From positions 1 to 36,314 of IMG/VR virus record IMGVR_UViG_3300024520_000242: a stretch of 36,314 nt of DNA; one strand, 5' to 3'. This stretch comes from a virus. Below the pieces are notes generated by a model that saw only the letters and a program-made list of their open reading frames with translations, searched no databases and was not told the DNA's origin. Made by a program: the position numbers and the translations under genes. Shown here piece by piece: positions 1-36,314 of this stretch. Position 1 is the stretch's first letter. Each line of letters begins with the position of its first letter.

Positions 1-162
1 TAGACCCGCGCATCGCCGTAGACCTTCGCATTGCCGGAGACCCGCGCATCGCCGTAGACCCGCGCATCGCCGTAGACCCGCGCATCGCCGTAGACCCGCG
101 CATCGCCGTAGACCCGCGCATCGCCGTAGACCCACGCATCGCCGTAGACCCACGCATCGCCG
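1..162. repeat. Tandem 18-bp repeat, nine units, coding
   Basis: Nine in-register 18-bp units run from 1 to 162, consensus tagacccgcgcatcgccg on the plus strand. On the minus strand each encodes a hexapeptide G-D-A-[RW]-V-Y, with one G-N-A variant. Several adjacent units are identical, so unit number can change without breaking the reading frame. The array continues from the other window end (36206-36314). Confidence 0.95.
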
Positions 163-314
163 TCGTGAGAAAGGTTTTTCTCTGCCTCGACCCAACCGCC
201 AATATCGCCAGCGGCAACGCCAATCGAAGCGATTGCGACCACCGCGCGGATTTGGTGAAGGGTCCGACCAAAATGGTTTTTCGTCTCGCCCGTGAATTCA
301 TACTTGCGGCTCAT
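1..314 (-). CDS. Hexapeptide-repeat (left-handed beta-helix type) protein, N-terminal part; continues at the other end of the window
   Basis: This is the N-terminal portion of a gene read leftward off position 1 and completed at 36314-35959. The start ATG (314-312) overlaps the TGA of the upstream gene (ATGA). The protein opens with MSRKYEFTGETKNHFGRTLH, followed by an AGDIGGWVE motif and LSHDGDAWVYGDA, which matches the well-known N-terminal module of phage and prophage proteins that continue as tandem hexapeptides of the type G-D-A-x-V-Y. Nine 18-bp units follow here. Such repeats are expected to fold as a left-handed beta-helix. The biochemical role in phages is not known to me; a polymer-forming or scaffold role is only a guess. 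The gene belongs to the leftward early operon. Confidence 0.85.
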   Translation of the reverse strand, partial: MSRKYEFTGETKNHFGRTLHQIRAVVAIASIGVAAGDIGGWVEAEKNLSHDGDAWVYGDAWVYGDARVYGDARVYGDARVYGDARVYGDARVSGNAKVYGDARV

Positions 315-637
315 GCTGCTTCTCCCTTGGCTTGCGGGAAGGCCGCCTTGAGCATCGCGTCATGAGCGAGGTCGTATCCATCAACAGCCGGGCCGTTGGA
401 CAGGATCGCCTCGTAATACCGGACGCTGATAAGCTCTTCGCAAATGGCTTCCGAGATGCAGGCGATCTGGCTGCGCTCGATGCCGGTGCCGACAAGCGCC
501 GTGCCGATGGCGGTTGCGCGCTTGATCAGGTCGGTGCGCGCCTCATAGCGCTCCTGAGCCGCTTCACGCTCTTCGGCGGTCTCGCGGTGCTCCCAGCTCA
601 TCCGGCTGAAATCCACATTGTCAGGATAGTTGCTCAT
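311..637 (-). CDS. Unknown protein, first gene of the leftward early operon
   Basis: A 108-residue, charged, mainly helical protein without signal peptide or membrane segment. I do not recognise a family. The ATG at 637 follows a GGGAG Shine-Dalgarno that lies in the right arm of a hairpin (643-665). Its stop overlaps the start of the hexapeptide-repeat gene, so the two are likely coupled. As the first gene after the left operators it should be expressed immediately after infection and silenced in the lysogen, a position where phages often keep host-takeover or anti-defence proteins; that function is inference only. Confidence 0.75.
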   Translation of the reverse strand: MSNYPDNVDFSRMSWEHRETAEEREAAQERYEARTDLIKRATAIGTALVGTGIERSQIACISEAICEELISVRYYEAILSNGPAVDGYDLAHDAMLKAAFPQAKGEAA

Positions 638-642
638 GGTCT

Positions 643-665
643 GTCTCCCGTTTCGTTAGGGAGAC
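643..665 (-). promoter_or_regulatory. Leader hairpin that covers the ribosome-binding site of the first leftward gene
   Basis: The arms GTCTCCC (643-649) and GGGAGAC (659-665) are perfectly complementary with a 9-nt loop. In the leftward transcript the 3' arm contains the GGGAG that serves as Shine-Dalgarno for the ATG at 637. Pairing would hide it, provided transcription starts upstream of 665. Confidence 0.55.
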
Positions 666-725
666 GTTACCACTCTGGTAATGGCAATTGCAAGCAGAAA
701 ATTACCGGGCTGGTAATCGCGTCAA
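665..725 (-). promoter_or_regulatory. Candidate leftward early promoter (PL-like)
   Basis: Two overlapping sigma70-like arrangements are visible on the minus strand: TTGACG at 725-720 with a poor AT-rich -10 near 704-697, and TTGCAA at 693-688 with GTAACG at 670-665 (17-bp spacer). In each case one operator palindrome lies in the spacer, so repressor binding would block RNA polymerase. The choice between them is uncertain. Only the upstream one would transcribe the whole 643-665 hairpin. Confidence 0.45.
667..716. promoter_or_regulatory. Left operator pair, TTACC-N5-GGTAA
   Basis: There are two perfect 15-bp palindromes, TTACCACTCTGGTAA (667-681) and TTACCGGGCTGGTAA (702-716), with centres 35 bp apart. 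The same palindrome occurs as a second pair at 1056-1104 on the other side of the repressor gene. I saw no convincing further copy in the window. They are the likely binding sites of the repressor (726-1019) and/or the Cro-like protein. Confidence 0.85.
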
Positions 726-1019
726 TTACGCCTTCTTTTCAGTGAAGCTTTCGAGTGTGCGGCGGGCCTGATCTCGCCGCGCAGCTGGGATGCGCGACCA
801 TATATCTACGACATCAGCATCGGCCTTCGGATCGCGGCCTATCAGCTCCCATTCCGCGCAGCGGTAGACGCTCGCCAGCGTCTTGAGGTGATCAGCGTGC
901 AGCTTGCGCTCGCCCTTTTCCAAACGGTTCAGGACGGGCGGCGCCCATCCCGCCAGCCTGGATGCTTCGGCCTGCGTCAGATCGCGGTGTTCCCGCCATT
1001 CAATAAGGAAGTGGGCCAT
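726..1019 (-). CDS. Phage repressor, HTH (XRE) family, CI-position
   Basis: A 97-residue protein with an XRE-type helix-turn-helix: LTQAEASRLAGWAPPVLNRL at about residues 14-33, followed by the usual ExGxR continuation. The ATG at 1019 is preferred because longer upstream extensions in this frame would run through the operator region. It lies between the two operator pairs and is divergent from the Cro-like gene, so it is the probable lysogeny repressor. Unlike lambda CI it ends shortly after the DNA-binding domain and has no room for a LexA-like self-cleaving peptidase domain. Induction must therefore work differently from RecA-stimulated autocleavage. It could be assigned Cro and its neighbour the repressor, but its position between both operator pairs favours this assignment. 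Confidence 0.8.
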   Translation of the reverse strand: MAHFLIEWREHRDLTQAEASRLAGWAPPVLNRLEKGERKLHADHLKTLASVYRCAEWELIGRDPKADADVVDIWSRIPAARRDQARRTLESFTEKKA

Positions 1020-1055
1020 GCGCCGATTATGCCGCGCGGGCGGGCGTCCTCGCCA

Positions 1056-1104
1056 TAACCATTCCGGTAAATTGCCGCTTGCGTTGCCGTTACCAACTTG
1101 GTAA
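1056..1104. promoter_or_regulatory. Right operator pair between repressor and Cro-like genes
   Basis: TTACCAACTTGGTAA at 1090-1104 is a perfect copy of the operator. TAACCATTCCGGTAA at 1056-1070 differs by one base. Centres are 34 bp apart, nearly the same as in the left pair. A possible rightward promoter is TTGCGT (1079-1084) with TAAAAA (1102-1107) and a 17-bp spacer; it would start transcription at about the ATG at 1114. The repressor promoter must also lie here, reading leftward. Confidence 0.8.
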
Positions 1105-1113
1105 AAATGGGGT

Positions 1114-1347
1114 ATGGAACCTTCAAAGCACATCACCCGTGGCTCCCAAAAGCTTGTGGCGGCTGCGCAAGCGCGGGGCTGGAAGATTGCCGATCTGGCA
1201 ACAGAGCTAGGCTGTAGCACGGTGCACGCATGGCGCTTGCAGGCAGGCCGACAAAAGCCGGGCGACGAGTTGCGCCTGAAAATGGCTGACAAGCTGGATA
1301 TTGACCTGCGCGACTGGCTGGTGCCTGCCGAGAAGGACGCCGCCTAA
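1114..1347 (+). CDS. Cro-like HTH protein
   Basis: A 77-residue protein with a helix-turn-helix: KIADLATELGCSTVHAWRLQ at about residues 24-43. It is divergent from the repressor and starts only 9 bp after an operator palindrome, the standard position of Cro. It likely binds the same TTACC-N5-GGTAA operators and turns down repressor synthesis during lytic growth; this is inferred from position. If transcription starts near 1113 the mRNA would be almost leaderless. Its 3' end overlaps by 4 bp, tail to tail, the minus-strand gene 1344-1565. Confidence 0.75.
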   Translation: MEPSKHITRGSQKLVAAAQARGWKIADLATELGCSTVHAWRLQAGRQKPGDELRLKMADKLDIDLRDWLVPAEKDAA

Positions 1348-1565
1348 TGGCCGAGCTTCGCGACCCTCTCGCACAGCTCACGCGGGCTGATGTTGTCTTG
1401 CTTGGCCAGCTCTCGCTGCAGCTCCATGAGCAAGCCGACGGCTGCATGTCGGGTGAGCACCCGCACATAGGAGACATCGCCTGTCGTGACCTTAATGCGC
1501 ATCCGGTCGTCTCGCCATTCGGCGGTCGGCGGCTGGTCAATGTGAAGCTCAGCGGTAATCGGCAT
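1344..1565 (-). CDS. Small unknown protein, minus strand, antisense to the early rightward operon
   Basis: A 73-residue protein, predicted as beta-strands followed by a helix, without a recognised family. A near-ideal AAGGAGG stands 5 nt upstream of its ATG (1565), which is the strongest argument that it is real. It is collinear with the gene at 1746-1928 and with the repressor, so a leftward transcript starting near 1930-2000 could express all three, like lambda PRE. Confidence 0.65.
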   Translation of the reverse strand: MPITAELHIDQPPTAEWRDDRMRIKVTTGDVSYVRVLTRHAAVGLLMELQRELAKQDNISPRELCERVAKLGH

Positions 1566-1582
1566 ATGTCCTCCTTTGCAAT

Positions 1583-1600
1583 CCTGAATAGCGTTTCAGG
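1583..1600. promoter_or_regulatory. 18-bp inverted repeat upstream of the 1344-1565 gene
   Basis: CCTGAA (1583-1588) and TTCAGG (1595-1600) are separated by TAGCGT. The element lies 18 bp upstream of the start codon of the minus-strand gene and differs in sequence from the repressor operators. It could be a site for another regulator, for example the Cro-position or CII-position protein. Confidence 0.35.
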
Positions 1601-1670
1601 TTCGCATATGGGATGGACAAAATCTGTCTCGAATGGGGCATTATCCACAAATTTCCCGAATATTTCTATT

Positions 1671-1737
1671 CCGCAGCGCTCGCCCTTGTCCGCTGCGGAT
1701 CGCGCCCGGCTCGTTATCCCCCTTCCGCGCCGGGCGC
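1671..1737. other. Two adjacent perfect hairpins (structured intergenic RNA element)
   Basis: Hairpin 1 has arms CCGCAGCG (1671-1678) and CGCTGCGG (1691-1698) with a 12-nt loop. Hairpin 2 has arms GCGCCCGGC (1702-1710) and GCCGGGCGC (1729-1737) with an 18-nt loop. Only 3 nt separate them. No T-tract follows on either strand, so ordinary termination is unlikely. They fill the gap between two small minus-strand genes. Confidence 0.6.
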
Positions 1738-1745
1738 ACCTCATC

Positions 1746-1928
1746 TCAAGACGCCCTCTGCTGCGCCATGTTGGCCGCGCGCGCCTCGTAAAGGTCTGCC
1801 GTGACCTGACAGGCTTCGCGCCCCGTGGCGTTCAAAAACGGGTGCTCGGCCAGAAGCCGGAACGCCTCAGCGTTTCTCTGCGCCCGCTCGACCAGATCGC
1901 GCCGTCGCGTTTCGCTCATCACGTCCAT
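1746..1928 (-). CDS. Small helical unknown protein, minus strand
   Basis: A 60-residue protein rich in Arg, Glu and Ala, predicted helical, no recognised family. A GAGGG sequence lies 8 nt before the ATG at 1928; a second in-frame ATG at 1919 (MSETRRR) is possible. It reads leftward, divergent from the HTH gene at 2009, with 80 bp between them that could hold divergent promoters. Confidence 0.5.
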   Translation of the reverse strand: MDVMSETRRRDLVERAQRNAEAFRLLAEHPFLNATGREACQVTADLYEARAANMAQQRAS

Positions 1929-2008
1929 TGCATCCGCCCTCTTGTTGCCCAGCCCAAGGATGGCCGGGCCGCGATGGCAAGTCAGCTTTAATCGGAAGGG
2001 GATTTTCC

Positions 2009-2413
2009 ATGTGCTACCACTCCACTCAAGCCCGCCGCTTGATCCGCCTTGTCGGCGGTGTCGAGGCTGCCGCGGCTCTTTGCGGCGTTTCCGCTCAGCT
2101 CATGAGCAATTACCAGAACGCTGGCCAGCGCGCTTTCATGCCACCGCAATTTATCGAGGCCCTGGAACGCGAAGCGGGCCAGCCGGTCTATTCCGCAGCC
2201 CTTGCCAATCTGGTCAGGGTCGAGCCGTCCAAGTCGATGCTGTGTGATGCGATGGACGCTGCCCGGATTGCCGGAGGCTTGCCGCAGCAGGTGCATGAGG
2301 CGCTGGCTGATGGCCGCATTGACGAAGCCGAGCGCCGCGTTTTGCTGGCTGCTGTCGATCAGCTTCGCCTTGAAGCCGATGCGGTCGCATCCGCTCTCTC
2401 GCTGGAGGGCTGA
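2009..2413 (+). CDS. HTH-type regulator in CII position
   Basis: A 134-residue protein. The N-terminal part, GGVEAAAALCGVSAQLMSNY (about residues 16-35), is a helix-turn-helix; the C-terminal half is helical and could mediate oligomerisation. The ATG at 2009 is chosen because GGAAGGGG lies just upstream. It occupies the position of lambda cII, between the Cro-like gene and the replication genes, and may resemble phage CII/CP76 regulators. A role in activating leftward transcription toward the repressor is inferred from position. Confidence 0.6.
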   Translation: MCYHSTQARRLIRLVGGVEAAAALCGVSAQLMSNYQNAGQRAFMPPQFIEALEREAGQPVYSAALANLVRVEPSKSMLCDAMDAARIAGGLPQQVHEALADGRIDEAERRVLLAAVDQLRLEADAVASALSLEG

Positions 2414-2416
2414 CCC

Positions 2417-2797
2417 ATGACCCGAGGCGAAGAATACCTCAAACTCCGGGCCAAGCACCCCACAAAGACGCGGCGCGAGATTGCCAAGCTGATGGGCATC
2501 ACGCCGGAATACTGCGGGCTGCTGGCACGCCGGGCTGGCGAGAGCGTCAAGAGCCGGACTAGCCGGACGGGTGACGCTTCGGCTGACGCCACCGCAGAGC
2601 ACCAAGCCGCAGAGCGCCAGAAAGAAACTATCGTGAGCTATTGGGCAGCGCTTGGCTACACGGTTAAGGCGACCGTCCGTGAGCAGCCTTTCTGCGCAAA
2701 CTCCCGGTGTCGGACCTGCGATGTCGTCACCGATCTCGTCAACGGCCTGCCCCGTGGATTTCGGGCCGCTGACCTGCCGAAGCGGAGAGCGTCATGA
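2417..2797 (+). CDS. Unknown protein with N-terminal HTH-like segment and cysteine cluster
   Basis: 126 residues. The N-terminal 40 residues (TKTRREIAKLMGITPEYCGL) look like a helix-turn-helix. The C-terminal half has a small cysteine cluster, C-x4-C-x2-C (FCANSRCRTC), which could bind a metal. It starts 3 nt after the preceding stop and overlaps the next gene by ATGA. Family not recognised. Confidence 0.65.
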   Translation: MTRGEEYLKLRAKHPTKTRREIAKLMGITPEYCGLLARRAGESVKSRTSRTGDASADATAEHQAAERQKETIVSYWAALGYTVKATVREQPFCANSRCRTCDVVTDLVNGLPRGFRAADLPKRRAS

Positions 2798-2961
2798 CCC
2801 CTGACTTTCGCCCTCATCCCATTGCAATGGAGCCTGCCCGCGCGGCTGCCCGTGAGCGCTGGGCACGCGCCCCGAAAGGCGAGCGCACGGCCCGCCTTCG
2901 CGAGCTTCGCGATCTGACGACGGAAGCACTTATCTGGGACCGGGAGGCGCGTAATGGCTGA
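2794..2961 (+). CDS. Small basic unknown protein
   Basis: A 55-residue, arginine-rich helical protein. Its ATG overlaps the previous stop (ATGA) and its end overlaps the HNH gene by 8 nt, so it fits tightly into the operon. I see no recognisable domain. Confidence 0.6.
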   Translation: MTPDFRPHPIAMEPARAAARERWARAPKGERTARLRELRDLTTEALIWDREARNG

Positions 2962-3349
2962 CCGTCGCGAGTTCTCCGATGCGGTCAAGGCTGAAATCCG
3001 CGCCCGCTCTGGTGGTCGCTGCGAGTGCTACCGCATGACGCCTGACATCATACACATGTTCCCCAAGGTCTGCGACCGCGTGGCGTGTGACGTGGATCAC
3101 ATCTTCGCGGACATTCTGGAGCTGGAAAAGGACGCGCCTCTCACGGCCGATGATGGCGCGCACCTGTCCAAGCCCTGCCACAAGATCAAGACGGCCTCGG
3201 ATCAAGCCTATCGCCGAAAGCGCAATGCGCACCGCGTCCGCAAGGATCGGCCAAAGCCTGGCTGGTTTCAGACTGGCGCGAAGATCGAAGGCGTCAACCG
3301 CTGGCCTGCCAAGGGTTCGCGCAAGCTTCAATCACGGGGGTTTGACTGA
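2954..3349 (+). CDS. HNH-type endonuclease-like protein
   Basis: 131 residues with the layout of HNH nucleases: SGGRCEC near residue 20, the D-H pair in VACDVDHIF near residue 50, and KPCHKIKTASDQ near residue 78 with the last metal-binding histidine. The C-terminus is basic. HNH proteins in early phage operons are often involved in DNA processing or recombination. It is not beside the terminase, so a packaging role is less likely. The stop overlaps the next start (TGATG). Confidence 0.75.
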   Translation: MADRREFSDAVKAEIRARSGGRCECYRMTPDIIHMFPKVCDRVACDVDHIFADILELEKDAPLTADDGAHLSKPCHKIKTASDQAYRRKRNAHRVRKDRPKPGWFQTGAKIEGVNRWPAKGSRKLQSRGFD

Positions 3350-3915
3350 TGACCACGCCATTTGAATGGAACCCGCAGACAGAAGCCCGCTTGTTCGAGC
3401 TTTGGAAGGCCGGACACCCCGGATCTGTCATTGCAAACATCATGCGCGCGCCGTCTCGCTCTGCTGTGATCGGCAAGCTGCACCGCATGGGCTACACCGC
3501 CGCACACCCGGACGCGCCCGCTCGCACGAAAGACATGATCAGCGCTCGGGGCACCCGCACCCGGATCGCAGGCGGTGGCCACGGCGGCAAGCGTGTGGCC
3601 GGCGGTGTCGTCACGGCCCCGATCAAGCGCCAGCCGATGGCCAAGCTGATGACCAGCGCTGCCATCTTTCCGATCCAGATGAACCCGACGCCCTTCCTCG
3701 ATCTTGCGTCTGACCAGTGCCGGTTTGCGCTGGACGACATCAACGCGCCGGCAACAGCCGACACGCTTTTCTGTGGGGCCAAGCAGCGCGACGGGTCGAG
3801 CTATTGCGAGCATCATCACGCGCGCTGCATGAGCCCGTATAAGCGACAGAAGAAATCGCGCGACCGCAGCGCCTTTATCGCCCGTGACAAGTTTGCGTTC
3901 GGGGTGGCGGCATGA
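3349..3915 (+). CDS. GcrA-family cell-cycle regulator homologue
   Basis: 188 residues with both hallmarks of GcrA. The N-terminal helical module (residues 5-50) has W-x-P-Q-T-E-A-R-L-F-E-L-W followed by SRSAVIGKLHRMGY. The C-terminal part has a CRFALDDI segment and an FCGA...YCEHH metal-site-like motif near residues 144-160. In Caulobacter and relatives GcrA acts with sigma70 at promoters carrying CcrM-methylated GANTC sites. A phage copy may redirect host or phage promoters; that is inference. Residues about 60-100 are a Gly/Arg/Lys-rich linker. It overlaps the dnaB-like gene by 4 nt. Confidence 0.85.
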   Translation: MTTPFEWNPQTEARLFELWKAGHPGSVIANIMRAPSRSAVIGKLHRMGYTAAHPDAPARTKDMISARGTRTRIAGGGHGGKRVAGGVVTAPIKRQPMAKLMTSAAIFPIQMNPTPFLDLASDQCRFALDDINAPATADTLFCGAKQRDGSSYCEHHHARCMSPYKRQKKSRDRSAFIARDKFAFGVAA

Positions 3916-5372
3916 CCCTGGCCCTTGCTCATTACGAAGCATCAACCGAGCCGCAGACCGCCCCGCACAATCTGGATGCGGAGCAGGCTTTCCTCGGTGC
4001 CGTCCTGTACGACAACGCGGTCTATCACCGTGTCGCTGACTGGCTGCGCGCTGAGCATTTCTACGACCCGGTGCATGGCCGGATCTACGAAGCCGCAGCA
4101 GCTCTGATCGGCAAAGGCTCTTTGGCTGATGCGGTGGTCTTGAAAACCAAATTGGAGAGCGACGGCGGGCTGGCTGAGATTGGCGGGACCGAATATCTTG
4201 TAGAGCTTGTATCTGGCGCCCCAAGCGGCAATGCCGCGGTTGAATACGGCCGCATGGTCTATGACCTTTATCTGCGCCGGGAGGTCATGCGCTTGGGTCA
4301 GGACATGGTTTCTGATGCTGGCGCCGACATGGACGTGGACGCCCGCGCACTAATCGAGCATGTCGAAGTTCAGCTCTTTGGCCTTGCTGAGCAGAAAACG
4401 GGATCAAAGGGATTTAAGAGCTTTCGGCACCATACCGAAGTCGCGTTAGCGCACGCCGCTGCAGCCTATGAGCGCGGCGGCACTGCGGGGCTTTCAACGG
4501 GGCTCAAGGCGCTTGATGACCAAATGGGCGGACTGCACCCGTCTGACTTGATCATTTTGGCTGCTCGCCCGTCTATGGGCAAGACAAGCCTGGTCACAAA
4601 CATTGCCCACAATGTCGCTCGAAATTATGAGTTCGAGATCGACGCGGACGGGGTTCGCAAGACAAAGCGCGGCGGCATTGTCGGTTTCTTTTCGCTTGAG
4701 ATGTCCGGCGACCAGCTATCCCAGCGCATGATTTGCGACATGGCAGACGTTCCGGGCTGGAAAGTTCGCAAGGGGATGATCAGCCCTGCCGAGTTCGAGC
4801 GCCTGCGCGATGCCGGAATTGAACTGTCCGGCTTGCCGATCCACATTGACGACACCGGGGGCCTTCCAATCGCTCTTCTTGCTGCCCGCGCGCGGCGCCT
4901 CAAGCGCCAGCACGGTCTGGATTTGCTGGTAATCGATTACATCCAGCTCGCTGCCGGATCCAAGCGCGGAGGCCATGAGAACCGGGTGCAGGAGGTGACA
5001 GAAATCACCACGGCACTGAAAGCCCTTGCCAAGGAACTTGAGGTGCCGGTCATCGCGCTCTCTCAGCTTTCGCGGCAAGTCGAGAACCGCCCTGACAAGA
5101 AGCCTCAGCTTTCCGATTTGAGGGAGTCCGGGTCGATTGAGCAAGACGCCGACGTCGTCCTCTTCGTCTATCGTGAAGCCTATTACAAGGAACGCGAGAA
5201 ACCGCGCGAGGACACGCCGGAATACCTCGCATGGGAGGATGAGTTCGCTTCGATTCGCGATCATGCCGAGGTCATTATCGGCAAGCAGCGTCACGGCCCT
5301 ATCGGCACGGCGAAGCTGCGGTTTGATGGCGAGCGCACCCGCTTTAGCGATTGGCCGGAGTATGCATCATGA
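3912..5372 (+). CDS. dnaB: Replicative DNA helicase, DnaB family
   Basis: 486 residues, about full length for DnaB. The N-terminal domain starts near PHNLDAEQAFLGAVL (residues 18-32). The RecA-like motor has Walker A ARPSMGKTS (about 218-226), a FFSLEMS strand, LLVIDYIQL (Walker B) and the SQLSR / DLRESGSIEQDADVV motifs. It unwinds DNA at the phage fork. The phage carries its own helicase rather than a lambda P-type loader, and the next gene is an O-like initiator. A slightly longer loop with charged residues (EIDADGVRKTKRG) follows Walker A, as in other phage DnaB proteins. Confidence 0.95.
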   Translation: MTLALAHYEASTEPQTAPHNLDAEQAFLGAVLYDNAVYHRVADWLRAEHFYDPVHGRIYEAAAALIGKGSLADAVVLKTKLESDGGLAEIGGTEYLVELVSGAPSGNAAVEYGRMVYDLYLRREVMRLGQDMVSDAGADMDVDARALIEHVEVQLFGLAEQKTGSKGFKSFRHHTEVALAHAAAAYERGGTAGLSTGLKALDDQMGGLHPSDLIILAARPSMGKTSLVTNIAHNVARNYEFEIDADGVRKTKRGGIVGFFSLEMSGDQLSQRMICDMADVPGWKVRKGMISPAEFERLRDAGIELSGLPIHIDDTGGLPIALLAARARRLKRQHGLDLLVIDYIQLAAGSKRGGHENRVQEVTEITTALKALAKELEVPVIALSQLSRQVENRPDKKPQLSDLRESGSIEQDADVVLFVYREAYYKEREKPREDTPEYLAWEDEFASIRDHAEVIIGKQRHGPIGTAKLRFDGERTRFSDWPEYAS

Positions 5373-6208
5373 GCACGCAGGCGATCACCTGGGCGATTTC
5401 CTTCCAAGCTGAAAGCGCGACCGAAAAGGCCATCCTTTTGCTGCTGGCAAATTACGCTGACGGCGACGGCGTTAGCTTTCCGGGTCAACAGCGCATTGCC
5501 GAGCAAGCATGCTGCGGTGAGCGCACTGTCCGGCGCATTCTGACCAGCCTTGAAGAGCGGGGCATAATCCGCCGCCTCGAGCGCCGCCGCCGGGACGGAT
5601 CGCGCACATCTGACAGCATCGTTTTGGTGAAATTCCAGCAACCGGCCAATATGGCCGGTAGTGAGGAACCAACCGGCCACTGTGACCTCACCAACCGGCC
5701 ACTGTGTCCGGACCTACCGGCCACCATGGCCGGGCCCACTACGTTTGATACACCAGAAGATACACCAGAGACACGGGCGCGCGCGCAAAGCCTCCCATCG
5801 GATGAGGACTGCACCCGGTTTTTGAAAGCCTTCCCGCCCGGCGGCATGGTCAACGTTGCAAAAGCCTCGCTTCCGCTGATGCTTGCCCGGCCATCGCTCA
5901 AGCTGGGTGGCTTCGAAAAGCTGATTTCTGCGGCGGTCGAGTATCGCCGGCGGGTTGATGAAGCCCAATCCAAGCCGCGAAGCCTTGCGAATTGGCTGGG
6001 GGACTGGCCGCTGGTGGCTGAGTGCGCAGAGGTTGGATCGCCAGTGCTAGCCGCGCCGCAAACAACTGATCAATGGGCGCGGCGGGTCAAATTCTTTGCG
6101 AGCAACGGGCAATGGCATGCGCCAGGCCCGTCCCCCGACCAGCCCGGATGCAAAGCGCCCGCCGGTGTGCTGGCAGAGTTTGGGTATCAGCAGGAGCACG
6201 CAGCATGA
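5369..6208 (+). CDS. Replication initiator, O-like winged-helix protein
   Basis: 279 residues. The N-terminus has a winged-helix domain: SATEKAILLLLANYAD, then FPGQQRIAEQACCGERTVRR and the wing LERRRRDGSRT (residues 8-85), as in helix-turn-helix_36 phage replication proteins. A low-complexity linker (90-145) follows, and its DNA carries four iterons. The C-terminal region (150-279) may contact the helicase. The ATG overlaps the helicase stop (ATGA). By analogy with lambda O, it binds the iterons inside its own gene and brings in the helicase encoded just upstream. Confidence 0.8.
   Translation: MSTQAITWAISFQAESATEKAILLLLANYADGDGVSFPGQQRIAEQACCGERTVRRILTSLEERGIIRRLERRRRDGSRTSDSIVLVKFQQPANMAGSEEPTGHCDLTNRPLCPDLPATMAGPTTFDTPEDTPETRARAQSLPSDEDCTRFLKAFPPGGMVNVAKASLPLMLARPSLKLGGFEKLISAAVEYRRRVDEAQSKPRSLANWLGDWPLVAECAEVGSPVLAAPQTTDQWARRVKFFASNGQWHAPGPSPDQPGCKAPAGVLAEFGYQQEHAA
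5641..5728. other. Putative replication origin: four iterons ACCGGCCA-N3-TG
   Basis: Four copies begin at 5641, 5672, 5694 and 5716: ACCGGCCAATATG, ACCGGCCACTGTG (twice) and ACCGGCCACCATG. The spacings are 31, 22 and 22 bp, roughly three and two helical turns. The first and last are extended into dyads by a following GGCCGG. They lie in the linker-coding part of the initiator gene, exactly as the lambda origin lies in gene O. A 12-bp-period direct repeat (GATACACCAGA at 5747 and 5759) follows. No long AT-rich tract is evident. Confidence 0.75.
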
Positions 6209-6810
6209 CCACCAATCGCATGGGCTACACCTCCGAGGAATTGCGCCAGTTTATCGAGCCGGGCCGGGACGGGCACCACCAGAACCTCAATGCTCGCGTT
6301 CTCGTCAGCGGCCCGAAAGAAGCGCCCCGCTTTGCGCTGTTCGACACCAGCAACCCCATCGAGAAAATGCGGCTGCGGGGAACGCTGGGCAAAGACGAGG
6401 CTGAGACCGGCCGGCGATACCGTGCCGCGCGGCTGTGGGCTCGCCTGCATCATGTCGCCTCGTCCGGTGCGCATACCTGCGAGATTGTGGACCGTGTGCA
6501 GGGATCAGGCGGGGGAGGCGAAGACGCACTCGCTCGGCGCCTGGACGCCAACCATGAGCGTGTTCGGATCCAGATTGCCGGCAAGGGCATGACCCTGACG
6601 CGGTTCTTCGATCTGGACGCCTGCTGCGCAATCGGCGTGAGCTTCAACCAGCGTGCCAGCCAGTCGGGTCGGCATCATTCAACCGTGCAGCAGAGCGTGA
6701 TTTCCGGTCTGGACGCGGTGGCCACGTATGAGCCATGGCAGCGCCAGCTTGATGCAGAGCCGGTCTTGAAGATTGATCATCTTCCGCGGCGCAAGGGGCG
6801 GGCGGCGTGA
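6205..6810 (+). CDS. Unknown protein at the end of the early operon; candidate late regulator
   Basis: 201 residues. The middle, GTLGKDEAETGRRYRAARLW (about 66-85), and the C-terminal part with LDANHERVRIQIAGKGM and SFNQRASQSGRHHSTVQQSV resemble DUF6456-type proteins of alphaproteobacterial phages, whose end is helix-turn-helix-like; this match is from memory and moderate. It is the last early gene, directly before the late control region, where lambda carries Q. A role in switching on late transcription is inferred from position only. It overlaps the initiator gene by ATGA. Confidence 0.6.
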   Translation: MTTNRMGYTSEELRQFIEPGRDGHHQNLNARVLVSGPKEAPRFALFDTSNPIEKMRLRGTLGKDEAETGRRYRAARLWARLHHVASSGAHTCEIVDRVQGSGGGGEDALARRLDANHERVRIQIAGKGMTLTRFFDLDACCAIGVSFNQRASQSGRHHSTVQQSVISGLDAVATYEPWQRQLDAEPVLKIDHLPRRKGRAA

Positions 6811-6818
6811 TGTGAGTC

Positions 6819-6850
6819 ACACCTAATTGGTGGTTTAGGTGTTGATTTTT
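6819..6850 (+). terminator. Probable terminator of the rightward early operon
   Basis: ACACCTAA (6819-6826) and TTAGGTGT (6835-6842) form an 8-bp stem with an 8-nt loop, followed by TGATTTTT. It starts 9 nt after the stop of the last early gene. The stem is only moderately stable. It directly follows a perfect 11-bp palindrome TGTGAGTCACA (6811-6821) that contains a GANTC site. Confidence 0.55.
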
Positions 6851-6942
6851 GGCAGTCCCTTTAGGGCTTGCGCACAGCGGCGCTATTGCGTACCTTACGC
6901 ATTGGAATTCTCCATTTAGAGGGATGGATTTCAGGAAGCCTC

Positions 6943-6980
6943 AGCGCGCGGTCGCCAAACTGGCGCGCTGGGGCATTTTT
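6943..6980 (+). terminator. Second, GC-rich terminator-like hairpin
   Basis: AGCGCGC (6943-6949) pairs with GCGCGCT (6963-6969); an inner stem CGCCA/TGGCG is an alternative. A five-T run ends at 6980 after a short GGGGCA. It may back up the terminator at 6819-6850. Confidence 0.5.
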
Positions 6981-7034
6981 ATGGGCGCAGCTCATGCCGC
7001 ATCTTGTGTGTCGTGTTTGTCTGAACACCACGCA

Positions 7035-7063
7035 TTGACGACCCCGCAATTCTTGGGCATATT
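7035..7063 (+). promoter_or_regulatory. Probable late promoter (sigma70-like)
   Basis: TTGACG (7035-7040), a 17-bp spacer, and CATATT (7058-7063) predict a start near 7070. It is the best promoter match in the 670-bp gene-free region before the late genes. The next gene starts at 7484, leaving a leader of about 410 nt. Confidence 0.55.
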
Positions 7064-7098
7064 TCGCTAGAGTGAAACCACTGTGACACGGCGCGTGG

Positions 7099-7152
7099 CG
7101 GCCCTGCAAGGCCGGAACCTACGCAAACCAGCCGAGTCACTGGTAGGTGACT
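7099..7152 (+). promoter_or_regulatory. Hairpins in the proximal late leader
   Basis: Two inverted repeats are visible: CGGCC-ctgcaa-GGCCG (7099-7114) and AGTCAC-tggtag-GTGACT (7135-7152). The second is also a possible protein-binding dyad. They lie 30-80 nt after the predicted late start, where antitermination or pausing elements would be expected. Function unproven. Confidence 0.35.
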
Positions 7153-7250
7153 TGGTACAAACAGGTCATTGGTTGCTTCCGTTTCTCCCGCGCTCCACTG
7201 GGGGCGGGTCTGAATGCCTTTCAAGACACCTGCAACACATTTTTTTGACA

Positions 7251-7284
7251 CGGCGCGGCCTTTGGGTTCGCGCCGTTTCTGTTT
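7251..7284 (+). terminator. Terminator-like hairpin in the late leader (tR'-like)
   Basis: CGGCGCG (7251-7257) pairs with CGCGCCG (7269-7275) around an 11-nt loop, followed by TTTCTGTTT. It lies about 180 nt downstream of the predicted late start and before any late gene. A leader terminator here would need antitermination for late expression, as in lambda. Confidence 0.5.
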
Positions 7285-7392
7285 GGGCCTCCTGCTTGCG
7301 CGCTCCCTCTCGTGTTTGTGGTCGATGGCCCAAAGCTATTCCCGCGACAGGTTTACCTGACGCCCCTGCCTTGCTCTGGCTTGGCAGGCCTA

Positions 7393-7462
7393 TTCCCGGC
7401 CCGGTCAACAACGCACCGGAAGCCCTTAAGGCTTATTTTAGCTTAGGACCGAGAGCCGGGAA
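7393..7462 (+). promoter_or_regulatory. Long-range inverted repeat before the first post-leader gene
   Basis: TTCCCGGC (7393-7400) and GCCGGGAA (7455-7462) are perfect 8-bp arms. Between them lies a smaller hairpin AAGCC-cttaa-GGCTT followed by ATTTTAG. It could be a structured leader or part of a packaging region. I see nothing else definite between 7285 and 7483. Confidence 0.35.
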
Positions 7463-7483
7463 GCCAACAGCAAAGGCCAGATC

Positions 7484-7693
7484 ATGACCAAGCCAACCCT
7501 GCGTGCAAGCATCATGGCCCAGTCGTTTGGCCTGACCAGCCAGCAAATCACCACCGTTGAAATGCTTGGCGCCATGCTGGACCGCGCTAAGGCGTCCGGT
7601 GCCATCGGCGCGGCAGCCTGGATTGAAGCGGACGGCGGGGCGCATCTTGAGGTCGAGTTCGAGCCGGGGTCTGGCTGCGAGGGTGAGAACTAA
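7484..7693 (+). CDS. Small unknown protein
   Basis: 69 residues, acidic C-terminus, no recognised family. AAAGG lies 7 nt upstream of the ATG. It is the first gene after the late leader and meets the opposite gene 7690-8049 tail to tail with a 4-bp overlap. It could belong to the late transcript or form a small cassette with its neighbour. Confidence 0.5.
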   Translation: MTKPTLRASIMAQSFGLTSQQITTVEMLGAMLDRAKASGAIGAAAWIEADGGAHLEVEFEPGSGCEGEN

Positions 7694-8049
7694 CGCTGGC
7701 TTACCGGCCCGATCCTGCATGTTGCGCCGTCAAATAGGGCAATTGGGCCGACAGTGCTTGAATCTGTCCCGGTCTGTCCGCGCTGTAGGTTCATGATCGA
7801 AACCCGCGTGCTGTCCACCGGGCGGCCATCAAGCGTAAAAGTGCAATCGACCATAACCCATTCATACGAGCGCCGGGTGTTGTTCGTCACGGACACAAGA
7901 ACATGCCCAAGCCGGTGGGATGCATAAGACGGGTTTTCTTCCCACACGCGATCCACGGTTAGCGACAGCTCTTCGCTTTGAGCGAGGGCAGGGGATGCAA
8001 GGGCCAGGCCCATGCAGAGCAAAGCAGCAATACGCAAGCGCGCCTCCAT
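7690..8049 (-). CDS. Secreted protein, likely lysogen-expressed moron
   Basis: 119 residues with a clear Sec signal peptide: MEARLRIAALLCMGLALASP then ALAQ, predicted cleavage near residue 23-24. The mature part of about 95 residues looks all-beta, with two cysteines (near 69 and 111) that could form a disulfide; it recalls FxLYD-like extracytoplasmic domains, without certainty. It is the only gene in 6811-29303 pointing against the late operon. Genes inserted this way are typically expressed in the prophage and alter the host (envelope or superinfection exclusion); this role is inference. No strong promoter or Shine-Dalgarno is visible upstream. Confidence 0.7.
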   Translation of the reverse strand: MEARLRIAALLCMGLALASPALAQSEELSLTVDRVWEENPSYASHRLGHVLVSVTNNTRRSYEWVMVDCTFTLDGRPVDSTRVSIMNLQRGQTGTDSSTVGPIALFDGATCRIGPVSQR

Positions 8050-8132
8050 AATTGACCCGTAAGGGTTAGCCGGTGTTCGCGCTGCAATCCAGTGGAAAGG
8101 GGCTAAGCCTCTTCCAGAACCGCGAGGCGGAC

Positions 8133-8498
8133 ATGACGAAGAACAAGGGCGGGCGACCGCGCAAAGAGCTTTCCGACGAGGACTTTGACCGCCTTGTGGG
8201 CATGGTCGAAATCCAATGCACGCAGGACGAGATCTGCAACATCTTCGGCATGACCGCTGAGACGCTCAACACCCGATTGAAAGAGCGCGGCGAAGATTGT
8301 TTTTCGACCCTCTATAAAAAGCACTCGGATACCGGCAAGCAATCGCTACGGCGTGCGCAATGGTCTGCGGCGATGGATGGGAACCCGACGATGCTCGTCT
8401 GGCTCGGCAAGCAGATGCTCGGCCAGCGGGACAAACAGGACATCGAGCAGACAAGCCGCATCAACTTGAGTTTTGACCGAGACGAGAGTGAGCTGTGA
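8133..8498 (+). CDS. terS: Terminase small subunit
   Basis: 121 residues. It begins MTKNKGGRPRK, a start typical of phage small terminases, followed by a helix-turn-helix (VEIQCTQDEICNIFGMTAET) and a helical region ending in a GKQMLGQRDKQ motif seen in many TerS proteins. It recognises the packaging start in phage DNA and hands it to TerL. The ATG at 8133 has GAGGCGG upstream. TerL follows after one small gene. Confidence 0.8.
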   Translation: MTKNKGGRPRKELSDEDFDRLVGMVEIQCTQDEICNIFGMTAETLNTRLKERGEDCFSTLYKKHSDTGKQSLRRAQWSAAMDGNPTMLVWLGKQMLGQRDKQDIEQTSRINLSFDRDESEL

Positions 8499-8785
8499 TG
8501 CGCGCTCACGGTATGCCCCATTATATTCGGCACAAGATTCGTAAGGGCTTTGCTGCGCTCTCGATCCCCGCTGAACATGCGACCGATGAAATTGGCTCGC
8601 TGCTCTATGTGATTCATTGCGCGCACTTTGACGGGCCTAAGTTTGGGGCGGTGGTTGGGTCCGGCTCGATTGAGGTAAACGGCCGGCGTTATGACCCGGC
8701 CCGCATTCGCAGGCGTGGAGAACGGGTCACGTTTTTGCTTCGTGACTACCCATCAATTTGCCGCGGCGCATGTCCTTCGCCCTAA
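8498..8785 (+). CDS. Unknown protein between the terminase genes
   Basis: 95 residues. The ATG at 8498 overlaps the terS stop (TGATG); its end overlaps terL by 16 nt. The central VGSGSIEVNGRRYDPARIRR looks like small beta-sheet segments. I do not recognise a family. Its place suggests involvement in packaging or simply a passenger gene. Confidence 0.6.
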   Translation: MRAHGMPHYIRHKIRKGFAALSIPAEHATDEIGSLLYVIHCAHFDGPKFGAVVGSGSIEVNGRRYDPARIRRRGERVTFLLRDYPSICRGACPSP

Positions 8786-10056
8786 CGCCCAAGCAGGCAG
8801 AAGCGCAAAAGCTGATCGCCGGGCCTGAGACGCATAATCTGATTTACGGTGGTTCTCGGTCGGGCAAGACGTTCCTGTTTTGCCGCGCCATTGGCGTTCG
8901 CGCTCTCAAGGCGCCGGGCTCTCGTCATGCAATCATTCGCTTCCGCGCTGCTGATGCTCGCCAAGCGGTTTGGGCTGACACCTGGTCGAAGATGATGAGC
9001 GCATGCTTTCCCGGTGTAGCGCGGGCACCAAACAAGCAGGACGGATTCGAGGAGTTAGAGAACGGGTCGCAGATTTGGTTCGGCGGTCTGGACGATGCAG
9101 AGCGGGCCGATAAGATTCTCGGCAAGGAATACGCGACCATTTATTTGAACGAGGTCTCGCAGATTTCCTACCAGTCAGTTTTGACCGCCCGGACGCGCCT
9201 TGCCCAGAATGTGGCCCAGGCCGATGGGCATCCGCTCAAGCTGAAAGCCTATTACGACCTGAACCCGGTTGGCGCGGTTCACTGGACGTTCAAAGAGTTT
9301 GAAGAGGGCGTAAACCCTATCGACGGGGAGGCGCTTCCGCCGGGCGACCGCACGGTCTTTCGGATCAACCCGCGCGACAACACGGACAACCTGCCAGAGG
9401 GGTATCTGGCGCAGCTCGAGGCCATGCCGGCCGCGCAGCGCAAGCGCTTTCTGTCTGGCGAATACACCCGATCATATGACGGGGCGATCTGGACCGAGGG
9501 CAGCATCCGCCGCGCGGGTCTCAATGCCCTGCCTGTCATGCGCCGGATTGTGGTCGCTGTGGACCCGTCAGGTGCCAGCGAAAAGGGCGACAAGCGGTCA
9601 GACGACATCGGCATAGTGGTTGCCGGCTTGGGTGTCGATGGTAACGCCTATGTGCTGGAAGACCTCACGTTGAACGGGGGCCCGGAGCGCTGGGCGGCTG
9701 AGGCGGTTGCCGCCTATCACCGGCACCGGGCAGACACCATCGTTGCCGAGCGCAATTTCGGCGGGGATATGGTTCGCGCTGTAATCCAGGCGCAGGACAA
9801 GCGCGCGCCGGTCAAAATGGTCACGGCCTCACGGGGCAAGGTGCTTCGGGCCGAGCCGGTGGCGGCGCTCTATGCGTCGGGCGATGTTTTCCATGCGGGC
9901 CGGTTCCCGGATCTCGAAGATCAAATGTTCGCAATGACGCGGGCCGGATATATGGGCGATAGATCGCCTGACAGAGTGGATGCGCTGGTATGGGCGCTTA
10001 CAGAATTGATGCTGGCCGGTTCATACGGCGAGCGGGTTAAGGTGGGCTTCGGATGA
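8770..10056 (+). CDS. terL: Terminase large subunit
   Basis: 428 residues from the ATG at 8770 (a TTG at 8758 is an alternative). The N-terminal ATPase has Walker A GGSRSGKT (27-34) and a Walker B-like TIYLNE (123-128). The C-terminal RNase H-like nuclease has VAVDPSG near residue 262, VAERNFGGD near 325 and SPDRVDALVWAL near 400, supplying the acidic metal ligands. It cuts concatemeric DNA and pumps it into the procapsid through the portal encoded next. The stop overlaps the portal start by 4 nt. Confidence 0.95.
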   Translation: MSFALTPKQAEAQKLIAGPETHNLIYGGSRSGKTFLFCRAIGVRALKAPGSRHAIIRFRAADARQAVWADTWSKMMSACFPGVARAPNKQDGFEELENGSQIWFGGLDDAERADKILGKEYATIYLNEVSQISYQSVLTARTRLAQNVAQADGHPLKLKAYYDLNPVGAVHWTFKEFEEGVNPIDGEALPPGDRTVFRINPRDNTDNLPEGYLAQLEAMPAAQRKRFLSGEYTRSYDGAIWTEGSIRRAGLNALPVMRRIVVAVDPSGASEKGDKRSDDIGIVVAGLGVDGNAYVLEDLTLNGGPERWAAEAVAAYHRHRADTIVAERNFGGDMVRAVIQAQDKRAPVKMVTASRGKVLRAEPVAALYASGDVFHAGRFPDLEDQMFAMTRAGYMGDRSPDRVDALVWALTELMLAGSYGERVKVGFG

Positions 10057-11498
10057 GCAGCACTGTTGCAAATGCCAGCGCCCAGCATGAGGCGCGCACG
10101 GATGAATGGAAGAAAGTGCGCGCCACGGCTGCAGGCCGCGCCAAGGTCATCGAGGGTGAGGATTTCGTCAAACGCCTGCCCGGCCACGATAACGAGACCT
10201 ACAAGCAGTTTAAGAACCGCGGCTATTTCCTGAACGCCACCGCCCGGTCCATCGAGGGTCTTGTCGGGCTTTTGTTCCGCAAAGCGCCCCAGGCACAATA
10301 TCCCGACGCGCTCGCGACCTATGCCGAGGACTTGACCCGCACTGGCCAGAGCGCAGCCAAGACAGCAGAGCAGATTGCTGAGGAAATCCTTACGGCTGGC
10401 TGCGTCGGCATTTTGATCGACCATCCAGAAACTGCTCCGGGTGACACGCTTGCTCAGCGCGAAGCGCAGGGCGTGCGTCCCTATGCTCGGCTCTATGCCG
10501 CAGAAAGCATTCTGGCCTGGAAAGAGACGACCATCGGCGCCGAGCGCGTCCTTAGCCAAGTCCGCCTGAAAGAGGCTGTCGAGCTGGATGACGAGAAAGA
10601 CGAGTTCAAGACCGCAAGGGTCGAGCGCGTGCGCGTTCTCGATCTGGACGGCGGGGCTTATCGTGTCCGCATTTTTGAGCGGGTGAAGAACAAGGGCGGG
10701 GACATTGACTGGGTCCAGCTCGACGCAGACCGCTTTCCGCAGATCGCCGGCCAGCGCCTGAACCGCATCCCGTTTCGCTTTGTCAGCCAGCGCGGAGCCG
10801 AGGCGAGCATGCCCAAGCCGCCGCTTTTGGATCTGGCAGACGTGAATTGCGCGCATTTCAATGACTCTTGCCTCTATCAGTGGGGCATCATGTGGACGGC
10901 GAACCCGACCCCGTGTTTCGTCAATCTGGACATGCAGGAAGGCGAAACGGTCGCGCTAGGCTCATCCGGCGGGCTTAATTTCCGCGAGGGCGGAAATGCA
11001 TTCTTTCTTGAGTTCGGCGGGCAGGGCCTCGGCACGATCCGCCAAGCGATGGAAGACAAGCGCCGCGACATGGCCGTCATGGGCGCGCGTATGCTCATGG
11101 AGGACCGTCGGCAGGTTGAAGCGGCTGAGACAGCCCAGATCCACCGCGCGGGCGAAAACAGCATTCTTGCCGCGATTGCGTTCTCGATCTCCGAGGCGAT
11201 GGAATGGGCGCTTGAACTGGTGGGCCGGTGGGCTGGGATTTCGGCGGGGCCGATTTCGTTCGCGGTCAACAAGGACTTCATGCCGGCCGCAATCGATGGC
11301 CCGACGCTGACAGCCTTGATGCAGGCATGGCAGGGCGGGGGGATTTCCTCACGCGATCTGTTTGACTGCCTTCAGCGCGGCGAGCTGATCCGGGAAGACA
11401 AGACGTATGAGGACCACGAAGAGGAGTTGGACAGCGAGCCGGTGAGGGTGCCGGACGTTGACCCGCTTTCGGCCAATGACGCCAGCCGAGGAATTTAG
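10053..11498 (+). CDS. Portal protein, DUF4055-like
   Basis: 481 residues. The opening (YKQFKNRGYFLNATARSIEG and GLVGLLFRKAP) and the segment RRDMAVMGARMLMEDRRQVE followed by TAQIHRAGENSILAAIA are characteristic of the DUF4055 portal family. It would form the dodecameric ring at the capsid vertex for DNA passage and tail attachment. The position directly after TerL and before the head morphogenesis gene supports this. It overlaps both neighbours. Confidence 0.85.
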   Translation: MSSTVANASAQHEARTDEWKKVRATAAGRAKVIEGEDFVKRLPGHDNETYKQFKNRGYFLNATARSIEGLVGLLFRKAPQAQYPDALATYAEDLTRTGQSAAKTAEQIAEEILTAGCVGILIDHPETAPGDTLAQREAQGVRPYARLYAAESILAWKETTIGAERVLSQVRLKEAVELDDEKDEFKTARVERVRVLDLDGGAYRVRIFERVKNKGGDIDWVQLDADRFPQIAGQRLNRIPFRFVSQRGAEASMPKPPLLDLADVNCAHFNDSCLYQWGIMWTANPTPCFVNLDMQEGETVALGSSGGLNFREGGNAFFLEFGGQGLGTIRQAMEDKRRDMAVMGARMLMEDRRQVEAAETAQIHRAGENSILAAIAFSISEAMEWALELVGRWAGISAGPISFAVNKDFMPAAIDGPTLTALMQAWQGGGISSRDLFDCLQRGELIREDKTYEDHEEELDSEPVRVPDVDPLSANDASRGI

Positions 11499-12450
11499 AG
11501 ACCTCACCATATCGCACCAGATCGGGCTGCTTCGCCTGTCGAATGCGACGGTGAGGAAGATGCTGGGCCTATTGGCGCGCACAGAGGCCGACATTGTGCG
11601 CCAGCTTCGCCTTGTTGATCCAGAAAGCCGGGTTGGGCAGCGGCTGGACCGTCAATTGGCCGTAGTCTCGCGCATGTATCGCGAAGCCTATGACGATCTG
11701 GCTGGTGTGCTGATCGCAGACATGGATGACCTCGCGGTCTATGAGGCGCAATTTACGGCTCGTCAGCTTCGATACACGGTTGGCGTGGCGTTTGATGCAC
11801 CTACGCGCTCTGTCGTGGTCGCCGCGGTCAATTCCCGGCCATTCCAGGGGCGTTTTTTGCGCGAATGGATGGCGGGCATTGGTGAAGACCAGGGCCGGCG
11901 CGTTCGCGATGCGGTGCGGATTGGGTTTGTGGAGGGTGAAAGTCTGTCGCAGATTGTGGCGCGCATTCGTGGCACGCGAGCGGCGGGCTTCAAAGACGGC
12001 ATTCTGGAAATCGGGCGCCGGTCAACCGAGCGCATCGTGCGGACGGCCATCACCCACACCGCGGCGCGGGCGCGAGAGGCGGCTTTTGCGTCATCCGGCG
12101 ATTTGGTCCGGGGCGTGCAGTGGACTTCGGTTCTTGACGGTCGCACCTCGCTTGTGTGCGCTGCTCGGGATGGCAAAGAGTACCCAATGAATGAGGGGCC
12201 ACGGCCGCCCGCTCATCCCAATTGCCGTTCGCAGATCACGGCGGTCCTTGACGGCTTTCCGGCGCCAGACCGCACGACCTATGAAGACTGGCTGAAACGC
12301 CAGCCAAAAGAGTTTCAGGACGAAGTGCTCGGGCCGACACGGGCCAAGGCGTGGCGCGCGGGCGCGATCCCGCTAGGCCGCTTTGTGGACCGCAAAGGCC
12401 GGGCGTGGTCGCTTGATGAATTGCGCCGCCGCGAGGGGCTTGATATTTAG
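11476..12450 (+). CDS. Head morphogenesis protein, Mu gpF / SPP1 gp7 type
   Basis: 324 residues from ATG 11476, overlapping the portal end by 23 nt. The C-terminal part carries the family signature: RIVRTAITHTAARAREAAF, then WTSVLDGRTSLVCAARDGK and PPAHPNCRSQI (about residues 190-260). Such minor head proteins act in capsid assembly or enter with the DNA. The N-terminal 180 residues are helical. An alternative TTG start at 11458 is less likely. Confidence 0.8.
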   Translation: MTPAEEFRDLTISHQIGLLRLSNATVRKMLGLLARTEADIVRQLRLVDPESRVGQRLDRQLAVVSRMYREAYDDLAGVLIADMDDLAVYEAQFTARQLRYTVGVAFDAPTRSVVVAAVNSRPFQGRFLREWMAGIGEDQGRRVRDAVRIGFVEGESLSQIVARIRGTRAAGFKDGILEIGRRSTERIVRTAITHTAARAREAAFASSGDLVRGVQWTSVLDGRTSLVCAARDGKEYPMNEGPRPPAHPNCRSQITAVLDGFPAPDRTTYEDWLKRQPKEFQDEVLGPTRAKAWRAGAIPLGRFVDRKGRAWSLDELRRREGLDI

Positions 12451-12455
12451 GGTGC

Positions 12456-12686
12456 ATGGCTGATTTGCCGCCCCACCTTCGCGTCGTGAAGAATGAAGAG
12501 CCGGAGACCCCAACGGGTCACGGCCTGCTGACCTGCAATGTCTGCCGGGCGGATACCGGCGTTGCGGGGACCAGCTTTATCGAGATCAAGCGCATGCCGC
12601 TGCTTAAAGGCTCCCGCGTTGTGGGTGGCCAGAAGGGCCTCGCATGCCTCGATTGCCTCTCACGGGGCAAGGTGACGCTTTTGTAA
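12456..12686 (+). CDS. Small zinc-ribbon protein
   Basis: 76 residues with two CxxC pairs: CNVCRAD (about 28-34) and CLDC (about 64-67), a zinc-ribbon arrangement. AGGG precedes the ATG. It lies between head morphogenesis and scaffold genes and ends shortly before a terminator. Function unknown; small zinc-binding proteins in this location occur in other siphoviruses. Confidence 0.65.
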   Translation: MADLPPHLRVVKNEEPETPTGHGLLTCNVCRADTGVAGTSFIEIKRMPLLKGSRVVGGQKGLACLDCLSRGKVTLL

Positions 12687-12728
12687 GCGCGCCGACCTAG
12701 CGCCGGGCGATGCCTGGCAGAATGAAGC

Positions 12729-12752
12729 AAGCGGCTCAGGGCCGCTTTTTTT
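12729..12752 (+). terminator. Intrinsic terminator inside the late operon
   Basis: AAGCGGC (12729-12735) and GCCGCTT (12741-12747) form a stem around TCAGG, with a continuous T run to 12752. It is a textbook rho-independent terminator between the zinc-ribbon gene and the scaffold gene. Late transcription must pass it, or the capsid genes have their own promoter. Confidence 0.85.
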
Positions 12753-12771
12753 ATGGCGAGGCCATCCCGAC

Positions 12772-13434
12772 ATGACCGATCAACCGAACGACGCCGGCAA
12801 CGGCGGCGATGACGAAGCTGTGGCCAAAGCCACCGCAGGACTGAAAGCCAAAAATGATGAGCTGCTGGGCAAGCTGAAAGCCCAGAAAGACGAGCTTTCC
12901 ACGCTGAAAGCCCAGTTCGACGAGATTCAGGCCGCGCGGGAAACCGCCGAGGCTGAAAAGGCCGAAAAAGAGGGCGACTTTGCAAAGCTGCGCGAACAGC
13001 TCGAGGCGCGCCACGCGAAAGACATTGAGAAGCTGACCGCATCTCTGGAAGCCGAGAAGGGCGTAAACCACAAGCTGCTGGTGGAAAACGGCCTGAGCGC
13101 TGCGTTGACCAAGGCCAACGTCAAGCCGGAATACATGGATGCGGCCAAGGCGCTGCTGCAGACGCAATCGAAAATTGAGCTTTCCGACTTCGACGGCCAG
13201 CGCGCCGCCGTGGTCGATGGGAAACCCCTGGCCGAGTTCGTCACCGGATGGGCGCAGGGCGATACGGGCAAGCACTTTGTTGCCGCCCCTGCAAATTCCG
13301 GTGGCAACGCCCAAGGGGCGCTTGGGGCTGATGGCTCCGGCAAGACGATCACCCGCAGCGCGTTCGATGGCCTTGGCCATGCTGAGCGCGCCGCAAAGGT
13401 GAAAGACGGCTTCAAAGTCGTCGATGAAGCCTGA
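12772..13434 (+). CDS. Capsid scaffold protein
   Basis: 220 residues. Residues about 15-105 are a long Lys/Glu/Ala-rich coiled coil; residues 105-220 are less charged and end VKDGFKVVDEA. Position directly before the coat gene, size and coiled coil fit a scaffold that guides procapsid assembly and then leaves. A Gly-rich linker follows about residue 172. It starts 20 bp after the terminator at 12729-12752. Confidence 0.75.
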   Translation: MTDQPNDAGNGGDDEAVAKATAGLKAKNDELLGKLKAQKDELSTLKAQFDEIQAARETAEAEKAEKEGDFAKLREQLEARHAKDIEKLTASLEAEKGVNHKLLVENGLSAALTKANVKPEYMDAAKALLQTQSKIELSDFDGQRAAVVDGKPLAEFVTGWAQGDTGKHFVAAPANSGGNAQGALGADGSGKTITRSAFDGLGHAERAAKVKDGFKVVDEA

Positions 13435-13496
13435 CCCGGCAAGGCCGGTCGCCAGCTTCTCATCCTCCTACGCCATCAGCTTGAAAGGCAATTATC

Positions 13497-14663
13497 ATGG
13501 CAAACGTTCTCACTGATCTGGCGGCCGACATCTACAAGGCCGCCGATGTTGTCGGCCGCGAACTGGTCGGCTTCATTCCCGCCGCGACCATCAACGCCGA
13601 CGGCTCTGAGCAGGCCGCGTTGAATGACACGGTTCGCTCGCACGCCACGCGCGCCGCGACCATCAACAATGTCGCCCCGTCCATGACCATCCCGGAAGGC
13701 GATGACCAGACGGTCGATAACAAGACCCTGACGCTGGACACGGCCAAGGCTGCGGAAATCCCGTGGACCGGCGAAGACATTCGCCACGTCAACAACGGCT
13801 CTGGCTATGAGACCATCTATGGCGACCAGATCGCCCAGGCGATGCGTGCTCTGTCCAACCTGATCGAGGCCGACCTCGCCACCGAAGCCTATCAGAACGC
13901 CTCACGCGCTGTTGGCACTGCTGGCACCACGCCCTTCGCGTCCAACTTCAACACGGTTGCCGAGGTTCGCCAGATCCTGGCTGACAACGGTTGCCCGATG
14001 AATGACCGGCAGATTTCGCTGGTCATGGACACGTCCGCTTCGACCAAGCTGCGCAATCTCGCTCAGCTCCAGAAAGCGAACGAGGCCGGTTCGGACAACC
14101 TGCTTCGCCAGGGCGTTCTGCTCGATCTGCAGGGTCTGGCCATGCGTGAATCCGCGCAGGTCCAGAGCCACACTATCGGGACTGGCGCCTCTTACTTGAT
14201 CGACCTGGTGGCTGGCTATTCGGCCGGCGACAAGACGATCCACGTTGACACCGGGGCTGGCACGTTTGTTGCCGGTGATGTCATCACGGTTGCTGACGAT
14301 CCGTTTGGCGGCAAGTACGTGATCGGCACTGGCTTTGCCGGTGACGGCGACGGCGACGTGGTTCTGAACGCGGCCCTGATCAAGGATGCGGCGTTTGTGA
14401 ACAACAAGGCCGTGACTATTGGCGCCGCCTATACCGGCAACGTCGCTTTCCACCGCTCGGCTCTGGAGCTTGCCATGCGCGCCCCGGCCAACCCGGTCGG
14501 CGGTGACGCTGCTGTCGACATGATGGTGGTGCAAGATCCGCACTCCGGTCTGGTCTTTGAGGTGTCCGTCTACAAGGGCTACAAGAAGTCCATGATCTCG
14601 GTCGGCGCCGTGTGGGGCACCAAAGCCTGGAAGCCGGAACACATCGGCCTTCTGCTCGGCTAA
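13497..14663 (+). CDS. Major capsid protein, P22 coat-like
   Basis: 388 residues. The N-terminus (MANVLTDLAADIYKAADVVG, then GRELVGFIPAA) and TLTLDTAKAAEIPWTGEDIR resemble the P22 coat-protein family, an HK97 fold. A beta-rich stretch at about residues 233-310 (SAGDKTIHVDTGAGTFVAGD) resembles the inserted domain of that family. The N-terminus shows no sign of an HK97-type prohead protease or delta domain, in keeping with a separate scaffold gene. Codons are regular and GC-rich, as expected for a highly expressed gene. Confidence 0.85.
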   Translation: MANVLTDLAADIYKAADVVGRELVGFIPAATINADGSEQAALNDTVRSHATRAATINNVAPSMTIPEGDDQTVDNKTLTLDTAKAAEIPWTGEDIRHVNNGSGYETIYGDQIAQAMRALSNLIEADLATEAYQNASRAVGTAGTTPFASNFNTVAEVRQILADNGCPMNDRQISLVMDTSASTKLRNLAQLQKANEAGSDNLLRQGVLLDLQGLAMRESAQVQSHTIGTGASYLIDLVAGYSAGDKTIHVDTGAGTFVAGDVITVADDPFGGKYVIGTGFAGDGDGDVVLNAALIKDAAFVNNKAVTIGAAYTGNVAFHRSALELAMRAPANPVGGDAAVDMMVVQDPHSGLVFEVSVYKGYKKSMISVGAVWGTKAWKPEHIGLLLG

Positions 14664-14678
14664 CCCACGTTTGAAGCC

Positions 14679-14708
14679 GGGGGCGGGTTTCGGCTCGCCC
14701 CCGTTTCT
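14679..14708 (+). terminator. Terminator after the coat protein gene
   Basis: GGGGGCG (14679-14685) pairs with CGCCCCC (14696-14702) around a 10-nt loop, followed by GTTTCT. The hairpin is strong and the T-tract weak, so partial termination is likely. This would give more coat mRNA than connector and tail mRNA. Confidence 0.65.
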
Positions 14709-14722
14709 ATGAGGTCTACCAC

Positions 14723-15226
14723 ATGGCACTTGTGACCGAAGACGGCACCGGCCTTGCGTCGGCTGAATCATATCTGTCCGTCGCGGATGCGGACACCTAC
14801 TGGTCGAACCGGGCTGACACGACCTGGAGCGCTGCCACGGACCCGGCCAAGGAAGCCGCGCTGCGCAAGGCCACTGAATATCTTGACGCGACTTTCCGCT
14901 GGGTGGGTGTCATTTCATCTGCCACGCAGGCGCTCGGCTGGCCCCGATCTGGCGCCTATGACCACGAGGACCGGCAGCTCGATAACCGCGTGCCGAGCCT
15001 CTTGGAGAACGCGACCGCTGAGCTTGCGCGGGAGGCCCTGTCTGCTGATCTGCTCGTCACTGTCTCGCGCAATGACCGGGCCAGCCGGGTCAAAGCCGGT
15101 TCAGTCGAGGTCGAGTTCGAGGCCGGTTTTTCTGTTCAGAAGGCATTCGACCGCGCTGAGCGCATGCTTACTCCGATTGTGACGGCTCGCGTCGGCGCAT
15201 CCGCTATTGCGCTGGTGAAGTCCTAA
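14723..15226 (+). CDS. Head-tail connector protein (DnaT-like, gp6-type)
   Basis: 167 residues. The pattern GLASAESYLSVADADTYWSN, followed by helices with ALRKATEYLD and TQALGWPRSG, is typical of connector proteins annotated as DnaT-like or gp6-type. It likely sits as a ring beneath the portal. GAGG precedes the ATG; its TAA overlaps the next ATG (TAATG). Confidence 0.75.
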   Translation: MALVTEDGTGLASAESYLSVADADTYWSNRADTTWSAATDPAKEAALRKATEYLDATFRWVGVISSATQALGWPRSGAYDHEDRQLDNRVPSLLENATAELAREALSADLLVTVSRNDRASRVKAGSVEVEFEAGFSVQKAFDRAERMLTPIVTARVGASAIALVKS

Positions 15227-15579
15227 TGGCGCTTCTCGATGATATTGCCGGCATCGTCTACAGCGCCGCCAATGGCGTCGGCGGGACGACTTGGGACATC
15301 ACCCTCAAGAAGCGCGGCGCGGCGACTGTTGACGCCTATGGCGGCTATACGCAAGCCACGACGGACACGACCGGGCGCGGCTTCATTGAAGACTACGCGG
15401 CGACCGCCCGGCAGATGGGCGGCATCCCGATCACTGACCGCAAAATCACGCTTTTCACCGCGTCCCTGTCGGCTGACCCAGAGGTTGGCGACACCGTGAC
15501 AGCGGAAGGCACCGATTACGAAATTATCACGGTCCAGCGCGACCCCGCGGCTGCGACATGGGTCTGTCAGGCCCGCTAA
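15226..15579 (+). CDS. Probable head-tail stopper / minor capsid protein
   Basis: 117 residues, predicted beta-rich (GRGFIEDYAATARQMGGIPI, VGDTVTAEGTDYEIITV). Size, fold impression and location after the connector match head-tail stopper proteins that close the capsid and receive the tail. Assignment rests mainly on synteny. Confidence 0.6.
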   Translation: MALLDDIAGIVYSAANGVGGTTWDITLKKRGAATVDAYGGYTQATTDTTGRGFIEDYAATARQMGGIPITDRKITLFTASLSADPEVGDTVTAEGTDYEIITVQRDPAAATWVCQAR

Positions 15580-15595
15580 TTCAAGGACAGATTCA

Positions 15596-16825
15596 ATGGC
15601 TATCACGTCCAGTTTTGCAAACCTGGCGACCGTCAGCCGCGCGTCTAAAAAGACCGATGCGGGCGGCTGGGATTTTACCAATGCCAGCGCGGTTGGCACG
15701 CTGACTGAATACGCCTCCGGCGCTGCGGCGATCCACCCTACGGCGGGCGTTCTGATCGAGCGCACCGGCACGACTAACGAAATTCGCAACCCTCGTGGCG
15801 AGGGTGCGGTCGTGGGAACAATTGGTTCAGGTGGTTCGCTGCCGACCAACTGGACTTCGTTTCTGCAAGGCTCTTCCACCGTCACCTATACAATTGAAGG
15901 AAGCGGGGTTGAAAACGACTGGCCGTATGTGGACTTCGGATACAGCGGCACCGCAAATAGCAAGGTCGCGGAAATTCGCTTTGAAAGCACAACGCAAACG
16001 GCAGCGGCGAGTGGCGAAACTTGGACGAGTTCGGTGGGGATGCGGCTCGTTAGCGGCGACCTTACCGGAGTGTCACAAATCAGAAGCCGGGTTGTGGCTT
16101 TTCTGTCGGGAGCCACGGCGCAAGAGCTGGGGACCGATTCGCTCTTTTCGGCATCGCTGGACAGCTCTCACCGCCGGTTCGCAGATACTGCCACCATTTC
16201 CAATACATGCAATGCGATCACAACGGGCTTTCGCGTTGACTTTGCGGCGTCCGGGGCGGTGAGTTTTGTTCTTCGTGTCTACCTGCCGCAGTGCGAAAAC
16301 AAAGCATATCCCACAAGCCCGGTCAGGCCTGTCGAGGCAAGCCCTGCTGTGTCAACGCGCGCTGATGACGTGATCAGTATTGCTGGTGGCGCCTGGGAAA
16401 ATGACGGGGAAAACAGCTTTTACGCGAAGATCAAGCCGGTGCAGTATTTTAGCGGCGCCTTGGTTTCCAGTGGCGCTGATAACAACAACCGGATCACTGT
16501 AAGTCTTTCCGGCTCTGATGAGCTCGCAGCTTTTGTCAATTTTGGCGGCGTGACCCAATGGAGCGCAGCCTCCACAGACGCAAGTTTGGCACTCGGCACA
16601 GCATTCAGCTTTGCTCTTGGCGCTGACACCAATAACGGCGCGTTGTCAGTGAGCGGCGCAACGCAAATCACTGACGCCTCCATGACCCTACCGACTTTGG
16701 CGAGCGGTATTGTTTTTGGGCAAGCGCCTGCTGGCGGATCGCCTGCTCAATTCTATCTGCAGGATTTCCGCTACTTGCCGCGCCGTGTGTCAAACGCAGA
16801 GCTAGAAGCCTTGGTAGGTAACTGA
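15596..16825 (+). CDS. Fibre- or spike-like protein with C-terminal LamG-like domain
   Basis: 409 residues. The first 50 are a short adapter (GVLIERTGTTNEIRNPRGEG). Residues about 60-215 begin with GAVVGTIGSGGSLPTNW, a motif common in phage head or tail fibre proteins, and look like a carbohydrate-binding jelly roll. Residues about 235-409 resemble a concanavalin A/LamG domain and end DFRYLPRRVSNAELEALVGN. It probably binds glycans, either on the capsid surface or at a fibre. Base composition appears more AT-rich than the neighbours, suggesting later acquisition. It splits the usual connector gene block. Confidence 0.7.
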   Translation: MAITSSFANLATVSRASKKTDAGGWDFTNASAVGTLTEYASGAAAIHPTAGVLIERTGTTNEIRNPRGEGAVVGTIGSGGSLPTNWTSFLQGSSTVTYTIEGSGVENDWPYVDFGYSGTANSKVAEIRFESTTQTAAASGETWTSSVGMRLVSGDLTGVSQIRSRVVAFLSGATAQELGTDSLFSASLDSSHRRFADTATISNTCNAITTGFRVDFAASGAVSFVLRVYLPQCENKAYPTSPVRPVEASPAVSTRADDVISIAGGAWENDGENSFYAKIKPVQYFSGALVSSGADNNNRITVSLSGSDELAAFVNFGGVTQWSAASTDASLALGTAFSFALGADTNNGALSVSGATQITDASMTLPTLASGIVFGQAPAGGSPAQFYLQDFRYLPRRVSNAELEALVGN

Positions 16826-16827
16826 TC

Positions 16828-17109
16828 ATGACTGGCTATTTCTACGCCTTTGAAGACGCCGCCACATGCGGGCAGGAATTGCCCGATGTCTGGAATGGTG
16901 ACGAGCTCACGGCAGGCGCCTTTCTGCGCTCCGAGCGCGGTGTATGGCTGACACAGCCGGTTATGAGCGACCCGGACCCGGATACAGGAGAGCAGACAGT
17001 CGAAACCCCGGGCACGCGCTCAGCGCCGTTTGTGATCCTCTTGCCGGTCGAATACCCGGACGCGGCGGCCTATCGGATCACCCCCGAAGGCGAGCAAGGG
17101 TTCATGTGA
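16828..17109 (+). CDS. Unknown protein paired with the fibre-like gene
   Basis: 93 residues, beta-rich impression, no recognised domain. It starts 2 nt after the fibre stop and overlaps the next gene by TGATG. It could be a chaperone for the fibre or another virion component; no direct evidence. Confidence 0.6.
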   Translation: MTGYFYAFEDAATCGQELPDVWNGDELTAGAFLRSERGVWLTQPVMSDPDPDTGEQTVETPGTRSAPFVILLPVEYPDAAAYRITPEGEQGFM

Positions 17110-17537
17110 TGCCCGGCGCTCGTATCACGGGTGTTGCAGAGCTCAGGATCGAGCTGGAGAAGGTCAGCCAGCGTTTCCAGCGCAAGGTCATTCAAGAGGC
17201 CTCACACGTTGCCGCTTTGGATCTTGAACGCCACATTGTCACGGCGCTCAATCAAGGCCCGGCCACCGGGCGGCTTCGCGCCAACGGTGCCTCCCGCGCT
17301 TCGGCGCCGGGCGAATACCCGATGACAGATATGGGCGTTCTTGCCTCTTCCATTTCGACCGATCGCCGCAAAGAAGGCGCGGACGTGGTGGCGCGCGCAC
17401 CCTATGCCGAGCGGCTGGAGTTCAAAGACCCGGCCCGCGGCGGGCGCCCCTTCATGCGCCGCGGCCTGCAGGAAAACGAGGGGCGCATTCATCAGATTGT
17501 CCTCTGGGCAGCTCGCCGTATTCTTCAAAGGCCCTAG
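17109..17537 (+). CDS. HK97 gp10-like head-tail joining protein
   Basis: 142 residues. The layout IRVELEKVS-like N-terminal helix, then SAPGEYPMTDMGVLASSIST and APYAERLEFKDPARGGRPFM is the signature of HK97 gp10 family proteins (alanine- and arginine-rich start, Y-A-x-x-L-E-F, R-P-F at the end). It acts in head-tail joining. The next gene is the tail terminator, which supports the assignment. Confidence 0.8.
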   Translation: MPGARITGVAELRIELEKVSQRFQRKVIQEASHVAALDLERHIVTALNQGPATGRLRANGASRASAPGEYPMTDMGVLASSISTDRRKEGADVVARAPYAERLEFKDPARGGRPFMRRGLQENEGRIHQIVLWAARRILQRP

Positions 17538-17539
17538 TC

Positions 17540-18085
17540 ATGCTCTCAGGATTGCCACTACTGGAAACCGTCAGGGCAGCTTTGACGGGCGACGGCCTGC
17601 TGGCCGGATTCATGGGCGGGACAGCAAATGTCTTCACCCTTGATGCTCCCGACAATCAAAGCCTGCCCTACGTCACCTTGTCATTCGTGAGCGCGACCGA
17701 TTGGAGCGCTGCGGACTTTGACGGCGATGAGATCCAGTTTCAGGTTGCGGCCCATTTCGAGCGTGGCAAGTCTGGATCTGCAACGGGCGCGCTGGACGTG
17801 TCCAAGGCTATCGAGCGCATTCGTGATGTGCTCACCCATCGCGACGGCTTTGACCTGAACGCCAGCCCGGCGGAAGGCGAAACTGTCTCACTTGATTTTC
17901 TGACAGGCCCCATGCGGGTCGCACCGGCTGCGGACAAGCGGCTGGTGTCCTGTCGCTATGTCTCGGCCGCCATCATTCCTGGGCTAAATGATGATCCGGC
18001 GGGCGGTGTCGTGCTTGGCAAAGCGCGGGGCCAATCCATCAGCGGTGTCGTGACGTTCCGCGCTCTCATCAGCCCTTCCAACTAG
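17540..18085 (+). CDS. Tail terminator protein, DUF3168-like
   Basis: 181 residues. The opening (LPLLETVRAALTGDGLLAGF), FTLDAPDNQSLPYVTLSF and the later QVAAHFERGKSGSATGALDV fit DUF3168 tail-completion proteins, here with a C-terminal extension of about 40 residues. It would cap the tail tube and bind the head connector. Confidence 0.75.
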   Translation: MLSGLPLLETVRAALTGDGLLAGFMGGTANVFTLDAPDNQSLPYVTLSFVSATDWSAADFDGDEIQFQVAAHFERGKSGSATGALDVSKAIERIRDVLTHRDGFDLNASPAEGETVSLDFLTGPMRVAPAADKRLVSCRYVSAAIIPGLNDDPAGGVVLGKARGQSISGVVTFRALISPSN

Positions 18086-18096
18086 GAGCTTAAATC

Positions 18097-18504
18097 ATGG
18101 CCGCTCAAAAAGGTCTCGCTTACCTTCTCAAGATCGATATTTCTTCGACCTTCACCACCATTGCTGGCATGCGCTCGCTGGAAATGCGCATGAACCGCAT
18201 GCCGGTTGATGTCACCAATGCAGACAGCTCGGGCTTTGCTCGCGAACTGCTTTCGACCGCCGGCAAGAAAACTCTGGACGTGTCTTTTTCCGGCATCTTC
18301 ACCGACGCAGCCGCCGATGCCGCCCTGCAGACCGATTTCGAGGCTGGCACGCTGCGCGACTTCCAGATCCTCATTCCCGATTTCGGCACCTATGAAGGCG
18401 GTTTCATCATCACCGATCTTTCGCACAGCGGCGCCTATGAGGGCGGCGGCGAGTTCTCGATCTCGCTGCAGTCCGGTGACGCCTGGGCCTTCTCGGCGGC
18501 ATAG
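18097..18504 (+). CDS. Major tail tube protein
   Basis: 135 residues, beta-rich, resembling TP901-1/GTA-type tail tube proteins: MRMNRMPVDVTNADSSGFAR, VSFSGIFTDAAADAAL and YEGGFIITDLSHSGAYEGGG. It polymerises as rings around the tape measure. A GGAG lies 8 nt before the ATG. Location after the terminator and before the chaperones is canonical. Confidence 0.85.
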   Translation: MAAQKGLAYLLKIDISSTFTTIAGMRSLEMRMNRMPVDVTNADSSGFARELLSTAGKKTLDVSFSGIFTDAAADAALQTDFEAGTLRDFQILIPDFGTYEGGFIITDLSHSGAYEGGGEFSISLQSGDAWAFSAA

Positions 18505-18513
18505 GGGCAATAG

Positions 18514-18843
18514 ATGGCCAATAAGGCACGCGGCGAAGTGCGGGTCGAGATCGGCGGCGAGGCGTTTGTCTTCGTCGCCAATCTTGGCGCGCTCGCAGAC
18601 ATTGAAGACACCCTCGACAAGCCCTTTCCAGAAATTGCGGCCGGCATGCAGTCCGGTTCGGTCTCTGTGCGGGTTCTGCTGGCTTGCGCTGAGGCGTTCG
18701 CCAAGGCGGGTGGGGCGTCTGATCTCTCCGCACTTCGCAATTGCAATGACCTGGGCGGTCTTGCCACGGCGGTTGGGGCTTGTGTCTCGGCGGCATTTGC
18801 CGGCGAGGACAAACCGGGAAACGGCGACGGGGCGAAGACCTAG
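18514..18843 (+). CDS. Tail assembly chaperone, GTA gp10-like (upstream product, gpG-like)
   Basis: 109 residues, similar to the tail assembly chaperone of gene transfer agents (GEVRVEIGGEAFVFVANLGA, then LADIEDTLDKP and VRVLLACAEAF). It keeps the tape measure soluble and recruits tube protein during assembly. A slippery GGGAAAC at 18816-18822, in the correct codon phase (G-GGA-AAC), lies just before the stop. A fraction of ribosomes should shift -1 into the next reading frame. Confidence 0.8.
   Translation: MANKARGEVRVEIGGEAFVFVANLGALADIEDTLDKPFPEIAAGMQSGSVSVRVLLACAEAFAKAGGASDLSALRNCNDLGGLATAVGACVSAAFAGEDKPGNGDGAKT
18816..18822 (+). promoter_or_regulatory. Programmed -1 ribosomal frameshift site GGGAAAC
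   Basis: The heptamer fits X-XXY-YYZ (G GGA AAC) in the frame of the upstream chaperone and differs only in the last base from the lambda G-T site GGGAAAG. The -1 frame after it stays open to 19049 and encodes the second chaperone domain. Structure just downstream is GC-rich, but I see no clear pseudoknot. Confidence 0.8.
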
Positions 18844-19049
18844 ACGCCATCCCTTGGCGCGGCTGGATCGCGCTTGGAATTGGCAAGATGGGCCTTCGCC
18901 CGGCCGACTTCTGGGCTATGAGCGTTGTCGAATGGATCGCGGCGGCTGAGGGCTTTGCCGAGTTTCACGGGGGCGCAAAGCCCGATCTCCCTACGATGGA
19001 AGAAATCGAAGCGGCCATCGCATGGGATGAGGCGCGGCAAAAGGGTTAA
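18822..19049 (+). CDS. Tail assembly chaperone, frameshift extension (gpGT-like, rcc01693 / Phage_TAC_6 type)
   Basis: The -1 frame adds about 75 residues to the first 103 of the chaperone, giving a fusion of about 178. It contains IPWRGWIALGIGKMGLRPAD then FWAMSVVEWIAAAEGF, the conserved W and FW pattern of the small second chaperone of gene transfer agents. Independent initiation is possible only at internal codons such as the ATG near 18889, which would lose the conserved N-terminal tryptophans. The extension probably contacts the tape measure encoded next. Confidence 0.75.
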   Translation, partial: RRRGEDLDAIPWRGWIALGIGKMGLRPADFWAMSVVEWIAAAEGFAEFHGGAKPDLPTMEEIEAAIAWDEARQKG

Positions 19050-19052
19050 GCA

Positions 19053-20861
19053 ATGGTCAGCGCGGGCGAAGTCAAAGTCCACATTACCGGCGATATGCGT
19101 GACCTTGATGTCGCGCTTCGTCAGGCTCAAGCGGCAACCGGCCGGGCAACTGATCGCATGGGCGCGGACTTTGCGGCCTTGGGTCGCCGGTTTGCCCAGA
19201 TCGGCGCTATCATGGCCGCTGCGGTTGCGGCCGGCGTCGGTTTGGCGGTTCGCGAGGCTGCGGGCGCTGAGGAAATCCGGTCCAAGTTCGACGCGGTTTT
19301 TCGTGACAGCGCGGACGGGGTGCGCGAATGGGCGCAGACCACCGCTGACGCGGTATCTCGCTCCTCGATTGCCTTCGAGCAATACCTTTCGACCTTCCAA
19401 GACACCTTTGTTCCGCTCGGCTTTGCCCGGGCTGAGGCTGCGCAATTCTCGCAGACGCTGACCCAGCTTGCGGTCGATCTGGCCAGCTTCAACAATGAAA
19501 GCGAGCCCGAGACCGTTCGCGCGCTGCAATCGGCGCTGGTCGGCAACCATGAGACCGTGCGCCGCTATGGCGTGATTATCAATCAGGCTGCGCTGGAAGC
19601 CGAGCTTCTTAATATGGGCATTCGGGGCGGCACAGACGCCGCCACTGCGCAGCAGATGGCAATGGCCCGCCTGAATATCATCATGGCGGGAACGTCAGAC
19701 GCCCAAGGTGATGCCGCGCGCACCGCGGACAGCGCCACGAATCAATATCGCGCCCTGCAAGCGGAATTGCGCGATGCCGCAGTGGCTATCGGTGACAGCT
19801 TTATGCCCGCCGCCCGCGTTATGATGCAGTGGGCAATAGACATTGTGCCGCATCTTGAACGCGTGGGTGTGTTCCTCGGCAATATGTTCGACACGTTCGG
19901 TCGCACCTTTGCTGAGGACCAGTTCAACCCGGAGACGGCCGGGGCTATCGAGGCTGAAATCACCGCCATCGAGCAAGCGCTGGAAAGCTACTGGGATACC
20001 ATCGAGCGCAATGAGCGCCGCGGGGCGCAAAGCTTAGGCTCGCTTACTTCATTCCTTGGAGCGGACTTCCTGGATGGGTTGAGCGAAAGCTTTCCACAGG
20101 CAAACGGAAGCGCAGATACTGGCAGCATCGGCGCACAGCTCACAATCGTCGGCGCCCTCGGCGACCGCCTTGCCGAGCTTCGGGAGCAGCTTGATGGCCT
20201 GACAGAGACCCAAAACAATAACACCGGCTCGACTGATGCAAACACTGCATCCCGCGCCGCCGCGACCGCCGAACTTAATGAATATCTCAATGGACTGTCC
20301 CGCACGGTCGAGGCTGAGCGCCGCCAACTGGCCGAGCAGACCGCCCTGCAGAACAAAATCAAGCAGGACGCACCAGCGCGCCGGGCGCGCGAGGCCATGG
20401 AAGAGGCAGCGCAAGCCTTCTCCCGGTTTACAATCGACAGCGAGCGCGCGGCCTATTCCGTCACCGAAGCTATAGGATCGGCCTTCGACAATATGGCCCG
20501 CGGCATCAAGGTGACGTTTAATGACCTGGCCAGCGAGATCATGTCGATCATGGCCCGCATCGCGTTTAACAACCTGATAGCCCAGCCCATCGCCAATTTC
20601 ACGCAGGGCCTGTTTGACGGAGCGCTTGGCGGGGCTATCGGGACGGCCAGCGCTGGCGGGCTGACCAGCGCGGCGACCAAATCGGCTTCGCAGGCCGTGG
20701 CGCCCACCATCATCAATATCGACGCCAAATATGCGACCGAGGGCACCGCCCAGATGATCGCCCGCGCCTTCCAGCAGAACGCTCCGGCTTTGGTGCAACA
20801 ATCGGTCTCAGCTTCGGTTGAAGCCGTCACGCAGCAGTCAGGCATGAGGAGCGCGATTTAA
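19053..20861 (+). CDS. Tail tape measure protein
   Basis: 602 residues, largely helical. It starts with a coiled-coil region resembling lambda-type tape measures (VKVHITGDMRDLDVALRQAQ), followed by hydrophobic IMAAAVAAGVGLAVREAAGA (about 50-70), long helices, and a C-terminal hydrophobic/Gly-Ala region (IANFTQGLFDGALGGAIGTA). It fixes tail length; at about 0.15 nm per residue, roughly 90 nm. It follows the frameshifted chaperones directly, 3 nt apart, and its stop overlaps the next gene (TAATG). Confidence 0.9.
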   Translation: MVSAGEVKVHITGDMRDLDVALRQAQAATGRATDRMGADFAALGRRFAQIGAIMAAAVAAGVGLAVREAAGAEEIRSKFDAVFRDSADGVREWAQTTADAVSRSSIAFEQYLSTFQDTFVPLGFARAEAAQFSQTLTQLAVDLASFNNESEPETVRALQSALVGNHETVRRYGVIINQAALEAELLNMGIRGGTDAATAQQMAMARLNIIMAGTSDAQGDAARTADSATNQYRALQAELRDAAVAIGDSFMPAARVMMQWAIDIVPHLERVGVFLGNMFDTFGRTFAEDQFNPETAGAIEAEITAIEQALESYWDTIERNERRGAQSLGSLTSFLGADFLDGLSESFPQANGSADTGSIGAQLTIVGALGDRLAELREQLDGLTETQNNNTGSTDANTASRAAATAELNEYLNGLSRTVEAERRQLAEQTALQNKIKQDAPARRAREAMEEAAQAFSRFTIDSERAAYSVTEAIGSAFDNMARGIKVTFNDLASEIMSIMARIAFNNLIAQPIANFTQGLFDGALGGAIGTASAGGLTSAATKSASQAVAPTIINIDAKYATEGTAQMIARAFQQNAPALVQQSVSASVEAVTQQSGMRSAI

Positions 20862-21556
20862 TGGTTGCCAGCCTTCCAACCGCGCCCGGCCCGCGCCGTG
20901 TCAATATCCGCCTCGCAGCCAATAGCGCAAGCCATGTCAGCCCAATCACCGGGGCCACGCAGACCAGCGCGCGCTTCGGGGCAACGTGGATGCTCGATAT
21001 TGAGCTTCCGCCCCTGTCCCGGCGGCAGGCCGGCGAGTGGCTTTCTGTGCTCACCGAGGCCAATGGCGTCTCCGGTTCAATCTATGCCGGCCCACACTGC
21101 CCGCGCCCGGTCGATTACTATGACGCAACCGTCAATCCCAAACACCCGCAATCGGCCAGCCTCTCGCTCGATTTTATCGCCGGGGAATATGCGGCCCGCT
21201 GGGTGACGACCCCGACGCCCCTAGTTGACGGCGGCTCGCAGACCGGCACGACGCTTGACACGGATGGCTGGAGTCAAGGCGACGGCCTCAATAAAGGCGA
21301 CTGGATCGCGTTTGAAAATGGCACCTTCCGTGAGCTTCACATGGTCACGGCAGACAGCTTCGCTGACAGCAACGGCGACATGACTATCACGCTTTCCCCA
21401 AAGATCCGGCGCAGCCCGGCGGACAATGCAGCGCTGATCATAGAGCGCGCCACTGGTGAGTTCATCGCCGCTGACAATAACCAGGCAGCGGAAGACTTCG
21501 ACGGGGTAAACGGGACGCGCTCGATTGGTCTCAAACTGCGGGAGTTCCTGCGATGA
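20861..21556 (+). CDS. Distal tail / tail-tip protein
   Basis: 231 residues. The N-terminal half (FGATWMLDIELPPLSRRQAG, SLDFIAGEYAARWV) looks like the beta-sandwich of distal tail proteins; the C-terminal half (DGLNKGDWIAFENGTFRELH) looks like a small beta-barrel insert. It probably forms the ring connecting tube and tip. It is the first tail-tip gene after the tape measure, as in lambda M/L order. Confidence 0.6.
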   Translation: MVASLPTAPGPRRVNIRLAANSASHVSPITGATQTSARFGATWMLDIELPPLSRRQAGEWLSVLTEANGVSGSIYAGPHCPRPVDYYDATVNPKHPQSASLSLDFIAGEYAARWVTTPTPLVDGGSQTGTTLDTDGWSQGDGLNKGDWIAFENGTFRELHMVTADSFADSNGDMTITLSPKIRRSPADNAALIIERATGEFIAADNNQAAEDFDGVNGTRSIGLKLREFLR

Positions 21557-22188
21557 GCCAGACAGCGAATTTCAAGGCTGAAACCACCGCCGCCCAGAAC
21601 GCGCCCTTCGCAATGGTTCGGCTCGATTTGCCTTCCGGCACCGTGAGGTTTTTCACCGGCATCGGGGAACTGTCATGGGACAGCCAGACATGGACCGGCG
21701 CCGGCGATCTGGGCTTCATCGGCCCGCTTGAAAGCGCTACGGAATTGCGCGCCGGGAGGGTGCAAATCGGGCTTTCCGGCCTCAATGCCTCAGTCAAGGC
21801 GGACGCCCTTAATGAGCTGGTGCGCGGCTCCGATGTCTACATCTATCTGGGCTTCTTCGATCTGGCGACTGACGCCATCATTGCCGACCCCTGGCTGGCC
21901 TTTTTTGGCAAGGTCGATGAGCCGTCTGTCACCGAGAAAGAAGACGGAATCGACATCACCGTCTCTTGCCTTGATGGCGTCGGCGCGGCGCTTCGCCGGA
22001 CAGAGCATCGGCGCAACGGTGCCGATCAGGAAGCCATTTTCACCGGCGATGAAATCTTTGAGTTTGTGGCTGACAGCACGCCGCTTAATTGGGGCGCGCC
22101 CGGTGCCGGTGTGACCGGTGGATCTGGCAGCGGCGGGTCGGGTGCCGGAACTGGCATTTCGCCCGGCCGGACGCTGCGCGATTATTAA
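21553..22188 (+). CDS. Tail-tip/hub protein (lambda gpL or DUF2163-like position)
   Basis: 211 residues. Beta-rich hub-like sequence (VRLDLPSGTVRFFTGIGELS, ISVSCLDGVGAALRR-like segment at about 135-150) with a Gly/Ser-rich C-terminus. In gene transfer agents and related phages, the gene in this position is a DUF2163-like hub protein; the match is by impression and synteny. No cysteine cluster of the lambda gpL type is visible. It overlaps its upstream neighbour by ATGA. Confidence 0.55.
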   Translation: MSQTANFKAETTAAQNAPFAMVRLDLPSGTVRFFTGIGELSWDSQTWTGAGDLGFIGPLESATELRAGRVQIGLSGLNASVKADALNELVRGSDVYIYLGFFDLATDAIIADPWLAFFGKVDEPSVTEKEDGIDITVSCLDGVGAALRRTEHRRNGADQEAIFTGDEIFEFVADSTPLNWGAPGAGVTGGSGSGGSGAGTGISPGRTLRDY

Positions 22189-22195
22189 AGACCGC

Positions 22196-22567
22196 TTGCG
22201 GCTTGAGGCATTCCTCGCCCGCAACCGCCGCCGCCTGGTGGATTATCGCGATTGGGATTGCGCGCGCTATGCCGCCGCATGGCTGGCTGACAGTGGACAC
22301 CCCGTCAGCCTCCCCTACTGGTCAAACAAGTTCGGCGCCCTGCGCGTCATCCGGCGCAACGGATACCGCCTGGCCGATCTGATGGCCGACTACGCGGGAA
22401 CCCCAACAGACCCCGCCCGCGCGCCTTGGGGCGCCATCGTGGCCCTGCCTTCGCCGCCCGTGGATGCCTTGGGCATCGCTGACGGCTCCTTCGCAATCTT
22501 CCTTGCGCCGGACGGCGGCTATACGCGCCGCCCGCTTCGCGCCTGCTCTCATGCTTGGGTGATCTGA
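22196..22567 (+). CDS. NlpC/P60-like tail protein, DUF6950-type
   Basis: About 123 residues from a TTG at 22196; GTG codons at 22142 and 22118 are alternatives that would overlap the upstream gene. The core YRDWDCARYAAAWLADSGHP holds the putative nucleophile cysteine; a histidine near the end (ACSHAW) may complete the site. Proteins of this type sit just before the central tail-tip protein and may open peptidoglycan, as lambda gpK does. Start choice is uncertain. The stop overlaps the next ATG (TGATG). Confidence 0.7.
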   Translation: MRLEAFLARNRRRLVDYRDWDCARYAAAWLADSGHPVSLPYWSNKFGALRVIRRNGYRLADLMADYAGTPTDPARAPWGAIVALPSPPVDALGIADGSFAIFLAPDGGYTRRPLRACSHAWVI

Positions 22568-25500
22568 TGCCTCCTGTCGTCGGTGCTGTCACGACCTTCA
22601 TTGCATCCGCGCTCACCGCCGGATTTACGCAATCGGTAGGGGCCACGCTTTGGGGCTTCGCCCAGCGCGCGCTCATATCGGTCGGGCTTGGCCTTGCGTC
22701 AAGCGCCCTGACGCCCAAGCCCAAATCTCCCAGCTTCAATGATCCGGGCCGGCCGCTGGCTTTCCAGCCTAACCCGGACGCGCCGCGGCAGGTCATCTAT
22801 GGCGAGACGGCCATTGCCGGCCAGATCATCGCCCAGCGCACCTCCTCGAATAACAAATACGCGCACTTTATAGCGGCTCTTGGTGATGGCGGGCCATATG
22901 AGAGCGTCGAGGCCATCCGGCTGAATAACGAGACCGTGACGCTCGACGGGTCCGGTTTTGTTACCGTCCCGTCAAAGTGGGCCGATTCTAAATGCCGGAT
23001 CGAAACCAAGCTCGGGACGGAGAGCCAGACCGCATTTGCAACAGCGGTTTCCGAAATCAGCGACTGGACCAGTGCGCATGCGGGGAAGGGCGTTGCGCTG
23101 GCTCATCTACGCTATGAGTACGACCCGGAAGTCTGGACCAGCGGCATTCCTTCGCCTCTGTTCATCATGCGCGGTCGGCAGGTTTATGACCCGCGCCTCG
23201 ACAGCTCGCCCGGCAATGACCCGACAAATGCCTCGTATATCGCATGGAGCCAAAACCCGGCTTTGTGGGCGCTTGACTACATCCGGGGCGTTGAGACGAA
23301 CGGGACGCGCGTTCTTGGGCTCGGTGTGCCGGATGCCCTGATCGACTGGCAGAGCTTTGCTGACGCTGCAGACGTGTGTGATGAGACGGTCGCGGTGAAG
23401 GCAGGCGGCACAATTGCGCGCTATACTGGCGGCGGCGGAATTGTCTCAGCGGCTGACGATCCGATTGCAGTGCTTGAGGCGATAATGTCGGCTATAGCCG
23501 GCGTTTTGACCACGCGCTCTGGCCTGATCTCGATCTATGCGGGCGAGGCTCAAACCGCAACCGTCACCCTGACTGACGACGATTTGGCCGGGCCGATCCG
23601 CGTGACCGGCGCCCGCTCAATTCGGGAAACGGCCAACGCGGTATCGGTCCAGTATCGCGAACCCTCAGCGGGCTATAATTTCGCGGGAGCGCCGGCCTAT
23701 CGCAATTCGACTTGGGAAACTGAGGACGATGGCGAGGTTTTGTGGGCCGAGCTGCGCTTGCCGTTCACGGATGACCACCGGGTCGCCCAGCGCCTGGCCA
23801 AGATCCACGGCGGCAACAAGCGCGAGCCTCGCGAAATTTCCGCGCGTTACAAGATCAAGGCTATCCAGATACAGGAAGGCGAGGTCTTCACGCTCGACAG
23901 CGACAGCTATGGCTCCGCGGCAAACGGAAAATATCGCGTCATTGCGCGCAAGATCAATCCTGACGGCTCGGTGGACATCACCGCCCGCTCCGAGACTGAC
24001 AGCAAATATGCTTGGACCGCCGCAAGCGAGGAGCAAGACCCGCCCGCCGGCACGGTCGCGGCGGCAACGGCTCCGACCACGGCGACCCCGACCGGCTGGA
24101 GTGTGACGGCAACAGAGGTCAGCGGCCCGCAAGGCGCGGTTCAGTCTGTCCTCAATATTTCGGCTCCGGGCAGCATTGATGCTTCGGTTTTCTCGGTCGA
24201 AATCGAATATCAGCGACAGGCGGGCGCAAGCCTTGGCCTCGATTTTCTTGGCGGTCAGTTTTCCAGCGAAAGCGGGTCCGTTGCCGGCGATAGCGACTAT
24301 ATCCCGCTCGCAACCCTTTCGCGCGCTCAAGCCCTGAACGGCTATCGCATCCCCAACGTCGAGCGCGCGCGGGGCTATTCAATCCGCATTCGATACCGCA
24401 GCTCGTTCTATATCGCTTCGGACTGGCTTACGCTGGAAACGGCGGTCGAACAGGGTGGCGCGGCGATTGCGGCCCCAAGCGGCTGGACTGCTGCCGGATC
24501 CACGCAGGCCAGCGCAGAGGGCTACGCCCGGCCCGTGGTGACAGTCACGGCCCCGACTGCCGGTGTTCCGGCAAGCGCAAGCCTAGTGGCCATCGACATT
24601 CGCAAAACCACAGATTCCGAGTTTTCAGACCAGACGGTTTTGAGCCGAGGCGAAGCGGCGCGCGGCCGGACTATTCAGGCCATTGCGGGAAATAGCTATT
24701 ACGTCCGCGTGCGGTATGGCTCCGATGGGGGCGTTTGGGGACAAGCCCAGATTATCCCGGTCAGCGTGGACGCCACGGGCGCCGTGGCCCTGACGAGCTT
24801 TGCGGTTTCCTCGACATCGCAGACCGCGGGCAGCTTTGCTTTGCCGGGCTTTTCGGCTTCATGGGATGCTCTGTCCGGCGATGATCTGCAGCGCACGCGC
24901 TCGATTGCGGTGCAATACCGGCTGGACGGAACAACCAATGTCACCACGCTCTATGTGGAGGCGGACGAAACGGCCAAAGCCGTAGCCGGCCTGATCGGCG
25001 GGGCTACCTACAATGTCCGGGCGCGGGCTGAAGACGTTTACGGCGGTGGAAGCTGGACGAGCTGGGCTGACGTGACGGTTTCTTCGACCTGGACGGTTGG
25101 CGGGGCCACCTCGGTCGGCTGGTCCGGCGTTGCTGATGATGACGGCAACCGGCCTGAGCCGAATGCGACGCTCGGCGCGACGTGGGGAAGCAACGTCGCC
25201 AGCATTCCGACCGAACTGACAGACGGCCGCATCAGCACGGCCCTTAATGCGTCGGGCGTGCTGCAAACAAATGTCCCTAACGCACAAGTGACCGGCCTTG
25301 GCGCGCTGGCTTTGAAAGCCACAATTGACAGTGCCGGGCTTCTCTCTGATGGCGTGGTGTCCACCGCCAAGCTCGCAAATAACTCAGTTGATGATGACAA
25401 GGTCGCCGCCAACCGGGCCTTCGTTCAAGAGGGTGCGGGTGTTCCGACTGCCACGGCGCGCCGAATCTACAATGACACCACAAACGACGTGATCTGGTAC

Positions 25501-26019
25501 GACGACGGCACGAACATTCGCCGCATTTCTCGCCAGCTCCTCCAAGACAATCTTGGTTCAGATACCGGGTTTAGCGGGACGGCGTACAAAGTGGTTGTTG
25601 CGATTGAGGCGCCGGGTCTTAAAGAGCTGGACGTTCTGCAAGTCACCGACATCACGATCAATTTCCAGTCGCCAAATGAAGCCACTGACGCAGCGGTGGT
25701 CGGGGAGTGGGCCATTGGCATCGTGGACGCTTCGCGCGCGCCGGGCGATGCCTGGATTGGCACCGGAACCGAAAACATCATTCAGGACGGGCGCACCATT
25801 ACTTTCCAGCTTGATGGGGCGAATGTGGTGCTAAATGCTGACGGGTCGAGCGGCTTTGTGAAGCAGCAGGGCGTTAGCGGCGGGGTCGATTATCGCATAC
25901 CAACCGCATACGAAGGCACAGCCCACGTCTGCCTCCTGCTCAAGCTGACAGCAGCAACGACCGACCAGATTTTGCTGGGCGGAACCGGCACGCAAATGTC
26001 GGTCCTTATCTCTCCGTAA
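22567..26019 (+). CDS. Central tail-tip / host-specificity protein (lambda J-like)
   Basis: 1150 residues. The N-terminus has hydrophobic stretches (residues 1-45), then a J-like hub region (RQVIYGETAIAGQIIAQRTS; SRSGLISIYAGEAQTATVTL-like part near 320). From about 480 to 860 there are fibronectin III-like beta repeats, and the C-terminal 250 residues are a beta-rich receptor-binding end with Gly/Thr-rich segments. The ATG at 22567 overlaps the previous stop; a TTG at 22555 is less likely. It should determine host range together with the 15596-16825 fibre. A terminator follows. Confidence 0.85.
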   Translation: MPPVVGAVTTFIASALTAGFTQSVGATLWGFAQRALISVGLGLASSALTPKPKSPSFNDPGRPLAFQPNPDAPRQVIYGETAIAGQIIAQRTSSNNKYAHFIAALGDGGPYESVEAIRLNNETVTLDGSGFVTVPSKWADSKCRIETKLGTESQTAFATAVSEISDWTSAHAGKGVALAHLRYEYDPEVWTSGIPSPLFIMRGRQVYDPRLDSSPGNDPTNASYIAWSQNPALWALDYIRGVETNGTRVLGLGVPDALIDWQSFADAADVCDETVAVKAGGTIARYTGGGGIVSAADDPIAVLEAIMSAIAGVLTTRSGLISIYAGEAQTATVTLTDDDLAGPIRVTGARSIRETANAVSVQYREPSAGYNFAGAPAYRNSTWETEDDGEVLWAELRLPFTDDHRVAQRLAKIHGGNKREPREISARYKIKAIQIQEGEVFTLDSDSYGSAANGKYRVIARKINPDGSVDITARSETDSKYAWTAASEEQDPPAGTVAAATAPTTATPTGWSVTATEVSGPQGAVQSVLNISAPGSIDASVFSVEIEYQRQAGASLGLDFLGGQFSSESGSVAGDSDYIPLATLSRAQALNGYRIPNVERARGYSIRIRYRSSFYIASDWLTLETAVEQGGAAIAAPSGWTAAGSTQASAEGYARPVVTVTAPTAGVPASASLVAIDIRKTTDSEFSDQTVLSRGEAARGRTIQAIAGNSYYVRVRYGSDGGVWGQAQIIPVSVDATGAVALTSFAVSSTSQTAGSFALPGFSASWDALSGDDLQRTRSIAVQYRLDGTTNVTTLYVEADETAKAVAGLIGGATYNVRARAEDVYGGGSWTSWADVTVSSTWTVGGATSVGWSGVADDDGNRPEPNATLGATWGSNVASIPTELTDGRISTALNASGVLQTNVPNAQVTGLGALALKATIDSAGLLSDGVVSTAKLANNSVDDDKVAANRAFVQEGAGVPTATARRIYNDTTNDVIWYDDGTNIRRISRQLLQDNLGSDTGFSGTAYKVVVAIEAPGLKELDVLQVTDITINFQSPNEATDAAVVGEWAIGIVDASRAPGDAWIGTGTENIIQDGRTITFQLDGANVVLNADGSSGFVKQQGVSGGVDYRIPTAYEGTAHVCLLLKLTAATTDQILLGGTGTQMSVLISP

Positions 26020-26024
26020 ATCGC

Positions 26025-26045
26025 GCCGCCTCCGGGCGGCTTTTT
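26025..26045 (+). terminator. Terminator after the tail-tip gene
   Basis: GCCGCC (26025-26030) and GGCGGC (26035-26040) with a TCCG loop are followed by TTTTT. This is a compact, strong rho-independent terminator separating structural and lysis genes. Confidence 0.85.
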
Positions 26046-26065
26046 CATGCCCGAAAGGAACCCCG

Positions 26066-26347
26066 ATGGCTGACCAAAACCATTGGACAGTGAAACGAGA
26101 AGTCACAGTCGGCCACATCTTGACGACCGTGGCGATTTGTTCCGGCCTTGTGGGGCAGTGGTTTCTCATGCAGGCCAAAAACGAGGAGCAAGACCGCGAC
26201 ATTGCGCGCGTCGAAGCTCTGGCGATCCGCAATTCGGCTAGCTTCACATCCATGCAGGAAACGGTTGGCCGGATGGACGAGCGAACGGTTTTCATGGTCG
26301 AGGCCATCAACCGCATCGAACGCAGACAGGAGCGCCCCAATGATTGA
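26066..26347 (+). CDS. One-TM lysis-cassette protein (holin/antiholin-like)
   Basis: 93 residues with one membrane segment (VGHILTTVAICSGLVGQWFL, about 14-33) followed by a charged, coiled-coil C-terminus. AAAGGAA precedes the ATG. It heads the lysis cassette and overlaps the next gene, which has two membrane segments. It may be a class III-type holin, an antiholin, or a phage protein modulating the second holin. Confidence 0.65.
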   Translation: MADQNHWTVKREVTVGHILTTVAICSGLVGQWFLMQAKNEEQDRDIARVEALAIRNSASFTSMQETVGRMDERTVFMVEAINRIERRQERPND

Positions 26348-26564
26348 TCAGGCCCGCACCTGGCAGCGCCCGCTATTCAGCGCTGCGGTTATCGTCTGCC
26401 TTCTATGGGTGACGAGCAAGGTTCCGCCGGAAGGCGCGGTGGCCGCTCTGGTCGCTCTGCTGGTGGCCGGTGGCGCGCTCTACTTCATGCGCGGCATCAT
26501 CGACAAAGGCCAGTTGACCGAGTGGCTGCGGATCTGGAAGGGGCGGGCCGATGCGGATCAGTAA
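26340..26564 (+). CDS. Two-TM holin-like protein
   Basis: 74 residues with two predicted membrane helices (LFSAAVIVCLLWVTS and GAVAALVALLVAGGALYFM) joined by a short loop and ending in a charged tail, a class II holin-like topology. It overlaps the previous gene by 8 nt and the endolysin by 14 nt. It would form the inner-membrane hole that releases the endolysin. Confidence 0.7.
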   Translation: MIDQARTWQRPLFSAAVIVCLLWVTSKVPPEGAVAALVALLVAGGALYFMRGIIDKGQLTEWLRIWKGRADADQ

Positions 26565-26988
26565 GCACTTCACCCTGCCAGAGTTCACCAAGTCCGCGAC
26601 CGCCGCCCGGCGTGGGCTGTCGAACATTCCAGAGCCGGAGCATCTGGCCAACATCAAGGCGCTGGCAATCGGTCTCGAGCAGGTGCGCCGGCTTCTTGGC
26701 GACCAGCCGCTGGAAATCACGTCAGGCTATCGCTCGCCGCTCGTCAACAGGGCCGTGGGTGGCGTTTCGACCAGCGCGCACGCTTTGGGTCATGCGGCCG
26801 ATTTTGCGCATCCTGAAATGACGCCGCTGGAGGTCTGCCAAGCCATCGAAAAAAGCGTGCTCACATTTGATCAGCTTATTCATGAGCCTAACCGGGGCAT
26901 CACGCATATCAGCTTTGACCCGCGCTTGCGCCGTGAGGTCAAGACGCAAGAGGGCGGGCCGGGCTCGCCTGTGCGGTGGGGGCTGTGA
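26551..26988 (+). CDS. Endolysin, M15-type L-alanyl-D-glutamate / D,D-carboxypeptidase-like peptidase
   Basis: 145 residues covering the peptidase M15_3 domain: LEITSGYRSPLVNRAVGG, then SAHALGHAADF with the metal ligands His77 and Asp84, and ITHISF with His119. It cleaves peptidoglycan cross-bridge peptides. There is no signal peptide, so export depends on the holin. GGAAGGGG lies upstream of the ATG. It is followed immediately by spanins. Confidence 0.9.
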   Translation: MRISKHFTLPEFTKSATAARRGLSNIPEPEHLANIKALAIGLEQVRRLLGDQPLEITSGYRSPLVNRAVGGVSTSAHALGHAADFAHPEMTPLEVCQAIEKSVLTFDQLIHEPNRGITHISFDPRLRREVKTQEGGPGSPVRWGL

Positions 26989-27365
26989 TGGGTTTTCTGG
27001 CAAGCGTTTGGGGCAAGGCAATGATGGGGGCTGTCGTGGTGCTGTTTATCGCGGCGGCTTTTTTTTGCTCTCGCTGGGTATCTGCTCGCGAAGACCTTGC
27101 CGACGCCCTCGACGCCACCGCAAAAGCAGAAGCCGAAATCACCCGCACACGGGCCGCTCTGGATGCGGCCGAAGCGAGAGCGCGCGACCGGGCGGCACAG
27201 ACCGCCACACAGCGCCAAGACGAGGAGACCGTAAGAGATGCGCCGGAAACTTACGAATGCGCTTCTAGCCCCGCTGTGCGCGGCGCTCTTGGCATCCTGC
27301 GGGACCGTCGAGCGGGTGATACGCCCGCCGCTGGTGATTCCGCCGTCCCTCCTGAGCTGCGCTGA
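26988..27365 (+). CDS. Inner-membrane spanin, Rz-like
   Basis: 125 residues: one N-terminal membrane anchor (MMGAVVVLFIAAAFFCSRW, about 9-27), a long Ala/Glu-rich coiled coil (30-85) and a Pro-containing tail. The ATG overlaps the endolysin stop (TGATG). With the lipoprotein encoded inside it, it would form the spanin complex that fuses inner and outer membranes at lysis. Confidence 0.8.
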   Translation: MGFLASVWGKAMMGAVVVLFIAAAFFCSRWVSAREDLADALDATAKAEAEITRTRAALDAAEARARDRAAQTATQRQDEETVRDAPETYECASSPAVRGALGILRDRRAGDTPAAGDSAVPPELR

Positions 27366-27507
27366 CTTCCCGGTCGAGCCGGACCCGGACACCGCAAGCG
27401 ATGTGGATCTAGCCGTGTTCATGCTGCGAGGCGAGGACGCATGGCGCGATTGCCGGGACACCTTGGCAGACGTGGCTGATCTGGTCGCCAGCCAGGACAG
27501 CGAGTAG
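27238..27507 (+). CDS. Outer-membrane spanin lipoprotein, Rz1-like
   Basis: 89 residues, starting inside the Rz-like gene in another frame and running past its end (128 nt shared). The signal sequence ends in the lipobox LLASC, followed by a mature protein with proline-rich VIRPPLVIPP. This arrangement is like lambda Rz/Rz1, here partially overlapping. Two further cysteines (near 41 and 71) are present. Confidence 0.8.
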   Translation: MRRKLTNALLAPLCAALLASCGTVERVIRPPLVIPPSLLSCADFPVEPDPDTASDVDLAVFMLRGEDAWRDCRDTLADVADLVASQDSE

Positions 27508-27515
27508 ATCCGCCT

Positions 27516-29303
27516 ATGCCGCGCGGCTCGAACCTCCAAAAAATCACTCAGGACATGGCTGTTGAGGCCCTGCTCGAGTGTAATGGCGCGGTCGCGGCTG
27601 CGGCCCGGCTGATCTATGACAAGCACGGGGTCGAGTACACAGACAGCTCTATGCGCTACCGGCGCGATCTGGCCCGCCGTCAGGGTGTCGAAATCCCGGA
27701 TCCGCCTGTCAATCGTGCCGCGGGCCAGCGCGACCCCGACAGCATGGCAGAGCAGCGCCGCCGCAAAATCGCGGTGGAAGACGGATTGCTCGACGAAGAG
27801 GACGCCCGGCCCATCGCGGATGGACGCATCGACCCTCGTGAGGCGCAAGCGCGTGCGCTGCCCGGCCCGAACGAGGTGGCCACCTATCTGATCACCGGGG
27901 CCGTGAATAATACCCATATTCACCCGGCCTTCTGGCGCAATCTGCAGGCGCTGGCCCGGCACTATGATGCAGAAATCATCGTGCGGCCTATTCACTACAA
28001 TTTGAACGCTTACCGCCGCATGGGCGCTGACACCGAGGACGCTAGCGCAGAGGGTGACGAGATATGGTTTGACCCTGCTGTCAGGCCCTATCTGTCCACC
28101 GACCGCGTGGCTCTGGCGCCGGATTGTCATTTTGCCGGCGATGCGCCGATCACGGCCACCGCGGCAACCCCGCTTTCTGGATATGACACCTTCACCGGTC
28201 GGGCCTCTGGCATATTTGCTTCCACCAAGGTTGAAATGCGGTCAGTCGCCACGATGCGCGCTGAACCGGCCAAGCTGCTGTTTACGACCGGCGCCGTCAC
28301 CCAGCGCAATTATACCGAGACCAAGACCGGCCAGAAAGCCGACCACCACCACACCTACGGGGCCATGCTGGTCGAAGTAGACAGCGCTGGCCGGTGGTGG
28401 CCCCGCCATATCATCGCGGGTGAAGACGGAACCTGCAATGACATCGGCTTGACCGTGCGTGGTGGACGGGTTCGACCGGCAAACAATATCGCGGCGCTGA
28501 CCCCTGGTGACATCCACGTTGCCCAGCTTGACCAATCCATCAGGTCAACGCTTTTCGGTCCCGGCGGCATGGTTGATGTTTTGCGCCCTGCAGAGCTGCA
28601 CCTCCATGATCTGCACGACCACCTCTCACGCTCGCACCACAACGCCCGCGATCCGTTCAAGCTGTTCCAGCTTCGACAGGCGGGCAAGGATAGCGTGCTG
28701 GACGAAGTGCGGGCCGATGCCGACTTCCTGAAATACTGCCATCGTGACTGGCTTCAAACCGTCGTCATCGCCTCGAACCATGATGACCATTTGCGGCGCT
28801 GGGTCACGGATTCCGACTGGAAGTCAGATCCGGTCAACGCGCGCTTCTATCTGCGCTGTGCCGAGCGGATGCTTGGCGCGATCGAGGACAAAGATAACGG
28901 CTTCCATTTGCTGGAATGGGCTTGTCGGGAAATGGGGGCGCCGGGGGCGGCCGTCTTCCTGCAACCGGACCAGTCATGGCAGGTCGAGGGGATTGAATGC
29001 GGGCTGCATGGCGACAAAGGCCCCAACGGGTCGCGCGGCTCGGCTCGCTCTATTGCGAAAACAGGTAGCAAATCCACGATAGGCCACAGCCACAGCGCCG
29101 GAATATTTGAAGGCTGCTGGCAAACCGGCGTTACAGCCGGCACACTGGACGATCTGGATATGGGCTATAACTCTGGCCCGTCCTCGTGGTCGCGCGCTCT
29201 GGTGGCCACCTATCTCGGCGGCAAGCGGACAATGATGATCATGCGCGGGCTGCAATGGCGAGCGGATCGGTCGGAGGGTGTGCGCCAGTGTTCCGCCGCC
29301 TGA
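27516..29303 (+). CDS. Calcineurin-like metallophosphoesterase, resembling phage T5 A1
   Basis: 595 residues. The N-terminal 60 look like a helix-turn-helix (ALLECNGAVAAAARLIYDKH). The C-terminal half has the metallophosphoesterase motifs in order: GDIH (331-334), a His/Asp-rich LHLHDLHDHLSRSHHN (361-376), SNHDDH (420-425), GLHGDKG (496-502) and GHSHS (523-527). These are the metal ligands of a two-metal phosphatase or nuclease. The overall pattern recalls T5 A1, linked to host DNA breakdown, though that identification is from memory. It closes the late operon next to attP, a typical place for cargo genes. Substrate unknown. Confidence 0.75.
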   Translation: MPRGSNLQKITQDMAVEALLECNGAVAAAARLIYDKHGVEYTDSSMRYRRDLARRQGVEIPDPPVNRAAGQRDPDSMAEQRRRKIAVEDGLLDEEDARPIADGRIDPREAQARALPGPNEVATYLITGAVNNTHIHPAFWRNLQALARHYDAEIIVRPIHYNLNAYRRMGADTEDASAEGDEIWFDPAVRPYLSTDRVALAPDCHFAGDAPITATAATPLSGYDTFTGRASGIFASTKVEMRSVATMRAEPAKLLFTTGAVTQRNYTETKTGQKADHHHTYGAMLVEVDSAGRWWPRHIIAGEDGTCNDIGLTVRGGRVRPANNIAALTPGDIHVAQLDQSIRSTLFGPGGMVDVLRPAELHLHDLHDHLSRSHHNARDPFKLFQLRQAGKDSVLDEVRADADFLKYCHRDWLQTVVIASNHDDHLRRWVTDSDWKSDPVNARFYLRCAERMLGAIEDKDNGFHLLEWACREMGAPGAAVFLQPDQSWQVEGIECGLHGDKGPNGSRGSARSIAKTGSKSTIGHSHSAGIFEGCWQTGVTAGTLDDLDMGYNSGPSSWSRALVATYLGGKRTMMIMRGLQWRADRSEGVRQCSAA

Positions 29304-29371
29304 TCAACCGCCTCAAGCAGTGGCGCTATGCCCGGCGGCGCGCGATGTGGCGCAAGTTAACCGGCCTTTGA
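29288..29371 (+). CDS. Possible 27-residue basic peptide
   Basis: A GTG-started frame overlapping the end of the metallophosphoesterase gene encodes MFRRLINRLKQWRYARRRAM and a few more residues, ending in TGA. It is very basic and could be an amphipathic helix. Evidence is limited to an open frame and tight overlap. Confidence 0.3.
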   Translation: MFRRLINRLKQWRYARRRAMWRKLTGL

Positions 29372-29427
29372 TTGCTGGTTATGGGCTGTGTCAGGGATAA
29401 CCGGACAGGGGTTTCCGAGCAAGCGCA

Positions 29428-29446
29428 CTGTGGGTGATTTTGTGGG
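29428..29446. repeat. Left copy of a perfect 19-bp direct repeat (integrase arm-site candidate)
   Basis: CTGTGGGTGATTTTGTGGG is repeated exactly at 29694-29712. Each copy itself has two GTGGG half-motifs 12 bp apart. The copies flank the tRNA-His core at about -140 and +110 from the anticodon loop, comparable with P and P' arm sites of lambda attP. Confidence 0.75.
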
Positions 29447-29575
29447 GACTTTCTGCGGTGTTCCGCGAACGTTCCGCCCCAAACCGCCCTTTTTGGCTGA
29501 TGCGCATGGCCCGCTATTTCAGGCGTTCAGCCCTTTATAGCAGGGCGTGAAGGCCGATTTTCTCCGCTCTGCTGC

Positions 29576-29625
29576 CTAGATTGTGGATCTAGAGGTCTCC
29601 CGTTCAATCCGGGAAGGCGGTACCA
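29576..29625 (+). other. attP: attP core: 3' half of a tRNA-His
   Basis: The sequence folds as the 3' half of a tRNA: anticodon stem CTAGA/TCTAG (29576-29592) with loop TTGTGGA, anticodon GTG (His); variable AGGTC; T stem TCCCG/CGGGA with loop TTCAATC (29598-29614); acceptor strand AGGCGGT, discriminator A, then CCA (29623-29625). No D-arm or 5' acceptor strand is present upstream, so it is not a functional tRNA gene. Discriminator A instead of C fits alphaproteobacterial tRNA-His. The integrase gene ends 17 bp away. Integration would restore the host tRNA. Confidence 0.85.
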
Positions 29626-29641
29626 TTTTCCCCCTTTATAA

Positions 29642-30751
29642 TCAGTCTTTTCCGGGGTTGCCGTCGCGCTCGCCTGCCTCCCCATCGCCCTTGCTGTGGG
29701 TGATTTTGTGGGTAGTCGCTGCAGCGGCCATAGCCTCCAGCGCGTCGGTAACGGCGCTCTCTTCCGGGTGCGCATAGCGTCCGGTCATGGCAATCTGGCT
29801 GTGCCCAAGAAGGTGCTGTGCCGCGCGTAAATCGCCGGTTGCTCTGACGAAGGCCGTGGCGGCATGGTGGCGCCAGTCATGGACCGCCCTGGCGTCGGTG
29901 ATGCCCGCGCGCTTATAGGCCCGCTTCATGGCCGTCTGGAATGTGGCCGGCGGTATCGCCACCAATTCCCCCTCCCGATTTTCCCGAAACCATACCGTGT
30001 CGAGTCCGGCTTCTTTGGCCCGCTTGGCGCGTTCTGCCATCAGTTTACGGTCGCTCTCGATCAGCCTGATTACATGGTCGCCGCCATCTTTGCGGTCGCG
30101 AAGCCAGATTCGCCCGGTCTGCGCATTGAAGGCTGACAGCGAAAACCAGCCCTCCGACATGCGCGCGCCGTAGCGGGCAAAGAATGCCAGGATAAGCCGG
30201 TGATGATCGAGGAGCTGCGCGACCACGGCGGCTTGCTCGTCCGGGGTGAACTCCCGCACCCGGTTTTTGCGTTCTTTAAGCCGGACGGGCTTCCAGTCGA
30301 TTTCCTGAACCTGACACCCGCGCACACGCCGGGCATAGCCGTGAATCGGCCGCATCACGTCGATGATTTCACGGTTTATGGTCGCATTGGCCGGGGCGCG
30401 CTTGTTGTGGGTCTCTTCGGCCCGGCGCGCGGCAATCGCGGCGGCAATGTCCGCGGTAGAAAGCTCGGCTATGTCTTTGGAGAAGTCGAGAACCCGGCGA
30501 CAGACTCGGAGCTGGAAAGCCACGGTGCGCCAGCTTTTGAGGTGCCGGGCGTGGTCGGTAAACCACGCGGTCGCGGCCTCGTTTACGGTAAGCCGTGTCT
30601 GAGCGCTTGTTCCCAGACGGGCAGCGCGGCGGGCTTCGCGCTCGATGTCTTCTGCCTCACGCTTCGACGTACAGCCGGTCGAGGCGCGGTGTCGGATGCC
30701 CGCTTGCCAAAACTCATACCAGTAGACGCGCCCTCGCTTGTAGACCCCCAC
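29642..30751 (-). CDS. int: Tyrosine recombinase integrase
   Basis: 369 residues. N-terminal arm-binding region MGVYKRGRVYWYEFWQAGIR (1-50), SAM-like core-binding domain (about 55-150), catalytic domain (165-345) with Arg197 (GARMSE), Lys221 (DRKDGG), His291-x-x-Arg294 (HDWRHH), His317 (LLGHSQ) and Tyr326 (GRYAH). It recombines attP with the host tRNA-His gene. The start at 30751 lies inside the excisionase gene; the typical YKRGRVYWYEFW beginning supports it. The end of the gene contains one copy of the 19-bp arm repeat. Confidence 0.95.
   Translation of the reverse strand: MGVYKRGRVYWYEFWQAGIRHRASTGCTSKREAEDIEREARRAARLGTSAQTRLTVNEAATAWFTDHARHLKSWRTVAFQLRVCRRVLDFSKDIAELSTADIAAAIAARRAEETHNKRAPANATINREIIDVMRPIHGYARRVRGCQVQEIDWKPVRLKERKNRVREFTPDEQAAVVAQLLDHHRLILAFFARYGARMSEGWFSLSAFNAQTGRIWLRDRKDGGDHVIRLIESDRKLMAERAKRAKEAGLDTVWFRENREGELVAIPPATFQTAMKRAYKRAGITDARAVHDWRHHAATAFVRATGDLRAAQHLLGHSQIAMTGRYAHPEESAVTDALEAMAAAATTHKITHSKGDGEAGERDGNPGKD
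29694..29712. repeat. Right copy of the 19-bp direct repeat, inside the 3' end of int
   Basis: Identical to 29428-29446 over 19 bp. It codes for part of the integrase C-terminal tail (near THKITHSKG). Being both coding and perfectly conserved suggests selection as a DNA site. Confidence 0.75.
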
Positions 30752-30918
30752 TGCTTGCGACCTTCCTCGAATGCCTTCACATCGTCCGGGTCATAGCGGA
30801 TCGACCGCCGACCCAGAACAATGCGGGGCAGCTCACCACTGGCGCTGATTGCGCGCAAGGTCTTTCGATCCACCAGCAGGCGGTGGCAGACCTGTTGTAT
30901 GGTGAGCAGAGACGCCAT
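30583..30918 (-). CDS. xis: Excisionase / DNA-binding HTH protein, overlapping int
   Basis: 111 residues. The first 55 form a MerR/AlpA-type winged helix-turn-helix: LTIQQVCHRLLVDRKTLRAI, then SGELPRIVLGRRSIRYDPDD. The last 50 residues, read over the start of int, are low in predicted structure and may be a by-product of the overlap. The gene overlaps int by 169 bp, much more than in lambda. It would direct recombination toward excision; alternatively it regulates the operon. Confidence 0.7.
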   Translation of the reverse strand: MASLLTIQQVCHRLLVDRKTLRAISASGELPRIVLGRRSIRYDPDDVKAFEEGRKQWGSTSEGASTGMSFGKRASDTAPRPAVRRSVRQKTSSAKPAALPVWEQALRHGLP

Positions 30919-30921
30919 TGG

Positions 30922-31401
30922 TTATTCCTCAACCTGCGTCTGAGAGCGGAGCCACTCCGCAACATAGCCATCTCTGGCGTAATAGTCGTCTTCCTCGGAA
31001 CCCAACGCGAGGCACAAAAGGCGATCCCGCTCATCAGCCCGTATCTCCGCCTCTGTCTTGAGTGGTGCGGCATCGCCTTGAGAGACAAGCCATTCCCAAG
31101 CTGTGCGGGCGTCTGATGTTGCAAGGTTGGGGTCTTCTCCAAGCTCCTTCGCTATCGCCTCATGCTGCCCCCAAGCTCGGGCGCTCATCCGTTGCATTTG
31201 GCACACCCGAATCTTCGCCTCTGTCTTGCGTGGTGCGTCGAGGGCGGCGCGGAGGCGGGCGGCTTCTACTTGCGCATCGCTCGGACACCAAAGGGCCAGA
31301 AGGTTCGCCGCTCGCAACACAGCCTCCACCAGCTCATCAGGTACAGGCTGGGCGGCAAGTTGCTTTGCGCGCTCCCGCTTAACAGCGTCTTCAACGGCCA
31401 T
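30922..31401 (-). CDS. Unknown helical protein
   Basis: 159 residues, charged and helical, with two internal similar segments (RKTEAKIRVCQMQRMSARAW and LKTEAEIRADERDRLLCLAL), suggesting an internal duplication. The ATG at 31401 overlaps the upstream stop (TAATG). No recognised domain. It ends 3 nt before the excisionase. Confidence 0.65.
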   Translation of the reverse strand: MAVEDAVKRERAKQLAAQPVPDELVEAVLRAANLLALWCPSDAQVEAARLRAALDAPRKTEAKIRVCQMQRMSARAWGQHEAIAKELGEDPNLATSDARTAWEWLVSQGDAAPLKTEAEIRADERDRLLCLALGSEEDDYYARDGYVAEWLRSQTQVEE

Positions 31402-31940
31402 TACGCGCCCTCCCCACAAAGCCCAGCCGCGAACTCATGCAGCTCTCCCACGCGATCCAGAGGAACGCTGACCACGATCTGGACGAACGGTTGCTTGACC
31501 GGCTCGGGTCTCTCGGCGGGCTTCGGCTCAGCCTCACGCTTCGCGACGGCGATGGATGCAAGCAGGATGTCGCGGGCGTCGTCGGGCAGGGGTTTGCCGC
31601 GTCGCATTGCTGCGTGCAAATTGCACCAGTAGTCATCGCCTTGAGGCGAACACCCCCACTTGAAACCTGCAGACAACCCGATGGAGTTACCGCCCAGCGC
31701 CTTCTGCGCATCTTCAACAGTGAAACCCCGCACTTCATGCACGAGGTCTTCGCGCCAGCAGAGAAGGTCCGCTTGGTTTTTCTCCCAGTGGATAATGAGG
31801 CCGTCCTTACGGCGCATACGTCCGTCACTCGCCCACACCGGGTATTCTTCGGGGTCAGCCCAATCCTTCAGCTTCACGATCTCACCGTCACGCCGGACGG
31901 CTTCGCGGCCATCAATGCAGTCTTGTTCTGTGATGTTCAT
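31401..31940 (-). CDS. Unknown conserved-looking early protein
   Basis: 179 residues. GGAGAACTGAC precedes the ATG at 31940, which is therefore preferred over a longer frame. The N-terminal part is compact (EYPVWASDGRMRRKDG, then HEVRGFTVEDAQKALGGNS), and a Pro-rich linker at about 137-150 leads to a short beta-like C-terminus (VQIVVSVPLDRVGELHEFA). Family not recognised. Confidence 0.65.
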   Translation of the reverse strand: MNITEQDCIDGREAVRRDGEIVKLKDWADPEEYPVWASDGRMRRKDGLIIHWEKNQADLLCWREDLVHEVRGFTVEDAQKALGGNSIGLSAGFKWGCSPQGDDYWCNLHAAMRRGKPLPDDARDILLASIAVAKREAEPKPAERPEPVKQPFVQIVVSVPLDRVGELHEFAAGLCGEGA

Positions 31941-31941
31941 G

Positions 31942-32325
31942 TCAGTTCTCCTCCATAGTAGCGAACCAATCGACTTCACCGGTCACAGCAAGGTGACGGA
32001 GGGCGCGGACAGCGTGAGATGCGGTGATGTCGAACACGCCCACGCCGTGTTCGTAGCCGGTCGGGATGAAGAGGTCGCAGGCGCGTTCGTGCTCCAACCC
32101 CAAGGCATCCCTTGCCCAGCCAAGCACGTTGTCAGCGCTCAGCGGACGGCGGTGGTCGATTCTCGTGGCCTGGCCAGTCGTGTCAAAGCGGGCCACCGTC
32201 CACCCGGCGATGCAGGCCGCAGTGCCACAAGGGTGCTTGTGACCATAGGTGCTCATGTCAAACACCATACCTTTGTGACCGGCTTCGATCAGGTCAGCGA
32301 TTTCCAGGATGCGTTCTTTGTTCAT
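31942..32325 (-). CDS. Phage protein with CGTAACIAGW motif
   Basis: 127 residues. The central HPCGTAACIAGWTVARFD resembles a conserved motif of small phage proteins of unknown function. No membrane segment. It starts with the same 18-bp initiation region as the next gene (identical at 31934-31951 and 32319-32336). Its stop is one base before that gene's ATG. Confidence 0.65.
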   Translation of the reverse strand: MNKERILEIADLIEAGHKGMVFDMSTYGHKHPCGTAACIAGWTVARFDTTGQATRIDHRRPLSADNVLGWARDALGLEHERACDLFIPTGYEHGVGVFDITASHAVRALRHLAVTGEVDWFATMEEN

Positions 32326-32402
32326 GTCAGTTCTCCAAGAACGAGCGCGGCCGTCAGCAGCGCGATAATGGCCCACAGGGTAAACTCCCGGCGTCTGGTC
32401 AT
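32322..32402 (-). CDS. 26-residue single-TM micropeptide
   Basis: MTRRREFTLWAIIALLTAAL and six further residues: a positively charged start and one hydrophobic helix. Both ends overlap neighbours by ATGA, which argues that it is translated in series. Function unknown. Confidence 0.5.
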   Translation of the reverse strand: MTRRREFTLWAIIALLTAALVLGELT

Positions 32403-32557
32403 CCTCCGGCCTTCCTCATTTCATCCCATGCGATCCGCTTCTCGTCAGGCGACAGGCACGACAACAGGGGCTTGTTTGCTTCGATCAACTGGTCACGTGT
32501 CATTGGAGACACGACCCAGAGGCGGGTGACAGCCAGGATCCAGTCGAGGCGGGTCAT
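32399..32557 (-). CDS. Small unknown protein (52 aa)
   Basis: 52 residues beginning MTRLDWILAVTRLW and ending with a charged helix (SPDEKRIAWDEMRKAGG). Both ends overlap neighbours by ATGA. No recognised domain. Confidence 0.55.
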   Translation of the reverse strand: MTRLDWILAVTRLWVVSPMTRDQLIEANKPLLSCLSPDEKRIAWDEMRKAGG

Positions 32558-33072
32558 GCGGCGCGCTCCTGCTTAATCAGCACGCCCGGCTCTACGCCGA
32601 TCAGATCCGCGATGTATTCCAGGATTGCCTGCTTGCTTTCCTCAAAGCGCTTTTTGCCCATCGCCTTCATGGACTGGCTTTGCGCGGTAAGGTGGGTGAC
32701 GGTTGCGCCTTCGATGGTGACGTAGGAAAACTCGTCAATCTCGCGGATAAATGCAGCCACCCGGACGGCTTCCGCCTTGCTGGCAGCGACAATTGACCTA
32801 ACGTCGCAATACCCGGTTCGGATCAGCGCGCGTTTGCGCAAGTGGTCCGGGGTCGCGGCCCACGGCTGGCAAGAATGCTCATCAGGCAGGCTGGCCCATG
32901 CTTCCGCAATCCACGCGAAAGCATGGTTGTGGCTGGCGATGGACCGATCTTGCTGCGGTGCCATAGTGATGATCTGGCCCACCTCATACGCTTCGCCAGC
33001 GATGCGGGCCTGATATGAATTGGCAGGCTCAAATGCCGCGCCGGTCCAGCGTGTGAGGACGGGCCGGGTCAT
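32554..33072 (-). CDS. Unknown phage protein associated with the recombination genes
   Basis: 172 residues. The segments SIASHNHAFAWIAEAWASLP and TPDHLRKRALIRTGYCD are familiar from proteins encoded beside phage recombination genes, but no function is known to me. The C-terminal helix (SMKAMGKKRFEESKQAILEY) is basic. It overlaps the exonuclease gene by 4 nt. Confidence 0.7.
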   Translation of the reverse strand: MTRPVLTRWTGAAFEPANSYQARIAGEAYEVGQIITMAPQQDRSIASHNHAFAWIAEAWASLPDEHSCQPWAATPDHLRKRALIRTGYCDVRSIVAASKAEAVRVAAFIREIDEFSYVTIEGATVTHLTAQSQSMKAMGKKRFEESKQAILEYIADLIGVEPGVLIKQERAA

Positions 33073-33698
33073 GCGGCCTTCTCCTGTCCAAACCGGGCTT
33101 CAAGATCGGAAACCGCCGCGTGAAGCTCACCGAGGAAAGCCTCGACTTCGCTTTCCAGATCGGCGATGCGCTCGTCATCGCGCTCGATGCGCTGGCAGAA
33201 CATCTGCATGGCTGCGGGAAGGCGCGGGTCGAAAGATACAAAATCGCACCAGCTCCGATCCGTGCAGGCCATCTGCCATTGCATCTGGATGATGTAGTCG
33301 GGGGCAATCCGGCCGACGCGCAGGGTTTCCAAATGCGTGGCCGTGTTCGGGCACTTGATTTCGACAAGCCCTTCATTCCCCACAAGGCCATCAGGGCTGG
33401 CGCCGGATTCGTTGATGCGCGGATGCTGGATAAAGCCAACCTCCTTCACCTCAGCATCGCGGTAGAACTCATAGGCCGTGCGTGCCTGCGGCTCGGTGTC
33501 GTTACCCCAAGCCATCGCGCCAGACTGAAAGGTCTCCTCGCGATAGCCGGTCAGCCGCTCGCAAATGAGCTGCGCCAGATAGTTCTTGCGCGATGCCGCC
33601 GGGCCGCTTTTGGTCTTGCGAACAATATCAGCAATGCGAGATCCGGTAGCCTTGCCCATGCGCTCGGCAAACCATTCTTCTGTGCGTTGATCAGCCAT
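33069..33698 (-). CDS. YqaJ-like recombination exonuclease
   Basis: 209 residues from the ATG at 33698. The YqaJ/lambda-exonuclease fold is indicated by EWFAERMGKATGSRIADIVR, the DTEPQARTAYEFY region, and the catalytic SPDGLVGNEGLVEIKCP (about residues 101-117: D, E-x-K). A C-terminal coiled coil follows. It should resect DNA 5' to 3' and supply single strands to the ERF protein encoded directly upstream, with which it overlaps by 8 nt. Confidence 0.85.
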   Translation of the reverse strand: MADQRTEEWFAERMGKATGSRIADIVRKTKSGPAASRKNYLAQLICERLTGYREETFQSGAMAWGNDTEPQARTAYEFYRDAEVKEVGFIQHPRINESGASPDGLVGNEGLVEIKCPNTATHLETLRVGRIAPDYIIQMQWQMACTDRSWCDFVSFDPRLPAAMQMFCQRIERDDERIADLESEVEAFLGELHAAVSDLEARFGQEKAA

Positions 33699-34446
33699 TT
33701 GCCCGCTCCCTCCGACGCGCCGCCAAAATATCGACGGCATCCGCGAACCTTTCGGCGGGCAGATCGTCCAAAGCCTCAATGCGCAGAACTCGGCAGAACT
33801 TGGCCTCGTTCACGCTGAGCTCCTTCATTTCCCGGCGGAGATTGGCCAGATGGCTTTCTCCGATGCGTTCGACAGAAATGCGCCCGGCAAGATGTCCGTC
33901 ATCGTCGCCCGGATCGTCCTGATAAATCAGATTAAGGATCGCGCCGGCAGAGTACCGCTTGCCATAGGAAAGGGACGAGCCGACGCCTTGCACAACGTTC
34001 TTGCTGCCGGACGTGTCAATGGGCAGGCGAAGCGTTGTTTGCTCGCTGTGGCCCTCACGGTGCGCCAGGACTGCTGTAACGTAGAGGCAGCCGTCGCCTT
34101 CCTCGGTGCGGAAGGACAGGCCAAAACCATGTCCGTGAAGAACAGGGCGGATAAGCCGGTCGGTGTCTTCCCATTTGCCATAGGTAGACTGCACCTTGTC
34201 ATCCCGGTTCTTGATCGCACCCCGCTTGGGGATGACTGGCAGATCCGGCTGCATGGCGGCGAAGTCGGCGTTGAATGCCTCTTTTGCCGATCGGTCCAAA
34301 ATGCGCTGCTGCATATCAAGCAGGCGTTCCATTTTGGAAACATCGACGTCGGGGTTCAAGGCGGCGCGCTCGATAACCGAGACAATCGCCGCGGAATTGC
34401 TTGCTGGCGTCTCAGGCTGATCAGCGATCAGGGCGTGGGTGGTCAT
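33691..34446 (-). CDS. erf: ERF-family single-strand annealing protein
   Basis: 251 residues. The ERF signature includes FNADFAAMQPDLPVIPKRG, STYGKWEDTDRLIRPVLHGH and the Gly-rich QGVGSSLSYGKRYSAGAILN. It anneals complementary strands and circularises or recombines phage DNA. The ATG at 34446 has GGAG directly after a U-tract of a terminator (34461-34499), so its expression may depend on readthrough. Confidence 0.85.
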   Translation of the reverse strand: MTTHALIADQPETPASNSAAIVSVIERAALNPDVDVSKMERLLDMQQRILDRSAKEAFNADFAAMQPDLPVIPKRGAIKNRDDKVQSTYGKWEDTDRLIRPVLHGHGFGLSFRTEEGDGCLYVTAVLAHREGHSEQTTLRLPIDTSGSKNVVQGVGSSLSYGKRYSAGAILNLIYQDDPGDDDGHLAGRISVERIGESHLANLRREMKELSVNEAKFCRVLRIEALDDLPAERFADAVDILAARRRERANG

Positions 34447-34460
34447 AATTCAGTCTCCAA

Positions 34461-34499
34461 AAAAGCGGGCCGGGCGCGTGAGATCAGGGCGCCCGGCCC
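34461..34499 (-). terminator. Strong intrinsic terminator directly before erf
   Basis: On the minus strand an 11-bp perfect stem (34489-34499 with 34467-34477, GGGCCGGGCGC) is followed by GC and six T. The erf Shine-Dalgarno GGAG begins right after the T run. All downstream leftward genes, including int, would require antitermination or readthrough. Confidence 0.85.
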
Positions 34500-34513
34500 A
34501 GTTGGGGAGGGGG

Positions 34514-34621
34514 TCAGGCCAGCGCGAGGAAAGCCGCGAAGGCGAGGACGAGAACGGCCATCACAAGCGAGCAAACCGCCTGCATGCCGTATGGGGTGAG
34601 GATGGGGCCTCGGCGCATCAT
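34514..34621 (-). CDS. 35-residue single-TM micropeptide
   Basis: A short N-terminus, then one hydrophobic helix (SLVMAVLVLAFAAFLALA). The ATG overlaps the preceding stop (ATGA). It is the last gene before the terminator. Confidence 0.55.
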   Translation of the reverse strand: MMRRGPILTPYGMQAVCSLVMAVLVLAFAAFLALA

Positions 34622-34986
34622 GCTGCCTCCGGGCCGTCGCCATCGGGATAGTCCCGGACGGGCTGGCTGTTCGAGGCAATCAGGCGCGGGCCACGTTTCG
34701 GCGGTGCGCCCTTCTTGGCGTCGAAAATAGCCGCGTATCCGGCGGGGGTGAGCTCGAAATCAGGGGTTTCGATCTCGGCACCGTCAGCAGCCAGCGTGAG
34801 GGCGTCCAGCGCGGCGTTGATCTTGGCGCGCGCACGCTCCAAGTTGCGCCGGGCGCTGGTCAGCGGGATGCCGGTCGGCAGGCCCAGAATGCGCGCGGTC
34901 GCGGTCTGTTCAATCGCTGCGGTGAGCGGGTCGAACACGTCGCGCAGCTCATGAGATGCGCGCTCAAGGTGCGGCAGAAAAGCCAT
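34618..34986 (-). CDS. Unknown early protein (122 aa)
   Basis: 122 residues from the ATG at 34986, which has GGAGG 6 nt upstream (a start 12 nt earlier is possible). Helical first half (RARAKINAALDALTLA), then a basic, flexible end (KKGAPPKRGPRL). No recognised family. Confidence 0.65.
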   Translation of the reverse strand: MAFLPHLERASHELRDVFDPLTAAIEQTATARILGLPTGIPLTSARRNLERARAKINAALDALTLAADGAEIETPDFELTPAGYAAIFDAKKGAPPKRGPRLIASNSQPVRDYPDGDGPEAA

Positions 34987-34987
34987 G

Positions 34988-35101
34988 TCAGCCTCCAATC
35001 CAGAGAAGAAAAATCAGTGGGGAAACGCTGGCGGTCAGGGCCGCAGCTTTGATCCAGTCGGACGGGTAGACGGTGGTGTTGGAGGGGCCGGTCCAGCTCA
35101 T
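34988..35101 (-). CDS. 37-residue single-TM micropeptide
   Basis: A polar start (MSWTGPSNTTVYPSDW) and one hydrophobic segment (AAALTASVSPLIFLLW). The ATG overlaps the preceding stop by ATGA, and its stop lies one base before the next ATG. Function unknown. Confidence 0.5.
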   Translation of the reverse strand: MSWTGPSNTTVYPSDWIKAAALTASVSPLIFLLWIGG

Positions 35102-35424
35102 GAGGCGGACCTCGCGTCTTCCAGCTCCCAACGAAGTCGGGTGACGAGCGGGCGCCAATGGGTGTCGATTTCCTTCTGGGCGATCTCGACTTGGCGTTCG
35201 CGCTCTTCGTCAGCAGCTTTCAATGCCCGATCCCGCGCATCGACTTCGGATTGAAGCGGATTGGGGATGTTGTGATACCCCTTCGCTTCGCTCTCCATGC
35301 CGGCAGCGCGCTCAATGTCTTGGGATATAACTGCGACCTGCTCCTTGGTTGCCGCAACACCGGCTTCCTCCAGCGCGCATTCGACGGCCTCTTGCCAATA
35401 CGGATCGATCTCGCGGCGGGTCAT
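35098..35424 (-). CDS. Unknown helical early protein (108 aa)
   Basis: 108 residues, charged, with a long C-terminal coiled coil (about 60-105). ATGA overlaps at both ends. No recognised domain; similar small helical proteins are common in early phage operons. Confidence 0.65.
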   Translation of the reverse strand: MTRREIDPYWQEAVECALEEAGVAATKEQVAVISQDIERAAGMESEAKGYHNIPNPLQSEVDARDRALKAADEERERQVEIAQKEIDTHWRPLVTRLRWELEDARSAS

Positions 35425-35702
35425 GCGTCACCGCCTTTCGGGGCGGCATAGGTGACGCCTTCAAGGTTGTGCAGCGGGCCTTCAAAAATGACCGTTTCAC
35501 CGTCGAACACGCGGACTCGCTCCATGTCGCAATGAAGGCCCGGCAGGTCGGCCGTCACGGTGATCCGTGTTACAGGGCCGCATTGCTGGAGGGCGCCAGA
35601 GACGGTCCGCCAGTATTCACTCCCAACTTGATAGAAAACGCCGTCTTCGCCATGCTCGCCAACGGGAAAGCCAGAAACGAAAAGTGCTTCGCGGACCTCC
35701 AT
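35421..35702 (-). CDS. Unknown early protein (93 aa)
   Basis: 93 residues, beta-rich impression (VTRITVTADLPGLHCDMERV, VFDGETVIFEGP). Overlaps upstream gene by one base (TGATG) and downstream gene by ATGA. Family not recognised. Confidence 0.65.
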   Translation of the reverse strand: MEVREALFVSGFPVGEHGEDGVFYQVGSEYWRTVSGALQQCGPVTRITVTADLPGLHCDMERVRVFDGETVIFEGPLHNLEGVTYAAPKGGDA

Positions 35703-35962
35703 CAGTTCGCCTCCCGGATCTCATGACGCATGGCGTCAATCTCGCGCTCGACGCGGACCCGATAGAGCTGACCCTCGAAATCGACGCTCATTTCATAGAG
35801 GCCGGGGCCAACGCGGGTCAGGCGATCCACTGGCAGCGTCTGCCCGGCATCCGACTGGCGGGGGTCGCGGCCTGACAGGCGGGCGCGGATCACATGGGCC
35901 AGCCTGTCAGCGAGAGTGAGAGGGCTGATACGGGGGGAGAGACAGGCGGGGAGGGCGCTCAT
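35702..35962 (-). CDS. Unknown early protein (86 aa)
   Basis: 86 residues, with a helical first half and a beta-like second half (GLYEMSVDFEGQLYRVRVER). It starts by ATGA overlap with the end of the hexapeptide-repeat gene. No known domain. Confidence 0.65.
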   Translation of the reverse strand: MSALPACLSPRISPLTLADRLAHVIRARLSGRDPRQSDAGQTLPVDRLTRVGPGLYEMSVDFEGQLYRVRVEREIDAMRHEIREAN

Positions 35963-36314
35963 GCTGCCTCTCCCTTGGCTTCGGTGTCGCTAAAGTCTCG
36001 CGGCCCCCATGACGCGACGCGAAGACGCATCATCTGGATGAGCAAGGCGTACTCGCGACCGTAAAGGTTGTCCGGGTGCGTGCGCTTGACCGCAGCCGCA
36101 AACTCATCAAGCGACCCAGAGAAGCACCCACGATTGACGGCCTCACCGTCCTTGGTCCGGTAGAGCGTCAGCGTTCCGCCTTCGCTGCCGACATGGCTGA
36201 CCCACAAGACCTCCGCATTGCCGGAGACCCACGCATCGCCGTAGACCTCCACATTGCCGGAGACCCACGCATCGCCGTAGACCTCCACATTGCCGGAGAC
36301 CCACGCATCGCCGT
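35959..36314 (-). CDS. Hexapeptide-repeat protein, C-terminal part; N-terminal part is at 1-314
   Basis: This part enters at the window end within the repeats (GDAWVS and GNVEVY hexapeptides), leaves them near EVLWVSHVG, and ends with about 75 residues of non-repeat sequence (FSGSLDEFAAAVKRTHPDNL, then YGREYALLIQM). The reading frame at 36314 is two bases into a TAC codon, and at position 1 the frame is also in a TAC codon, so the parts join in frame if one base is shared. An internal ATG in the first repeat is not the true start. Confidence 0.85.
   Translation of the reverse strand, partial: GDAWVSGNVEVYGDAWVSGNVEVYGDAWVSGNAEVLWVSHVGSEGGTLTLYRTKDGEAVNRGCFSGSLDEFAAAVKRTHPDNLYGREYALLIQMMRLRVASWGPRDFSDTEAKGEAA
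36206..36314. repeat. Tandem 18-bp repeat, six units, continuation of 1-162
   Basis: Six 18-bp units (36206-36313) alternate gagacccacgcatcgccg with tagacctccacattgccg; the next unit's first base is 36314. On the minus strand they encode alternating GDAWVS and GNVEVY. The alternation means a 36-bp higher-order repeat, unlike the mostly homogeneous units at 1-162. Confidence 0.95.

Follow-up and report, generated by a model that had tools for sequence, protein, structure and literature searches.

In phage lambda, looping between the operator sets works through the C-terminal domain of CI, and OR2 lies at about −42 of PRM. Among temperate phages of alphaproteobacterial hosts, Rhizobium phage 16-3 has a switch (C/immC) with an HTH-type C repressor and operators on both sides, the operator sequence being ACAA-N-TTGT. 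C.AhdI-type controller proteins are small HTH dimers which act on tandem sites. A general description of the C repressor switch of phage 16-3 is found in PMC10460002. In the lactococcal phage TP901-1, CI and its divergently encoded small HTH partner MOR are combined with three operator sites, OR, OL and OD, within 1 kb, as described in PMC7250872.

The locus described here is part of the virus record IMGVR_UViG_3300024520_000242 (positions 1-36,314; the whole stretch of 36,314 nucleotides that was analysed is called the window). It is similar to lambda in the order and directions of operators, repressor, cro, left recombination/integration operon and right replication operon, in having predicted operators over PL and PR, and in a probably leaderless repressor start with an operator about 43 bp upstream, which is the OR2 position. 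The lambda order OL/PL and OR/PRM/PR is fitted into 0.44 kb. Each set contains two operators and not three as in lambda, the centre spacing is 34-35 bp compared with about 24 bp, and the pairs are 0.39 kb apart compared with about 2.3-2.4 kb. Further, unlike in lambda, the predicted −35 is located between the two sites, cro is probably leaderless as well, the operator sequence is different, and the repressor comprises only 97 aa without the CI C-terminal domain. Phage 16-3, as it is generally known, has a repressor and an operator that differ from those of the window. TP901-1 differs since its CI has a separate oligomerisation domain and acts with MOR as a complex; the sites of the window flank the repressor gene and not the partner gene as in TP901-1, and a TP901-1-type third operator was not found, as no site with at most one mismatch lies to the right of position 1104 in the window. 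C.AhdI-type restriction-modification controllers match the repressor fold in the HTH domain only, differing in tail and architecture, and no restriction-modification genes were recognised adjoining the window repressor. We consider it most likely that the region is the lysis-lysogeny immunity switch of a temperate phage, lambda-like but compressed, with predicted operators, repression, activation and competition by Cro.

Gene order and the two regulators

The window codes for terminase, portal, P22-like coat, DnaB, an O-like replication protein and GcrA, and also for an integrase, an excisionase-like HTH protein, ERF and YqaJ; from this gene set it was assigned to a temperate phage. Since GcrA is typical of alphaproteobacteria, the host is probably an alphaproteobacterium. 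Both contig ends (1-163 and 36207-36314) share an 18-bp tandem repeat, which is part of the gene of a YdcK-like beta-solenoid protein, and the window was therefore read as a circularly permuted phage genome broken within this repeat. When the left 2.8 kb was compared with phage DNA, the sole match was in the repeat gene at this end. The features relevant to the switch are the following:

311..637, minus strand: first gene of the leftward (PL) operon, 108 aa, with the Shine-Dalgarno-like GGGAGA upstream
667..681: predicted operator, OL1-like, gene-proximal, over the −10/−35 spacer of predicted PL, exact match, TTACCACTCTGGTAA
702..716: predicted operator, OL2-like, exact match, TTACCGGGCTGGTAA
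726..1019, minus strand: repressor gene, 97 aa, HTH_3, modelled as a five-helix HTH with a C-terminal helical hairpin
1056..1070: predicted operator, OR2-like, repressor-proximal, one mismatch, centre 44 bp upstream of the repressor ATG, TAACCATTCCGGTAA
1090..1104: predicted operator, OR1-like, cro-proximal, exact match, TTACCAACTTGGTAA
1114..1347, plus strand: cro-like gene, 77 aa, putative HTH (weak HTH matches, position)
3349..6208, plus strand: rightward early genes (GcrA-like, DnaB helicase, O-like replication protein)
29642-30751, minus strand: integrase, leftward block
30583-30918, minus strand: excisionase-like HTH_17 protein, leftward block
33069-33779, minus strand: YqaJ, leftward block
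33691-34446, minus strand: ERF, leftward block

The repressor and cro-like genes are divergent with operators between them, and a rightward gene series leads from cro into the replication genes. Beyond the repressor gene, a second operator set heads the leftward recombination/integration operon, whose block at 29642..34446 (minus strand) is reached from PL across the permuted contig ends. A family search with the product of the first leftward gene (311..637) gave no match.

The 97 aa protein was well above the gathering cut-off of HTH_3 (PF01381; E=1e-9, 38.7 bits against 23). Its structure model, based on a six-sequence alignment (pLDDT 79.6), consists of a five-helix HTH followed by two C-terminal helices. 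In Foldseek, solved structures (C.AhdI, DdrO, ImmR, P22 c2, 434 Cro) matched mainly the HTH part, for which 1y7y was the nearest solved fold (E 3.3e-3). Neither family search nor model revealed an S24/lambda-CI-type C-terminal oligomerisation and self-cleavage domain, so that RecA-driven self-cleavage as in lambda is unlikely. Protein searches of viral and genome contigs found no close sequence relative of the repressor. The cro-like protein stayed below the Pfam cut-offs (HTH_3, PF01381: 14.9 bits against 23; HTH_31: 21.2 against 27), and its HTH character is weakly indicated by these matches together with the gene position. Thirteen apparent relatives of this protein were discarded, as they read like terminase-small-subunit-type proteins with only an HTH stretch in common.

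Several other features of the genome were observed. A homologue of the cell-cycle regulator GcrA (3349-3915; PF07750, 2e-17) is encoded directly before DnaB and may be responsive to host CcrM methylation. A 22-bp tandem repeat of 2.6 copies (5668-5724) inside the O-like replication gene possibly represents origin iterons, by analogy with lambda O. Beside the integrase gene, positions 29575-29626 resemble the 3' half of a tRNA-His, with the anticodon arm CTAGATTGTGGATCTAG, the anticodon GTG and a terminal ACCA; ARAGORN reported no whole tRNA there, and this stretch is the probable attP.

Paired palindromes in the window and in other phages

The preliminary description had claimed four copies of TTACC-N5-GGTAA, one of them imperfect, as two pairs of closely similar spacing on both sides of the repressor gene. 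All four were located: three exact sites start at 667, 702 and 1090, and the site at 1056 (TAACC ATTCC GGTAA) has one mismatch. The centre spacing is 35 bp in the left pair and 34 bp in the right pair, and the pair centres, on either side of the repressor gene at 726..1019, are 388.5 bp apart, which bears out the described geometry. The gap from the repressor stop to the gene at 311..637 contains the left pair, and that between the repressor and the divergent cro-like gene the right pair. No other site with one mismatch or none exists in the whole 36 kb, and 200 dinucleotide shuffles yielded a mean of 0.175 such sites per genome with a maximum of 2. When the family was not named beforehand (any 5-bp arm, spacer of 2-9, at least three exact copies within 500 bp), 4 of the 200 shuffles gave such a cluster (p~0.02), so that the motif by itself is suggestive and firmness comes from its recurrence in other phages.

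For this, IMG/VR was scanned for two exact sites with a gap of 17-21 bp, and a permuted palindrome served as control. The scan yielded 42 loci in about 20 clusters, of which 29 had an HTH gene within 600 bp and 15 had two; the control gave 12 loci, three with an HTH gene and none with two. Some of the HTH seeds were taken from target loci, but the E-values were far below any bias of this kind. When one position was left free in the pair scan, 8 further loci, none with an HTH gene nearby, or 2 further loci, one with an HTH gene, were obtained, which suggests that chance accounts for only one or two of the exact pairs. In genome contigs, 32 pair loci were detected; HTH genes accompany 16 of them, almost all in Bacillales, and in many cases the pair was located between a repressor and a small HTH gene. 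The paired motif, for which a search of relatives had been proposed, thus recurs beside HTH gene pairs in other phages.

The full layout (OL pair, repressor, OR pair, divergent cro) was found in four further lineages with divergent repressors. Their site positions, in order of coordinates and with a stroke between the two pairs, are:

L099: 3583, 3617 / 3987, 4021; all exact
L072: 2108, 2142 / 2515, 2548; 2142, the repressor-proximal OR site, has one mismatch
L091 group: 5933, 5966 / 6314, 6348; 6314, the repressor-proximal OR site, has one mismatch
L125: 3305, 3340 / 3839, 3874; 3839, the repressor-proximal OR site, has one mismatch

The L091 group comprises L091, L059, L082, L093, L094 and L098, and its left operon begins with YqaJ. 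The repressor-proximal OR site is the sole imperfect site in four of the five lineages, the window included. Since the scan required exact left pairs (in L099, either pair), this bias is absent only when the two sites of an OR pair are compared with each other: the imperfect site was on the cro side in none and on the repressor side in four of five.

The sister repressors are 14-31% identical to that of the window in a loose alignment which also includes L174, and a profile of the L099, L072 and L091 repressors placed the window repressor no closer than HTH proteins in general. A close homology with these three, hinted at by an FLxEW-like stretch, was given up, as the profile search lent it no support. 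Of the phages with a syntenic rep/cro pair, L174 is the nearest by replication genes, its DnaB being 65% identical. Its rep/cro gap (2650-2730) harbours a different palindrome, GTAACTTGTAGTTAC, and no second pair, so that operators, too, evolve quickly in sequence, as immunity would lead one to expect; this palindrome is a candidate for a changed immunity.

Predicted promoters and the proposed switch

Three promoters were predicted in the window:

664..693, minus strand: PL, −35 TTGCAA (693-688), 18 bp spacer, −10 TAACGT (669-664) overlapping OL1
1026..1031, minus strand: −10 of PRM, CATAAT, 6 nt before the repressor ATG, with a poor −35
1079..1107, plus strand: PR, −35 TTGCGT (1079-1084), 17 bp spacer, −10 TAAAAA (1102-1107), 6 nt to the cro ATG

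In all five lineages, at PL as well as PR, the gap within the site pair contains a TTG(A/C)NN hexamer, and a spacer of 16-18 bp separates it from the TAA on the outer edge of the gene-proximal site. The hexamer is a perfect TTGACA at both promoters of L125, and the −35 of PR in the window matches at just 3 of 6 positions. With the −35 between the sites and the −10 at the site edge, the gene-proximal site fills the −35/−10 spacer, and this promoter geometry accounts for the within-pair spacing of 33-35 bp. A central pentamer ending in T, giving the extended −10 TGGTAA, was found in 8 of 10 promoter-proximal compared with 2 of 10 distal sites (Fisher p=0.023).

The −10 of PR is 5-7 nt from the cro ATG in the five lineages, so that cro is probably leaderless; the PL genes have a leader, mostly with a Shine-Dalgarno-like sequence. 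A −10-like hexamer scoring 4-5 of 6 is likewise present 6-7 nt upstream of the repressor ATG in all five (at random positions, scores of at least 4 occur in about 8% and of at least 5 in about 1%), which makes a leaderless repressor mRNA probable. In every lineage the centre of the repressor-proximal OR site precedes the repressor ATG by 43-45 bp, the start codon of L125 being ambiguous. The −35 of the repressor promoter is best in L099 (5 of 6), followed by L125 (4 of 6); in the other three lineages (window, L072, L091) it scores just 2-3 of 6.

In the proposed switch, the 97 aa repressor most likely binds each palindrome as a dimer. At the gene-proximal sites it would cover the −35/−10 spacer and the −10 of PL and PR, by which both early operons would be turned off. 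From an imperfect site about 44 bp upstream, a leaderless start, a good −10 and a poor −35 we infer that the repressor, bound to the weak repressor-proximal OR site, most likely helps RNA polymerase to start at its own promoter, like lambda CI at OR2; positive autoregulation is therefore possible by this analogy. The imperfect site at the OR2 position would then be an activator position for the repressor promoter, more than a spare site. The divergent Cro-like protein probably rivals the repressor at these sites and drives the phage into lysis. The earlier comparison of the locus with a compact lambda OL/OR having two sites each fits position, gene order and promoter anatomy, and the layout is shared by the four other lineages. 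Points that speak against the lambda-like reading are a repressor with no close sequence relative in the collections searched, the different palindrome of L174 and the weak −35 of PR in the window.

The repressor-side OR site could also serve negative autoregulation only, as OR3 does, without activation and with two mutually blocking repressors. Its position between the repressor and cro promoters and its weaker match are as expected of OR3, and the usable −35 boxes in L099 and L125 weaken the argument for activation there; however, in five lineages the site centre lies 43-45 bp upstream of the predicted start, outside −35 and −10 and at the distance of lambda OR2, and three of them (window, L072, L091) have a poor −35. 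We regard this reading as rather unlikely. Quite improbable is that the palindromes have the Cro-like protein as their only or main cognate binder, with another target for the 97 aa protein. Both are HTH proteins whose binding specificity is unreadable from sequence here, and the sister-repressor profile gave its best score, below significance, to the Cro-like protein of the window, but the sites flank the 97 aa gene on both sides and cover PL, which a lysogenic repressor must control, and in the sister phages the flanked gene is an HTH gene co-directional with the left operon. A reading of the palindromes as transcription terminators, or as inverted repeats arisen by chance, can hardly be entertained: on the minus strand, past the repressor stop, TTTTC comes after the hairpin at 702-716, but the stems are short and A/T-ended and the other three sites have no U-tracts on the relevant strand. 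The terminator reading was rejected, as the terminator scan flagged none of the four palindromes and the sequence itself, beyond its symmetry, recurs beside HTH genes.

The lambda-like switch was also described as allowing cooperative or looped binding. The layout makes a loop possible, with two pairs 388 bp apart that are paired likewise in the four other lineages, but neither sequence nor model gave a positive sign of repressor tetramers or loops. Lambda-like bridging of the pairs by the repressor, with a loop of ~390 bp, is unlikely, because the protein consists of the HTH and a two-helix tail only (pLDDT 79.6), with no S24/CI C-terminal domain, and the short within-pair spacing is already explained by the promoters. 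In lambda, loops connect two operator sets, of three sites each, across about 2.3 kb (PMC5880393).

A tentative operator class

No description of the TTACC-N5-GGTAA motif was found in the open-access literature searched. Tentatively, the motif may define a widespread, apparently undescribed class of phage operators, with the promoter built into the site pair, a minimal 2+2 switch with two leaderless regulators, and repressors diverged beyond recognition. If the lambda-like reading is right, the locus would be a minimal lambda-type switch of four operators and two small proteins in less than 0.75 kb (left gene to cro end), found in a phage group without a model system, and the motif would serve as a sequence tag for such switches in metagenomic phages. 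With the geometry fixed over five lineages, positive autoregulation and the need for looping would be testable in a natural two-by-two system.

Two large viral contigs, L024 (632-4149) and L046, carry many copies of TTACC-TCCGA-GGTAA, 36-680 bp apart and with no HTH gene nearby; these are a different repeat family or regulon. In L080 (762-1013), L084, L136, L137, L163 and other Bacillales-type loci, the same operator pair as in the window lies between a repressor and a small HTH gene, and several of them have a third exact site at the end of the small HTH gene (at 999 in L080), reminiscent of OD in TP901-1. With a pair and a third site past the small HTH gene, loci such as L080 resemble TP901-1.
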